A DNA stretch of 64,000 bases, taken from assembly GCA_013822125.1 (NCBI GenBank), contig PNJY01000003.1, positions 1-64,000 on the forward strand, written 5' to 3'. How positions within the stretch are numbered: position 1 is the first letter of the stretch; every line of letters starts with the position of its first letter. The notes beneath the pieces were generated by a model. The model was not told the DNA's origin, did not search any database, and saw nothing but the letters and a program-made list of their open reading frames with translations. The stretch comes from Erythrobacter sp. (lineage in GTDB: Bacteria > Pseudomonadota > Alphaproteobacteria > Sphingomonadales > Sphingomonadaceae). Positions 1 to 64,000 of the stretch are shown one piece after another. Made by a program: the position numbers and the translations under genes.

Positions 1-210
1 CGGGAACACGGCCACTGCGGCGCAATGCACGGGAGGCTCCCTTGCCAACCCGATCGCGCGCCTCGGCCGGAAGGGTCAGAGCATCGCTCATCTCGCTTAC
101 CTTTCGAATTGCCTGGTTTGATCATTCGCGCGCCACACCTCCAGGGATGACCATGGCGCCGAAGCGCGGCCCTTTAGTGGTCCGCCCCACATAAGGCAAG
201 TCATTCCTGC

Positions 211-1098
211 CTACTGGATGCGCCGGGCGGTGTAACCTCGCTGCGCGAGCATCGCAGGGAGACCGTCGGGTCCGAGCAGATGCGCCGTGCCGACCGCTAT
301 CAGTGGACGCTCGCCCGAAGTGAGAATAGTATCCAGTTGCCCGATCCAGTCGCGATTGCGCGCCACCAGCAATGCCTCGCGCAGTTCCGGGTCTTCCATC
401 AGCCCGGTCGAAGCTGCGGTTTCGAGTGTCCTGGCGTCACCTTTCAACCATGCGCGCCGCAGCCGCTCGGGATCGGCTTCGTTGGCACCCACTTCTTCGA
501 GCACCGCCACAAGCAGGTCGCGCTGTTCGGTTTCGGGCAGGCTGTCGAAAATGCCCAACTGGCTTTCGGCTCCTTCAAATTCGTGGACCTTGCGGCCTGC
601 AAAATCGCGCAGCAGTGCCAGGTCGGCACCGTTGGCTGCGTCTCCATTGTCGCCCGCCTGGGCCAATATCAGCGCCGCAGCCCAGGTTTCGATCCGGGAG
701 AAATCCGCGGGCTTGTAATCAGCGTGCTCGATCAATCCGAACAGTTCAGGGCGCGAACCCTTGGGCACACGCAAGCCGATATCGGGCAAATCGGGGCTCG
801 TGGCCAACCGGGTGAAGATTTGGGCCATGCCATCGCGATCGTCGAGCGTGGCAATTTCGACTGCCAGCAGGTCAGCCTGTTCGATGGCGCGTTCGAGTAA
901 CGGGGTGCGCCAACGCGCGCCATCGGGAAGGGCATGTATGGTGCCGAACAGCCAGCCCCGGATCTCGCCTGACTGGTCGCGGATTTCCCACATGAGGGGT
1001 GCGGGGGCATCGTCGTCAGCGGCAGTACGCGGGTCTTGCTTGCACCCGCCCAGCGCCAGCAGCAACACCGCGGCAACCAGGCCCCACAGCCGGATCAT
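211..1098 (-). CDS. TraB/GumN family lipoprotein-like protein
   Basis: ORF with lipobox-like N-terminus (LLLALGGCK) and TraB/GumN motifs (GWLFGTIHALPDG ... AVGTAHLLGPDGL). Confidence 0.85.
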   Translation of the reverse strand: MIRLWGLVAAVLLLALGGCKQDPRTAADDDAPAPLMWEIRDQSGEIRGWLFGTIHALPDGARWRTPLLERAIEQADLLAVEIATLDDRDGMAQIFTRLATSPDLPDIGLRVPKGSRPELFGLIEHADYKPADFSRIETWAAALILAQAGDNGDAANGADLALLRDFAGRKVHEFEGAESQLGIFDSLPETEQRDLLVAVLEEVGANEADPERLRRAWLKGDARTLETAASTGLMEDPELREALLVARNRDWIGQLDTILTSGERPLIAVGTAHLLGPDGLPAMLAQRGYTARRIQ

Positions 1099-2030
1099 TG
1101 GACGCGCGTAACCTCCAGCCCGCGAAGCTCAAGCCAATCCTGCACGCTCTGCTCGCCCGCCAGGTGGCCTGCGCCCACTGCGACGAAAACCGCGCCCGGC
1201 GTCGCCAGGCGCTCTTCCAGCCACTGCGCCCATTCGCGGTTGCGCTGGTACAGCAGGGCCTCGGCCAGTTCGTGGTCGTCCAGGCCATCGTTCATAAGCT
1301 CCGCCAGCGCATCGGCATCGCCTTCGAGCCATTCAGCGACCATCGCGTCGAGCTTCGGCTTGATCTTGTCGACATTGTCCGCCGCGTCGATGAGGAACCG
1401 CATCTGCGATTGCTGCGGCAGCGTATCGAACAGTTCGATCTGCCTTTCGATGGTTTCAAGCGCCTGCTTGTCTTTGCCATCGGCATTTTTCAGCAGGACC
1501 GCTTCAACTCCCTTGTCGGGGGAATATCCCTGTTGCAACAAAGGCAGCATGCTCACCATCATGCCTGCATACCAAGGCTCAAGCGGGGCGAATGCCTGTG
1601 CGGGCACGCCAAGCTTGCCCATTGCCGCTTCATAACGGGCCTGTTGATCTTCATCCATCAGGCTGGTGAGCGTGGTGCCCTGTGGCAACATGCCCTTTTC
1701 CGCCACCAGCGCCTGCATTTTGGCTGGCATGGTTTCATCCATGATGATTTCGGTGACCACCTCATCCGACCCGGTCAGCGCATCGGCGACCGGGCCCCTG
1801 AACCATGCGACACCATCGGGCAGGGCATGGACGGTGCCGAACAGGTAGATCGTGGTGTCTTCATCCGCCAGTTTCCACAAAGCCGGGCCACCCAGTTCGA
1901 CCTCTTCTGCGGGCACCTGCACATCTGGCACCGGTGCAGGCAGCGATTGCTGCTGGGCGCAGGCGGGGACGGTGAAAAGCAATGCACCGGCACTTGCGGC
2001 AAGCATCAAAGGACGGAAAGTGGAAAGCAT
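1095..2030 (-). CDS. TraB/GumN family protein, tandem paralog
   Basis: Motifs IYLFGTVHALPDGVAWF and VAVGAGHLAGEQSVQDWL; likely start MLSTFRPLML with signal peptide, so the ORF to 2159 is over-extended. Confidence 0.85.
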   Translation of the reverse strand: MLSTFRPLMLAASAGALLFTVPACAQQQSLPAPVPDVQVPAEEVELGGPALWKLADEDTTIYLFGTVHALPDGVAWFRGPVADALTGSDEVVTEIIMDETMPAKMQALVAEKGMLPQGTTLTSLMDEDQQARYEAAMGKLGVPAQAFAPLEPWYAGMMVSMLPLLQQGYSPDKGVEAVLLKNADGKDKQALETIERQIELFDTLPQQSQMRFLIDAADNVDKIKPKLDAMVAEWLEGDADALAELMNDGLDDHELAEALLYQRNREWAQWLEERLATPGAVFVAVGAGHLAGEQSVQDWLELRGLEVTRVQ

Positions 2031-2183
2031 ACATAGCTCCTTGGAGGCAGCGGCTGCCATGCATTCCCTAATCCGCGTGAATGGCAAATGAAACGTGAAT
2101 CGACCAGCTTCACTCTCACGATCCGGGGCACTGCTGCATTGCGGCATTGACGCTATCAAGGGCTTGCGCCATTGCGAGCCGCC

Positions 2184-3098
2184 ATGAGCGATCTTGCGCC
2201 GAACAGGGATCCCAAGCGGTCATTCCAGGACATGATCCTGACGCTCCACGATTTCTGGAGCGTGCAGGGCTGCCTGATCCTCCAGCCATATGATATGCGC
2301 ATGGGCGCGGGCACGTTTCACACCGCCACGACGCTGCGCGCGCTGGGGCCGGAACCGTGGAAAGCCGCCTTCGTCCAGCCCTGCCGCCGCCCGACCGATG
2401 GCCGCTATGGCGAAAACCCCAACCGGCTTCAGCATTATTACCAGTACCAGGTGATCCTCAAACCCAGCCCGCCCGACATTCAGGAGCTTTATCTTGAAAG
2501 CCTGCGCGTGATCGGCGTCGATCCGCTGCGGCACGATATCCGCTTTGTCGAGGACGATTGGGAATCGCCCACGCTGGGTGCCTGGGGGCTGGGCTGGGAG
2601 GTCTGGTGCGACGGGATGGAGGTGACGCAGTTTACCTATTTCCAGCAGATGGGCGGGTTTGATTGCAAGCCGGTGGCGGGCGAGCTGACCTACGGGCTCG
2701 AACGCCTCGCGATGTATATCCAGGGTGTGGACAATGTTTACGACCTCGCCTTCAACTCCGCCGGCGTTTCGTATGGCGACGTGTTCCTCGAAAACGAACG
2801 GCAGATGTCGAAATGGAACTTCGAAGTGGCTGATACCGCCGCGCTGTTCGACCTGTTTGGCAAGGCCGAGGCGGAATGTCGCAACTGCCTCGCCCATGAC
2901 GTGCCGATCGCCGCCTATGAACAGGCTGTGGAGGCGAGCCACGTGTTCAACCTGTTGCAGGCGCGCGGCGTGATCAGCGTGCAGGAACGGGCAAGCTATA
3001 TGGGCCGGGTGCGCGATCTGGCGCGGGCATCGTGCGAGAAATATGCCGAGCAGATGGCGCCCGGATGGCAGGCAAAATATCCGGAGTGGAGCCTGTGA
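2184..3098 (+). CDS. glyQ: Glycyl-tRNA synthetase alpha subunit
   Basis: Motifs [47 protein letters not shown]. Confidence 0.97.
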
Positions 3099-3116
3099 GC
3101 TGGTCCGCACCACATC

Positions 3117-3193
3117 CGCTCAGCCTGAGCCTGTCGAAGGCCACGCTCGGCGCCAGCGCATTGCCTATGCTTCGACAAGCTCAGCATGAGCGG
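3117..3193. repeat. Imperfect palindromic repeat, family S (core ctgagc.tgtcgaag / cttcgaca.gctcag), intergenic glyQ-glyS
   Basis: ccgctcagcctgagcctgtcgaaggc pairs with gcttcgacaagctcagcatgagcgg. Confidence 0.85.
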
Positions 3194-3215
3194 GTGTCGT
3201 CAATGGTGACGGCCA

Positions 3216-5600
3216 ATGCCTGATTTCCTCCTCGAACTGCGCTGCGAGGAAATCCCCGCCCGGATGCAGGCCGGTGCCCGCGTCGAGCTGGAACGGTTGT
3301 TCCTCCGCGAGATGGAGGCGGCGGGCGTTGCCGTGGGCGATCTGACTGTGTGGTCCACGCCGCGGCGGCTGGCGCTCATCGCGCGCGGACTGCCTGACGC
3401 CACACAAGCGGTGAGCGAGGAAGCCAAGGGGCCGCCCGAGGGCGCACCCGACGCCGCGATTGAGGGCTTCTGCCGCAAGAATGGCGTCACCCGCGAACTG
3501 CTTAGCCTGCGTGACGTCAAGGGACGCAACACATGGTTTGCGGTGATCGAAAAACCGGGCAGGGCAACCCGCGCGCTTCTGGCTGAGGCCATTCCCGCCA
3601 TCATCCGCGACTTTTCCTGGCCCAAGAGCCAGCGTTGGGGCGCGGCATCGCTCAGCACCGAGAGCCTGCGCTGGGTGCGGCCCTTGTCCGGCATTGTCGC
3701 GATCCTTGGCGAAGAACTGGTAGATTGCGCGATTGACGGAATCGCGAGCGGCTATGCCACGCATGGCCACCGCTTTCATTGCCCAGGCGAGATCACCATT
3801 GGCGGCGCGGCGGACTATCAGGAAAAGCTGCGCGCCTGCCATGTCATCGTGGATCACGAGGAACGCGCCGCGCTGATCCGCGAGGGCGCGCACAAGGTCG
3901 CGGCCGATGCCGGGCTCACGCTGGTCGAGGACGAGGGGCTGGTGATCGAGAACGCCGGGCTCACCGAATGGCCGGTGCCGCTGCTCGGGCGCTTCGACGA
4001 GGCATTCCTCGACGTCCCGCCCGAAGTGATCCAGCTCACCGCGCGAGTGAACCAGAAGTATTTCGTGTGTACTTCTCCCCTCCCGCTTGCGGGAGGGGCC
4101 GGGGGTGGGCCTGACCCGGGGATGGATTCGCGTGGGGCGCCCACCCCTAACCCCTCCCGCAAGCGGGAGGGGGATTTGGCCAACGCCTTCGTCTGCACAG
4201 CCAACATTACCGCCGCCGATCCCGCCGTGGTGGTGGACGGCAACCGCAAGGTGCTGGCAGCGCGGCTTTCCGATGCGCGGTTCTTTTGGGAGCAGGACCT
4301 GAGGAAGTCGCTGGAGGAACATGCGAAGGGGCTCGAACGGATCACCTTCCACGAGAAGCTGGGCACCGTCGCCGACAAGGCGCAGCGGGTGGCCAAGCTT
4401 GCAAGGTGGCTGTGCGAGGAGGGGATTGTCAAATCCGGAGTCCCAGCGCAGGCTGGGACCTCTGGCGGGGAAGCGCCTGGCGGTACAAGGTCCCAGCCTG
4501 CGCTGGGACTCACGCAGGCCGAACTCGCCGACCTCGCCGAACAGGCCGCACTTCTATGCAAGGCTGACCTCGTCACCGAAATGGTCGGCGAATTCCCTGA
4601 ATTGCAAGGGCTGATGGGCGGATATTACGCCCGCGCCGAGGGCCTGCCGGACGAAGTCGCCGACGCGATCCGCGACCACTACAAGCCGGTCGGGCAGGGC
4701 GACGATGTCCCCACAGCGCCGGTGACCGTGGCGGTGTCGCTGGCGGATAAGCTGGATACTTTGGTTGGATTTTTCGTTATCAAGGAACGACCTACGGGTT
4801 CAAAAGACCCGTTTGCGCTTCGACGTGCAGCTATCGGGATCATTGAGCTCATCCTGCGCAACAAGCTGCGCGTTGAATTGGACTACGCGACCGCCCGTGC
4901 TGGCAACCTTATTTCGCGCTTTAACGAAAAACGCATTGGAGCGGATGCGAATTGCGAGTGGGTCAGCGAACATCTGTCGGAAGAACTGTTTCGCGCCGTT
5001 CCTAACTTCCTCGCCGACCGCCTCAAGGTCCAGCAGCGCGAGGCAGGCGTCCGCCACGATCTGATCGATGCAGTGTTCGCGCTTGGTGGGGAGGACGATC
5101 TCGTCCGCTTGCTTGCCCGCGTGAAGGCGCTGCAAGGCTTCATCACCACCGAGGACGGCGCAAATCTGCTCGCCGGATACAAGCGCGCGGCCAATATCCT
5201 CAAGAAGGAGGACTGGCACGGGGTCGAGGGTGAAATCAGCCGTACCGGCGAGGAAGACCCGCTGGCCGGGGTTGACGATCCCGACCTGGCCCCGGTGATC
5301 GCGGCCAAGATGTCCGAGCGCCACGCCAGGGAACTCTCCCACACACCCGAGCCCGCCGAAGCCGCGCTGATCGACGCTCTCGATGCGGCCGAGCCGCGCG
5401 CCATTGCCGCTATCGAGGCGGAAGACTTCGCCGCCGCGATGTCGGCACTTGCGAGCCTTCGCGCGCCGATCGACCACTTCTTCGATGAAGTTACGGTAAA
5501 TGCGCCCCAAGAAAGCGTGCGCGCATCGCGGCTCGATCTGCTTGCGCGGTTCCGTGCTGCAGTGCACAAAGTAGCGGATTTCTCGCAGATAGAGGGTTGA
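3216..5600 (+). CDS. glyS: Glycyl-tRNA synthetase beta subunit with two in-frame palindromic insertions
   Basis: MPDFLLELRCEEIPARMQ; full GlyS architecture; interrupted by TSPLPLAGGAGGGPDPGMDSRGAPTPNPSRKREG and SGVPAQAGTSGGEAPGGTRSQPALG. Confidence 0.95.
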   Translation: MPDFLLELRCEEIPARMQAGARVELERLFLREMEAAGVAVGDLTVWSTPRRLALIARGLPDATQAVSEEAKGPPEGAPDAAIEGFCRKNGVTRELLSLRDVKGRNTWFAVIEKPGRATRALLAEAIPAIIRDFSWPKSQRWGAASLSTESLRWVRPLSGIVAILGEELVDCAIDGIASGYATHGHRFHCPGEITIGGAADYQEKLRACHVIVDHEERAALIREGAHKVAADAGLTLVEDEGLVIENAGLTEWPVPLLGRFDEAFLDVPPEVIQLTARVNQKYFVCTSPLPLAGGAGGGPDPGMDSRGAPTPNPSRKREGDLANAFVCTANITAADPAVVVDGNRKVLAARLSDARFFWEQDLRKSLEEHAKGLERITFHEKLGTVADKAQRVAKLARWLCEEGIVKSGVPAQAGTSGGEAPGGTRSQPALGLTQAELADLAEQAALLCKADLVTEMVGEFPELQGLMGGYYARAEGLPDEVADAIRDHYKPVGQGDDVPTAPVTVAVSLADKLDTLVGFFVIKERPTGSKDPFALRRAAIGIIELILRNKLRVELDYATARAGNLISRFNEKRIGADANCEWVSEHLSEELFRAVPNFLADRLKVQQREAGVRHDLIDAVFALGGEDDLVRLLARVKALQGFITTEDGANLLAGYKRAANILKKEDWHGVEGEISRTGEEDPLAGVDDPDLAPVIAAKMSERHARELSHTPEPAEAALIDALDAAEPRAIAAIEAEDFAAAMSALASLRAPIDHFFDEVTVNAPQESVRASRLDLLARFRAAVHKVADFSQIEG
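4073..4175. repeat. Palindromic repeat, family G (about 35-bp arms), inside glyS
   Basis: tctcccctcccgcttgcgggaggggccgggggtgggc pairs with gcgcccacccctaacccctcccgcaagcgggagggggat. Confidence 0.92.
4438..4511. repeat. Palindromic repeat, family P (perfect 24-bp arms), inside glyS
   Basis: gagtcccagcgcaggctgggacct / aggtcccagcctgcgctgggactc are exact reverse complements. Confidence 0.95.
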
Positions 5601-8278
5601 ACGTGCAGACGGTCTTTGTTTTTGGCGGCTCCGACCCGCACGCGGCTACGCATACGAATGCGCGCCAGCGCGACAAGACCGTTACCGGAGGCAAGGGGGC
5701 AAACCTTGCTGAAATGGCCAGCATCGGGCTGCCGGTGCCGCCCGGCTTCACCATTACGACCGAAGAATGCGTGCGTTATCTGAAAGATGGCGCGGATTTT
5801 TCAGACCATCTGCGCGCGCAGGTGGCCGAAGCGCTCACGAATATCGAGCGCGCGGTGGGCAAGAAGTTTGGCGATGCGGCAGACCCGCTGCTGGTTTCGG
5901 TGCGGTCGGGAGCGCGGGTTTCCATGCCAGGGATGATGGACACGGTGCTCAACCTCGGCCTCAACGACGAGACGGTGCAGGGGCTTGCCGCCGCATCGGG
6001 ACACCCCCGTTTCGCCTGGGACAGTTATCGCCGCTTCATCCAGATGTATTCGGACGTGGTGCTGGGCATCGATCACGGTCTGTTCGAAGAAGCGCTGGAA
6101 ATCATCAAGGAAGACAACGGGTTTTATGCCGATACAGAGATGAATTGTGAGGATTGGCAGACCTTGGTCAGCCAATACAAGGCGATCGTCGAAGACGAGC
6201 TTGGCCACCCGTTCCCGCAGGATGTGAACGAGCAGCTGTGGGGCGCGATCCGCGCGGTGTTCGACAGCTGGGATTCGGACCGCGCCAAGGTCTATCGCCG
6301 GCTGAACGACATTCCCGGCGATTGGGGCACCGCGGTCAACGTCCAGGCGATGGTGTTCGGCAATATGGGCGATACCAGCGCCACGGGCGTCGCCTTCACG
6401 CGCGATCCCGCTACTGGAGAAAAGACATATTACGGCGAATTCCTGATCAATGCGCAGGGTGAGGATGTGGTGGCGGGCATCCGCACCCCGCAATATCTTA
6501 CTCGAGCCGCGCGCGAGGCGGCAGGCGCAAAGCCGCAGAGCATGGAAGAGGCGATGCCCGAGGTATTTGCCGAGCTGGCGCATGTTTTCGACCTGCTCGA
6601 GCGGCATTATCGCGACATGCAGGACATCGAGTTTACCGTGCAGCAGGGCAAGCTGTGGATGCTCCAGACACGCAGCGGCAAGCGCACAGCCAAGGCGGCG
6701 CTCAAGATGGCGGTGGACATGGTCGGCGAGGGGCTGATCGACGAGCGGACCGCGATCCTGCGCGTCGATCCAATGGCGCTTGATCAGCTGCTGCACCCAA
6801 CGCTCGATCCCGAGGCGGTCCGCGATGTGATGGCCAGCGGGCTGCCTGCTTCTCCGGGCGCTGCGTCGGGCAAGATCGTGCTCGACGCCGATACTGCTGA
6901 ACAATGGGCCGGGCGCGGCGAGAAGGTCATCCTGGTGCGGGTCGAAACCAGCCCGGAAGATATCCACGGCATGCATGCGGCGCAGGGCATATTGACTGCA
7001 CGTGGCGGCATGACGTCGCATGCGGCGGTGGTCGCGCGCGGAATGGGACGCCCCTGCGTCTCGGGCGCATCGGCGCTTTCGATCGACCTGAAGGCGCGCA
7101 CATTGCGGATAGGCACGCGTGACCTCAAGGAAGGTGATATTCTGACCATCGACGGCAGCAACGGCCAGGTCATGGCGGGTGAGGTTCCCACGATCGAACC
7201 CGAACTGGCAGGCGATTTCGGCACGCTGATGGAATGGGCCGACCGCCACCGGCGGATGAAGGTGCGCACCAATGCCGAAACGCCCGAGGATTGCCGCATG
7301 GCGCGTCAATTCGGGGCCGAGGGCATCGGGCTGTGCCGCACCGAACACATGTTCTTCGATGCCCAGCGGATCAGCGCGGTGCGCCAGATGATCCTTGCCG
7401 AGAACGAGCAGGGTCGCCGCGCGGCGCTTGAAAAGCTGCTGCCCGAACAGCGCAAGGACTTTCACGAGATATTCGAGGTGATGGCAGGGCTGCCGTGCAC
7501 GATCCGCCTGCTCGACCCGCCGCTCCACGAATTCTTGCCACATGGCGATGCCGAATTCGAGGAACTGGCCGAGGCAACCGGCTATGGCGTCGATCACCTC
7601 AGGCGCCGCGCCGAAGAACTGCACGAGTTCAATCCCATGCTGGGCCATCGCGGCTGCCGGCTGGGGATCACCTATCCCGAGATATACGAGATGCAGGCAC
7701 GCGCGATCTTCGAAGCGGCCTGCGAGGTGGCGAAGGCTTCGGGCAAGGCACCGGTGCCCGAGATCATGATCCCGCTGGTCGCCACGCGGCGCGAATTGCA
7801 ACTGCTCAAGGCACTGATCGACCGGGTGGCGGCGCAAGTGTTCGCGGAAACCGGTTGCACGGTCGAATACCTTGTCGGGACCATGATCGAATTGCCGCGC
7901 GCCGCATTGATGGCGGGCGAGATCGCCGAAGAGGGCGCATTCTTCTCCTTTGGCACCAACGATCTAACCCAGACCACGCTGGGTGTTTCGCGCGATGATT
8001 CGGCGCGGTTCCTCAGCGCATATGTCGAAAAAGGTATTTTCGCGCGTGATCCCTTCGTCAGCCTCGATATCGAAGGTGTGGGGCAATTGGTCGAACTGGC
8101 CGCCGAGCGGGGCAGGGCGACCCGGCCTGATATCAAGCTGGGCATTTGCGGCGAGCATGGCGGCGATCCTGCCAGCATTGCGTTCTGCGAGGCGGTCGGG
8201 CTCGATTACGTCAGCGCGTCACCCTATCGCGTGCCGATTGCCCGGCTTGCGGCGGCGCAGGCGGCCTTGCGGGCTTAG
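5597..8278 (+). CDS. ppdK: Pyruvate, phosphate dikinase
   Basis: VFVFGG...GGKGANLAEM, phosphohistidine motif GGMTSHAAVVARGMGRPCVSG, C-terminal PEP-binding motifs. Confidence 0.97.
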   Translation: MNVQTVFVFGGSDPHAATHTNARQRDKTVTGGKGANLAEMASIGLPVPPGFTITTEECVRYLKDGADFSDHLRAQVAEALTNIERAVGKKFGDAADPLLVSVRSGARVSMPGMMDTVLNLGLNDETVQGLAAASGHPRFAWDSYRRFIQMYSDVVLGIDHGLFEEALEIIKEDNGFYADTEMNCEDWQTLVSQYKAIVEDELGHPFPQDVNEQLWGAIRAVFDSWDSDRAKVYRRLNDIPGDWGTAVNVQAMVFGNMGDTSATGVAFTRDPATGEKTYYGEFLINAQGEDVVAGIRTPQYLTRAAREAAGAKPQSMEEAMPEVFAELAHVFDLLERHYRDMQDIEFTVQQGKLWMLQTRSGKRTAKAALKMAVDMVGEGLIDERTAILRVDPMALDQLLHPTLDPEAVRDVMASGLPASPGAASGKIVLDADTAEQWAGRGEKVILVRVETSPEDIHGMHAAQGILTARGGMTSHAAVVARGMGRPCVSGASALSIDLKARTLRIGTRDLKEGDILTIDGSNGQVMAGEVPTIEPELAGDFGTLMEWADRHRRMKVRTNAETPEDCRMARQFGAEGIGLCRTEHMFFDAQRISAVRQMILAENEQGRRAALEKLLPEQRKDFHEIFEVMAGLPCTIRLLDPPLHEFLPHGDAEFEELAEATGYGVDHLRRRAEELHEFNPMLGHRGCRLGITYPEIYEMQARAIFEAACEVAKASGKAPVPEIMIPLVATRRELQLLKALIDRVAAQVFAETGCTVEYLVGTMIELPRAALMAGEIAEEGAFFSFGTNDLTQTTLGVSRDDSARFLSAYVEKGIFARDPFVSLDIEGVGQLVELAAERGRATRPDIKLGICGEHGGDPASIAFCEAVGLDYVSASPYRVPIARLAAAQAALRA

Positions 8279-9024
8279 CGCCAGCCGGTCAGGGTCAGGA
8301 TTTGGAAGGTTTCGGCAACGCGGCCTTCGGCGTCCTTGAGTGCCTCGAACGCTGATTTCGCGCAGGCGAATGCTGCCTTGCCCAGTGGCGGAGGCGCATC
8401 GGACAGCACATTGGTCAGCGCTTGCTCGCGCAAGTCGGCAACGAGACGCTCCAGGCTGCGATAGCGCACCGTCAGCTTGTGCGTATCAATGACCTGCTTG
8501 GAAAAGCCTGCGCGCTGCATCAACGCAGTGGCGGCGCGGTCGTCAATCTGCGGGTGGAGGCGCGCGGCGGGCCGGTCACCATCGGCGGCGAGCATGATCT
8601 GGCGCAATGCGGGCAGGCTGCCCGCACCTAAAAAACTGGCCAACAGGATACCGCCATCTCCCAGCGCATTGCGCAGGTGGATCAGCGCGCCGGGCAGATC
8701 GTTGACCGTGTCGAGATGCGCGAGGCTGACGATGAGGTCGAATGGCCCGCTCGCGACGGGTTGTTCTTCGGCAGGTGTCCGCATGACGCTGACTTGGCAC
8801 CCCTGCCGCTCCAGCGCCGCATCGATCAGGCCAAGCCCGCGCCCGAGGACAAGTGCACGCGCCGGTTCGAGTTGCATGAAGGCGATCCGTTCGATCATGT
8901 CATGCTCGATTTCGTCCAGCAGCCAACTGGCGCACCCGTCCCGGCCAGAACGTCGCTCTGCGCGCATGCCACGGCGCTCACGGCGATCTTGCGAAAAAAT
9001 CCGGGGTACGACGGGGTTGGTCAT
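8275..9024 (-). CDS. SAM-dependent methyltransferase (class I, BioC-like)
   Basis: FDLIVSLAHLDTVNDLPGALIHLRNALGDGGILLASFLG. Confidence 0.75.
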   Translation of the reverse strand: MTNPVVPRIFSQDRRERRGMRAERRSGRDGCASWLLDEIEHDMIERIAFMQLEPARALVLGRGLGLIDAALERQGCQVSVMRTPAEEQPVASGPFDLIVSLAHLDTVNDLPGALIHLRNALGDGGILLASFLGAGSLPALRQIMLAADGDRPAARLHPQIDDRAATALMQRAGFSKQVIDTHKLTVRYRSLERLVADLREQALTNVLSDAPPPLGKAAFACAKSAFEALKDAEGRVAETFQILTLTGWR

Positions 9025-9080
9025 GGCCCTGCGCAGTGCCTCGCTTGCATGGCGAGCGCAAGAGGTGCAGCATCGACGCA

Positions 9081-9863
9081 ATGTCTTGGGGGTCGCAAAT
9101 TTCCGAGGGCCTGCGTCCGCTGGTGGATTTCATCTATCCGCCGCGTTGCCCCTTGTGCGGCTGCGCGCTGGCGCAGCATGGCGGGCTGTGTGTGTCGTGC
9201 TGGGCGCTCCTCGCGATCCCCGGTGAACCGGCCTGCGCAAGCTGCGGCAGGCCCTTTGGCGAGACGCAGGCGGGGACGGGGGCGCATTGTGCCCCGTGCC
9301 TCGCCTCGCCGCCGATCCATGCCGGAATTGCGGCAGGCGTGCTCTACAACGACGCGGCGCGGCAATTGGTGCTGGCGTTCAAACACGGGGGCAGGATCGG
9401 CCTCGCCCCCTTGCTGGCCCGGCTCGTGGCCGCACGCCTGCCCGAGAGTGCGGATGGCGAGGCGGCCCTGCTGATCCCGGTGCCGCTCCATCGCTGGCGC
9501 CTGTGGAAGCGGGGATACAACCAATCGGCGTTGCTGGCGCGCGAGCTGGAAAAGCTGGGGAAGGGTCGGCTTGTGGTGGATTTACTCCAACGGGCCCGGC
9601 AAACGCCTGCGCTCGGCGGCCTGGGCCGCAAGGCACGGCGGCGCGCACTCAAAGGTGCGATTCGCCTTAACCCGCTCAGGCACGATCTGGTGCACGGCCG
9701 TGAGGTAGTTCTTGTCGACGATGTGCTGACCAGCGGCGCGACGAGCGATGCCTGCGTCCGCGTCTTGAAAAAGGCTGGTGCACGATCGGTGCGCATCGCT
9801 TGCTTTGCGCGCGTGCTTGACGAGGCGCTGGACCACACCAGCGCAACGTACGGGGCTGATTGA
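9081..9863 (+). CDS. comF: ComF family phosphoribosyltransferase-like protein
   Basis: Cys-rich N-terminus PPRCPLCGCALAQHGGLCVSCW and PRPP motif VVLVDDVLTSGAT. Confidence 0.92.
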   Translation: MSWGSQISEGLRPLVDFIYPPRCPLCGCALAQHGGLCVSCWALLAIPGEPACASCGRPFGETQAGTGAHCAPCLASPPIHAGIAAGVLYNDAARQLVLAFKHGGRIGLAPLLARLVAARLPESADGEAALLIPVPLHRWRLWKRGYNQSALLARELEKLGKGRLVVDLLQRARQTPALGGLGRKARRRALKGAIRLNPLRHDLVHGREVVLVDDVLTSGATSDACVRVLKKAGARSVRIACFARVLDEALDHTSATYGAD

Positions 9864-9878
9864 TAGCTGAAAAGCTAA

Positions 9879-9905
9879 CGCCCGGGATTACTGGAACCCC
9901 GGGCG
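9879..9905 (+). terminator. Possible terminator hairpin downstream of comF
   Basis: cgcccggg-attactggaa-ccccgggcg stem-loop; no clear T-tract. Confidence 0.45.
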
Positions 9906-10189
9906 CCGCGTGACGAAACAAATTGAGCCCACTTCCAGAGAAGTACGGCGATCTCCCCCTGAGATCGCCCGGGCACTATCCCTCATCAACAAACCGAAAG
10001 CGCCAACGCTTGTGCGGGCTGCATTCCGGCATTTTCCCCTGAACCTGGCGCCTTCTGCACCTTTGTTCGGTCACGGGTTCGCACCCGCACGGCGGACTGT
10101 CGTCAACACACCGGATAACACAAGCCTTGATCGCATTGCCCGTTGGATTTTGCGGCGCATCTGTGGTTATCGTGCAACAAGCCTAACAG

Positions 10190-10606
10190 GTGAGATTCCT
10201 CGATCGAAATGGAGCGCAAGTGTCTCGATCCAATTCTTCCGACGCCATTGATCGCGAGCAGGGATCGCGTTTCGTACCCCGCTTCGATGCACAGGGGCTT
10301 GTCGCCGCGATCGTGGTGGATGCATCGACGCACGGCGTCCTGATGTTCGCCTTCATGAATGACGAGGCGTTGCGACTCACACGCGAAACAGGGATCGCCC
10401 ACTTCTGGTCGCGCTCGCGCAAGAGCCTCTGGAAAAAGGGCGAGACTTCGGGAAACACGCTGAAGGTCGAAGAAATCCTGGTCGATTGCGATCAGGATGC
10501 GCTGGTCTTGCGGGTTCGACCCCAAGGGCCAGCCTGCCATACCGGGGAAAAGTCCTGCTTCTATCGCAGGCTCGAAAAGGATGCTCTCGTAAGGGTAAGG
10601 ACTTGA
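10190..10606 (+). CDS. hisI: Phosphoribosyl-AMP cyclohydrolase (start may be GTG at 10220)
   Basis: [50 protein letters not shown]. Confidence 0.93.
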
Positions 10607-10621
10607 CGCTAACGTAAGCGT
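10603..10621. promoter_or_regulatory. Candidate MerR-family operator
   Basis: ttgacgctaacgtaagcgt: inverted repeat acgct-N6-agcgt just upstream of a MerR-family gene. Confidence 0.4.
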
Positions 10622-10637
10622 GAATTATCAAACACGC

Positions 10638-11090
10638 ATGGCATCAGTTCACGCACCCCGATCCGTCGATGATTCGATGCGCCTGCACGGCGGCGCGCAT
10701 CTGGACCGCCCCGACAAGCTCGAGCGCGAGCAGTTTTCGATCTCGGACCTGACCACCGAGTTCGACTGCACCGCGCGGGCGCTGCGATTCTACGAGGACG
10801 AGGGCCTGATCTCACCATCGCGGGTGGGCCTGACGCGCGTCTATTCCAAGCGGGACCGTGCGCGGCTCGCATGGATCATGCGTGCAAAGAATGTCGGGTT
10901 CAGCCTTGTTGAAATCCGCGAGATGATCGATCTCTACGATCTCGACGATGGCCGTGCCGAGCAACGCCGCGTGACGATCGAGAAATGCCGCGCGCATGTG
11001 GCGAAACTGAAACAGCAGCGGGCCGATATCGATTCTTCGATCAAGGAACTCAGCGAATTCATCCGGCTGGTCGAGTCGATCAACAGCTAA
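10638..11090 (+). CDS. MerR family transcriptional regulator (LiuR-like by context)
   Basis: ISDLTTEFDCTARALRFYEDEGLISPSRVGLTRVYSKRDRARL helix-turn-helix. Confidence 0.88.
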   Translation: MASVHAPRSVDDSMRLHGGAHLDRPDKLEREQFSISDLTTEFDCTARALRFYEDEGLISPSRVGLTRVYSKRDRARLAWIMRAKNVGFSLVEIREMIDLYDLDDGRAEQRRVTIEKCRAHVAKLKQQRADIDSSIKELSEFIRLVESINS

Positions 11091-11127
11091 AGCCAATCCC
11101 CCGTAATCCACGCCCGAGGACACCGAA

Positions 11128-12936
11128 ATGCCCAGTTACAAAGCCCCCAATCGCGACTTCCGCTTCATCATCAACGAGATGCTCGAGATCGAAAGCTACG
11201 GCAATCTGCCCGGGTTCGAGAATGCCAGTGCCGATATGGTTGCTGCGATCCTTGAGGAGGGCGGCAAGTTCGCATCTGAGGTCGTCGCGCCGCTCAACCG
11301 GGTTGGGGACGAGGAAGGCTGCAAGCGGCACGAGGATGGTTCGGTCACGACCCCGACGGGGTTCAAGGAGGCGTTCGATCTCTACCGCGAGGCGGGCTGG
11401 GGCACGCTGACGCAGCCCGAGGAATTCGGCGGGCAGGGCATGCCGCAGGTGATCGGGTTCGCGCTCAAGGAGATGATGTCTTCCGCTAACCAGGCCTTCG
11501 GCATGTATCCGGGCCTCACCAACGGTGCGATCGCGGCGCTGCTGGCCAAGGGCAGCCCTGAATTGAAGCACAAGTATGTCCCGAAGATGGTTAGCTGCGA
11601 ATGGACCGGGACGATGAACCTGACGGAGCCGCACTGCGGCACCGATCTGGGTATGATCCGCACGCGCGCCGCGCCGCAGGGCGATGGTTCCTACCTCATC
11701 ACCGGGACCAAGATCTTCATTTCGGCGGGCGAGCATGACCTGGCCGACAACATTATCCACCTGGTGCTGGCCAAGACCACGGACGCGCCCGACAATGTGA
11801 AGGGCATTTCGCTGTTCGTGGTACCCAAGTTCCTCGTCAATGACGATGGTTCGCTGGGCGAGCGCAACGGCGTTTCCTGCGGCTCGATTGAACACAAGAT
11901 GGGCATCCACGGCAATTCGACCTGCGTGCTCAATTATGACGATGCGCGCGGCTGGATGGTCGGCGAGGAGAACAAGGGTCTGGCCGCCATGTTCATCATG
12001 ATGAACGAGGCACGGCTGGGTGTCGGCGTGCAGGGCTATGCCCAGGCCGAGGTGGCTTACCAGAACGCGGTCGCCTATGCGCTCGACCGGCGTCAGGGAC
12101 GCGCGCTGTCCGGCCCCGCCGATCCCGAGGCGAAGGCTGATCCGATCTTCGTGCACCCCGATGTCCGGCGCATGCTGATGGACGGCAAGGTGTTCAACGA
12201 GGGCATGCGCGCGCTGTGCCTGTGGGGTGCCTTGCAGGAGGATTTCACGCACAAGGCCCAGACCGAGGAAGAGCGCAAGGCGGCGAGCGACATGCTCAGC
12301 CTGATCACGCCGGTGATCAAGGGTTATGGCACGGATAGGGGCTATGAAGTCGCCAACAACATGCAGCAGGTGTTTGGCGGGCATGGCTATATCGAAGAAT
12401 GGGGGATGAGCCAGTTCGTCCGCGATTCGCGCATTGCCATGATCTATGAAGGCACCAACGGCATTCAGGCGATGGATCTGTGCGGGCGCAAGCTGGGCAT
12501 GAACGGCGGCGCCACGGTGCAGGCATGGTTCGCCCTGATCGACGAGGAAATTTCGGCGGCGAAAGCCAACCCCGAGCTTGCAGATATTGCCGGCCGTCTC
12601 GAAAAGGCGCTCGGCGAACAGAAGGCAGCGACCATGTGGTTCATGCAGAACGCCATGGCCAACCCTGACAATCTGGGCGCGGGCGCGCATAATTACATGC
12701 ACATCATGGGCATCGTCACGCTGGGCTTCATGTGGCTGCGTATGGCCAAGGCGGCGCAGGCGAGGCTGGCGCATGGCGGCGGCGACGACGCCGCTTTCTA
12801 CAGTGCCAAGCTCACCTCTGCGCGCTATTATGCCGAGCGTTACCTGCCCGATGCGGGTGCGCTGCGGCGCAAGCTCGAGGCGGGCAGCGAAAGCATGATG
12901 GCACTGGATGCAGAGGCCTTCCAGACCGCGGCCTGA
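11128..12936 (+). CDS. Acyl-CoA dehydrogenase (long, DmdC-like family)
   Basis: GTMNLTEPHCGTDLGMIRTRA, QVFGGHGYIEEWGMSQFVRDSRIAMIYEGTNGIQAMDL. Confidence 0.93.
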   Translation: MPSYKAPNRDFRFIINEMLEIESYGNLPGFENASADMVAAILEEGGKFASEVVAPLNRVGDEEGCKRHEDGSVTTPTGFKEAFDLYREAGWGTLTQPEEFGGQGMPQVIGFALKEMMSSANQAFGMYPGLTNGAIAALLAKGSPELKHKYVPKMVSCEWTGTMNLTEPHCGTDLGMIRTRAAPQGDGSYLITGTKIFISAGEHDLADNIIHLVLAKTTDAPDNVKGISLFVVPKFLVNDDGSLGERNGVSCGSIEHKMGIHGNSTCVLNYDDARGWMVGEENKGLAAMFIMMNEARLGVGVQGYAQAEVAYQNAVAYALDRRQGRALSGPADPEAKADPIFVHPDVRRMLMDGKVFNEGMRALCLWGALQEDFTHKAQTEEERKAASDMLSLITPVIKGYGTDRGYEVANNMQQVFGGHGYIEEWGMSQFVRDSRIAMIYEGTNGIQAMDLCGRKLGMNGGATVQAWFALIDEEISAAKANPELADIAGRLEKALGEQKAATMWFMQNAMANPDNLGAGAHNYMHIMGIVTLGFMWLRMAKAAQARLAHGGGDDAAFYSAKLTSARYYAERYLPDAGALRRKLEAGSESMMALDAEAFQTAA

Positions 12937-12952
12937 CCTGGGGGCCGATGCG

Positions 12953-12973
12953 CCGGGCGGCCGCCCCGCCCGG
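12953..12973 (+). terminator. Possible terminator hairpin
   Basis: ccgggcgg-ccgcc-ccgcccgg perfect 8-bp GC stem after the acyl-CoA dehydrogenase stop. Confidence 0.4.
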
Positions 12974-13046
12974 TTCACCCGGTTGAAATCGATCCGGCGA
13001 TGGTTCATCATGGGTTTGCCAATCATGACCCAGGAGGAGCAGGCCC

Positions 13047-13709
13047 ATGTCACTCTCGATCGGCAGCAAGGTCCCCGATTTCACCGCGCAAACCACCCAG
13101 GGCGAGATTCGTTTTCACGACTGGCTGGGCGACAGCTGGGGAATTCTTTTCTCGCACCCGAAGGACTTCACCCCGGTCTGCACCACCGAGCTTGGCTATC
13201 TGGCCAAGCTGACGCCGGAATTCGCCCGACGCAATTGCAAGGTCATCGGCCTTTCGGTCGACCCGATCGGCGATCACGGCCGCTGGCTCGACGACATCAA
13301 GCATGCGACGGGAGGCGAAGTCACTTACCCCATCATCGGCGATAGCGATCTCAACGTCGCAAAGCTCTACAACATGCTTCCCGCTGCGGCCGGGGACAGT
13401 TCGGCAGGGCGCACTGCGGCGGACAACCAGACCGTGCGCACGGTCTATCTCATCGGGCCCGACAAGCTGATCAAGGCGATGCTGATCTATCCGATGAGTT
13501 CGGGGCGCAACTTCGACGAGGTATTGAGGCTGCTCGATTCGTGCCAGTTGACCGCGAAGCACAAGGTGGCGACGCCGGTGAACTGGCAGTGGGGCGAGGA
13601 TGTGATCATCGTCCCGTCGGTATCGAACGAGGAAGCGCGCGAACGCTTTCCCGATGGTTGGGAGACCGTTACCCCCTATCTGCGCAAGGTCCCTCAGCCG
13701 CAGGATTAG
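13047..13709 (+). CDS. 1-Cys (Prx6-type) peroxiredoxin
   Basis: LFSHPKDFTPVCTTELG active site, DLNVAKLYNMLP. Confidence 0.93.
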   Translation: MSLSIGSKVPDFTAQTTQGEIRFHDWLGDSWGILFSHPKDFTPVCTTELGYLAKLTPEFARRNCKVIGLSVDPIGDHGRWLDDIKHATGGEVTYPIIGDSDLNVAKLYNMLPAAAGDSSAGRTAADNQTVRTVYLIGPDKLIKAMLIYPMSSGRNFDEVLRLLDSCQLTAKHKVATPVNWQWGEDVIIVPSVSNEEARERFPDGWETVTPYLRKVPQPQD

Positions 13710-13717
13710 TGCGATCC

Positions 13718-14638
13718 CTACTCCATCGGCAGGAAATCGGGTACCGAGAGGTAACGCTCGCCAGTGTCGTAATTGAAGCCGAGCACGCGCGTTCCGGGCG
13801 CGAGTTCGGGCAGTTTCGCAGCAATCGCCGCCAGCGTCGCACCGCTGGAAATACCCACCAGGATACCTTCCTCGCGCGCGCAGCGGCGGGCCATTTCCTT
13901 GGCATCCTCGGCATCAACCTGGATTGCGCCGTCGATCACCTGGGTGTGCAGATTCCCGGGAATGAAACCCGCGCCGATGCCCTGTATCGGATGCGGGCCG
14001 GGCTGGCCGCCGCTGATGACGGGCGACAGCACCGGTTCCACGGCATATGCCTTCATGTCGGGCCAGTGCTTTTTCAATTCCTCGGCGCAGCCTGTGAGGT
14101 GCCCGCCGGTGCCAACCCCGGTGATGAGTAACGCTGGCGGCGCGCCCGCAAAGTCTTCGAGAATTTCGCGTGCAGTGGTGCGCAGGTGCACCTCCACATT
14201 GGCCGGATTGTCGAACTGTGCAGGCATCCATGAATTCTCGGTCGCCTCGATCAGCTCGTTGGCGCGTTCGATCGCGCCTTTCATGCCCTTTTCCCTGGGG
14301 GTGAGGTCGAAAGTTGCGCCATAGGCCAGCATCAGCCGCCGCCGTTCGAGCGACATCGATTCGGGCATCACCAGCACAAGCTTGTAGCCCTTTACAGCCG
14401 CGACCAGGGCAAGGCCTATGCCGGTATTGCCGCTGGTCGGCTCGATGATCGTCCCCCCGGGCTTCAATGCGCCAGACCTCTCGGCGTCCTCGACCATGGC
14501 GAGCGCGATCCGGTCCTTGATCGAGCCTCCCGGATTTGCGCGTTCGGACTTTACCCAGACTTCATGGTCGGGAAACATGCGCGCAAGGCGGATATGCGGG
14601 GTTCCACCGATGGTTGCGAGGATTGAATCGGCTTTCAT
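13718..14638 (-). CDS. cysK: Cysteine synthase A
   Basis: [41 protein letters not shown]; start [14 protein letters not shown]. Confidence 0.93.
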
Positions 14639-15954
14639 TGGACGGCCTCCTTTGGCGCGGTCTTCAGATCGATGTTGTCGGGCAGGAACTCCGGTGCGAA
14701 CGTCTTGGCCTGCCGCAATTGGGGAAATATCCATGCCCACAGCGCGGTTACCACTATCGCACCAGCACCCCCGAACACAACTGCCCCGGTCGCACCGAGT
14801 ATGGCGGCAGCGAGTCCCGACTGCATTTCCCCCAATTCGTTCGAAGCTGAAATCGCCAGTCCCGAAATCGAGGAAACCCGGCCGCGCATCCGGTCAGGCG
14901 TGTTCAGCTGAACCAGGCTGGAGCGGATAAATACCGAAATCATGTCCGCTGCGCCCAGCAAAACCAGCATTGTCAGCGAAAGCATGAAATTGCGGCTGAG
15001 CCCGAATGCGATGGTCGCCGCTCCGAACACCACCACGGCCCACAGCATCTTGGGGCCGACATTGTGTTCGAGCGGACGCCAGGCCATCCACATCGCCACC
15101 AGCGAAGCGCCCACGGCGGGTGCACCGCGCATGATCCCCAGACCCTGCGGCCCGACCATCAGGATATCGCGCGCGAACACCGGGAGCATCGCGGTCGCAC
15201 CGCCGAGCAGCACGGCGAACAGATCGAGCGTGATGCAGCCGAGCAGGAATTTCTGCCGCCAGGTGAATTGCGCGCCTTCGATCATCTGGCGCAGCGGATG
15301 GGCTGGACTGGCATCCTGTTCGGCGCGAATCGGACGGACGGTGTTGATCAACACTGCGGAACAAACCAGCAGGATTGCCGAAATCGCATGGGGCAACCAG
15401 TTTGCCTCTGCGAAAAGGAAACCACCGGCGGCGGGCCCGATCACGCTGGCTATCTGCCAGGCGATGCTGGAAAGCGCGATTGCGCGGGGCAGGAGGTTCT
15501 GGGGCACGATATTGGGCGCGATCGCGCTCATCGCCGGGCCCACGAACACGCGCGCGGCGCCGTGCATGGCGGCCAGCGCGAACAGCACAGGCAGTGTCAG
15601 CCCGCCGCTCCAGGTCAGAAGCGCCAGGACTGCCGCCACGCTGCAATCGACCAGATTGGCAAGTCCTGCCACGATCCTGCGATCGAACCGGTCTGCGGCC
15701 CAGCCCGCTACGGGTGTCAGCAACAGCAGCGGCACAAACTGGGCGAGCCCGAGCAGGCCGAGAAGGAATGCGCCTTCGGAGCGGGAAAAGCCGTAATCGC
15801 TGCGGGCGATGTCGTATGCCTGATAACCGATCAGAACCACCATCGACATCGTGGCGAAGACGGCGAGGAAACGGGCCGCCCAGTATCGTCTAAAATCGGG
15901 AATCGCCAGCGGGGTCGAGGGCTCTTGCGGAGGCTGGGCCGGTGTTTTGCTCAC
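14635..15954 (-). CDS. MFS transporter (enterobactin exporter EntS-like)
   Basis: Multiple TM helices; overlaps the cysK start. Confidence 0.85.
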
Positions 15955-16025
15955 CCGTGCGCAATGGCAGGCCGCACGGGACCTGCCAAGACGTCAAAAT
16001 CTAACGCAGTGTGAAGCCGCGTTTG

Positions 16026-16418
16026 TCAGCGCGTGCGGCGAAGGCGCGGATTGGGTTGCAGCATGTCGATGATTGCCATGAAGTCGTCGAAGCGGATGAT
16101 CCGTTCGAACTGGAATCCGGCACGCTCGTCGCGCGTCCAGATCACATAGGCTTCAAGGCGCCCGACCTTGGGAAGGCGAATGATTACCCTGTCGCCGCGT
16201 TGCAGCCCCTTGGTATTGTCCACCATGAAGCCATGTGCGGAGATGTTGGCGACGTGCAGGTTGATATCACCAAGCCGACGATGCTCGACGATGACTGGAA
16301 AATCGACCGGGTGGCGCGCCGCGCGGCGCAAATCGGGTACGCTGAGATTGGCTCCGACAGACACTGTCTTCGACCCTCCGTTGCAATCAGACCATTCGCA
16401 CCTGCTTCTGCGCGACAA
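16026..16418 (-). CDS. PilZ domain-containing protein
   Basis: LRRAARHPVDFPVIVEHRRLGDINLHVANISAHGFMV. Confidence 0.8.
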   Translation of the reverse strand: MSRRSRCEWSDCNGGSKTVSVGANLSVPDLRRAARHPVDFPVIVEHRRLGDINLHVANISAHGFMVDNTKGLQRGDRVIIRLPKVGRLEAYVIWTRDERAGFQFERIIRFDDFMAIIDMLQPNPRLRRTR

Positions 16419-16514
16419 AGGCTGATATTTGGTAAAGGTGCAGTGTCCGGAATCGAGACAGGCAGCGTCCAGCTGCGTGATTGGCAGCGGCTAACCTGGT
16501 TAACGCATGCACGC

Positions 16515-17741
16515 TCAACGCATAACGATGGCGTGGCGCTTCTTGCCCAGGCTGAGTCGCAGCGATGCCCCTACGTCCGGAGTGACCAAGAGCCCCGGAT
16601 CGCTCACTATGTCATCGCCCAGCCTTACTGCACCCTCGGCAATCTTGCGTTTGGCCTCGCCATTGGACGCGGTAAAGCCAAGTTCGGTCAGCAAAGTGCC
16701 AATGCGCATTCCCTCAGCGCCAACGGTGATGGTGGGCAGGTCATCGCCCATCCCGCCGCCCTCGAAGGTGGCAGCAGCGGTGGTTTCGGCCGTGCGGGCC
16801 GCCTCATCGCTGCGGCACAGGCGCGTAACCTCGTTGGCGAGCACGGCCTTGGCGGCGTTGATCTCGCTGCCCTCAAGGCGTTCGAGCCGGGCAATCTCGT
16901 CTAGCGGCAAATCGGTGAACAGGCGCAGGAACCGCGCCACATCGCGATCGTCCGTGTTGCGCCAGTATTGCCAGAAATCGTAGGCCGGAAGCTGCTCCTC
17001 GTTGAGCCAGACCGCGCCCGCTGCGGTCTTGCCCATCTTGGCACCGTCCGCTGTGGTTAGCAGAGGGGTGGTCACCCCATACACTTCCGTGGCCTCCATC
17101 CGCCGGGTCAGTTCGATCCCGTTGACGATGTTGCCCCATTGATCGCTGCCGCCCATTTGCAGGCGGCATCCATGCTTTAGCGCCAGCTCGCGGAAATCGT
17201 AGGCCTGGAGGATCATGTAGTTGAATTCGAGGAAGGTCAGCGGTTGTTCGCGCTCAAGCCGGAGCTTGACTGAATCGAATGTGAGCATGCGGTTGATGGT
17301 GAAGTGCGGGCCGACATCGCGCAGCAGGTCGATGTAACCGAGTGTGCTCAACCATTCGTCATTGTCGACCATTATTGCGTCGGTTGGCCCGTCGCCGAAG
17401 GTCAGCAGTCGCTCGAACACCGTGCGGATCGATGCGATGTTCTGCCTGATCGTCTCGGGCATCAGCAGCCTGCGGCTTTCATCCTTGCCCGAAGGATCGC
17501 CGATCTTGGTGGTGCCGCCACCCATCAGTACGATCGGCTTGTGCCCGGATTGCTGCAAGCGGCGCAGCATCATGATTTGCACCAGGCTGCCGACATGGAG
17601 CGACGGCGCGGTGGCATCGAAACCGATATAGCCGGGGACGACCTGCTTCGCGGCGAGGGCATCAAGACCTTCGGCGTCGGTCATCTGATGGATATAGCCG
17701 CGTTCGTCGAGCAGGCGGAGCAGGGAAGAATTGTATTTCAT
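16515..17741 (-). CDS. tyrS: Tyrosyl-tRNA synthetase
   Basis: [28 protein letters not shown] (KMSKS-equivalent), C-terminal S4 domain. Confidence 0.96.
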
Positions 17742-17769
17742 TGCGGCGCGGTCGGTAAGGGAAAAGCAG

Positions 17770-17847
17770 CCCTTCGACAAGCGTGAGGCGGACGGGAAAT
17801 CACAAACCGAACCGGCAAACACCGTCTGTCCTGAGCTTGTCGAAGCC
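17770..17847. repeat. Palindromic repeat, family S, upstream of tyrS
   Basis: cccttcgacaagcgtgaggcggacgg pairs with ccgtctgtcctgagcttgtcgaagcc. Confidence 0.82.
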
Positions 17848-17871
17848 TTGCGCTTGTTTTAGCTCAAGACG

Positions 17872-18408
17872 ATGCGCCTATCCCTGATACCCCATCCGGC
17901 GATGCCGCCACTCAGCGTAACCGGAGTCATGGGCAGTTTCCGCCTGACGACGCACTGGCTCCAATTGCGCTGGCGGATCGAGGGAGCGCAACTGCTGGCG
18001 GTCCCCGCGATTGGCGGCAAAGCTCGCGCCGACGGGCTGTGGCAAACAACCTGCTTCGAGTTGTTTCTCAATCCGCAGGGGATGGATGCATATCACGAGT
18101 GGAATCTTTCGCCCTCTCGCCGCTGGAATGCTTATGCATTCGAGGCTTATCGCGCGGGCGCGGAGGTGCTGGAGGTGTCACGCGCGCCCGACTGCGTCTG
18201 GCATGGAGGATCGAAATTTGCCATATTCGATGCGGCGATCGCTTGCAGATCCTTGCCCGCAGGTCCGTGCGCGTTGGGCCTTTCGGCGGTTATCGAGGAA
18301 GCTGGCGGCACCAAGAGTTATTGGGCGCTGGCGCACCCGCCGGGCAAGCCCGATTTTCACCATCCCGCTTGCTTTGCCGCGAGCCTTCCGGCACCTCGAA
18401 GCCCATGA
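17872..18408 (+). CDS. DOMON-like domain-containing protein
   Basis: LWQTTCFELFLNPQGMDAYHEWNLSPSRRWNAYAFEAYR. Confidence 0.7.
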   Translation: MRLSLIPHPAMPPLSVTGVMGSFRLTTHWLQLRWRIEGAQLLAVPAIGGKARADGLWQTTCFELFLNPQGMDAYHEWNLSPSRRWNAYAFEAYRAGAEVLEVSRAPDCVWHGGSKFAIFDAAIACRSLPAGPCALGLSAVIEEAGGTKSYWALAHPPGKPDFHHPACFAASLPAPRSP

Positions 18409-19601
18409 AATTTGGTATCGACCGCCTGCTGGCTGACCCCTCGCTAAGACGGCCGCTTGAAGGCAGGCGCGTGGCGCTGATCGCGCATCCGGCCAGTGTT
18501 ACCGAAAACCTGACCCACTCGCTTGACGCGCTGATCTCGGCAGGGGTGAATGTGACCAGCGCGTTCGGCCCGCAGCATGGGCTGAAGGGCGACAAGCAGG
18601 ACAATATGGTCGAGACTGCGGATGAAACCGATCCGCGTTACGGCATCCCGATTTTCAGCCTCTATGGCGAGGTGCGCCGCCCCACCGGGCAGATGATGAG
18701 CACGGCGGACGTGTTTCTGTTCGACCTGCAGGACCTGGGCTGCCGGATTTACACATTCGTCACCACACTGCTTTATCTCATTGAAGAAGCGGCGAAATCT
18801 GGCAAGAGCGTGTGGGTGCTCGACCGGCCAAATCCCGCCGGGCGCCCGATCGAAGGGACGCTGCTGATACCGGGGCAGGAAAGCTTCGTCGGCGCCGCGC
18901 CGATGCCGATGCGTCACGGCCTCACCATGGGCGAAATGGGGCACTGGTTTATCGAGCATTTCGGACTCGAACTCGATTACCGGGTGGTCGAGATGCAGGG
19001 GTGGGAGCCCGCTGGCACGGGTCACGGCTGGCCCGCAAGCCGCATCTGGATCAACCCTTCGCCCAATGCGGCAAACGTCAACATGGCCCGGGCCTATGCC
19101 GGGACGGTGATGCTCGAAGGCACGACGCTGAGCGAGGGCAGGGGGACCACTCGCCCGCTCGAGGTGCTGTTCGGCGCGCCCGATGTCGATGCCAAAGCAG
19201 TGCTGTCCGAGATGCAGCGCCTCGCGCCCGATTGGCTGACGGGCTGTGCCTTGCGCGAATGCTGGTTCAATCCGACCTTTCACAAGCATGCAGGAATGCT
19301 GTGCAATGCATTGATGATTCATGCAGAAGGCGCGTTCTACAATCATGCTGCATTCAGGCCGTGGCGATTGCAGGCGCTGGCGTTCAAGGCGATCAGGCGT
19401 CTTTATCCCGGTTATTCGCTGTGGCGCGAATTTGCCTACGAATACGAGCTGGAGCGGCTCGCCATCGACGTCATCAACGGCGGGCCATCTTTGCGCGAAT
19501 GGGTGGGCGATCCCGCAGCGCTTCCGGGCGATCTCGACGAGCTTGCCACCCGGGACGAGGCGCTGTGGCAGGAACAGGTCGAAGGGCTGTTGCTCTATTG
19601 A
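18405..19601 (+). CDS. DUF1343 family protein (NamZ-type exo-beta-N-acetylmuramidase)
   Basis: FGPQHGLKGDKQDNMVET, SLYGEVRRPT, FLFDLQDLGCRIYTFVTTL, WVLDRPNPAGRPIEG; start MKFGIDRLL. Confidence 0.9.
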   Translation: MKFGIDRLLADPSLRRPLEGRRVALIAHPASVTENLTHSLDALISAGVNVTSAFGPQHGLKGDKQDNMVETADETDPRYGIPIFSLYGEVRRPTGQMMSTADVFLFDLQDLGCRIYTFVTTLLYLIEEAAKSGKSVWVLDRPNPAGRPIEGTLLIPGQESFVGAAPMPMRHGLTMGEMGHWFIEHFGLELDYRVVEMQGWEPAGTGHGWPASRIWINPSPNAANVNMARAYAGTVMLEGTTLSEGRGTTRPLEVLFGAPDVDAKAVLSEMQRLAPDWLTGCALRECWFNPTFHKHAGMLCNALMIHAEGAFYNHAAFRPWRLQALAFKAIRRLYPGYSLWREFAYEYELERLAIDVINGGPSLREWVGDPAALPGDLDELATRDEALWQEQVEGLLLY

Positions 19602-19603
19602 CC

Positions 19604-20620
19604 ATGGCGATCGACCAACCCACACGCGCATTCGATGAAGCGGAGGCGGATCGCCGCCTTGCGACCAATGGCCGCGATGTCGCGGCAATGCTGGCCAAAG
19701 CCGACAATCGCATGTGCGCAGGGGATCACCGTGCGGCGAGTGCCTACTATGGCCAGGTTGAACGGTTGGCAGCTACCGGCGTTCCCGTTGCGCAGGGCGA
19801 CTTGGAACGTATACGAGATGCAAAGCTGTGGCTGGCAGAACGGTTTCGCCTTGCGATACTCGAGGGGCTGGTGGCACGCGGCGTGGATCAGGCCAACATG
19901 CATCCGCGCTTCGCCAAATCGCTGGCTATCATGTTCGGCGAGCAACAGCGCCCGCCAGTATTCGCGCGATTTCCGCAATCGCCAAATCTCTATTTCTACC
20001 CCGACCTTCCCCTAGTGGAATATGCCGATCCTGCAGGCCATGGCTGGGTCGATGCGGTCGAAGCTCAGACCGATGCGATCCTTGCCGAAGCGCAGGTGTT
20101 GCTTGCGCAAGGCCAGGGATTCGGGCCCTACGTGAAAACCAACCGGCAAAGACCGCAAGGCGACGTCCACGGGATGCTCGAGGATCCTTCATGGAGCACG
20201 CTCGATCTGACCGATCGCGGAATCCCCGTGCCCGATCGGGTCGCGCTGGCTCCAAAAACCTGGGAGACCATGCACGGGAATGCCCCTCTTTGCGACATTC
20301 CCCGGCGCGCGCCATCGGTGATGTTCTCGCTGCTACGGGCCGGATCGCGCATTCCGCCGCATACGGGCATGATCAACACGCGCTTTATTTGCCATCTGCC
20401 GCTGATCGTGCCGGGCAACGGCGCGCTGCGTGTCGGGAACAGCCAGCGCGCATGGGAATATGGCAAGGTAATGATTTTCGACGATTCAGTCGAGCACGAG
20501 GCATGGAACAATGCCGCCAAGGATCGGTTGGTGCTGATTTTCGATATCTGGCGACCTGAAATCAGTGACGATGAACGGGCGCAGATCCGCGCGCTGTTTG
20601 AATCGGTCGATGCCTATTGA
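19604..20620 (+). CDS. Aspartyl/asparaginyl beta-hydroxylase family protein
   Basis: C-terminal MFSLLRAGSRIPPHTGMINTRFICHLPLIVPGNGALRVGN ... DDSVEHEAWN. Confidence 0.88.
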   Translation: MAIDQPTRAFDEAEADRRLATNGRDVAAMLAKADNRMCAGDHRAASAYYGQVERLAATGVPVAQGDLERIRDAKLWLAERFRLAILEGLVARGVDQANMHPRFAKSLAIMFGEQQRPPVFARFPQSPNLYFYPDLPLVEYADPAGHGWVDAVEAQTDAILAEAQVLLAQGQGFGPYVKTNRQRPQGDVHGMLEDPSWSTLDLTDRGIPVPDRVALAPKTWETMHGNAPLCDIPRRAPSVMFSLLRAGSRIPPHTGMINTRFICHLPLIVPGNGALRVGNSQRAWEYGKVMIFDDSVEHEAWNNAAKDRLVLIFDIWRPEISDDERAQIRALFESVDAY

Positions 20621-21477
20621 GTGTCCGGTTCGCGGACCTTCTGCACCGCCGCAACCAGCACGAAGCTGATCAGCATCAAGAGGTACCAACTGCCTAGCTT
20701 GGCCGGGCCGACCATTTCCCACCCGTCTTCTTGGCCGGGATAGGTCCAGGCGCGGGCGAAGGTGCCGATATTCTCGGCCAGCCAGATAAACAGCGCGACG
20801 AGGCCGAAGCCGACCAGCAACGGCATCCACCGATGGGCGTGCCAGTTACGGAAGTGGACGCGGGTGCGCCAGAACAGCAACGCCGTCGCGGCGAACAGCA
20901 GGTAACGGATATCGATAATCCAGTGGTGCGCGAAGAAATTGACGTAGATCGCGCCAGCCAGCACCCGAGTTGCCCAACGCGGCGGGTAGTGACTGAAACG
21001 GAAGTCGAAAATCCGCCACACTCTCGCGATGTAGCTGCCCACCGCAGCATACATGAAGCCCGAGAACAGCGGTACCGCGCCGATGTGCAGCACGCTTGCC
21101 TCAGGATATACCCACGAACCGGCGGCGGTCTTGAACAGTTCCATCACCGTTCCGACGACATGGAAGATCAGGATCACCTTGGCCTCGCGCCAGGTTTCGA
21201 GCCGGAAGGCCAGCATCGCGGCTTGAATGGCGATGGCGGCGAGCGTGAGGAAGTCATAGCGATGGAGTGAGGCACTCTCGGGATAGAACAGATGCGTGCC
21301 CAGCAGCAGCGCCAGCATCAGCGCACCGAACAGGCAGGCCCAGCCTTGCTTGAATCCGAACAGCAGGAATTCGTAGAGTGCGAGCCGCCAACCGGTGCCC
21401 GGATCGAACGCTTCGAGCCGGAGGCGGACAGCCTCGAACCGGGTGTGGGTCTGCCGCTGCCGCCCCTCAAGCGTCAT
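20614..21477 (-). CDS. DUF817 family membrane protein
   Basis: LLFGFKQGWACLFGALMLALLL, HHWIIDIRYLLFAATALLFWRTRVHF. Confidence 0.85.
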   Translation of the reverse strand: MTLEGRQRQTHTRFEAVRLRLEAFDPGTGWRLALYEFLLFGFKQGWACLFGALMLALLLGTHLFYPESASLHRYDFLTLAAIAIQAAMLAFRLETWREAKVILIFHVVGTVMELFKTAAGSWVYPEASVLHIGAVPLFSGFMYAAVGSYIARVWRIFDFRFSHYPPRWATRVLAGAIYVNFFAHHWIIDIRYLLFAATALLFWRTRVHFRNWHAHRWMPLLVGFGLVALFIWLAENIGTFARAWTYPGQEDGWEMVGPAKLGSWYLLMLISFVLVAAVQKVREPDTQ

Positions 21478-21590
21478 GCTGAACTCGTTTCAGCATCTAT
21501 CGTCCCGCCAGGCCAGACCCGTCTGGAGGAGAAATGGACACTGGAGTCGGAGACGTGCTTGCACAATCAAGGTCAGGGTGACAACTTGGG
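21474..21590. repeat. Partial/degenerate palindromic repeat (cgtcatgctgaactcgtttcagcatc)
   Basis: Internal inverted repeat atgctgaac..gtttcagcat, then ggtcagggtgac near 21586; overlaps the DUF817 start. Confidence 0.55.
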
Positions 21591-21605
21591 AGTCAACACC
21601 TCCCC

Positions 21606-22790
21606 TCAATGCCCGTGTTTCCGGCTCAACTCGCGCATGGCATCGTCGAGCCCGTCGAGGGTCAGCGGGTACATCCGGTCACCCACCAGTTGCTTGAGCA
21701 TCTTGGTGCTCTGCGAATAGCTCCACTGCTTTTCGGGCACGGGGTTGAGCCACACGGTGGCGGGATAGGTATCGGCCACCCGCTTCACCCACATCGCGCC
21801 AGCCTCTTCGTTCATGTGTTCGACACTGCCGCCAGGATGGGTGATCTCATAGGGGCTCATCGCCGCATCTCCGACGAATACAACCTTGTAATCGTGCCCG
21901 TATTTGTGGAGCACGTCCCAGGTCTTGGTGCGTTCCTGCCAGCGGCGGCGATTGTCCTTCCACACCCCTTCGTAAAGGCAGTTGTGGAAATAGAAGAATT
22001 CGAGGTTCTTGAATTCGGCGGTGGCAGCGCTGAACAGCTCCTCGACCAGTTTGATGAACGGGTCCATCGATCCGCCGATATCGAGGAACAGCAGCAGCTT
22101 AACGGCATTGTGCCGTTCGGGCCGCATGTGGATGTCGAGCCATCCCTGCCGCGCGGTGCCGTCAATCGTGGCATCGAGGTCGAGCTCGTCCGCCGCGCCT
22201 TCGCGCGCAAACCGGCGCAAGCGGCGCAGCGCCATCTTGATGTTGCGGGTGCCCAGTTCCTTGGTGTTGTCGAGGTTTTTGAACTCGCGCTTTTCCCACA
22301 CCTTGATCGCGCGCTTGTGCTTGCTCTCGCCGCCGATCCGTACGCCTTCTGGATTGAAGCCCGAATTGCCGAAAGGTGATGTGCCGCCGGTGCCGATCCA
22401 CTTGTTGCCGCCCTGGTGGCGCTTTTCCTGCTCCTCGAGCCGCTTCTTGAGCGTCTCCATAATCTCGTCCCAGCTGCCCAGCGCCTTGATTTTCTCCATC
22501 TCCTCGGGCGAAAGGAACTTCTCGGCCACGGCCTTCAGCCAGTCTTCCGGGATATCGACCGGGTTCTGGCCGTAATCGGTCAGCAGGCCCTTGAACACCT
22601 TGTTGAAGACCTGGTCGAACCGGTCGATCAGCCCTTCGTCCTTCACGAAGGTGGCGCGGCTGAGGTAATAGAACGCCTCTGGCGTCTGCTCGATCACGTC
22701 CTTGTCGAGCGCCTCGATCAGGGTGAGGTGCTCCTTGAATGTGGCCTTGATCCCGGCCGCGCGCAATTCGTCGACGAAGTTGAAGAACAT
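21606..22790 (-). CDS. CoxE-like VWA domain protein
   Basis: VKLLLFLDIGGSMDPFIKLVEELFSA, FYFHNCLYEGVWKDN; starts MFFNFVDELRAAGI. Confidence 0.88.
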   Translation of the reverse strand: MFFNFVDELRAAGIKATFKEHLTLIEALDKDVIEQTPEAFYYLSRATFVKDEGLIDRFDQVFNKVFKGLLTDYGQNPVDIPEDWLKAVAEKFLSPEEMEKIKALGSWDEIMETLKKRLEEQEKRHQGGNKWIGTGGTSPFGNSGFNPEGVRIGGESKHKRAIKVWEKREFKNLDNTKELGTRNIKMALRRLRRFAREGAADELDLDATIDGTARQGWLDIHMRPERHNAVKLLLFLDIGGSMDPFIKLVEELFSAATAEFKNLEFFYFHNCLYEGVWKDNRRRWQERTKTWDVLHKYGHDYKVVFVGDAAMSPYEITHPGGSVEHMNEEAGAMWVKRVADTYPATVWLNPVPEKQWSYSQSTKMLKQLVGDRMYPLTLDGLDDAMRELSRKHGH

Positions 22791-22903
22791 GCCCCCGGTC
22801 TAGCGCGGGTCGAGGGCGCTCGCCAGCCCAATCATCAGCCTTAACGCATTGCTAACTATACGCAGGTACGAGGGGTGCAAGGGGTCAATTCGGGGCGAAG
22901 TAA

Positions 22904-24304
22904 ATGAAAGAACTGGCAATAGACATAAATACGGCATCTGCTCTGGAACACATACCGGCAAGCTGCGGCGATGTGACCGTTGGTTGTTCGGACGTTGCCG
23001 GTATTGTCGAAGCGGTGATCAAGTCTTCGGCCCGGCTGCGCGCTGAGCACGCCGAACTGCAAGGCACTGTGGCAGCGCTGGAGGCTGACCAGGCCAAGGT
23101 CAGCGAAGCGACCGATGAAGCCCGCTATCTTTCGGAAAACGCGATCGAACGGCTGGGCGAAGGCACCAGCCTGATCAATTCCTCGCTGGCGGAAATCAGC
23201 GCGCTGCTCGAACTGGTCGAAACGCTGTCGCAGCACGTCACCGGATTTGCGGCGGCGATGGACCAGGTTCGGCGCTGTTCGAAGGATATCGAGCAGATCG
23301 CCGAAACCACCAACATTCTGGCGCTCAACGCAACCATTGAGGCGATGCGCGCGGGCGATGCCGGACGCACATTTGCCGTGGTCGCGGGCGAGGTGAAGAG
23401 TCTGGCCAATGACACGCGCAAGGCAACTGTCGAGATTTCAAAGACGGTCGATGCACTGGAGCTTGAGGCTACGCAAGTGATCGAACGGATCGAAGCGGGA
23501 TCGGAAGCAAGCTGCAAGGCCAAGAATTCGGTGTCCAAGATCGAAGACACGATTTCGCAGGTGGTCGATCTGGTCAGCGAAGTCGACCGCAACAATGACA
23601 CCATCACCCGCTCGACCAGCATGATCAGCGGGCATGTCGAACGCGTGCAGAACGTGCTCGACGAGTTCGACAAGGCCGCGCTGGAAAATGAAACACAGCT
23701 CGATGCCGCCTATCGCCGCATGGAAAAGCTGGAGCTCACCGCCAGCGAGATGTTCGACCGGATCGTGCAGGCAGGGCTTTCGCCCGAAGACAGCCTGATG
23801 GTTGCATGCGGCCAGGAAATAGCGCGTGAAATCGTCGCCAGGACCGAGGCCGCACTTGAAGCGGGCGAGGTGAGCGAGGCGCAGCTGTTCGACCAGGACT
23901 ATCTTGAAATTCCCGGCAGCAATCCGCCGCGCTTTCGCACCGGCCTCAACGATTGGGCGGATGCTGCATGGCGCCCGCTGCTCGACAAGGCCAAGGCATC
24001 GGACCGCAGGGTCATGGCCGCAGCCTGCACCGATATGAAGGGCTTCCTGCCCACACACCTGACGGCATGCTCGCGCCAGCCCACCGGCGAGATCGGGCAT
24101 GACACCGCATATTGCCGCAACGGCCGCATCCTGTTCGATGCGATTGACCAGAAATCCAAGCTAAGCGACGCTCCCTACATGATGGCCGTTTATCGCCAGG
24201 AAGGCGACGGCCAGAAGTACCGGGTGGTTCGCAACGTCTATATTCCGCTCCACATCAAGGGGCGGCGCTGGGGCGATTTCGAGCTGGCCTACACGTTCGA
24301 CTGA
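22904..24304 (+). CDS. Methyl-accepting chemotaxis-like protein without an obvious TM segment
   Basis: [47 protein letters not shown]. Confidence 0.88.
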
Positions 24305-24309
24305 GGACG

Positions 24310-25197
24310 TCAGCCGCCCGGATTGCGGCGGGCCATGAACGCAAGCCTTTCGAACATCATCACGTCCTGTTCGTTCTTGAGCAGCGCGCCGTGCAGCGGC
24401 GGGATGGCGCTGGCGGGATTGCGATCCTGCAGCACCTCCAGCGGCATGTCCTCGTTCAGCAGCAGTTTCAGCCAGTCGAGCAGTTCGCTGGTCGAAGGCT
24501 TCTTCTTGAGGCCCGGCACTTCGCGCAGTTCATAGAACACGTCCATCGCCTTGGTGACGAGCGCTTTCTGGATGCCGGGGTAATGCACCTCGATGATGTC
24601 GCGCATCGTCTCGCGATCGGGAAACTTGATATAGTGGAAGAAGCAGCGGCGCAGGAACGCATCGGGCAGTTCCTTCTCGTTGTTCGAGGTGATCACCACG
24701 ATCGGGCGTTCCTTCGCCTCGATCCGTTCGCGAGTCTCGTAAACATCAAAACTCATCCGGTCGAGTTCCTGCAACAGATCGTTGGGAAACTCGATATCGG
24801 CCTTGTCGATCTCGTCGATCAGCAGGACAGGCAGGCGCGGCGAGGTGAATGCCTCCCACAGCTTGCCCTTCTTGATGTAGTTGCCGATGTCATGGACCCG
24901 TTCCTCGCCCAGTTGGCCGTCGCGCAGACGGGCCACCGCATCATATTCATAGAGGCCCTGCTGTGCCTTGGTAGTCGATTTCACGTTCCATTCGATCAGC
25001 GGAGCATCGATGGCCTGAGCGATTTCATGTGCCAGCACGGTCTTGCCGGTGCCCGGTTCGCCCTTGACCAACAGTGGGCGGCGCAAGGTGACCGCGGCAT
25101 TGACCGCGACCTTGAGATCATCGGTCGCGATATAGGAACTGGTGCCTTCAAAACGGTGCGGGGTCTTGCCGATCATGGGTTTCCTCTTGAAACTCAA
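24310..25197 (-). CDS. MoxR family AAA ATPase
   Basis: LLVKGEPGTGKTVLAHEIAQ Walker A, PVLLIDEIDKADIEFPNDLLQELDRM. Confidence 0.92.
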   Translation of the reverse strand: MSFKRKPMIGKTPHRFEGTSSYIATDDLKVAVNAAVTLRRPLLVKGEPGTGKTVLAHEIAQAIDAPLIEWNVKSTTKAQQGLYEYDAVARLRDGQLGEERVHDIGNYIKKGKLWEAFTSPRLPVLLIDEIDKADIEFPNDLLQELDRMSFDVYETRERIEAKERPIVVITSNNEKELPDAFLRRCFFHYIKFPDRETMRDIIEVHYPGIQKALVTKAMDVFYELREVPGLKKKPSTSELLDWLKLLLNEDMPLEVLQDRNPASAIPPLHGALLKNEQDVMMFERLAFMARRNPGG

Positions 25198-25237
25198 CTT
25201 GACGCTTGCGTAGGGTGCGATGTTTCAAAGCGCAAGA

Positions 25238-25252
25238 CTTACGCAACGTAAG
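25238..25252. promoter_or_regulatory. Candidate operator in a divergent promoter region
   Basis: cttacg-caa-cgtaag perfect inverted repeat between divergent moxR and hydrolase/OsmC genes. Confidence 0.35.
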
Positions 25253-25344
25253 CTCTCACCAACGCCCGCTATCGGCTAAGCTGGGATGTGCGTGCCGAAT
25301 CGCCCCACATATTCGGCCACGAGCGATATTTGAAGGAATTGCCA

Positions 25345-26559
25345 ATGCCCGCCCAACAGCTCTCGATCATTACCCCCGCCGGCCATGCACTGTCGGGCAC
25401 ACTCGAGATGCCGTCGGGTCTGGTGCGCGGAGCGTCACTGTTCGCGCATTGCTTCACCTGCACCAAGCAGTCCAAGGCAGCGGTCGAGGTGACGCGGGCG
25501 CTGGCGCACGAGGGCATCGCCTGCCTGCGCTTCGACTTTACCGGTCTTGGCGCGAGTGAGGGCGAATTCGGCCGTGCCGGTTTCGGCAGCGATGTCGAGG
25601 ATCTGATAGCGGCGGCCAAGGAGTTGTGCGACCGCTTTGGAGACGGGATACTGCTGGTCGGGCACAGTCTGGGCGGAGCGGCAGTGCTGGCTGCGGCGAG
25701 CATGATCGGTCCGGGCAAGGTGGCGGCAGTGGCCACCATCGGCGCGCCCTCGGACGTCCCCCATGTGCTGCACAACATCAAGGGTGATCTCGAAACCATT
25801 GAGCGTGACGGGGAGGGTGATGTCACGATCGGCGGACGCGCATTCCGATTGAGCAAGGATTTTCTGGACATTACGCGCGAGGTGGATCTGCTCGAAAGCC
25901 TGAGCACCCTGCGCGTTCCGCTCATGATCTGCCATTCGCCGACCGATCAGATTGTCGGGATCGAGCACGCAGGCAAGCTATTCGGCGCGGCGAAACATCC
26001 CAAGAGCTTTGTCAGCCTGGCCGGGGCGGATCACATGCTGACCGATGCCGCCGATGCCCGGTTTGCTGCCGGAGTGATCGCCACCTGGGCGCATCGCTAC
26101 TTGCCGCTGCTGGATGACTTGCCGGCGCCCGATGCGGGCGTGATCGTGCGCACCGGCTATGGCAGGTTCGGCACGCAGATTCTGACAGCAAGCCATGATT
26201 TTGTCGCCGACGAACCGATTGGCGATGGCGGTGATGACAGCGGGCCCAATCCTTATGACCTGCTGCTGGGCGCGCTAGGGGCCTGCACAGCGATGACCAT
26301 GAAAATGTATGCCGATCGCAAACAATGGCCCTTCGAGGGAACGCGCATCCATCTGACCCACGAACGCGACCATGCCGAAGATTGTGGGCATGTGCTGGAG
26401 GAAGGGACCCAAGTGCAAGCAATCCACCGGACAATCGAATTGCTTGGCGAAGGACTGACTGGCGATCAGCGCGAAAAACTGTTGGAAATCGCTAACAAAT
26501 GCCCGGTCCACCGAACGCTGACAGGGCATCTCCATGTGCATACGGAGGTGATGGGCTGA
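25345..26559 (+). CDS. Bifunctional alpha/beta hydrolase / OsmC family protein
   Basis: [13 protein letters not shown] hydrolase nucleophile elbow plus C-terminal OsmC domain ([29 protein letters not shown]-like; NKCPVHRTL). Confidence 0.93.
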   Translation: [404 protein letters not shown]

Positions 26560-26604
26560 ACGGCAACAGCGCAAAGGCCGTGGGGCGAATCCAACCAGGT
26601 CGCG

Positions 26605-26931
26605 CTAAACTGCCGAACAGACGTAGCGGGCTATGTCTGCACCGATTGAATTGGACGGCAGCCGAAATTCGCGCCAGCTTCCATCGGTCCAGGTTTCAGT
26701 CACAACTTCGCTTGCTCCGACCTGGGAGCAATCCACCCGGTAGTCCGAATGCGGCCAGATCGGACCATTACGCATTCGGTAGAACACCCAAGTTCCCTCG
26801 CGCCGAAACGAATCCCGATCTACCTGCCCGTTCTCAAGGCTTATCCAGTTCTCGGCGGAAGCGGTGCCGTGAATAGCCGCACTGGCAGCGGCCAGTGTCA
26901 GCAGAAATCGGAATCGGGCTGAGCGCGCCAT
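26605..26931 (-). CDS. Small secreted protein of unknown function
   Basis: 108 aa, signal peptide-like N-terminus, ENWISLENGQVDRDSFRREGTWVFYRMRNG. Confidence 0.6.
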   Translation of the reverse strand: MARSARFRFLLTLAAASAAIHGTASAENWISLENGQVDRDSFRREGTWVFYRMRNGPIWPHSDYRVDCSQVGASEVVTETWTDGSWREFRLPSNSIGADIARYVCSAV

Positions 26932-26995
26932 ACTGTTCCTCCTTCAGTGATGAACAGGCGCAAGCACATACTCCCCGGCCGCCGTGCAGGCAACC

Positions 26996-28978
26996 TCACG
27001 CGTCGATCATCTCGCGCGAAATGTCGCCTGCGTGATTCTGGATGAAGTTGAAACGGTGTTCCGGATTGCGCCCCATCAGCCGATCGACCAGTTCCTTTAC
27101 CGCCGCCCGCTGTTCGAACTCGGGAGGTAGGGTAATGCGGATCAGGCCTCGGGTGGCCGGGTTCATCGTGGTCTCGCGCAGTTGCTGCGGGTTCATTTCG
27201 CCCAGGCCCTTGAACCGCGCCACCTCGACCTTGCGGCCCTTGAACTGCGTAGCTTCCAGCTCGGCGCGATGGGCATCGTCGCGGGCATAAGTGCTCTCCT
27301 TGCCTGCGGTGAGGCGATAGAGCGGGGGCTGCGCCAGGAACAGGTGCCCGCGCCGCACTACCTCGGTCATTTCCTGGAAGAAGAAGGTCATCAGCAGCGT
27401 GGCGATGTGCGCGCCGTCGACATCGGCATCGGTCATGATGATGATCCGGTCGTAACGCAGGTTTTCCGGGTCGCAATCCTTGCGCGTGCCGCAACCCAGC
27501 GCAAGGACTAGGTCGGCGATCTCCTGGTTGGCGCGGATCTTGTCGAGCGTGGCCGAGGCGACGTTGAGGATCTTGCCACGGATCGGCAGGATCGCCTGCG
27601 TCTTGCGGTCACGCGCCTGCTTGGCGCTGCCACCGGCGCTGTCACCCTCGACGATGAACAGCTCGGTCTCTCCCTTTCCTTCGCCCGAACAATCGGTGAG
27701 CTTGCCCGGCAGGCGCAGTTTCCGGGAGTTGGTTGCGGTCTTGCGCTTGATCTCGCGCTCCTGCTTGCGCTTGAGCCGCTCGTCCATGCGCTCCATCACC
27801 TGGCCAAGCAGCGCGCGCCCGCGCTCCATGTTGTCGGTCAGGAAATGGTCGCAGTGGTCGCGCACCGCATTTTCGACCAGGCGCGCGGCTTCGGGGCTGG
27901 TCAGCCGGTCCTTGGTCTGGCTCTGGAACTGCGGGTCGCGGATGAACACCGAGAGCATGATCTCGGCGCCCGCCATCACGTCGTCGGCAGAAATATCCTT
28001 TGCCTTCTTCTGGCCGACAAGCTCGCCAAAGCTGCGCAGCGACTTGGTCAACGCCGCGCGCAGACCCTGTTCATGTGTGCCGCCATCGGGGGTGGGCACG
28101 GTATTGCAGTACCAACTCGTCGAACCATCGGACCAAAGCGGCCATGCGATTGCCCATTCGGCGCGGCCCCGGTCCTCGGGAAAATCCTGCCGCCCGGCAA
28201 AGGGTTGGGCGGTCACGCATTCGCGCCCTGCGATCTGTTCGGCAAGGTGATCGGCCAACCCGCCGGGAAACTTGAAAACCGCCTCCTCAGGCACATCGTC
28301 GCTCGCCAGCGCGGGCGCGCATTTCCAGCGGATTTCGACCCCGGCGAAGAGATAGGCCTTGGACCTGGCCAACCTGAACAGCCGCACGGGCTTGAACCTG
28401 CGGTCCTCAAATATCTCGGGATCGGGCGTAAAGCCTACTGTGGTGCCGCGCCGGTTGGGCGTGGGACCAAGGTTCTGCAAAGGGCCGAGCGGCAACCCGC
28501 GGCTGAATTCCTGCGCATATAGCTGGCGGTCGCGAGCGACCTCGACCCGGGTATGGCTCGACAGCGCGTTGACCACGCTGACGCCCACCCCGTGCAGGCC
28601 GCCGCTGGTAGCGTAAGCCTTGCCCGAAAACTTGCCGCCTGAATGGAGCATCGAGAGAATCACTTCCAGCGACGACTTGCCGGGAAACTTGGGATGCTCG
28701 TCAACCGGAATGCCGCGCCCGTTGTCGCTGATGGTCAGGCGATTGCCTTCGTCGAGCCGCACCTCGATCCGGCTGGCATGGCCCGCAACCGCCTCGTCCA
28801 TGGCATTGTCGAGCACTTCGGCGGCGAGGTGGTGCAACGCGCGGTCATCGACGCCGCCGATATACATCCCCGGCCGTCGCCGCACCGGCTCAAGCCCTTC
28901 GAGCACCTCGATCGAGGATGAATCGTAATCGCCGCTGGAAAGTGGCGTGTTTTCGAACAGGTCGCTGGGCATGGTCAT
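26996..28978 (-). CDS. parE: DNA topoisomerase IV subunit B
   Basis: EVLEGLEPVRRRPGMYIGGVDDRALHHLAAEVLDNAMDEA, FIVEGDSAGGSAKQARDRKTQAILPIRGKILNV. Confidence 0.96.
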   Translation of the reverse strand: MTMPSDLFENTPLSSGDYDSSSIEVLEGLEPVRRRPGMYIGGVDDRALHHLAAEVLDNAMDEAVAGHASRIEVRLDEGNRLTISDNGRGIPVDEHPKFPGKSSLEVILSMLHSGGKFSGKAYATSGGLHGVGVSVVNALSSHTRVEVARDRQLYAQEFSRGLPLGPLQNLGPTPNRRGTTVGFTPDPEIFEDRRFKPVRLFRLARSKAYLFAGVEIRWKCAPALASDDVPEEAVFKFPGGLADHLAEQIAGRECVTAQPFAGRQDFPEDRGRAEWAIAWPLWSDGSTSWYCNTVPTPDGGTHEQGLRAALTKSLRSFGELVGQKKAKDISADDVMAGAEIMLSVFIRDPQFQSQTKDRLTSPEAARLVENAVRDHCDHFLTDNMERGRALLGQVMERMDERLKRKQEREIKRKTATNSRKLRLPGKLTDCSGEGKGETELFIVEGDSAGGSAKQARDRKTQAILPIRGKILNVASATLDKIRANQEIADLVLALGCGTRKDCDPENLRYDRIIIMTDADVDGAHIATLLMTFFFQEMTEVVRRGHLFLAQPPLYRLTAGKESTYARDDAHRAELEATQFKGRKVEVARFKGLGEMNPQQLRETTMNPATRGLIRITLPPEFEQRAAVKELVDRLMGRNPEHRFNFIQNHAGDISREMIDA

Positions 28979-29038
28979 CAGGGTCAGCGCTATAGGCGCG
29001 CGCTCCGCGCGGTCACAAGCGGCGGGCGGCAGTTTTCG

Positions 29039-30202
29039 TCAGTCCTCGAATCGGGCCGGGGCGGGCGACACGGTATCGATCGTGCCGTTACCCACCTCGC
29101 GCACCTCCAGCGCACGTTCGATCACGCCGTTACGCCCGAAACGAAACGCCCCGTCGATCCCCAGGAAGCCGCCGCGATCGAACATCTGGCCAATCGGAAA
29201 ACTGCGGCCCACCCGCCAATCGCGCGCTATGCGCAGCGTCAGCAATACCGCGTCATACCCCAGCGTGGCGATGCGATGCGGCCTGGTGCCGAATCGCGCC
29301 TCGTAACTGTCGCTGAAGCGCTTGAGCCGCTGGTCGGATACGGCAGCGAACAGCGCCCCGCGCAGCGAAGCGGCCCGCGTCGCGGCAACTTCACCGCTCC
29401 ACAGTTCCGTGCCCAAGATGCGCGTTACGGCGCCATCCCTGCGCAGCTCGCCCGCGGCGATGCCGGCTAGTCGCGGACTGTCGGCGATCAGCACAGTGTC
29501 ATAGCCGCCACGTTGCTTGAGGCGTTCAGCCGCGCTTACGATCGACTGGCTGGCGCGCGTATAAGTCTCGCTGCCGGCAAACGACCCACCGTAACTGCGC
29601 AGCGCATTGGCCAGCGCACCGGATGCCCGCGTGCCGTAATCGCCATCGGGCAGCAGCGCGGCGAATCTTGCTGCCCCGCGCGAACGGGCAAAGGCAACGG
29701 TGCGACTGATCGACTGTTCGGGTACATGGCCCATCACGAACACGTTGGCACCGGCCGCGCCGCTATCATTGGAAAAGGAAATGAGCGGAATGCCGTTCTT
29801 GCGCGTTTCGGCAAGGACCGCGCCGACATTTTCGGCCAGCAGCGGCCCCAGTATCAGGCGGTTGCCATCGGCCAGCGCGCGCGCCGCGGCGGCACCGGAA
29901 CCCGCCGAGGTATCATAAGTGGTGATGCGCAGATTTTCGGCGTTGGTATCAAGCAGGGCCATGGTGGTGGCATTGGCGATCGACTGGCCAACCTCGCCGT
30001 TTTCGCCAGACATCGGGACCAACAGCGCAACGCGGTGGCGCGTTTCATCGGTCGGCAGTTCGGTTGCAGTGGGCTCGGGCGCGGGGGTGGCTGCGGGTGG
30101 CGGAGCGGTCGGCTGCGACTTGGGGATCACCTGGCACCCGGCCAGAAGCGCAGCCAGGCCAATGGTGGCGAAGCTGCGTCGATTGAACAATACTCGCTTC
30201 AT
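29039..30202 (-). CDS. Penicillin-binding protein activator (LpoA/YraM-like periplasmic binding protein fold)
   Basis: Lipobox LLAGCQ, RHRVALLVPMSGENGEVGQSIANATTMALLD. Confidence 0.85.
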   Translation of the reverse strand: MKRVLFNRRSFATIGLAALLAGCQVIPKSQPTAPPPAATPAPEPTATELPTDETRHRVALLVPMSGENGEVGQSIANATTMALLDTNAENLRITTYDTSAGSGAAAARALADGNRLILGPLLAENVGAVLAETRKNGIPLISFSNDSGAAGANVFVMGHVPEQSISRTVAFARSRGAARFAALLPDGDYGTRASGALANALRSYGGSFAGSETYTRASQSIVSAAERLKQRGGYDTVLIADSPRLAGIAAGELRRDGAVTRILGTELWSGEVAATRAASLRGALFAAVSDQRLKRFSDSYEARFGTRPHRIATLGYDAVLLTLRIARDWRVGRSFPIGQMFDRGGFLGIDGAFRFGRNGVIERALEVREVGNGTIDTVSPAPARFED

Positions 30203-30237
30203 GCTTGCCGACCTCAGTGCGCTGTATCAAAGAGTGA

Positions 30238-31095
30238 ATGGTGAACACGATCCAGCCTGAATCCAGCCTGTCCGGGTCACTTGCACCCGGGCTCTACATC
30301 GTTGCAACCCCGATTGGCAATCTGGGCGACATTACGCTCCGCGCGCTCGACGTTCTGCGCCGATGCGACAGGGTGGCGTGCGAAGATACACGGGTGACAG
30401 GCAAGTTGCTCAAGCATCTGGGCGTATCGCAGCGGTTGGTGCGCCATGATGATCATGCCTCGGCGCAGGACCGCGCCAGATTGGTGGAGGCGATGCGTGG
30501 CAAAGCGGTTGCGCTGGTCAGCGACGCCGGGACTCCCCTGGTGTCCGACCCCGGATACCGGTTGGTCAACGAGGCAAGGGACGCAGGCGTTGCGATCACC
30601 GTATTGCCTGGTCCCTGCGCAGCGGTCGCCGGGCTGACGCTTTCGGGCCTGCCCTGCGACAGGTTTCTGTTCGCCGGGTTTCTTCCTGTGAAGGACAAGG
30701 CGCGGCAGGATTTTCTGGCGGGATTGGGAATGATCGATGCCACGCTGGTGCTTTACGAGAGCGCGCAGCGGCTCGTCCGTTCGCTCGAAGCGATTGCCGC
30801 GCTCTGGCCCAGGCGCGAGGTGGCGGTGGCGCGCGAACTGACCAAGCTGCACGAGGAGTGCCGACGCGCAAGCGCAGCAGAGCTTGCCGCGCACTATTCG
30901 CTCCACGCGCCCAAGGGTGAAGTGGTGCTGCTCATTGGTCCGCCGGACGAGCAGGCTCCGGGCGATCCCGAAACACTGCTGAGGGAAGCGCTCAAATCGC
31001 TCAAGCCGTCGCAGGCGGCAGCGCAAGTCGCCCGCGCCACCGGGCATGATCGCAAGGCGCTCTATGACCGCGCGATGGAACTGAAGGCGCAATGA
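30238..31095 (+). CDS. rsmI: 16S rRNA (cytidine1402-2'-O)-methyltransferase
   Basis: LYIVATPIGNLGDITLRALDVLRRCDRVACEDTRVT, LVSDAGTPLVSDPGYRLV. Confidence 0.95.
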   Translation: MVNTIQPESSLSGSLAPGLYIVATPIGNLGDITLRALDVLRRCDRVACEDTRVTGKLLKHLGVSQRLVRHDDHASAQDRARLVEAMRGKAVALVSDAGTPLVSDPGYRLVNEARDAGVAITVLPGPCAAVAGLTLSGLPCDRFLFAGFLPVKDKARQDFLAGLGMIDATLVLYESAQRLVRSLEAIAALWPRREVAVARELTKLHEECRRASAAELAAHYSLHAPKGEVVLLIGPPDEQAPGDPETLLREALKSLKPSQAAAQVARATGHDRKALYDRAMELKAQ

Positions 31096-31442
31096 AGCGG
31101 CAATTGGCCGAACGGCAAGGGCGCGAGGGCGAGCGTCTTGCTGCTGTCTGGATGCGACTAAAAGGCTGGCAGGTGCTCGCGCAGCGGGTCAAGACCCCGC
31201 GAGGCGAAATCGATCTGATCTGCCGCAAGGGAGCCATGGTGGCCTTCGTCGAAGTCAAATGGCGCAAGCGCAGCGAAGACCTCGATACTGCGATCGACCA
31301 GTATCGCTTGGCGCGGGTCGCGGCCGCGGTCGAATGCGTGGCGCACAATTACGCGCAATCGGGCGAGGATTTGAGAATCGACGTGATCCTGCTTGCACCC
31401 GGCACTCTGCCACGCCACATCGTCAACGCCTGGCAGCCGTGA
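31092..31442 (+). CDS. YraN family endonuclease-like protein
   Basis: EREGERLAAVWMRLKGWQVLAQRVKTPRGEIDLICRKGAMVAFVEVKWRK-type motif. Confidence 0.92.
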   Translation: MKRQLAERQGREGERLAAVWMRLKGWQVLAQRVKTPRGEIDLICRKGAMVAFVEVKWRKRSEDLDTAIDQYRLARVAAAVECVAHNYAQSGEDLRIDVILLAPGTLPRHIVNAWQP

Positions 31443-31468
31443 AATTGGGCAGCCTCGAAAGGAAACGA

Positions 31469-32434
31469 ATGAGCCTGCGCGTAGCCGTCCAGATGGACCC
31501 TATCGAAACCGTCAACATCGCGGGGGATTCGTCCTTCGCGCTGATCGAAGCCGCACAGAAACGCGGGTACACGGTGTTCGAATATCACGTCGGCAGCCTC
31601 ACACTCGACGCTGACGACCGGCTGTTCGCGCAATGCTTTCCTGTCACCGTCAGGCGCGTCGAAGGGGATCACTTCGCCAAGGGCGCACCGCACAGACTCG
31701 ATCTGGGGCGCGACATCGACATCGTGCTGATGCGTCAGGATCCGCCGTTCGACATGGGCTATATCACCGCCACCCATCTGCTGGAGCGGATCGGGCACGA
31801 AACCCTGGTGGTCAACGATCCGGCCAGCGTGCGCAATTCACCCGAAAAGGTGATGGTGCTCGATTTCCGCCGGTTCATGCCGCCCACGCTGGTCACACGC
31901 TCGATTGATGAGGTGCGGCGCTTCATGGCCGAACATGGCGCAATCGTGGTCAAGCCGATCCATGGCAATGGCGGCAAGGCGATCTTCCGCGTTCCCGAAA
32001 GCGGCGAGAACCTCTCGGCGCTGTTCGAGGTGTTCAACCAGATGTGGCCCGAACCGCACATGGTCCAGCCCTTCCTTCCCGAAGTGGCCGAGGGTGACAA
32101 GCGCATCGTGCTGATCGATGGCGTGGTCGCGGGTGCGATCAACCGGATTCCGGGCGAGGGCGAGTTCCGTTCGAACCTTGCAGCGGGGGGTAGTGCCCAG
32201 CCAACCACCCTGACCGCGCGCGAGCAGGAAATCTGTGATGCACTTGGCCCGGTTCTCAAGGAACGCGGACTGGTGTTCGTCGGGATCGATGTGATCGGCG
32301 GCAAGTATCTGACCGAGATCAACGTAACCTCGCCCACCGGGATCATGGCGATCGACCGCTTCAACGGCACCGATACGCCGGGGATGATCTGGGACGCGAT
32401 CGAGGCGCGTTTTGCGGTTCTGTCCGCGAATTAG
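31469..32434 (+). CDS. gshB: Glutathione synthetase
   Basis: VQMDPIETVNIAGDSSFALIEAAQKRGY, VKPIHGNGGKAIFRV, EINVTSPTGIMAIDRF. Confidence 0.95.
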   Translation: MSLRVAVQMDPIETVNIAGDSSFALIEAAQKRGYTVFEYHVGSLTLDADDRLFAQCFPVTVRRVEGDHFAKGAPHRLDLGRDIDIVLMRQDPPFDMGYITATHLLERIGHETLVVNDPASVRNSPEKVMVLDFRRFMPPTLVTRSIDEVRRFMAEHGAIVVKPIHGNGGKAIFRVPESGENLSALFEVFNQMWPEPHMVQPFLPEVAEGDKRIVLIDGVVAGAINRIPGEGEFRSNLAAGGSAQPTTLTAREQEICDALGPVLKERGLVFVGIDVIGGKYLTEINVTSPTGIMAIDRFNGTDTPGMIWDAIEARFAVLSAN

Positions 32435-33330
32435 CGCTTTCCGGCGCGCGGATGCGCGGAGCGGTAATTCTCCAGCATCGTCGCGGCATCGACCTTGGTA
32501 TAGATCTGCGTCGAACCAAGGCTGGCATGGCCGAGCAGTTCCTGCAAGCTGCGCAGATCGGCGCCTGCACCCAGCAAATGCGTGGCGAAGCTGTGCCGCA
32601 GCGCATGCGGCGTTGCGCTATCGGGCAATCCGAGCGCGCGGCGCGCCTGGGCCATCACCTTCTGGACCATGCCCTGGTTCAAAGCCCCGCCCTTGGTGCC
32701 GCGAAACAGCGGACCGTCGGGTACCAGCGGCCATGGGCATAGGGCGGTGTAATGTGCCACCGCTTCGCGGCAGATGGGCAGCACGGGGACGACTCGCTGC
32801 TTGCCGCCCTTGCCGGTGATCCTGATGATATCGCCCAAAGGTGCGTCCTTGCCCTTGAGCGAGAGCGCCTCGGATATCCGCATGCCCGAGCCATAGAGCA
32901 GCAGCAGCACCGCACGGTCGCGCGCGCCGGTCCATTCCTCGCTGCCATTGCCCGCGACCAGATCGGCGACATTGGTGGCGTCGTCGGGGGTGATCGGGCG
33001 CGGAAGGCCCTTCTTGATGCGTGGGCCGCGCAGGCGAGGGGGGGAAGGGTCCGGCACCCCGGCTTGCTCGCGTGCGAAGCCGAGGAAGTTCTTGAGCGCC
33101 GAAAGTTCGCGCGCGGCGCTGGCGTTGCCGATCCCCCCGGCGCGACGGCCGGCCATGTATCGGCGCAGGTCCGGTCCTTCAAGGCGTGCCAGATCGTCCC
33201 AGCTCGAAAACGCGCGTTCCTTCAGAAACCGCCCGGCGCAGGCGAGGTACGCGCGCACGGTATGCGGGCTGCTCCGCCGCGAATGGGTTAGATAGCTGCG
33301 CCAGCCTTCGAGAAAGTCGGCGTCGTTCAT
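32431..33330 (-). CDS. xerC: Tyrosine recombinase XerC
   Basis: ARDRAVLLLLYGSGMRISEALSLKG, HALRHSFATHLLGAGADLRSLQELLGHASLGSTQIYT. Confidence 0.92.
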   Translation of the reverse strand: MNDADFLEGWRSYLTHSRRSSPHTVRAYLACAGRFLKERAFSSWDDLARLEGPDLRRYMAGRRAGGIGNASAARELSALKNFLGFAREQAGVPDPSPPRLRGPRIKKGLPRPITPDDATNVADLVAGNGSEEWTGARDRAVLLLLYGSGMRISEALSLKGKDAPLGDIIRITGKGGKQRVVPVLPICREAVAHYTALCPWPLVPDGPLFRGTKGGALNQGMVQKVMAQARRALGLPDSATPHALRHSFATHLLGAGADLRSLQELLGHASLGSTQIYTKVDAATMLENYRSAHPRAGKR

Positions 33331-34478
33331 GCTGCCACCAGATCGGCATGAACGATTTCGCCAAGCAGCGCATCGAGCAGCGGCATCCCGGCAGGCGTGA
33401 CGCCGATCCGCGATCCGTGTTGCCACATCAGGGCCAGGTCGCGCAGCAACGCAAGCCGCCCGAAGTCGATCATCGCACCAGCGGCCAGGCCAAAGCGCTG
33501 GCCCAGCATCTCGAGGTCGATCCCCTCGACCAGCCGCAGCCCCATCATGATTGCTTCGCTGGCCTGTTCGCTTGCAGAAAGAGGGCGTGCCACATTGATG
33601 CCGTCACCGTACGTTTCTACACACTTAAGCCAGTTCTCGGGCTTCTTGTGTCGCTCCGTTGCACTGTTGTGTCGCCGTCCATGTGCGCCTGGACCGATCC
33701 CGCAATAGTCCTGGTACCGCCAATAGGCGAGATTGTGGCGGCTCTGCTCGCCAAGGCGGGCGTAATTGCTGATTTCGTAAGCGGGGATACCGGCGTCGGC
33801 GGTCATAGTCTGCGTCAGCGCGTAGAGGTCCGCCGCAGGATCATCGCCCAGCGGCGCGAAATGGCCGAGCCGCACATCGGTTTCAAAGCGCGTGCTCGGC
33901 TCGATCGTAAGCTGGTAGAGAGAGATATGGCCGGTGCCCAGCGCCAGCGCCCGGCTCAGTTCGCGCGCCCAATTTTCGGCTGTCTGACCGGGGCGAGCAT
34001 AGATCAGATCGATGCTGACGCGGCTGAAATTTGCCTGGGCGATATCCAGCGCATGGAGAGCTTCGGTGCTGGTGTGCAATCTTCCCAAAAACTGTAAAAC
34101 ATCATCATTTAATGATTGTATTCCCAATGAAATACGATTCACTCCAGTCATCGCAAGCGCGGCAAAATTGCCCACTTCGACCGACGACGGATTTGCCTCC
34201 AGCGTGATCTCGATTTCCGGTGCAAATCCCCACAGGCGCTCGGCCTCGGCCAGCAGTGCGCCGACCAGTACGGGTGGCATCAGCGAAGGTGTGCCGCCAC
34301 CGAAAAAGATCGATTCGAGCGCTTCGCCCCCGGCGATTTCAGCCTCGCGCCGCATGTCCGCGATCAGCGCCGCCTGCCAGCGCGCGACATCGACATCGGC
34401 GCGCACATGGCTGTTGAAGTCGCAATACGGGCATTTCTTCAGGCAGAAGGGCCAGTGGATATAGAGAGCGCGTGCCAT
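33327..34478 (-). CDS. hemW: Radical SAM HemW (heme chaperone / coproporphyrinogen III oxidase-like)
   Basis: LYIHWPFCLKKCPYCDFNSHV, SIFFGGGTPSLM, GVNRISLGIQSLNDDVLQFLGR. Confidence 0.95.
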   Translation of the reverse strand: MARALYIHWPFCLKKCPYCDFNSHVRADVDVARWQAALIADMRREAEIAGGEALESIFFGGGTPSLMPPVLVGALLAEAERLWGFAPEIEITLEANPSSVEVGNFAALAMTGVNRISLGIQSLNDDVLQFLGRLHTSTEALHALDIAQANFSRVSIDLIYARPGQTAENWARELSRALALGTGHISLYQLTIEPSTRFETDVRLGHFAPLGDDPAADLYALTQTMTADAGIPAYEISNYARLGEQSRHNLAYWRYQDYCGIGPGAHGRRHNSATERHKKPENWLKCVETYGDGINVARPLSASEQASEAIMMGLRLVEGIDLEMLGQRFGLAAGAMIDFGRLALLRDLALMWQHGSRIGVTPAGMPLLDALLGEIVHADLVAA

Positions 34479-34554
34479 GTTACGGTGACCTTAGCCTATC
34501 CACCGCAAAGATTTCAGCCTTTCTTAAGCATCGCGAGCCAAGTTTCAGACCCTG

Positions 34555-35079
34555 ATGAGTCGCAAGCCAATCATGATACTGCTCGCAGCAGGAATGGTCG
34601 CGATGGGCGCGGCGAGCGTGGCGGTCGCCTCGGCGGCGCCCAATCGCTTCGCCGCAGAGCTGCTCGACGCGCACAACCACGCGCGTTCGCAGAATGGCGC
34701 ACAGCCGCTCGAATGGAGCCAGGATCTCGCGCACCAGGCGCACCGCTGGGCGCAGGTTCTGGCCAGCGAGGGGCGGATGCGCCACGCCCCGCAGAGCGAA
34801 CGTGGCGGAGCGGGCGAAAACCTGTGGATGGGCAGCGCCGGGGCCTATTCGGCCAGCTTTATGGTCGACGCCTTCGTCGACGAAAGGCGGAATTTCAAAC
34901 CGGGCAAGTTCCCGCACATTTCGCGCACCGGAAACTGGCGCGATGTGGCCCATTACACGCAGGTGGTGTGGAAGGGCACACGCGAGGTCGGCTGTGCGGT
35001 GGTGAAGGGCGGGCGCGACGATTTCCTCGTCTGCCGCTATTGGCCCGCGGGGAATATCTATGGAGAGGAAATCGGCTGA
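34555..35079 (+). CDS. CAP (SCP/PR1) domain secreted protein
   Basis: AELLDAHNHARSQNGAQPLEWSQDLA, HYTQVVWKGTREVGCAVV, CRYWPAGN. Confidence 0.9.
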   Translation: MSRKPIMILLAAGMVAMGAASVAVASAAPNRFAAELLDAHNHARSQNGAQPLEWSQDLAHQAHRWAQVLASEGRMRHAPQSERGGAGENLWMGSAGAYSASFMVDAFVDERRNFKPGKFPHISRTGNWRDVAHYTQVVWKGTREVGCAVVKGGRDDFLVCRYWPAGNIYGEEIG

Positions 35080-35090
35080 GTTTGCATTTT

Positions 35091-35717
35091 TTACCCGAAC
35101 TGGTCGGCGACCAGCTTGGCAAAGGCATCGGCGCGATGGCTGATGGAGTGCTTTTCAGCCGGTTCGAGCTCGGCCATGGACTGCACATGTCCCTGCGGAA
35201 CAAACACCGGATCATAGCCGAAGCCCATGGTCCCGCGCGGTGGCCAGGTGAGCGAACCGCGGCATTGACCCCCATAAATCGCGTGCTCGCCGTCAGGCCA
35301 GGCGAGCGCCAGCACGCAGTGAAAGGCCGCACTGCGATCGGCGCTGGGGCCGATCTGCTGAAGCATGCCTTCGACCTTGCCCATTGCCATGTACCAGTCG
35401 CGCCCCGGCTCGCCTTCGAACCATTGGCGTTCGGCCCAGTTGGCGGTGTAAACGCCCGGCCGCCCACCCAGCGCATCGACCGCAAGGCCGCTGTCATCGG
35501 CAAGCGCGACAATGCCCGATGCCTCTGCTGCCGCACGCGCCTTGATCAACGCGTTTTCGGCGAACGAATGGCCTGTTTCCGCCGGTTCGGGCAGGCCCAG
35601 CGACCCCGCCGAAATGCATTTCACCCCATGAGGTTCGAGCAGCGCGGTGATTTCCTTGAGTTTGCCCGCGTTGTGCGTGGCGATCACCAGCGTGCCCGAA
35701 CCGATGTGGCGGGTCAT
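35091..35717 (-). CDS. rdgB: Non-canonical purine NTP pyrophosphatase (RdgB/HAM1)
   Basis: [44 protein letters not shown]. Confidence 0.95.
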
Positions 35718-36427
35718 TTCACTGCATCCCTTTGAGCAGCGAAAATCCTGTCGCAGCCGATCCGTGCAAGGCGTAGTAGCCGCAGCAGTGCTTCCTCGTC
35801 ATAGGTCGCCCCTTCGGCAGTCGCCTGGACTTCGGCCATCTGTCCGCCGCTGATCAGCACGAAATTGGCATCGGCATCGGCGGCTGAATCCTCAAGGTAA
35901 TCGAGATCGAGCACCGGCGTACCGCGATAAATCCCGCAGCTGATCGCGGCGACCTGCGCCCCGATCGGATCATCGGCGATCAGTCCCTGTTGCATCAGGC
36001 CGTTGACCGCGAGCCGCAATGCCACCCACGCGCCGGAAATCGAGGCGGTGCGGGTGCCGCCGTCGGCCTGAAGCACGTCGCAATCGAGCGTGATCTGGCG
36101 TTCGCCCAGCTTCTTGAGATCGACCACCGCGCGCAAGGATCGCCCGATCAGGCGCTGGATTTCCTGCGTCCGGCCCGATTGCTGGCCCCGCGAAGCCTCC
36201 CGCTGGCCGCGGGTATGGGTCGCGCGCGGCAGCATTGAGTATTCACCCGTGACCCAGCCTTCGCCCTTGCCGCGCAACCATGGCGGAATGCGTTCCTCGA
36301 TACTGGCGGTGCACAGCACGCGCGTATCGCCGAAGCTGACGAGGCACGAACCTTCGGCGTGCTTGGTAAACCCGGTTTCGATTGCGATGGCGCGCATTTC
36401 ATCGGGCGCGCGGCCGGATGGTCGCAT
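35714..36427 (-). CDS. rph: Ribonuclease PH
   Basis: [48 protein letters not shown]. Confidence 0.96.
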
Positions 36428-36473
36428 AAGTGATCCTTTGTAAGAACAGGCGATGTGCGTTAGGCCGAGAACG

Positions 36474-36501
36474 CTTGAGGCTGCAAGAGCATCGGTTAAA
36501 T
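36474..36501 (+). promoter_or_regulatory. Possible heat-shock-type promoter upstream of hrcA
   Basis: cttgag-N16-ttaaat close to the hrcA start at 36509; weak match. Confidence 0.25.
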
Positions 36502-36508
36502 AAACACC

Positions 36509-37552
36509 ATGGCGTCACCTCCGATTTCCGAACTGAGCGAACGAGCGCGCGAAATCTTCAGGCTGGTGGTCGAAGGATATATCGGTAGCGGGCATCCGGT
36601 CGGCTCGAAGACCCTGGCCGGAGCAGGCGCGCTTAGCCTGTCGCCTGCTTCGATCCGTTCGGTGCTGGCCGATCTCGAGCACCTGGGCCTGTTGGCTGCT
36701 CCGCATACCAGCGCAGGGCGGATGCCGACCGATCTGGGCCTCAGGCTATTCGTTGACGGCATGATGCGTGTGTCCGAGCCATCGCCTGAAGAACGTGCCG
36801 CAATCGAAGATCGTCTTTCCGAACCCGGGCCGATCGAGCATGCGCTGGAGAAAACCAGCGCGATCCTGTCCGATATCTCGGGCGCTGCGGGCATGGTCAT
36901 GGTGCCCAATCGCGAGCAGCGGTTGGCGCAGTTCAGCTTGGTCGATCTGGGGCATGGGCGGGCGCTGGCGGTGCTGGTGGGCGAAGATGGCGGGATCGAG
37001 AACCGTGTGATCGAACTGGGCGCAGCAGCCGTGCCGGGCTCGCTCGAACAAGTGAGCAATTACATTACCGCGCATCTTGCGGGCCGGACGCTGGGCGAGG
37101 CGGCGCGCATCATGCGGGCCGAAATCGCCGCAGGCAGATCCCGGCTCGATACTGCGAGCCAAAGCCTGGTCGAGCGCGGTCTGGCGGTGTGGAGCGAAGA
37201 CGCGGCGCAGCGCCCGGTCCTGATCGTGCGCGGGCAGGCCAACCTGCTTGACGATGCCGCGTTGGGTGATATCGAGCGCATCCGGTTGTTGATCGAGGAT
37301 CTTGAGAGCAAGCAGTCGGTGGCAGAACTGCTCGAAGGCGCGCGGCAGGCAGAAGCGACGCGCATTTTCATCGGCAGCGAGAACCGGCTGTTCGCTCTGT
37401 CGGGCTCTTCGGTCATCGCATCACCCTATCGCGACAGGGAAGGGCGGGTGATCGGGGTTCTGGGTGTAATAGGGCCGACGCGGTTGAATTACGCGCGGGT
37501 CGTCCCCATGGTGGACCTGACCGCCCGATCGCTGGGCAAACTGTTTGGATAG
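36509..37552 (+). CDS. hrcA: Heat-inducible transcription repressor HrcA
   Basis: [30 protein letters not shown]...[39 protein letters not shown]. Confidence 0.96.
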
Positions 37553-37564
37553 CTGGAAGTTTTG

Positions 37565-38158
37565 ATGACCGATAACGACAAGTCGCGGACCCCCGATGAG
37601 GCGGTTGCCGCTGAATTGAAGGGCGTTCCCGAAGAGTTTCTCGACAAGTCCGCTGCCGAAATGGCGGAGGATGATACGAGCGCGCTTGACCGGGCGCTGG
37701 AACGTCTGCGAGACGATCTCGAAGCTGCGAAGCAGGAAATGCTCTACGCCAAGGCAGAGACGCAGAACGTGCGCCGCCGCATGGAAAAGGACGTGATCGA
37801 CGCGCGCAACTATGCCGCAACCGGCTTTGCCCGCGATGTCCTGAGCATTGGCGACAATCTCGCCCGCGCGATGCAGGCTGTGCCGGACGAACTGCGCGAA
37901 GATGAAAAGCTGAAAGGCCTGCTCGCTGGCATCGAGGCGACCCAGCGCGAACTCGAGAAGATATTCACCCAACATGGTATTACACGGATCGCCTCGGTCG
38001 GGCTGCCGCTCGATCCCAACCAACACCAGGCAATGATGGAGGTGCCCAGCGACGCGCACGAACCGGGCACCATCGTGCAGGAAATGCAGTCCGGCTACAT
38101 GATCAAGGACCGGTTGCTGCGCCCCGCAATGGTCGGCGTGGCGAAGAAGCCGGAATAG
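37565..38158 (+). CDS. grpE: Nucleotide exchange factor GrpE
   Basis: NVRRRMEKDVIDARNYAATGFARDVLSIGDNLARAM, GTIVQEMQSGYMIKDRLLRPAMVGVAKKPE. Confidence 0.96.
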   Translation: MTDNDKSRTPDEAVAAELKGVPEEFLDKSAAEMAEDDTSALDRALERLRDDLEAAKQEMLYAKAETQNVRRRMEKDVIDARNYAATGFARDVLSIGDNLARAMQAVPDELREDEKLKGLLAGIEATQRELEKIFTQHGITRIASVGLPLDPNQHQAMMEVPSDAHEPGTIVQEMQSGYMIKDRLLRPAMVGVAKKPE

Positions 38159-38162
38159 TCCG
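38114..38162 (+). repeat. 49-bp direct repeat copy 1 (3' end of grpE)
   Basis: ttgctgcgccccgcaatggtcggcgtggcgaagaagccggaatagtccg; identical to 39101-39149. Confidence 0.97.
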
Positions 38163-38173
38163 GAAGGATTGTA

Positions 38174-39145
38174 GTGTCTGAAATTTCAAGATTATTGGTT
38201 GTCCTGACATTATTCATTGGATTATCCTGGCTTCTCTATAAGTTGGAGGGCAAGAACAGTCGCCGTGGGGCAAAAGATCGTATTGATTTGGAATATAGAC
38301 CATACACTACAAAATATGACTTAGAACTACGAGGACGGGATTTAAGCGCCTTGCGCACTGCGGACTCAAACAGCACCGAATATACCGCGAAGATCTCGGT
38401 CAAGGACGTTGAGAAGCGCAAGGAAATTGCTGCAACGAGCTATGCAACTGCCATCGAAAACCTTGGTAAGCTGAAATTCCCGACGTCTATATTTGAGGGA
38501 ACTGCGATCGCTATTTTGCTGGACCTTTCAGGTTCAATGGCAAATCGATTGCCTGTCCTTTCCGGGGAAGTTGCAGCCATCACCGACCATCTTGAAGCAC
38601 TTGGCGCACGAGTCAGTGTGCTAGGTTTTACAACGCATGGATGGCGTGGAGGTGAGGCAAGACGAGATTGGGTCAGCGCAGGCCAGCCTGCTTATCCGGG
38701 CAGACTTTGTGCTCTCAAACACATTTGCTTCAAGGATTTCGATCAATCGAGGGAGCCGGACGATTGGGACAGCATGCTCGATGGCAAAATCTTGCGCGAG
38801 AATGTCGATGGCGAAGCAATTCAATGGGCCAATGGCTTGCTTGGACGGCGTGGGGAGGCTCATCGGGTGCTGCTTGTTGTTTCTGATGGGGCACCGGTCG
38901 ATGATTCGACGATTATGGCGAATGGCAAGAATTACCTCTATCGACACCTAAAACAGGTTATCAGTGAACTGCAGGCTGACGATCAATGTCACCTCGTTGC
39001 CGTGGGCATAGAACACCAAGTTAATTCCATTTATTCAAAGTCGATGGCGATGGAGGACCTCTTTGGCTTTGCGGAGACGGTGTCGTCCTATCTTGCCGAA
39101 TTGCTGCGCCCCGCAATGGTCGGCGTGGCGAAGAAGCCGGAATAG
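38174..39145 (+). CDS. N-terminally TM-anchored, CobT-like VWA domain protein
   Basis: GTG start with GAAGGA SD; LLVVLTLFIGLSWLLYKL anchor; DLSGSMANR MIDAS; GFTTHGWRGGEARRDWVSAGQPAYPGRLCALKHICFK and VSDGAPVDDSTIMANGKNYLYRHLKQVISE resemble the C-terminal VWA domain of cobaltochelatase CobT; ends with GrpE-derived LLRPAMVGVAKKPE. Confidence 0.85.
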   Translation: MSEISRLLVVLTLFIGLSWLLYKLEGKNSRRGAKDRIDLEYRPYTTKYDLELRGRDLSALRTADSNSTEYTAKISVKDVEKRKEIAATSYATAIENLGKLKFPTSIFEGTAIAILLDLSGSMANRLPVLSGEVAAITDHLEALGARVSVLGFTTHGWRGGEARRDWVSAGQPAYPGRLCALKHICFKDFDQSREPDDWDSMLDGKILRENVDGEAIQWANGLLGRRGEAHRVLLVVSDGAPVDDSTIMANGKNYLYRHLKQVISELQADDQCHLVAVGIEHQVNSIYSKSMAMEDLFGFAETVSSYLAELLRPAMVGVAKKPE

Positions 39146-39149
39146 TCCG
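39101..39149 (+). repeat. 49-bp direct repeat copy 2 (duplicated grpE 3' end, forms the 3' end of the VWA ORF)
   Basis: Identical to 38114-38162, offset 987 bp. Confidence 0.97.
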
Positions 39150-39155
39150 CCCGCG

Positions 39156-40382
39156 ATGCTGAGCGCCAATCTGCAGGGCGAGCGCGCGACTTTTGTCACT
39201 CATCTCGAATGCTCGATGACGGGGGAGCGCTATCCGGCCGACCGGCTCCACGGTCTTTCGGCGGCGGGCAAGCCTTTACTGGTGCGTTATGATCTGAGCG
39301 CTGCGGGCCGGGCGGTTTCGCGCGATGGCATGGCGTCTCGCCCCACAGATCTGTGGCGCTGGCGCGAACTGCTGCCCGTTCGCCATACTTCGAGCGTGGT
39401 CAGCCTGGGCGAGATCGAAACCCCGCTGATCCCGATTCCGCGCAGCGGCGGGCCGGGGGTGATCGTCAAGGACGAAGGCCGCCTGCCAACCGGCAGCTTC
39501 AAGGCGCGCGGGCTGGTAATGGCGGTGGCGATGGCGAAGGAACTGGGCGTGACCCGCATCGCCATGCCCACCAACGGCAACGCGGGCGCGGCGCTGGCGG
39601 CCTATGCCACCCGCGCCGGGATCGAGACCGTGGTGCTCTGCCCTGATGACACTCCAGAGGTAAACGTTCGCGAGATCGCGGCGCAGGGTGCGCGGGTCTG
39701 GCGCGTCAACGGGCTGATCGACGATTGCGGCGCGATCGTGGGGAAGGGCGCTGCTGAGGGGCTGTGGTTCGATTTCTCGACGCTCAAGGAACCCTATCGC
39801 ATCGAGGGCAAGAAGACGATGGGGCTGGAACTGGCCGCGCAGCTGGGATGGCGGCTTCCCAAGGCGATCTTCTATCCCACCGGTGGCGGCACGGGCCTGA
39901 TCGGGATGTGGAAGGCCTTCGACGAACTCGAGCAACTGGGCTGGATCGGGCCGGAGCGGCCGAAGATGTTCGCGGTGCAGGCAAGCGGCTGCGCTCCGAT
40001 CGTCAAGGCTTTCGAGGCAGGCGAGGAGCATGCCGAGCGGTGGGAGAATGCGCATACCATCGCCGCCGGTATCCGGGTGCCGCGCGCCGTGGGCGATTTC
40101 CTGATTCTGCGGGCGGTGCGCGAAAGCGGCGGCAGAGCGCTCGCCGTCGATGATGAGGCGATCGAGCAGGCCACCGCCGATTGCGCCGCGCAAGATGGAT
40201 TGCTGCTGTGCCCCGAAGGCGGGGCGACGCTGGCGGCATGGCGCAAGGCGGTGGCCGAAGGGCTGGTTGGTGCCGATGACGAGGTGGTGTTATTCAACTG
40301 CGCGACGGGACTGAAGTACCCGCTGGCGGATCGCTCGCACGTTCTCGACAGGAATGACCTCCCTCCGCTTGAAACCCTATAG
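39156..40382 (+). CDS. Threonine synthase family PLP enzyme
   Basis: FVTHLECSMTGERYPADRLHGLS, KDEGRLPTGSFKARGL, PTNGNAGAALAAYATRAGI, FYPTGGGTGLIGMWKAFDEL. Confidence 0.9.
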   Translation: MLSANLQGERATFVTHLECSMTGERYPADRLHGLSAAGKPLLVRYDLSAAGRAVSRDGMASRPTDLWRWRELLPVRHTSSVVSLGEIETPLIPIPRSGGPGVIVKDEGRLPTGSFKARGLVMAVAMAKELGVTRIAMPTNGNAGAALAAYATRAGIETVVLCPDDTPEVNVREIAAQGARVWRVNGLIDDCGAIVGKGAAEGLWFDFSTLKEPYRIEGKKTMGLELAAQLGWRLPKAIFYPTGGGTGLIGMWKAFDELEQLGWIGPERPKMFAVQASGCAPIVKAFEAGEEHAERWENAHTIAAGIRVPRAVGDFLILRAVRESGGRALAVDDEAIEQATADCAAQDGLLLCPEGGATLAAWRKAVAEGLVGADDEVVLFNCATGLKYPLADRSHVLDRNDLPPLETL

Positions 40383-40489
40383 GCCGTTCCTGCGGCAAGT
40401 CGTTGATACCCCGGCATCGGCGCTTCATCGAAGTCTTGTTAATTTCCGGCATCGCCGTCCTAAGCTGTGCGCGGGGACGGAGGGAACCA

Positions 40490-40981
40490 ATGACAACAAG
40501 GATAATCGGCCTGACGGCAGCGGGTTTTGTGCTTGCGGCAACCACCGCATTGGGAACAAGGGCACAGGAGGTCCGGTCGGACGAGGCTCCGCCCACCGTG
40601 GTCCAGATGGAGGCACAACAAGTCGTCGCGGCGCGGCGCGCGGCCTATTTCCTGTCAACCCAGGCGGTGGGCCAGATCAAGGCGGCGACCGAGGAGGGCG
40701 GCGATCTAAAGCGCGCCGTTGCGGGTGCCCGGATGCTGGCCAACTGGGCGAAGGTGTTGCCCACGATGTTCCCCGACGGCACCAAGACCGAAGGTTCGCG
40801 CGCGCTCGATACGGTTTGGACCGACCGGGCAGGCTTTGAAACGCGCGCAGCAGCCTATCAGCAGGCGGCGCTGGAAGTGGCAAGGTTTGCTGAGGAAGGT
40901 AATCGCGAGGAAACCGCCAAGGCATTCATGGCCATGGCCGCCACTTGCCATGCCTGCCACGAGCAGTACCGGAAGGAATGA
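40490..40981 (+). CDS. Cytochrome c (class II, c'/c556-like)
   Basis: Signal peptide plus C-terminal CHACHEQYRKE heme motif. Confidence 0.88.
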   Translation: MTTRIIGLTAAGFVLAATTALGTRAQEVRSDEAPPTVVQMEAQQVVAARRAAYFLSTQAVGQIKAATEEGGDLKRAVAGARMLANWAKVLPTMFPDGTKTEGSRALDTVWTDRAGFETRAAAYQQAALEVARFAEEGNREETAKAFMAMAATCHACHEQYRKE

Positions 40982-40996
40982 TCCTGCCGCCGCACG

Positions 40997-41491
40997 CTAT
41001 GCGAGCCTGGCCGCCCCCGGAAAATTGACAAGAACGTCATAGGCCGACGGATCGCTTGCCTGCGCAAGCCGAATTCCGTTGCGCAGCAGGAAGGCGTGGC
41101 GGACGATCTCGGCCTGCTGCTCGATGCCATAGCGCACCAGCGGCCATCCCGGGCGCAAGCCATAATCGTATCGCGCCCACGGCATACGACCGATAATCAG
41201 GAACCAGCGCCCGCGCGTCTGAGCCTGCCAGACATGCGTCATCTCATGAATGAAGAAGCCTTGCCGATGGATATTCGCCTGCGAGAAATCATCGCAGTAA
41301 CTTTCGCTGAACGGATGGAAATGCAGGTGCCCCATGGGAGCCATGGCGATATGGCGTGGCTGGAAGGGAAACCACTTGCGCCGCCGGATAGTGACGCGGG
41401 AATATTCGACCGCGTCGCCGAAAATTCCGCGAGCAAGTTCAATCTCACCCAATGTGAGCGATCGTTCACCCCCAACCGGGCAATTCGGCAC
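40997..41491 (-). CDS. Putative HExxH-containing protein of unknown function (Vgr-related annotation type)
   Basis: FFIHEMTHVWQAQTRGRWFLIIGRMPWARYDYG. Confidence 0.65.
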   Translation of the reverse strand: MPNCPVGGERSLTLGEIELARGIFGDAVEYSRVTIRRRKWFPFQPRHIAMAPMGHLHFHPFSESYCDDFSQANIHRQGFFIHEMTHVWQAQTRGRWFLIIGRMPWARYDYGLRPGWPLVRYGIEQQAEIVRHAFLLRNGIRLAQASDPSAYDVLVNFPGAARLA

Positions 41492-41511
41492 TACGTCAGC
41501 CGGCTGGCGCG

Positions 41512-41997
41512 TCAGCGTTCATCCCCGGCGGCCCTGATCTCGACCGGAAAACTGTGTTTGTCCCCGCCTGATACGGTGAGTGTCACTTCGGTTGAACCGC
41601 CAGGCTTGAGATCGGGCGAAACCACAAATGCCATCACATGCCTTTTGCCCGGTTCGAACGAGAGCTTGTCGCCCTTCTTGATGCCGATGGGCAACGCTTC
41701 CATCATCTGCACCTTGAAATCGTACTCGCCATAATCGTGCAGCATGGCGCTTTTCGCGCCAGCCACATCGGCGCGGCGGATCGTCAGCCCGCGGTCACCT
41801 TCATAGGAGAGATCGAAATAGACGGCAGCGGGGTTCCCTGCGACTGGTGCCAGCACCATCCTGCCATTGTTCACGCTCAGACCGGGCACGCCTTCCACCT
41901 CAGTCTGGGCGGCTTCATCGGCTCCGCCGCCGCAGGATTGCAACGCAAGGCTTGATACCAGCAGCATCGCTGCCCAGACCGGCTTGGCATTCATCAT
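41512..41997 (-). CDS. PCu(A)C copper chaperone family lipoprotein
   Basis: Lipobox SLALQSCGGG; domain with MLHDYGEYDFKVQMMEALPIGIKKGDKLSFEPGKRHVMAFV. Confidence 0.88.
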   Translation of the reverse strand: MMNAKPVWAAMLLVSSLALQSCGGGADEAAQTEVEGVPGLSVNNGRMVLAPVAGNPAAVYFDLSYEGDRGLTIRRADVAGAKSAMLHDYGEYDFKVQMMEALPIGIKKGDKLSFEPGKRHVMAFVVSPDLKPGGSTEVTLTVSGGDKHSFPVEIRAAGDER

Positions 41998-42045
41998 CAA
42001 CTCTCCCCCCGATGCGAAACAGTGAAAATCTACCGTGCACGGTCT

Positions 42046-42073
42046 CTTGTGCCAAGCGAATCCACTCCTATAT
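42046..42073 (+). promoter_or_regulatory. RpoH (sigma-32)-type promoter of dnaK
   Basis: CTTG at 42046, 17-bp spacer, CCTATAT at 42067; matches the alphaproteobacterial consensus CTTG-N17/18-CYTATNT. Confidence 0.75.
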
Positions 42074-42174
42074 CGCCCGTGTAACACAGTAACTCTCTAG
42101 AGCCGACGACCGGTTTTGCCCCTGTGGAGATCCGAAAGTCTGGCGTCCAATTATAGAAGACGGATGGAAGAACA

Positions 42175-44100
<1,926 letters not shown>

Positions 44101-44109
44101 AGGAATGGA

Positions 44110-44150
44110 CCCTCCCTCTCCTCCTGACGGGGGGAGAGGCCGGGGAGAGG
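44110..44150. repeat. GC-rich imperfect palindromic repeat between dnaK and dnaJ
   Basis: ccctccctctcctcc / ggggagaggccggggagaggg. Confidence 0.65.
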
Positions 44151-44158
44151 GCTGATTG

Positions 44159-45280
44159 ATGTCGTCCGAAACCGACTATTACGAACTTCTGCAGGTTTCG
44201 CGCGACGCCGATGACGGCGCGATCAAGGCTGCCTATCGCAAGCTGGCGATGCAATACCATCCCGATCGCAATCCCGGCTGCGGTGACAGCGAAGCGCGAT
44301 TCAAGGCCATCAGCCAGGCCTATGATTGTCTCAAGGACCCGCAGAAACGTGCGGCCTACGACCGTTTCGGCCACGCCGCCTTCCAGAACGGTGGATTTGG
44401 TAACGGCCACGCGCGCGGTCCCGACTTCGGCGACATTGGCGACATATTCGAAACGATTTTCGGCAGCGCCTTTGGTGCCGGGGGCGCACGCAGACAGCCG
44501 CGGCGCGGCGCCGACCTGCGTTACGATCTGGAAATCACGCTGGAGCAGGCTTTTCACGGCCACGCGGCCGAAATCGAGATCGAAGTTTCGCAAGGATGCG
44601 ACAGCTGCGGCGGATCGGGGGCGAGCCCCGGCACGCAGGAACGCGAATGCCATTTGTGCAACGGCCACGGGCAGGTGCGCGCCAAGCAGGGCTTCTTCGT
44701 GGTCGAACGACCCTGCCCGACCTGTCACGGTCGCGGCACGGTGATCGAAAATCCGTGCAAGGAATGCCGCGGTGAAGGCGTGGTCGATCGCCCCAGAAAG
44801 CTTGAGGTCGAAGTTCCGCAAGGCGTTGACACCGGCACGCGCATAAGGCTTGCAGGCAAGGGCGAGGCAGGCCCGCGCGGCGCTCCGGCGGGTGATCTGT
44901 ACATTTTCGTCCACGTCCGCCCGCATGCGCTCTATCAGCGCGAGGGCACCACGCTGGCAATGCGGGTACCGGTCAGCTTCACCACCGCCGCGCTAGGCGG
45001 GTTTGTCGAGGTTCCCGATCTCGATGGCGGGGTCAACCGGCTCGACATTCCGGCCGGCATCCAGTCGGGTCGCCAATTGCGGATTCGCGGGGCAGGCATG
45101 CCGGTGCTGCAAGGGCGCGGGCGCGGCGATCTTGTTGCCGAGATCCTGGTCGAGACCCCGACCCGCCTGAGCCGCAAGCAGCGCGAAATCCTCGAATCGT
45201 TTCGTGAGACCGAAACCGGGGACGAATGCCCTGAAAGCAAAGGTTTCTTCGAGAAGTTGAAGGACGCATTTGGCGGATAG
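44159..45280 (+). CDS. dnaJ: Chaperone DnaJ
   Basis: DYYELLQVSRDADDGAIKAAYRKLAMQYHPDRNPG, four CxxCxGxG zinc repeats. Confidence 0.97.
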   Translation: MSSETDYYELLQVSRDADDGAIKAAYRKLAMQYHPDRNPGCGDSEARFKAISQAYDCLKDPQKRAAYDRFGHAAFQNGGFGNGHARGPDFGDIGDIFETIFGSAFGAGGARRQPRRGADLRYDLEITLEQAFHGHAAEIEIEVSQGCDSCGGSGASPGTQERECHLCNGHGQVRAKQGFFVVERPCPTCHGRGTVIENPCKECRGEGVVDRPRKLEVEVPQGVDTGTRIRLAGKGEAGPRGAPAGDLYIFVHVRPHALYQREGTTLAMRVPVSFTTAALGGFVEVPDLDGGVNRLDIPAGIQSGRQLRIRGAGMPVLQGRGRGDLVAEILVETPTRLSRKQREILESFRETETGDECPESKGFFEKLKDAFGG

Positions 45281-45318
45281 GCCATATTTCCTTTACCAAT
45301 TGCTGGCAAAAGGTAACC

Positions 45319-45621
45319 ATGAACAAGTTTGAGATACCGCGGATCGCCGATCGCAGGCCATTGCGCATCCTTGTCGATGGGCGGGTCCGTTCGCGGCAGG
45401 TCTATGTCGATCTGTTCGATCTTTCCGAACACGGCTGCAAGATCAAGGGACGCCACGGCTTCGTCACCGAAGGTGAAACGGTGAACCTGAGAATCGCCGG
45501 TTTCAAGACCCCGCTCGGTACTATCGCCTGGGTTGAGAACGAATATGCCGGTGTCGCCTTTGAAGGCAGTCTGCACCCGGCGGTGCTTGATCATATCTGC
45601 AAGGTCAATGCGGTAGGCTGA
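45319..45621 (+). CDS. PilZ domain-containing protein
   Basis: RRPLRILVDGRVRSRQVYVDLFDLSEHGCKIKG. Confidence 0.8.
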   Translation: MNKFEIPRIADRRPLRILVDGRVRSRQVYVDLFDLSEHGCKIKGRHGFVTEGETVNLRIAGFKTPLGTIAWVENEYAGVAFEGSLHPAVLDHICKVNAVG

Positions 45622-45678
45622 CTGTCATATCAATGGTTGCAACTTCGAGCTGGACCAAGAATGACGTGCGGCACACAA

Positions 45679-47994
45679 TCAGCCTAGTCGGGCAAGCACC
45701 TCGCCGCGCAGTTGTTCGATCAGCGCGCGACCTATCCTTCCCCCGCTGCTCTCTTCGTCCAGTATGGCAAGGAATGCCTCGCGCTTGAACCGCATGCATT
45801 GTGCGGTCTCGATGTCATGATCGACCGTCGAACAGACGAGGTCAACCATCCGCTCGGCGCCGTGCAGCCTGCCCCAAAGATAGTCGTTCTCGCGATAGGC
45901 GCGGCTGAAGAAGGCGCCGAAATTGAACAGCTCGGTGCCGCGCAAGGTGGCATGCGAACCTCCGGAACGGATCGACTGGGCATCGTTTGGAGAAATGCGA
46001 TCGACCTTCACCGGGTCATACTCGTTCATGCCTTCATCGGGAAGCAAGGGGAGGGTGGAGACATCGTAAAAGGGAAAACCCAGATACGTCAGCAGCATTC
46101 GCCGCCGCAGGTTGCGCGGCATGGCCCCAAGCGCCGAGGAAAGCAGCCGTTCAGCGTTCGAATCGATTTCGATCAGGTGACGGCGCTTCTCGAGAAAATC
46201 GAGCAAGCTGCCCGGATTTGCGAGAACGTTTTGCGCATATTCCGGAAACTCGTCACCCAAACTGCCAAGGCTGACATAAGACTGATAAAGCGCGAGGATT
46301 TCGTACATTCTGCCTCGCGCCAGATCGAGGGCATCGCCTGGAATCTCCGGATCTATCTGCCATTCACGCGTTAGCCGCCGCAGCAGCAGCCGCAGGCGGC
46401 GGATACGGAATCCGAGATCGTGTGCGCGGAAAAACGCGATCGCCTCGGCGCTCGCGCCGCCGCCTTGCGCCGCCAGCGTATCGAGCCCGCGCCGCGCGAG
46501 TTCGTCGCGCAATGCTGCTTCGATCGGCCTGCTGTCTGGCAGGTTCAGCTCGGGCGCGGCGCGCAGGGCAAGTTTGGCGATCCGCTCGATAATCCCGGAA
46601 AACTTGGCCTGGGCATACGATTGGAAGGCATATCCGGCCTGTACGGCTGCCTCCTGCTGTGCCTTGTTTCGCCAGCTTTTAAGCCGGCGCGGATTGGGGC
46701 GATCGAGAAAGAAGGTTCTCCCGAACAGCTTTTCGACCGCATGGTCCACTTCCGGGCGCAACCCGTCGATGATGCGGCGCAGCCTTTCAGCGTCACGCGA
46801 TTGTTCGTCGAGCGCCAGAAGATTGTCGCGAATCGGCTGTTCTCGAGGGATGATCGATATCGAACCCAGCATCGCCTCGAAGAAGCCGACCGGGCGGGCG
46901 ATATTTTCGCTCACCGCTCCAACGCGATCGGGCCGGGGATCGATATAGACGAAGCGACGATCCACCTCGCGTTGCGCCGGACGCGCGGACAGCGCATCTA
47001 TCGCGCCGGCAAAGGGCTTGTTCACCAGCACCGAGCCGTCGATCAGTGAAACCTGCTCGCTTTCGCCGTTGCGCACGTGGATCGGCATGACCCGCGACAG
47101 GAATGATCCGCGCGTTGGCCAGTCCAGCTTCAACGCCTTGGCAAGTTCATCGATTTCGGTCAGGCGCAGCGGCGGAAAGGCGCCCGGGAAGCTGGCCGTG
47201 GCGCGCGCGGCAAATGTCAGCTCGAGCGGATTGGCCAGGTCCATTCCCGCCGTTTTGGGGGTGGTTGCGCAAAAGCCGATCGCGATGCGGTGCTCGCTCT
47301 CTTCAACCAGTTTCGGGCTGTTGAGCCGCAGCAGTTGCCTGTGGCCACGAAAGTCGGTGGCGGTCACCATCAGGTCGATCGGATGACCCGCCGGCAAGAG
47401 CGGCGCACCCTGCGTGCCTTCGCGCATCGCGACAAAGCCGCCGCACAACAGCCCCGAAAACCCCAATCCCGAGAACGGCGGCTGGAACCATCGCCCCCGG
47501 ATAAAGCGCGAGAGCTTGTGCCGCACTTCTTTGCGGGCCTCGGGGGAAACGCTCTCGCTTACCGCGTTGCCCGGACGCCGCAGCAGCCATTCGACGAACG
47601 GTTGCGCCCAGAACTTGGCAAAGCGCCAGAGCGGGCGCGCGTCAGGATCGACCAGTCGTTCGACATCGGCATTGTCCAGCCACAGGTCGGTCAACGGATC
47701 GAGCGACTGGCCCGAGTGGATCGCCTGGGCGAGGAACACGGCATTGATCCCGCCTGCGCTGGCTCCTGACAGGATATCGGGGAGCACCCGCAGATGCAGC
47801 CCCTGGTTTTCAGCGATCTGATCGATCAGCGCGCGATATACCGCCTCGCTGCTGCCTGAACTCGGTTCGTCAGCGTGCGATGCCCGGCTTGCACGCGTCA
47901 GGTGCCAGATCTCCTTGGTGACGCCATGCATGTAAACCGCAAGGCTGACCCCGCCATAGCAGACCAGGGCTATTCTGAGTTCCTTCTGGCGCAT
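45679..47994 (-). CDS. Patatin-like protein (DUF3376-type)
   Basis: RIALVCYGGVSLAVYMHGVTKEIWHLTRAS ... LSGASAGGINAVFLAQAI; VSLIDGSVLVNKPF. Confidence 0.88.
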   Translation of the reverse strand: MRQKELRIALVCYGGVSLAVYMHGVTKEIWHLTRASRASHADEPSSGSSEAVYRALIDQIAENQGLHLRVLPDILSGASAGGINAVFLAQAIHSGQSLDPLTDLWLDNADVERLVDPDARPLWRFAKFWAQPFVEWLLRRPGNAVSESVSPEARKEVRHKLSRFIRGRWFQPPFSGLGFSGLLCGGFVAMREGTQGAPLLPAGHPIDLMVTATDFRGHRQLLRLNSPKLVEESEHRIAIGFCATTPKTAGMDLANPLELTFAARATASFPGAFPPLRLTEIDELAKALKLDWPTRGSFLSRVMPIHVRNGESEQVSLIDGSVLVNKPFAGAIDALSARPAQREVDRRFVYIDPRPDRVGAVSENIARPVGFFEAMLGSISIIPREQPIRDNLLALDEQSRDAERLRRIIDGLRPEVDHAVEKLFGRTFFLDRPNPRRLKSWRNKAQQEAAVQAGYAFQSYAQAKFSGIIERIAKLALRAAPELNLPDSRPIEAALRDELARRGLDTLAAQGGGASAEAIAFFRAHDLGFRIRRLRLLLRRLTREWQIDPEIPGDALDLARGRMYEILALYQSYVSLGSLGDEFPEYAQNVLANPGSLLDFLEKRRHLIEIDSNAERLLSSALGAMPRNLRRRMLLTYLGFPFYDVSTLPLLPDEGMNEYDPVKVDRISPNDAQSIRSGGSHATLRGTELFNFGAFFSRAYRENDYLWGRLHGAERMVDLVCSTVDHDIETAQCMRFKREAFLAILDEESSGGRIGRALIEQLRGEVLARLG

Positions 47995-48033
47995 GCTTGC
48001 GTGATGGCGGGTAAATTCGCCAAAGGCAATTGC

Positions 48034-48048
48034 GTTCTTTTTATGTTC
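48034..48048 (+). promoter_or_regulatory. LexA/SOS-type box upstream of radA
   Basis: GTTC-tttttat-GTTC, matching the alphaproteobacterial LexA box GTTC-N7-GTTC; 16 bp before the radA ATG. Confidence 0.7.
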
Positions 48049-48064
48049 CGTTTATCGCTGCCCC

Positions 48065-49432
48065 ATGGCCAAGACGAAAAAGCGCTTTGTTTGCCAGGCT
48101 TGTGGCAGTGTCTCGCATCGTTGGCAGGGGCAATGCCCCGATTGCAGCGAATGGAACAGCCTGGCCGAAGACGCACCTGCAACGGTATTCTCGCTCAGAC
48201 ACGACCTGTCGAGCGGCGGGCGCAAGGTCGGGTTCTCTCCGCTCAACGCGCCGACCCAACTGCCGCAACGGCGCAGCACCGGCCTTGCCGAATTCGACCG
48301 GGCGCTGGGCGGCGGATTGGTGCCTGGATCGGCTATCCTGATGGGGGGCGATCCGGGGATCGGCAAATCGACGCTGCTGCTGCAATCCGCTGCGGCAATC
48401 GCCCGCGAAGGCGCAAGTGTGGTCTATATCAGCGGCGAGGAAGCGGCAGGCCAGGTGAGGCTGCGCGCCGCGCGGCTGGGCCTGTCGGACGCGCCGATCA
48501 GCCTTGCCTCGGAAACCTCGGTCCGCGACATCCTGACCACCCTGGGTTCGATGGATGCGCCCACGATGCTGGTGATCGATTCGATACAGACCATGCATTC
48601 GGACACCATCGAAGGGGCGCCTGGCACGGTCAGCCAGGTTCGCGGCTGTGCGCTCGAACTGATCCGCTATGCCAAGGAAAACGGCGTCGTGCTGGTGCTG
48701 GTGGGTCATGTGACGAAGGACGGCACCATCGCCGGGCCACGCGTGCTCGAACACATGGTTGATGTGGTGATGAGCTTCGAGGGCGAGCGCAGCCACCAGT
48801 ATCGCATCCTGCGCGCGCTCAAGAACCGGTTTGGCGCCGTGGATGAAATCGGGGTGTTCGCAATGCGCGGCGAAGGTCTGGCCGAGGTCGCCAATCCTTC
48901 GACATTGTTTCTGTCAGGGCGCGACGAGCCATTGGCGGGGAGCGCGGTATTCCCGGCGCTGGAAGGCACGCGTCCCGTGCTGGTGGAGATCCAGGCACTG
49001 ATTGTGCGCTTGCAATCGGGCGCCACACCGCGCCGTGCGGTGGTGGGATGGGACACAGGCAGGCTCGCCATGTTGCTGGCTGTGCTCGAATCGCGCTGCG
49101 GGCTCAATTTCAGTTCTGCCGAAGTCTATCTCAACATCGCAGGCGGGTATCGCCTGTCCGATCCGGCGGCCGACCTCGCGGTCGCCGCCGCGCTGGTCTC
49201 GGCGCTGGCGGACCGGCCGCTGCCGAATGGAAGCGTATGGTCCGGCGAGGTTTCGCTGGCGGGCGAAATCAGGCCGGTGGCGCACCTCGACCTGCGGTTG
49301 AAAGAATCGGCCAAGCTGGGCTTTGTGGCTGGATACGGGCCGATGGAAAAGCGGGCGAGTCCACATGGCTTGCGGTATCAAGGACTTGCCCGGCTGATGA
49401 ACCTCGTTGACCGGATAGTGGCGAACGCATAA
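48065..49432 (+). CDS. radA: DNA repair protein RadA
   Basis: FVCQACGSVSHRWQGQCPDCSEWNS zinc finger, GGDPGIGKSTLLLQ, KNRFGAVDEIGVF. Confidence 0.97.
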   Translation: MAKTKKRFVCQACGSVSHRWQGQCPDCSEWNSLAEDAPATVFSLRHDLSSGGRKVGFSPLNAPTQLPQRRSTGLAEFDRALGGGLVPGSAILMGGDPGIGKSTLLLQSAAAIAREGASVVYISGEEAAGQVRLRAARLGLSDAPISLASETSVRDILTTLGSMDAPTMLVIDSIQTMHSDTIEGAPGTVSQVRGCALELIRYAKENGVVLVLVGHVTKDGTIAGPRVLEHMVDVVMSFEGERSHQYRILRALKNRFGAVDEIGVFAMRGEGLAEVANPSTLFLSGRDEPLAGSAVFPALEGTRPVLVEIQALIVRLQSGATPRRAVVGWDTGRLAMLLAVLESRCGLNFSSAEVYLNIAGGYRLSDPAADLAVAAALVSALADRPLPNGSVWSGEVSLAGEIRPVAHLDLRLKESAKLGFVAGYGPMEKRASPHGLRYQGLARLMNLVDRIVANA

Positions 49433-49443
49433 TTTGCGCCGGG

Positions 49444-49965
49444 ATGAACGTATTCGACATTATCGTTTTCGCGGTGGTTGGCGTTGCCGCGATTGGCGGC
49501 TTTCTGCGCGGTTTGGTGCAGGAAGTGCTATCGCTAGCTTCGTGGATTCTGGCGGCTTTCGCGATCTATTACCTGCATCGTCCGTTGACCGAGGCACTGT
49601 CGGTCTATCTTGATGCAGAGCCGGCGACGTCGATTCTCGCATTCGCGCTGCTTCTGCTGATCCCCTATGCGGCGATGAAGGTGATCGCGAACAACGTGGG
49701 CCGGGCATCGCGCAATTCGATAGTTGGGCCGATCGACCGGGTCCTGGGGTTTGGATTCGGGCTGATCAAAGGTGCATTGATCGTGACGCTGGCGTTTTCG
49801 GTGCTGGCTCTCGGGTATGACCGGGCATGGGAACTCGAAGGTCGGCCGGTCTGGATAACCACCGCGCGCACCTATTCCTTCGTTGACGCCTTTTCGCGCG
49901 ATCTGGTTGCCATCATTGCCGAAAGGCGCTCCAGGCTTGCCGGCGAGGGCGAAGCGAAGGAATGA
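49444..49965 (+). CDS. CvpA family protein
   Basis: MNVFDIIVFAVVGVAAIGGFLRGLVQEVLSLASWI. Confidence 0.9.
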   Translation: MNVFDIIVFAVVGVAAIGGFLRGLVQEVLSLASWILAAFAIYYLHRPLTEALSVYLDAEPATSILAFALLLLIPYAAMKVIANNVGRASRNSIVGPIDRVLGFGFGLIKGALIVTLAFSVLALGYDRAWELEGRPVWITTARTYSFVDAFSRDLVAIIAERRSRLAGEGEAKE

Positions 49966-50402
49966 CCGCCGGCCGCGCAGGCAGGCTCTATTCGCCCGAA
50001 TTGCTCGCCCTGGCGACAGGTCTTGCCGCATTTCCGCTGGTCCACGATCTGCCGCTGCGTGCGCATGAGCGTTCCCGAACTTGCGGCAGCACGATCGAGC
50101 TTGGCCTTGAACTTGATGGAGAGGGCCGGATCGCGCGGCTGGGCATGCGGGTTTCCGCCTGCGCGGTCGGGCAAGCCTCTGCAGCCCTGTTCGCACGGTC
50201 GGCAATCGGCCGGTCGGCCGATGAAATCGCCAGGACATCTGCCCGCGTCGAAGGATGGCTGCGAAGCGGCGGCGATCTTCCCGATTGGCCCGGCCTGGGC
50301 GTTCTCGAGCCCGCCCGGGCGCTGACCTCGCGCCATGAAGCGCTGATGCTGCCGTGGAAGGCTGCGTTGTCGGTTCTTTCCAAGCCGGGGGGCAGTGGCT
50401 AG
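49962..50402 (+). CDS. NifU-like iron-sulfur cluster assembly scaffold protein
   Basis: YSPELLALATGLAAFP...GRIARLGMRVSACAVGQASAALFA; RHEALMLPWKAA. Confidence 0.8.
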   Translation: MTAGRAGRLYSPELLALATGLAAFPLVHDLPLRAHERSRTCGSTIELGLELDGEGRIARLGMRVSACAVGQASAALFARSAIGRSADEIARTSARVEGWLRSGGDLPDWPGLGVLEPARALTSRHEALMLPWKAALSVLSKPGGSG

Positions 50403-50437
50403 AGCGTCGCCAACAAAGAGGGAGGGAATGCCACGAG

Positions 50438-52072
50438 ATGACCGAGGAAGCACAGCCAGCCATTGCCGAGCCCAGCGAGAAGGAAATCCGGCTGGTGATC
50501 GCCGCCAGTTCTGCAGGAACGGTCTTCGAATGGTATGACTTCTTCATCTATGGCACGCTGTTCAGCCTGATCGGCGCGGCGTTCTTCCCCAGCGACAACG
50601 AAACTTTGCAGATTCTGCTGGTCTGGGCCGGTTTCGCGATCGGGTTCGGCTTCCGCCCGTTGGGCGCGATCATGTTCGGCTTTCTGGGCGACAGGCTGGG
50701 GCGCAAATACACTTTTCTGGTCACGGTCACGCTGATGGGCATCGCCACTGCCGGGGTCGGTCTGGTCCCAGGCGCGGCCAGCATCGGGTTGTGGGCACCC
50801 GGCATCGTGATCACCCTGCGCATCCTGCAAGGGCTGGCGCTGGGCGGGGAGTATGGCGGCGCCGCGATCTACGTTGCCGAACACGCGCCACCGGAAAAGC
50901 GCGGTTACTACACCAGTTTCATCCAGGCCAGCGTGGTCGGTGGCTTCGTGCTGTCGATCTTGGTGGTCCTGGCCTGCCGCGCCCTTATCCCGACGGAATC
51001 ATTCGCAGAATGGGGCTGGCGGATTCCGTTTCTACTATCGGTCGTGCTGCTCGGCATCTCGCTCTGGATGCGGTTGAAGCTGTCGGAAAGCCCGGTGTTC
51101 CAGGCAATGAAGGATGCGGGTGAAACCGCGAAGAATCCCTTCACCGAAAGCTTTACCTATCCCGGCAACAAAAAGCGCATCTTCGTAGCGCTGTTCGGAA
51201 TTACCGGAATCCTGACGACTATCTGGTACACGTCCTTCTTCAGCAGCCTTTCCTTCCTCCAGCGAGACATGCGGGTCGAGCCGCAGATAGTCGAGTACCT
51301 GCTGCTGGCATCGGCCTGCATTGCCATGTCGTTCTATGTTATTGTCGGCAAATGGTCGGACCGGGTCGGTCGCAAGAAACCGATTCTGATCGGCGCGGTT
51401 GCTTCGCTGGGGCTGTTGTTTCCGGCATTCTGGGCGCTGGGCAGCCTCGCCAATCCAGGCCTTGCCACGGCGGCGGAACGCAGCCCGGTAGTCGTCGCCG
51501 GCCAGCAGTGCACCACCGACCCGTTTGCCGAGCTGTTCGGACGGACGCAGAGCGATTGCGGCAAGATTCTCGAGACGCTCACCGCCAGCGGCGTGCGTTA
51601 CAGCGTCGCGCCCGGAGTCGAGCTGGGCCTGACGGTCGGGGGGACCGAGGTCGCGATTCCGGACCCATGGCTCGACGATAGCCATGTCCGGCGCGACGAG
51701 TTGCAGGGCCGGCTTTCGGGTTATGGCTTCGATTTTTCGCGCCAGGTTCCTTCAATGGCGAACATGGCCGGGATCGTCGCAATCCTTGTCGGGCTCGGCA
51801 TGCTTTCGGCCCTCACTTATGGTTCTGTAGCGGCGCTGCTGGCAGAAATGTTCCCGCCACGCATCCGCTACAGCTCGATGTCGATTCCCTATCATATCGG
51901 GGCCGGTTATCTGGGTGGGTTCCTTCCGCTGATTGCGGGGGTGATCGTTGCCAGCACAGGCGATATCTACGCCGGGCTTTGGTACACCTGGATCGTCGTC
52001 GCATTCGGACTGGTGGTCGCCTGGTGGGGCATTCCCGACGGCCCGCCGCGTGATTTTGCCGACGATGCCTGA
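50438..52072 (+). CDS. MFS transporter, metabolite:H+ symporter (MHS) family, with large soluble insertion
   Basis: SSAGTVFEWYDFFIYGTLFSLIG, FRPLGAIMFGFLGDRLGRKYTF; extra segment between late TM helices. Confidence 0.92.
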   Translation: MTEEAQPAIAEPSEKEIRLVIAASSAGTVFEWYDFFIYGTLFSLIGAAFFPSDNETLQILLVWAGFAIGFGFRPLGAIMFGFLGDRLGRKYTFLVTVTLMGIATAGVGLVPGAASIGLWAPGIVITLRILQGLALGGEYGGAAIYVAEHAPPEKRGYYTSFIQASVVGGFVLSILVVLACRALIPTESFAEWGWRIPFLLSVVLLGISLWMRLKLSESPVFQAMKDAGETAKNPFTESFTYPGNKKRIFVALFGITGILTTIWYTSFFSSLSFLQRDMRVEPQIVEYLLLASACIAMSFYVIVGKWSDRVGRKKPILIGAVASLGLLFPAFWALGSLANPGLATAAERSPVVVAGQQCTTDPFAELFGRTQSDCGKILETLTASGVRYSVAPGVELGLTVGGTEVAIPDPWLDDSHVRRDELQGRLSGYGFDFSRQVPSMANMAGIVAILVGLGMLSALTYGSVAALLAEMFPPRIRYSSMSIPYHIGAGYLGGFLPLIAGVIVASTGDIYAGLWYTWIVVAFGLVVAWWGIPDGPPRDFADDA

Positions 52073-53108
52073 CGCCCCGCCACCTACTCTGCGGCTAAGG
52101 CTCGATCGTGAGGCGCTGGCCGGCAATTGGCGCGCGCTCGACAACCTGTCGGGCAGTGCCGAGGCAGGTGCTGCGGTCAAGGCGGATTGCTATGGCCTGG
52201 GCATCGATGCTTGCCTGCCAACCTTGCGCGATGCCGGCGCGAAGCAGTTCTTTGTTGCCCATTGGAGCGAGGTCGCAGCGGTCGCGCGGCACGTCCCGCC
52301 TGCGCAGATATCGGTGCTGCATGGCCCGCTGACACCGGCGGACGCCGCCTATTCCAAAGCCTGCGGAGCGGTTCCGGTGATCAATTCGCTCGAACAGGCG
52401 CAGCGCTGGCTCGATGCCGGTGGCAGGCGCTGCGATCTGATGATCGACACGGGAATCAATCGGCTGGGCCTTGCGCCCGCTGAAATCGGCGATCCACTGG
52501 TCGGCGCCCTGGAAGTGAACACGCTGATGTCGCACCTCGCCTGCGCGGACGAGGATGTGGACATGAACGCCCGGCAGCTGGCAGCGTTTCGTACGCTGCT
52601 GCCGCTCGTCCCTCACCAACGCGCCAGCCTTGCCAACAGCGCAGGTATTGCCCTGGGACGCGAATATGCCTTCGACCTCACCCGGCCGGGGCTGGCGCTC
52701 TATGGCGGGGTGCCGCGCGACGATCTGGCCGGCCCGATCCGGCAAGTGGCCTTCCCCGAAGCGGCGATCATCCAGCTTCGCGATCTCGAAGCAGGGCAAA
52801 CCGTGGGCTATAACGCCACCTTCACCGCCGATGCGCCGATGCGGGCAGGAGTCGTTTCGATCGGATATGCTGACGGATTCCTGCGATCGTGGGGCAAGGG
52901 CGGATATCTTCTGAACGGCGATATTCGTCTGCGGCTGTTGGGCAAGATCTCGATGGATATGGTGGTGGTCGATCTCACCATGGCGCCAGGCCTACGCGAA
53001 GGCGACTGGCTCTCATTGCCCTATTCGCTCCCCGATGCTGCGCGGCAAAGCGCTCTGTCGCAATACGAATTGCTGACTGTGCTCGGTTCCCGGCTGAAGC
53101 AGGCCTGA
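52065..53108 (+). CDS. alr: Alanine racemase
   Basis: AAVKADCYGLGIDACLP PLP-lysine motif, GYADGFLR, LLGKISMDMVVVDL. Confidence 0.94.
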   Translation: MPDAPPPTLRLRLDREALAGNWRALDNLSGSAEAGAAVKADCYGLGIDACLPTLRDAGAKQFFVAHWSEVAAVARHVPPAQISVLHGPLTPADAAYSKACGAVPVINSLEQAQRWLDAGGRRCDLMIDTGINRLGLAPAEIGDPLVGALEVNTLMSHLACADEDVDMNARQLAAFRTLLPLVPHQRASLANSAGIALGREYAFDLTRPGLALYGGVPRDDLAGPIRQVAFPEAAIIQLRDLEAGQTVGYNATFTADAPMRAGVVSIGYADGFLRSWGKGGYLLNGDIRLRLLGKISMDMVVVDLTMAPGLREGDWLSLPYSLPDAARQSALSQYELLTVLGSRLKQA

Positions 53109-53174
53109 TGCCTTGTTGCACCGCACATATTGCGGATGCTAAGGGCAGCTGGCAACCACCGCAGGATTGAACCC

Positions 53175-53735
53175 ATGGCCAAGCACAATGCGAATGGCGA
53201 CGGCCCCGTCATCGTCAAGAAGTACGCCAACCGCCGCCTCTATAACACCAGCACGTCGAGCTATATCACGCTGGAGGACCTGGCGCGGATGGTGCGCGAA
53301 AATGTCGAGTTCCAGGTGCTCGATGCCAAGAGCGGTGAGGACATCACCCATTCGATCCTCACCCAGATCATCATGGACGAGGAGGCGCAGGGCGAACAGA
53401 TGCTGCCGGTCAGCTTTCTGCGCCAGCTCATCAGCATGTACGGCAATTCGATGCAGGCTCTGATGCCGTCCTATCTCGAAGCGGCGATGACCAATTTCCG
53501 CGAGAACCAGAGCAAGATCCGCGAGGCATTCGAAAAGGGTATCGCCAACAGCCCGATCGCCAGGATCCACGAAACCAACATGGCGATGATGCGCGCTGCG
53601 ACCGAAGCCTTCATTCCGGGTGCGGCGGGTATGCTCAAGCAGGAGCCGCGCCGAGACGCATCGTCAGGCGAGATCGAGGCGCTGCGCAAGCAGATGGCCG
53701 AGATGCAGAAGAAGCTCGACGAACTGAGCAAATAG
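53175..53735 (+). CDS. phaR: Polyhydroxyalkanoate synthesis repressor PhaR
   Basis: VIVKKYANRRLYNTSTSSYITLEDLARMVRENVEFQVLDAKSGEDITHSILTQII. Confidence 0.95.
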   Translation: MAKHNANGDGPVIVKKYANRRLYNTSTSSYITLEDLARMVRENVEFQVLDAKSGEDITHSILTQIIMDEEAQGEQMLPVSFLRQLISMYGNSMQALMPSYLEAAMTNFRENQSKIREAFEKGIANSPIARIHETNMAMMRAATEAFIPGAAGMLKQEPRRDASSGEIEALRKQMAEMQKKLDELSK

Positions 53736-53791
53736 AATGGGCTGTCGCGCGGCCGCTCTCTCCCCATTTCAATACGCAGGATAACGAACAA

Positions 53792-55333
53792 GTGTCTCAG
53801 ATACGCCATGCCCTGTCGGTAAAACGGTCCGACGATTTTGCCGCGTGGTATCAGGCGGTGATTGCCGAGGCCGACATGGCCGAAGAATCGGGTGTGCGCG
53901 GCTGCATGGTGATCAAGCCGTGGGGCTATGGCATCTGGGAACGCATCCAGCGCCTGATGGATGACCGGATCAAGGCCGCAGGCGTCCAGAATTGCTATTT
54001 CCCGATCTTCATTCCGCTAAAGAACTTTGAGCGCGAAGCGTCTCATGTCGAAGGCTTCGCCAAGGAAATGGCGGTGGTCACACACCACCGCCTGATCGCA
54101 GACGGCAAGGGCGGGCTGATGCCCGATCCCGAGGCGAAGCTGGAAGAGCCGCTGGTCGTCCGCCCGACTTCAGAAACCATAATCGGCGATGCCATGGCGC
54201 GCTGGATCCAGAGCTGGCGCGACCTGCCGCTGCTGACCAATCAGTGGGCCAATGTGGTGCGCTGGGAAATGCGTACCCGTATGTTCCTGCGGACCAGCGA
54301 GTTCCTGTGGCAGGAAGGGCATACCGCGCACGAGAATGCCGAGGATGCACGACGGGAAACACAGCGCGCGCTCGAGATGTATCGCGCCTGCGCCGAGGAA
54401 GACCTCGCCATCTCGGTGGTGACTGGCGAGAAGCCCGAAAACGAGCGGTTTCCAGGCGCGGTCGAAACCTGGTCGATCGAGGCGATGATGCAGGATGGCA
54501 AGGCGCTACAGGCGGGCACTTCGCATTACCTCGGCACCAATTTCGCCGAGGCGGCCGGAATACAGTTCCAGGACCGCGAAGGCGCACAGCAATTCTGCCA
54601 CACGACCAGCTGGGGCGTATCGACGCGACTCATTGGCGGCGTCATCATGACGCATGGCGATGACGACGGACTGCGCGTGCCACCCGCGATCGCGCCGCAA
54701 CAAGTGGTGATCCTGCCGATGCTTCGCGGAAGCGACGAGGACGGTGCGCTGCTCGACTACTGCGAGAAATTGCGCGCCGGAATCGCGGCGCAGATCGCGC
54801 TGGGCGAAAAGGTTCGCGTCCTGCTAGATATGAGCCACGGCAAGGCCGCCGCCAAGCGGTGGGACTGGGTGCGCAAGGGTGTGCCGGTGATCATCGAGAT
54901 CGGTGGGCGCGATATGGACAATGGCGTCGTTAGCCTGCTTCGGCGCGACCGGCTGTGGAACGATGCCGCCAAGCCCGATTTCGCTGCGCTTTCGGTCGAA
55001 CAAGCCGTTGGCGAGATTGGCTCGCTGCTCGAGGAAATCCAGACTGGGCTGTTCAACGAAGCCCGCACACGCCGCGATGCCAATATCACGCGTGGGATCA
55101 CTTCGATGGGCGAAGTGGCGGCGCATTATGCAGGCGATGCCAGGTTCCCCGGCTGGCTGGAAGTGCAATGGTCCAAGCCGTCAGGCGACGAGCTCGAACA
55201 GGTGGTCGATGCGCTCAAGGCGCACAAGCTGACGATCCGCAATGTCCCGCGCGACAGTGCCCCGGCGGACGGCACCTGCGTGTTCACCGGCAAACCTGCG
55301 GTGGAACGCATCCTGATCGCCCGCGCCTATTGA
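53792..55333 (+). CDS. proS: Prolyl-tRNA synthetase, archaeal/eukaryal-type
   Basis: FAAWYQAVIAEADMAEESGVRGCMVIKPWGYGIWERIQRLMDDRIK, RPTSETII, QEGHTAH; no bacterial INS editing domain visible. Confidence 0.92.
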   Translation: MSQIRHALSVKRSDDFAAWYQAVIAEADMAEESGVRGCMVIKPWGYGIWERIQRLMDDRIKAAGVQNCYFPIFIPLKNFEREASHVEGFAKEMAVVTHHRLIADGKGGLMPDPEAKLEEPLVVRPTSETIIGDAMARWIQSWRDLPLLTNQWANVVRWEMRTRMFLRTSEFLWQEGHTAHENAEDARRETQRALEMYRACAEEDLAISVVTGEKPENERFPGAVETWSIEAMMQDGKALQAGTSHYLGTNFAEAAGIQFQDREGAQQFCHTTSWGVSTRLIGGVIMTHGDDDGLRVPPAIAPQQVVILPMLRGSDEDGALLDYCEKLRAGIAAQIALGEKVRVLLDMSHGKAAAKRWDWVRKGVPVIIEIGGRDMDNGVVSLLRRDRLWNDAAKPDFAALSVEQAVGEIGSLLEEIQTGLFNEARTRRDANITRGITSMGEVAAHYAGDARFPGWLEVQWSKPSGDELEQVVDALKAHKLTIRNVPRDSAPADGTCVFTGKPAVERILIARAY

Positions 55334-55364
55334 GTTGAAAGGGAATTCGCTGCACCATGACGGC

Positions 55365-56735
55365 ATGAAAAACCTTGCCATCTGCGCTGCCGCGCTCGCG
55401 CTTTCCACGCCATTATCGGCACAAGACCATCCGGCCAACAATGTTTCCGAGGCACGCCTGCGCGCCGATATCGACACGTTGGTCGGCTTCGGTACCAGGC
55501 ACACGCTTTCCGAGCAGGACAATCCCGCGCGCGGGATCGGCGCGGCGGTCGATTGGGGTGCGGCCGAATTCGGCCGGATTTCGGCGCAATGCGGCGGCTG
55601 CCTCGAAGTCGTGCTGCCCGAACGCATTGTGGAAGGACCGCGCATCCCGCAGCCCACGCGGCTGCGCAATGCCGTTGCCATCCAGCGCGGCAGCGAGCGC
55701 CCGAACGAGGTCGTGATCGTGCAAGGGCATATCGACAGCCGGGTGAGCGACCCGTTAGACTGGAAGAGCGATGCGCCGGGCGCCAATGACGATGGTTCGG
55801 GCACCGTGCTGGTGATTGAGGCGGCGCGGGTGCTTTCACAACATCAATACCCCGCGACCATTATCTACGCGCTGCTTTCGGGCGAGGAGCAGGGGCTGTT
55901 CGGCGGACGGTTGCTGGCCGATTGGGCCGAAGAACAGGGCTTCACTGTCAAGGCAGTGCTCAACAACGACATCGTCGGCGGGTCGTGCGGTTCGGACGGA
56001 TATTGCGACGACCAGACGGTGCGCGTCTTTTCCGAAGGGCCGCGCGCAGACCTCACCGATGGCCTGCGCGCGCAGCAGCGCCGCAATGGCGGCGAGAACG
56101 ATTCACCGGGGCGCAATCTCTCGCGCTGGATAGATCAGCTCGCCGCACAGGATGCAGAGGGGCTCGACGTGCGGCAGATCTGGCGGACCGACCGCATGGG
56201 GCGCGGCGGCGACCAGATACCCTTTCTCGACAAGGGCTATCCGGCGGTGCGCTTCTCGGTCGCGGTCGAGGATTACGAGCACCAGCATCAGGACTTGCGG
56301 GTTGAAGATGGCGTGACCTATGGCGACACGGTGAACGAGATGGATTTCGCCTATCTGGCGAAAGTGACGCAGCTGAATGTGCGCGCACTGGACGCGCTGG
56401 CCCGCGCGCCGATGCCGCCCAAGGTGACGGTGGATGCGGCGGCGCGGCTCGACACGGAATTGAAGTGGCAGGTCGTGCCCGGCGCTTCGCTCTATACAAT
56501 TGCCACCCGCCCAACCGACGCACCAGGCTGGAGCAAGGACGTTACGCTGGTTTATCTCGACGGCCCGGCCGCTGCGAATGATGCCGCCGCGGCGGAGGCT
56601 CGGGAGGTCAAGCACATCAAAAAACTGCGCGGTGATGACTGGTTGTTCGGCGTCGCCGCCTGCGCGGGCGAATATTGTTCGCCTGTTTCCAGCGCTGTTC
56701 CCGGCGGCGCGTTCGAGCCGGTGGTGAAAGAATAA
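55365..56735 (+). CDS. Secreted M28 family zinc peptidase
   Basis: Signal peptide, GHIDSRVSDPLDWKSDAPGANDDGSGTVLVIEAARVL, LLSGEEQGLFGGR. Confidence 0.9.
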   Translation: MKNLAICAAALALSTPLSAQDHPANNVSEARLRADIDTLVGFGTRHTLSEQDNPARGIGAAVDWGAAEFGRISAQCGGCLEVVLPERIVEGPRIPQPTRLRNAVAIQRGSERPNEVVIVQGHIDSRVSDPLDWKSDAPGANDDGSGTVLVIEAARVLSQHQYPATIIYALLSGEEQGLFGGRLLADWAEEQGFTVKAVLNNDIVGGSCGSDGYCDDQTVRVFSEGPRADLTDGLRAQQRRNGGENDSPGRNLSRWIDQLAAQDAEGLDVRQIWRTDRMGRGGDQIPFLDKGYPAVRFSVAVEDYEHQHQDLRVEDGVTYGDTVNEMDFAYLAKVTQLNVRALDALARAPMPPKVTVDAAARLDTELKWQVVPGASLYTIATRPTDAPGWSKDVTLVYLDGPAAANDAAAAEAREVKHIKKLRGDDWLFGVAACAGEYCSPVSSAVPGGAFEPVVKE

Positions 56736-56739
56736 CCTT

Positions 56740-56863
56740 CGTCATTGCGAGCGCAGCGAGACGAAGTCGGCCAAAGGCCAACCAATCCATGGCCAACACT
56801 CTCCCCAGTGCGCGGCAATTCGTTATGGATTGCCGCGTTGCCTAATGGCTCCTCGCAATGACG
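56740..56863. repeat. Intergenic palindromic repeat (cgtcattgcgagc...gctcctcgcaatgacg)
   Basis: Terminal inverted repeats cgtcattgcgag / ctcgcaatgacg and internal ccaatccat / atggatt. Confidence 0.88.
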
Positions 56864-56887
56864 AGACTCATGGGTTAGGGCTGAGCG

Positions 56888-59158
56888 ATGCCCAGATCTC
56901 CCAAGCTCCCCCAAGGTATGCCGAGCGCCAAGCAGGTGCTCGCGTTTCTCCAGACCTCTGACACCCCCGCCGGCAAGCGCGAGATCGCCAAGGCCTTCGG
57001 CCTAAGGGGGCAGGAAAAGATCGCGCTCAAAAAGCTGCTCAAGGACATGACTGACGAAGGGCTGATTGACGGCAGGCAAACCGCCTATCACCGCATGGGC
57101 GGCGTGCCGAAGGTCACCGTGCTGCGCGTAGTCGATATCGAAGATGGTGAGGCGATTGGCATTCCTGACAATTGGGATGCGGAGGATGCTGCCGCGCCCC
57201 CTCGCCTGACGCTCAAGGAGCGCAAGCCCAAGGGCGGCCAACGCGTTCCAGCACTGCGGCGCGGCGACCGCGTGCTCGCGCGCACCGAGGAAACCGCACA
57301 TGGGTGGATCGCGCATCCGATAAAGAAGCTGCCAGCGCGCAGCGACGGCCTGATGGGCGTGGTCGAGATCGACGGCAGCGGCAAGCCATGGCTCGCACCG
57401 ATTGACAAGCGGATCCGCAGTTCCTCGCCAATTTCCGACCTTTCGGGTGCAGAACCCGGCCAACTTGTGCTCGCCGAAAGGGCAGGGCGATCGGACCGCG
57501 CCGGGGTCAAGGTGGTCGAAGTGATCGGCGATCCGCTGGCGCCCAAGAGCTTCAGCCTGATCGCGATTGCCAAGCACGGCCTTCCGCATGTGTTTGGTGA
57601 AGAGACCCTAGCTGAAGCCGGATTGGCTGCTGGCCTGCCGCTTCACCCTGGCGCGCGCGAGGATTTGCGCGACCTGCCGATCGTAGCGATCGACCCGGCG
57701 GATGCGCGCGACCATGATGACGCGATCTGGGCCGAACCCGATGGGCAGGGCGGGTTCAACGCGCTCGTCGCGATTGCCGACGTAAGCTACTATGTGCGGC
57801 CTGACGGCGCGCTAGACCGCGAAGCGAGGAAGCGCGGCAATTCGGTCTATTTCCCCGACCGGGTGGTGCCGATGCTGCCAGAAGTGCTGAGCGCGGATGT
57901 CTGCTCGCTCAAGGCGGGGGAGGACCGTGCGGCGATGGTCTGCCACCTGCATATATCGCCGCAGGGCAAGGTTACGAAGTTCCGTTTCACCCGCGCGATT
58001 GTGCGGATTGCGCAGAACATCGCCTATGAAGATGCGCAGGCGGCTATCGAGGGTGGCACCGCGCCGCAACATCTCGTCGATCTGTGGGCCTGCTGGAAGG
58101 CGCTGGCCGACGCAAGGCAGGCGCGCGATCCGCTCGAGCTCGAGCTCCCCGAACGCCGGGTCATGCTCGACGAGCAGGGCCGGATCGCCGAAATCGCGAT
58201 TCGGGAGCGGCTCGATGCGCACCGCGTGGTCGAAGATTTCATGATCGCCGCCAATGTCGCTGCTGCGCAAGCGCTTGAGGCGAAGACCGCGCCGGTGGTC
58301 TATCGCATCCACGAACCGCCCGCGCGCGAGAAGCTGATCGCGCTGAGGGATTACCTCAAGACGTTCGGGCGCTCGCTGGCGCTGGGGCAGGTTATCACGC
58401 CGGGCCTGTTCAACAGGACGCTCAAGGATGTGAGCGACGAGGCCGAAAAGATGCAGGTGATGGAAGCGGTGCTGCGCAGCCAGATGCAGGCCTATTACGG
58501 GCCGCGCAACGCCGGGCATTTCGGCCTAGCGCTGGCGTCCTACGCGCACTTCACTTCGCCCATCCGGCGCTATGCCGACCTTCTGGTGCACCGCGCGCTG
58601 GTCGATGCCTACAAGTTGGAGCAGCCGCGGCCAAAGAGTGCAATCGCGCCGACTACAGGGCTTTCGGAGCGCGACCGCGCCAGCCTGCAACAGGTCAGCG
58701 ATGCGATCAGCCAGGCCGAGCGCCGCGCGATGGAGGCCGAGCGCGATACGATCGACCGCTATGTCGCCGCATGGCTGTCGCACCGCATAGGCGAGATTTT
58801 CGATACCCGTATCACCGGGGTGCAGAGCTTCGGGTTCTTCGCCACAATCATGGGGCTGGGCGGCGACGGGCTGGTTCCCATTTCGACGTTGGGGCGCGAA
58901 CGGTTTCGGTACGAAGAAGCTGCACAGGCGCTGGTCGGCGAGAGCAGCGGCACACGCTATGCCGCGGGCGACCGGCTCAAGCTGCGGCTGGCAGAGGCCA
59001 ATTCGCTCACCGGTGCGCTCAAGTTCGAGCTCCCCGAAGGCGGCAACGGTTCGATCGAACCGCGCGGTGGCCGCCCGCCCGAGCGGCGCAAGCCTAAACC
59101 TGTGGCTGGCCAGCGTGGCCGCCCCGCCAATATCCGCCATCAGGGCCGCCGCAGATAA
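56888..59158 (+). CDS. rnr: Ribonuclease R
   Basis: AIDPADARDHDDAIWAE, GLALASYAHFTSPIRRYADLLVHRAL, C-terminal S1 domain. Confidence 0.95.
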   Translation: MPRSPKLPQGMPSAKQVLAFLQTSDTPAGKREIAKAFGLRGQEKIALKKLLKDMTDEGLIDGRQTAYHRMGGVPKVTVLRVVDIEDGEAIGIPDNWDAEDAAAPPRLTLKERKPKGGQRVPALRRGDRVLARTEETAHGWIAHPIKKLPARSDGLMGVVEIDGSGKPWLAPIDKRIRSSSPISDLSGAEPGQLVLAERAGRSDRAGVKVVEVIGDPLAPKSFSLIAIAKHGLPHVFGEETLAEAGLAAGLPLHPGAREDLRDLPIVAIDPADARDHDDAIWAEPDGQGGFNALVAIADVSYYVRPDGALDREARKRGNSVYFPDRVVPMLPEVLSADVCSLKAGEDRAAMVCHLHISPQGKVTKFRFTRAIVRIAQNIAYEDAQAAIEGGTAPQHLVDLWACWKALADARQARDPLELELPERRVMLDEQGRIAEIAIRERLDAHRVVEDFMIAANVAAAQALEAKTAPVVYRIHEPPAREKLIALRDYLKTFGRSLALGQVITPGLFNRTLKDVSDEAEKMQVMEAVLRSQMQAYYGPRNAGHFGLALASYAHFTSPIRRYADLLVHRALVDAYKLEQPRPKSAIAPTTGLSERDRASLQQVSDAISQAERRAMEAERDTIDRYVAAWLSHRIGEIFDTRITGVQSFGFFATIMGLGGDGLVPISTLGRERFRYEEAAQALVGESSGTRYAAGDRLKLRLAEANSLTGALKFELPEGGNGSIEPRGGRPPERRKPKPVAGQRGRPANIRHQGRRR

Positions 59159-59653
59159 TCAGGGCAGCGCGTGGTTCTCGTCATAAGTGGCGGGAACGAT
59201 ATAGAGCGGGCAGGGCAACGAACCCGCATGGGCGGAGAAATGGGCAACCAGCGGGCCGGGGTGCCCGCCGGTGGCAGCGCCCAGCACCAAGGCTGCGATC
59301 TCGCCGTGCTCTCTAAGGAATTCGCTGACCACTTTCTGGCCGTTGCCGATGCGCACCGAAATGGCGGGCATGATCCCGCTTTCACTGAAGATGTTGCCGG
59401 CCGCGCCGTGCGCCAGCATCTCGGCCCGCTCGCGCGCTTCCTGCTCGAGCGTTGCCTGCACCGCGCCGAATGCGCTGATATTCTGCTGTGGCACCAGCGC
59501 CAGAAGGTGAACCTCGCCATTGACCAGCGCCGCGCGACGCGATGCGTAGCGCAGGGCGGCGCCCGCCTCTTCGGTCTCGTCCATTACCACCAGGAATGCG
59601 CGCATCGAGCCTCCAGCGACGCAGCATATCCGCTGAAATCGTATTCTTCGCAA
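59159..59653 (-). CDS. Universal stress protein family
   Basis: FLVVMDETEEAGAALRYASRRAALVNGEVHLLALV; LVLGAATGGHPGPLVAHFSAHAGSLPCPLYIVP. Confidence 0.8.
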   Translation of the reverse strand: MRRIRFQRICCVAGGSMRAFLVVMDETEEAGAALRYASRRAALVNGEVHLLALVPQQNISAFGAVQATLEQEARERAEMLAHGAAGNIFSESGIMPAISVRIGNGQKVVSEFLREHGEIAALVLGAATGGHPGPLVAHFSAHAGSLPCPLYIVPATYDENHALP

Positions 59654-59725
59654 GAACCTTGCCCTGCGCCCGCGAATTCGCCAGAGAAATTTCCCTAAGA
59701 TAACGCAAGAGGAATCGACCCCGTC

Positions 59726-61036
59726 ATGGCAATCGCAATCAAGATGCCGGCCCTGTCGCCCACCATGGAAGAAGGAACGCTGGCGCGCTGGCTGGTCAAG
59801 GTGGGGGATAGCGTTTCTTCCGGCGACGTGATGGCCGAAATCGAGACCGACAAGGCGACGATGGAGTTCGAGGCCGTGGACGAAGGCGTGATCGCCTCGA
59901 TCGACGTTGCCGAAGGTGCCGAGGGGGTCAAGGTCGGCACCGTGATCGCGACGCTGGCGGGGGAGGACGAGGATGCAGGAGCCGTTGCACCGGCGCCTGA
60001 GGCGAAGCCGGTTCCTGCTCCTGCAGCTGTGGAAGCCGAGCCCAAGCCCGCTCGTCCTGAGCCGGTCAAAGGACAGGCACCACCTTCCGGCACTTCGACA
60101 GGCTCAGCGCGAACGCAAGATGGTGTTTCGCGAGTAATCGCCTCTCCGCTGGCCAAGCGCATCGCCGAACAGCAGGGGATCGACCTTGCGGCAGTCAAGG
60201 GCAGCGGGCCGGGTGGGCGGATCGTCAAAGCTGACGTTGCGGGCGCCCCAGCGCAGGCTGGGGCCTCCAAGCAAGGCTCACAGCCGACCGAGACCCCTGC
60301 CTCCGCAGGGGCTCAGAAGCCCGCAAGCCTCGGCGGCGATCTTGACGCGCCTTACGAGGAACAGAAGCTCAACAATGTCCGCAAGGTCATCGCCCGCCGG
60401 TTGACTGAGGCGAAGCAGACCGTGCCGCATATCTACCTCACAGTCGATGTGCGGCTCGATGCGCTTTTGAAGCTGCGCAGCCAGCTCAACGCCTCGCTCG
60501 AGCCTGACGGGGTGAAGCTTTCGGTCAACGATCTGCTGATCAAGGCGCTCGCCCGCGCGCTGGCGCGTGTGCCCAAGTGCAATGTCAGCTTCCAGGGCGA
60601 TGTGCTGCACCAATATATGCGGCAGGATATCTCGGTTGCGGTGGCGGCGCCCTCGGGCCTGATCACCCCGATCATCCGCGACGCAGGGCGCAAGGGGCTG
60701 GCACAAATCAGCACCGAGATGAAGGAGCTGGCCACCAAGGCGCGCGACGGCAAGCTGCAGCCGCATGAATTCCAGGGCGGCACGGCCAGCCTCTCCAACC
60801 TCGGCATGTTCGGCACCAAGCAGTTCGACGCGGTGATTAACCCGCCGCAGGGCATGATCCTGGCGGTTGGTGCGGGCGAGCAGCGCCCGTTTGTGGTGGA
60901 CGGCGCGCTGGCGATTGCCACGGTGATGAGCGTGACCGGCAGCTTCGACCACCGCGCGATCGACGGCGCCGACGGCGCGCAGTTGATGCAGGCGTTCCAG
61001 CAGCTGTGCGAAAACCCGATGGGGCTGGTGGTTTGA
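59726..61036 (+). CDS. pdhC: Pyruvate dehydrogenase E2 (dihydrolipoamide acetyltransferase), palindromic repeats in both linkers
   Basis: [25 protein letters not shown]...[15 protein letters not shown] lipoyl domain, E3-binding domain [33 protein letters not shown], catalytic [12 protein letters not shown]. Confidence 0.96.
60047..60116. repeat. Degenerate family-S palindromic repeat inside pdhC
   Basis: cccgctcgtcctgagccggtcaaaggacaggc / cacttcgacaggctcagcgcgaacg; encodes [21 protein letters not shown]. Confidence 0.8.
60243..60316. repeat. Family-P-like double hairpin inside pdhC
   Basis: ccccagcgcaggctgggg and cccctgcctccgcagggg; encodes [24 protein letters not shown]. Confidence 0.8.
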
Positions 61037-61043
61037 GGGCAAT

Positions 61044-61085
61044 GCCCCCTCTCCCCAACCCCTTTCCCGCAAGGGGAGAGGGGCT
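61044..61085. repeat. GC-rich palindrome between pdhC and thioesterase gene
   Basis: gccccctctcccc / ggggagaggggc. Confidence 0.8.
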
Positions 61086-61454
61086 TTGAGCCGCTCCCCG
61101 CTCATCCGCGTCACGGCGATGCCGACCGACATGAACCCCTATGGCGGGATTTTCGGCGGTTGGCTGATGGCGCAGATGGCGCTGGGTGCAGGCTCGCTTG
61201 CCAGCCGGGTAGGGCAGGGCCGCGCCAATGTGGTTGCGGCCAGCGATTTCGCATTCCCCGCGGCCATGGCACTCGGCGACGAGCTGAGTGTCTATTGCGA
61301 GATCGTGCGCGAAGGGAACACATCCATCACCATCGCTGCCGAAGGCATCTCGCGCGAGCGCAATGGCGAAGCGACCAAGCTGGTTTGCAAGGGAACCTTC
61401 GTGTTCGTGCTTGCGGACGAGGAGGGCAAACCCCGTCCGGTGCGTGAGAAATGA
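61086..61454 (+). CDS. Acyl-CoA thioesterase (YciA-like hotdog fold), probable TTG start
   Basis: LIRVTAMPTDMNPYGGIFGGWLMAQMALGAGSLA. Confidence 0.88.
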   Translation: MSRSPLIRVTAMPTDMNPYGGIFGGWLMAQMALGAGSLASRVGQGRANVVAASDFAFPAAMALGDELSVYCEIVREGNTSITIAAEGISRERNGEATKLVCKGTFVFVLADEEGKPRPVREK

Positions 61455-61460
61455 ACAAAA

Positions 61461-61529
61461 GTCCGCTCGTCCTGAGCTTGTCGAAGGACAGGCGACTACC
61501 CTTCGACAGGCTCAGGGTGAGCGGAGGAC
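61461..61529. repeat. Family-S palindromic repeat, thioesterase-lpdA intergenic
   Basis: gtccgctcgtcctgagcttgtcgaagg / cccttcgacaggctcagggtgagcggac. Confidence 0.9.
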
Positions 61530-61667
61530 TGGCTGTGTGTCCTACACATGGGATTTTGTGCGATAGAGCAGCCATGAGCCGCACCAAATTACAGCCAAAT
61601 GATTCTAACCTCAGGACAGTGTTCCATGTGTTCCAGGTTGTAGGACTTCAAAAGAGGTAATCGAGTA

Positions 61668-63077
61668 ATGTCAGCAAGTTATGACGTCATCGTTCTCGGC
61701 TCCGGACCCGGCGGCTATGTCGCGGCGATCCGCGCTGCGCAACTCGGGCTCAAGACCGCGATTGTAGAGCGCGAGAACCTGGGCGGCATCTGCCTCAACT
61801 GGGGCTGCATCCCTACCAAGGCGCTGCTGCGGTCTGCCGAAATCTTCCACTATATGCAGCACGCCAAGGATTATGGCCTTGTTGCCAAGGGGATAGAGGC
61901 CGATCTTGAGGCGGTGGTGAAGCGCAGCCGCGGCGTCGCCAAGCAGCTCAACCAGGGCGTCACCCACCTGATGAAGAAGAACAAGATCACAGTGCACATG
62001 GGCGAGGGCACGCTGACTGGACCGACTGCGCTCACCGTCAAAGGAGAGAAGGGCGAAGAGAAGCTAAACGCCAAACACGTCATCGTCGCCACCGGCGCGC
62101 GTGCGCGCGACCTGCCGTTCGCACCTGCCGATGGAAAGCGCATCTGGACATATCGCCATGCCATGACCCCGCCCGAAATGCCGAAGAAGCTGCTGGTGAT
62201 CGGATCCGGCGCGATCGGGATCGAATTCGCCAGTTTCTACAACGATCTGGGCGCTGAGGTGACCGTGGTCGAAATGCTCGACCGGGTGGTGCCGGTGGAA
62301 GACGCGGACGTCTCCGCCTTCCTCGAAAAGTCGCTCACAAAGCAAGGCATGACGGTGATGACCGGAGCCGGGGTCGAAGACCTGAAGGCCAGCGCCACCG
62401 GGGTCAAGGCCAGGATCAAGGACAAGGCTGGCAAGGTCAGCGAGCCGGACTTCACCCACGCCATCGTCGCCATCGGCATCGTGCCCAATACCGAGAACAT
62501 CGGGCTGGAAAAGCTGGCGGATTTGGACCGCGGCTTCATCAAGATCGATCCTTATGGCCGCACCAAGGCCAAGGGCCTGTGGGCAATCGGCGACTGCACC
62601 CCTGGGCCGTGGCTGGCGCACAAGGCTAGCCACGAAGGCGTGACCGCCGCCGAGGCGATTGCGCAAGAGCTCGGTAACAAGGATGTCCACCCGCACCCGC
62701 TCGATCGCAACAACATCCCCGGCTGTACCTATTGCCACCCGCAGATCGCCAGTGTCGGCATGACCGAGGCCAAGGCGAAGGAGGCAGGATATACTGTCAA
62801 GGTCGGCAATTTCCCCTTCATCGGCAACGGCAAGGCGATTGCGCTGGGCGAGGCCGAAGGCTTCATCAAGACTGTGTTCGACGCCAAGACCGGCGAACTG
62901 CTGGGTGCGCACATGATCGGGGCCGAAGTGACCGAACTGATCCAGGGCTATACTGTCGGCAAGCAGCTCGAGACGACCGAAGCGGAACTGATGCAGACCA
63001 TTTTCCCGCACCCGACGCTGTCCGAAATGATGCATGAAAGCGTTCTGGGTGCATACGGGCGAGCCCTACACATTTGA
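61668..63077 (+). CDS. lpdA: Dihydrolipoyl dehydrogenase
   Basis: YDVIVLGSGPGGYVAAIRAAQLGLKTAIVERENLGGICLNWGCIPTKALL. Confidence 0.97.
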   Translation: MSASYDVIVLGSGPGGYVAAIRAAQLGLKTAIVERENLGGICLNWGCIPTKALLRSAEIFHYMQHAKDYGLVAKGIEADLEAVVKRSRGVAKQLNQGVTHLMKKNKITVHMGEGTLTGPTALTVKGEKGEEKLNAKHVIVATGARARDLPFAPADGKRIWTYRHAMTPPEMPKKLLVIGSGAIGIEFASFYNDLGAEVTVVEMLDRVVPVEDADVSAFLEKSLTKQGMTVMTGAGVEDLKASATGVKARIKDKAGKVSEPDFTHAIVAIGIVPNTENIGLEKLADLDRGFIKIDPYGRTKAKGLWAIGDCTPGPWLAHKASHEGVTAAEAIAQELGNKDVHPHPLDRNNIPGCTYCHPQIASVGMTEAKAKEAGYTVKVGNFPFIGNGKAIALGEAEGFIKTVFDAKTGELLGAHMIGAEVTELIQGYTVGKQLETTEAELMQTIFPHPTLSEMMHESVLGAYGRALHI

Positions 63078-63107
63078 GCGCACATCTGAGCGAATAGAGG
63101 GAGGGCG

Positions 63108-64000
63108 ATGACAGATTTTCTCGTAATCGCCTTCCTGATCCTGCTCGCGGGCGTAGTCGCGGTGCCGCTGGCCACGCGCCTGGGCCTCGGTTCGGTGCTC
63201 GGCTATCTGCTCGCCGGAATGGCGATCAGCCCGCTACTCGGAATTCTCAAGGTCGATCTCGACCAGCTTCAGCTCTTTGCCGAATTCGGCGTGGTGATGA
63301 TGCTGTTCCTCGTCGGGCTCGAACTTGAACCGAAGCGCCTGTGGGACATGCGCAGGCGGCTGATCGGAATGGGCGGCGGCCAGGTGGTGCTGACCACGCT
63401 GGTGATTGCCGCCATCGCACTGATCTATGGCAACGACTGGCGCACCGCCGTGGGTATCGGCATGGTGCTGGCGCTGTCTTCCACCGCAATCATCGTCCAG
63501 ACGCTGCGCGAGAAGGGGCTGCTGCGAAGCGAGGGCGGAGAGGCCAGCTTTGCCGTGCTGCTGGTGCAGGACGTGGCGGTAATCCCGATCCTGGCGATCC
63601 TGCCGCTGCTGGCGGTTCCCGAACTGGCAGCGCAGGCCGGTGGCGTGGCGGGCGAGGCCGCGCACGCGGAGGGGTGGACACTCACAGCGGAAATGCCCCG
63701 ATGGCTTGCCGGGATCGTCACCGTGGCGGCTGTGGCGCTCGTCGTGTTCATCGGCAACACGCTGACGCGTCCGGTGTTTCGCTTCATCGCTGGGGCGCAG
63801 TTGCGCGAACTGTTCACCGGCACCGCGTTGATGTTCGTGATCGGGATCGCGCTGCTGATGTCGCTCGTCGGGCTGTCCCCAGCGCTCGGCACCTTCCTTG
63901 CGGGCGTGGTGCTGGCGAACAGCGAATACCGCCACGAACTCGAAGCCGATATCGAGCCGTTCAAGGGCCTGCTGCTCGGCCTGTTCTTCATCACCGTGGG
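63108..64000 (+). CDS. KefB/KefC-type monovalent cation:proton antiporter (CPA2), truncated by window end
   Basis: Read from sequence: MTDFLVIAFLILLAGVVAVPLATRLGLGSVLGYLLAGMAISPLLG...GVVMMLFLVGLELEPKRLW; no stop before 64000. Confidence 0.88.
   Translation, partial: MTDFLVIAFLILLAGVVAVPLATRLGLGSVLGYLLAGMAISPLLGILKVDLDQLQLFAEFGVVMMLFLVGLELEPKRLWDMRRRLIGMGGGQVVLTTLVIAAIALIYGNDWRTAVGIGMVLALSSTAIIVQTLREKGLLRSEGGEASFAVLLVQDVAVIPILAILPLLAVPELAAQAGGVAGEAAHAEGWTLTAEMPRWLAGIVTVAAVALVVFIGNTLTRPVFRFIAGAQLRELFTGTALMFVIGIALLMSLVGLSPALGTFLAGVVLANSEYRHELEADIEPFKGLLLGLFFITV

Follow-up and report, generated by a model that had tools for sequence, protein, structure and literature searches.

A copied grpE 3' end behind a VWA-domain gene in Erythrobacter sp. 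looks like a one-off recombination scar

We analysed a 64,000-nucleotide stretch of an Erythrobacter sp. genome (assembly GCA_013822125.1, contig PNJY01000003.1, positions 1 to 64,000, forward strand), referred to here as the window, in which a VWA-domain gene (vwa) lies between grpE and thrC and is bounded by a direct repeat. The features of the locus are as follows.

37562..38158, forward strand: grpE, intact (Pfam GrpE, E 1.6e-48; sequence)
38114..38162, forward strand: repeat copy 1, the last 14 codons of grpE with stop and TCCG (repeat comparison)
38163..38168, forward strand: GAAGGA, Shine-Dalgarno-like, of the VWA gene (seen directly)
38174..39145, forward strand: vwa, GTG start, with a predicted N-terminal membrane helix and a CobT_C-type VWA domain (ORF, Pfam, alignment, AlphaFold)
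38163..39100, forward strand: unique part of the 987-bp unit, 49.3% G+C, single copy in the genome (genome search; composition)
39101..39149, forward strand: repeat copy 2, apparently a copied grpE tail that stands where vwa had its native 3' end, separated by 6 nt from the thrC start (repeat comparison and alignment)
39156..40382, forward strand: thrC, the downstream neighbour, which adjoins grpE directly in the relative G089 (ORF; locus comparison)

The two repeat copies (38114-38162 and 39101-39149) were identical at 49 of 49 bp with a spacing of 987, as the first-pass annotation had reported, and a chance origin was ruled out because this is the sole exact direct repeat of at least 22 bp in the 64-kb window. 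Copy 1 is the 3' end of grpE followed by TAG TCCG and leaves GrpE intact, and copy 2 supplies the last 14 codons of the VWA ORF (LLRPAMVGVAKKPE) together with its stop; the sequence agreed with that annotation on these assignments, as on the ribosome-binding motif and GTG start that vwa has of its own. Copy 2 is followed by CCCGCG and then by the thrC ATG at 39156, which places the thrC start 10 nt after the vwa stop. The unique 938 bp were indeed AT-richer than their surroundings, with a G+C content of 49.3% compared with 62.5% for the window, the lowest among its 938-bp stretches. The VWA ORF fills the 987-bp unit, within which neither a recombinase-like ORF (its absence had also been noted in the first pass) nor a transposase-like ORF was found. 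This genome contained one grpE and no other copy of the unit. An ORF for a XerC/D-like tyrosine recombinase was observed outside the unit, about 5 kb away (32431-33426, reverse strand), and looks like a housekeeping gene.

The vwa product matched Pfam CobT_C (PF11775) with 146.5 bits against a gathering cut-off of 21, and cobaltochelatase CobT itself (TIGR01651, an NCBIfam equivalog) was excluded (168.5 bits against a cut-off of 759). The MIDAS residues were intact (D117, S119, S121, T153/T154 and D238), the alignment showed that metal-site residues are kept across the vwa family, and a small conserved module, YTTxFD, was present besides the predicted N-terminal helix and the VWA domain. The best PDB fold match of the AlphaFold model (mean pLDDT 86, pTM 0.84) was the VWA domain of NorD in complex with the AAA+ protein NorQ; by sequence, the PDB match was CobT. 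Basic residues after the helix, read by the positive-inside rule, suggest that the domain is cytoplasmic and tethered to the membrane; by analogy, the protein may act as an adaptor for an ATPase of the MoxR type. The analysis identified no AAA+ partner for it, and defence-system models gave no match. A single-sequence search returned no close relatives in named genomes, and the best identity to any relative was 40%. Plasmid matches were rejected as close kin: they are CobT-like proteins, and the best one, as annotated, adjoins cobS and urease genes. Additionally, relatives of vwa without the membrane helix were observed at L165:4986-5843, L161 near 5001-5732, L159:913-1773 and L160:874-1791; they belong to viral contigs (with tail- or fibre-like genes around the one in L165) and to two further genomes of the family. 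The literature searched contained no earlier description of a grpE-linked VWA gene in Erythrobacter.

We searched 114 genomes of the genus (Erythrobacter in the broad sense) with a family profile built from the N-terminal part of vwa. The profile detected vwa in 12 of the 114 genomes, and a shortened copy in G005, where grpE and vwa both lie at contig ends, brought the count to 13; a fourteenth genome, G113, retained a remnant only. In every readable case in the genus vwa was the first gene after grpE, and the same gene order was found in G330, a genome of another genus. Even sampling of the order and of the family (399 genomes each) yielded no further vwa, save for weak phage-like matches. 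Across 100 loci, gene content varied in the stretch that separates grpE from the conserved duf-lipo-dnaK block (38158-42087 in the window), which held an enoyl-CoA hydratase gene, thrC, a cytochrome-like gene or vwa; despite this variability, vwa, where present, always adjoined grpE. The relatives thus show that the gene is no newcomer at this site.

The divergence of vwa pointed the same way. Distances between vwa proteins tracked those between grpE sequences (Mantel r 0.65, p 1e-4, with the window included or left out), and the supported vwa groups corresponded to grpE clades. Copies were also found to decay in place: vwa was broken by a perfect 68-bp tandem duplication in G071 (L124:1364-1499), by a frameshift in G097 and by an internal deletion in G005, and the G113 remnant was N-terminal. 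Since divergence tracks grpE and four copies are broken, vwa looks like the fast-evolving half of an old grpE-vwa pair, passed on mostly together with grpE and repeatedly lost. Its presence changes cleanly, because a filled and an empty neighbour (L123 and L085) differed from the grpE stop to the vwa stop. On the grpE tree, which is weakly supported, parsimony needed 12 changes to explain presence and absence, and Dollo, with gains forbidden, 34 losses; so many losses count against pure vertical descent, and gene replacement via flanking homology may add to the pattern.

These results bear on the proposal of the first-pass annotation that the unit is a non-autonomous cassette or satellite, inserted site-specifically at the grpE 3' end, with the 49-bp repeats as attL/attR-like sites. 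With a recombinase supplied in trans, such an element would account for a perfect direct repeat of att-like length, an AT-rich cargo, a patchy distribution and a site that is always the same. We nevertheless regard it as very unlikely. The same family lies next to grpE in 13 of the 114 genomes and in G330, its divergence follows grpE and its copies decay where they stand; the ten other carriers that were scanned lacked the second grpE 3' end that paired att sites would leave; and the unit encodes no recombinase and is present once in its genome. A check that the annotation itself had suggested, for vwa at the 3' end of any other gene, found no such copy in the 114 genomes of the genus.

We compared the C-terminus of the window's VWA protein with those of its relatives. 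In most relatives the protein stops 1-4 residues past the E-L that is conserved in the last helix; a few proteins extend further, by 8 to about 18 residues, and no relative in the alignment carries the tail PAMVGVAKKPE. The 49-bp repeat begins exactly at the conserved L of that helix, and model confidence fell from 96 at residues 301-310 to 64 at residues 311-320 and 50 at the last three. Because native ends cluster at the repeat start and model confidence falls there, the VWA domain is predicted to be complete, with only its end replaced. In the carriers examined the native C-terminus thus differs, is usually shorter and lacks the repeat, which comes close to the pattern that the annotation had set against its own reading, a different, longer C-terminus and no repeat in all relatives. 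The downstream DNA scanned, about 4 kb in most cases and shorter at contig ends, held a second grpE tail neither in ten other carriers of the genus nor in the empty genomes. Remnants of a grpE tail at other vwa 3' ends scored no higher than controls, with a slight and unconvincing excess only in L095, L123 and L149. Among the genomes scanned, the copied grpE tail is unique to this genome and is a local event.

An empty site was found in G089, a relative of another species, in which the grpE TGA, 6 nt and the thrC ATG follow one another. This junction aligns to the window with the 987 bp missing, so that copy 2 together with thrC looks like the original empty grpE-thrC junction. The empty site anticipated by the first-pass annotation therefore exists, though in a relative of another species only; the comparison set held no same-species strain with an empty site or with the native vwa 3' end. 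The closest relative found, G081 (L195, G081:C118), matched the window's genome at 91% in dnaK and had thrC at the same place, and a mosaic test via the hrcA and dnaK neighbours revealed no clear donor.

We consider it probable that the vwa 3' end was joined illegitimately, once, to the grpE 3' end of an empty grpE-thrC allele. A chromosome carrying grpE-vwa would have met a same-species chromosome or fragment that lacked vwa and had grpE directly before thrC; the source is taken to be of the same species because the two repeat copies are identical, and in this lineage its empty junction would read grpE-TAGTCCGCCCGCG-thrC. Homology in grpE would have allowed entry, either through a single crossover with a fragment that had recircularised or through homology-facilitated illegitimate recombination. 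A precedent comes from E. coli, where fragments homologous at one end were mostly integrated in circular form through one crossover, which duplicated part of the homologous locus (PMC3240628). The joint would lie no more than about one codon from the last conserved residue of vwa, perhaps at a short microhomology of TTG/TTGC or more; the conserved leucine of the relatives suggests TTG/TTGC there. The product would be grpE, vwa, a duplicated grpE tail and thrC in this order, with both reading frames kept and a 14-residue grpE-derived tail gained by the VWA protein. For the two copies to be identical throughout, the donor must have been very close or the copies must have been homogenised later.

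The main rival to this illegitimate joining is a templated tail swap within one chromosome, in which replication or repair of an ancestral grpE-vwa-thrC arrangement would have jumped from the vwa 3' end to the 3' end of grpE, 987 bp upstream, and copied 49 bp there before returning to its first template just ahead of thrC. It needs neither a donor to make the copies identical nor an empty allele; local duplication is known in the vwa family (the 68-bp tandem in G071), and in all carriers vwa stands before other downstream genes. It requires, however, two switches, the second of which would have to restore a grpE-thrC junction like that of G089, and we hold it to be possible and clearly the less likely course. 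The nearest relative does not separate the two, because the G081 contig stops 235 bp inside thrC.

Gain of the whole vwa from a distant lineage, by single crossover into an empty grpE-thrC site, would fit the low G+C content, the lack of a close relative, a weak grouping of vwa with the copy of another genus and the empty site of G089. However, the G+C content of vwa is also below that of grpE in other carriers, where the repeats are absent, and identity at 49 of 49 positions, third codon positions included, would be unexpected from a foreign grpE; such a distant donor is highly improbable. An assembly artefact, in which reads from vwa-positive and vwa-negative strains were joined into a chimera, appears less probable still. 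The draft comprises 311 contigs with a contamination estimate of 4.8%, and at small k the assembly graph would look no different if an empty chromosome were accompanied by a vwa circle. Against this, the joint between vwa and the grpE tail needs real reads, is in frame and falls exactly at the domain end, and the genome has one grpE only.

The window's vwa, whose best relative shares no more than 40% identity, could still be a recent import from an unsampled lineage. It is also conceivable, if rather unlikely, that vwa at grpE is a single-gene module moving between Erythrobacter lineages through recombination anchored in the conserved 3' end of grpE, with the grpE tail as a carried homology arm, and that the window captures a fresh integration with the second arm still present. 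Under our preferred reading, the illegitimate joining to an empty allele, the 987-bp unit looks like a one-off recombination scar and not a new kind of mobile element. What had appeared to be such an element thereby becomes a readable scar, whose 49-bp footprint shows how a dispensable gene next to grpE can be acquired or given a new tail with no harm to grpE itself, and which exposes a fast-evolving, often-lost membrane VWA gene tied to a heat-shock locus, with unanchored relatives in phage contigs.

The VWA protein resembles the CobT_C- and NorD-type VWA partners of MoxR-type AAA+ ATPases in its CobT_C domain and NorD-like fold; compared with CobT, it lacks the N-terminal region, has a predicted membrane helix instead and is encoded behind hrcA-grpE. 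Islands and satellites placed at gene 3' ends by tyrosine recombinases likewise have a direct repeat that holds the 3' end of the target gene, whereas here there is no integrase, the unit is 987 bp long, the repeat occurs in this genome alone and the cargo gene is a long-standing resident. The closest parallel in layout is with single-crossover insertion-duplication and homology-facilitated illegitimate recombination (PMC3240628), in which the insert is also flanked by a direct duplication of the homologous locus and one side is homologous, the other illegitimate. In the E. coli study the duplications measured 109-950 bp, whereas the event proposed here is natural and inferred, with a duplication of only 49 bp.
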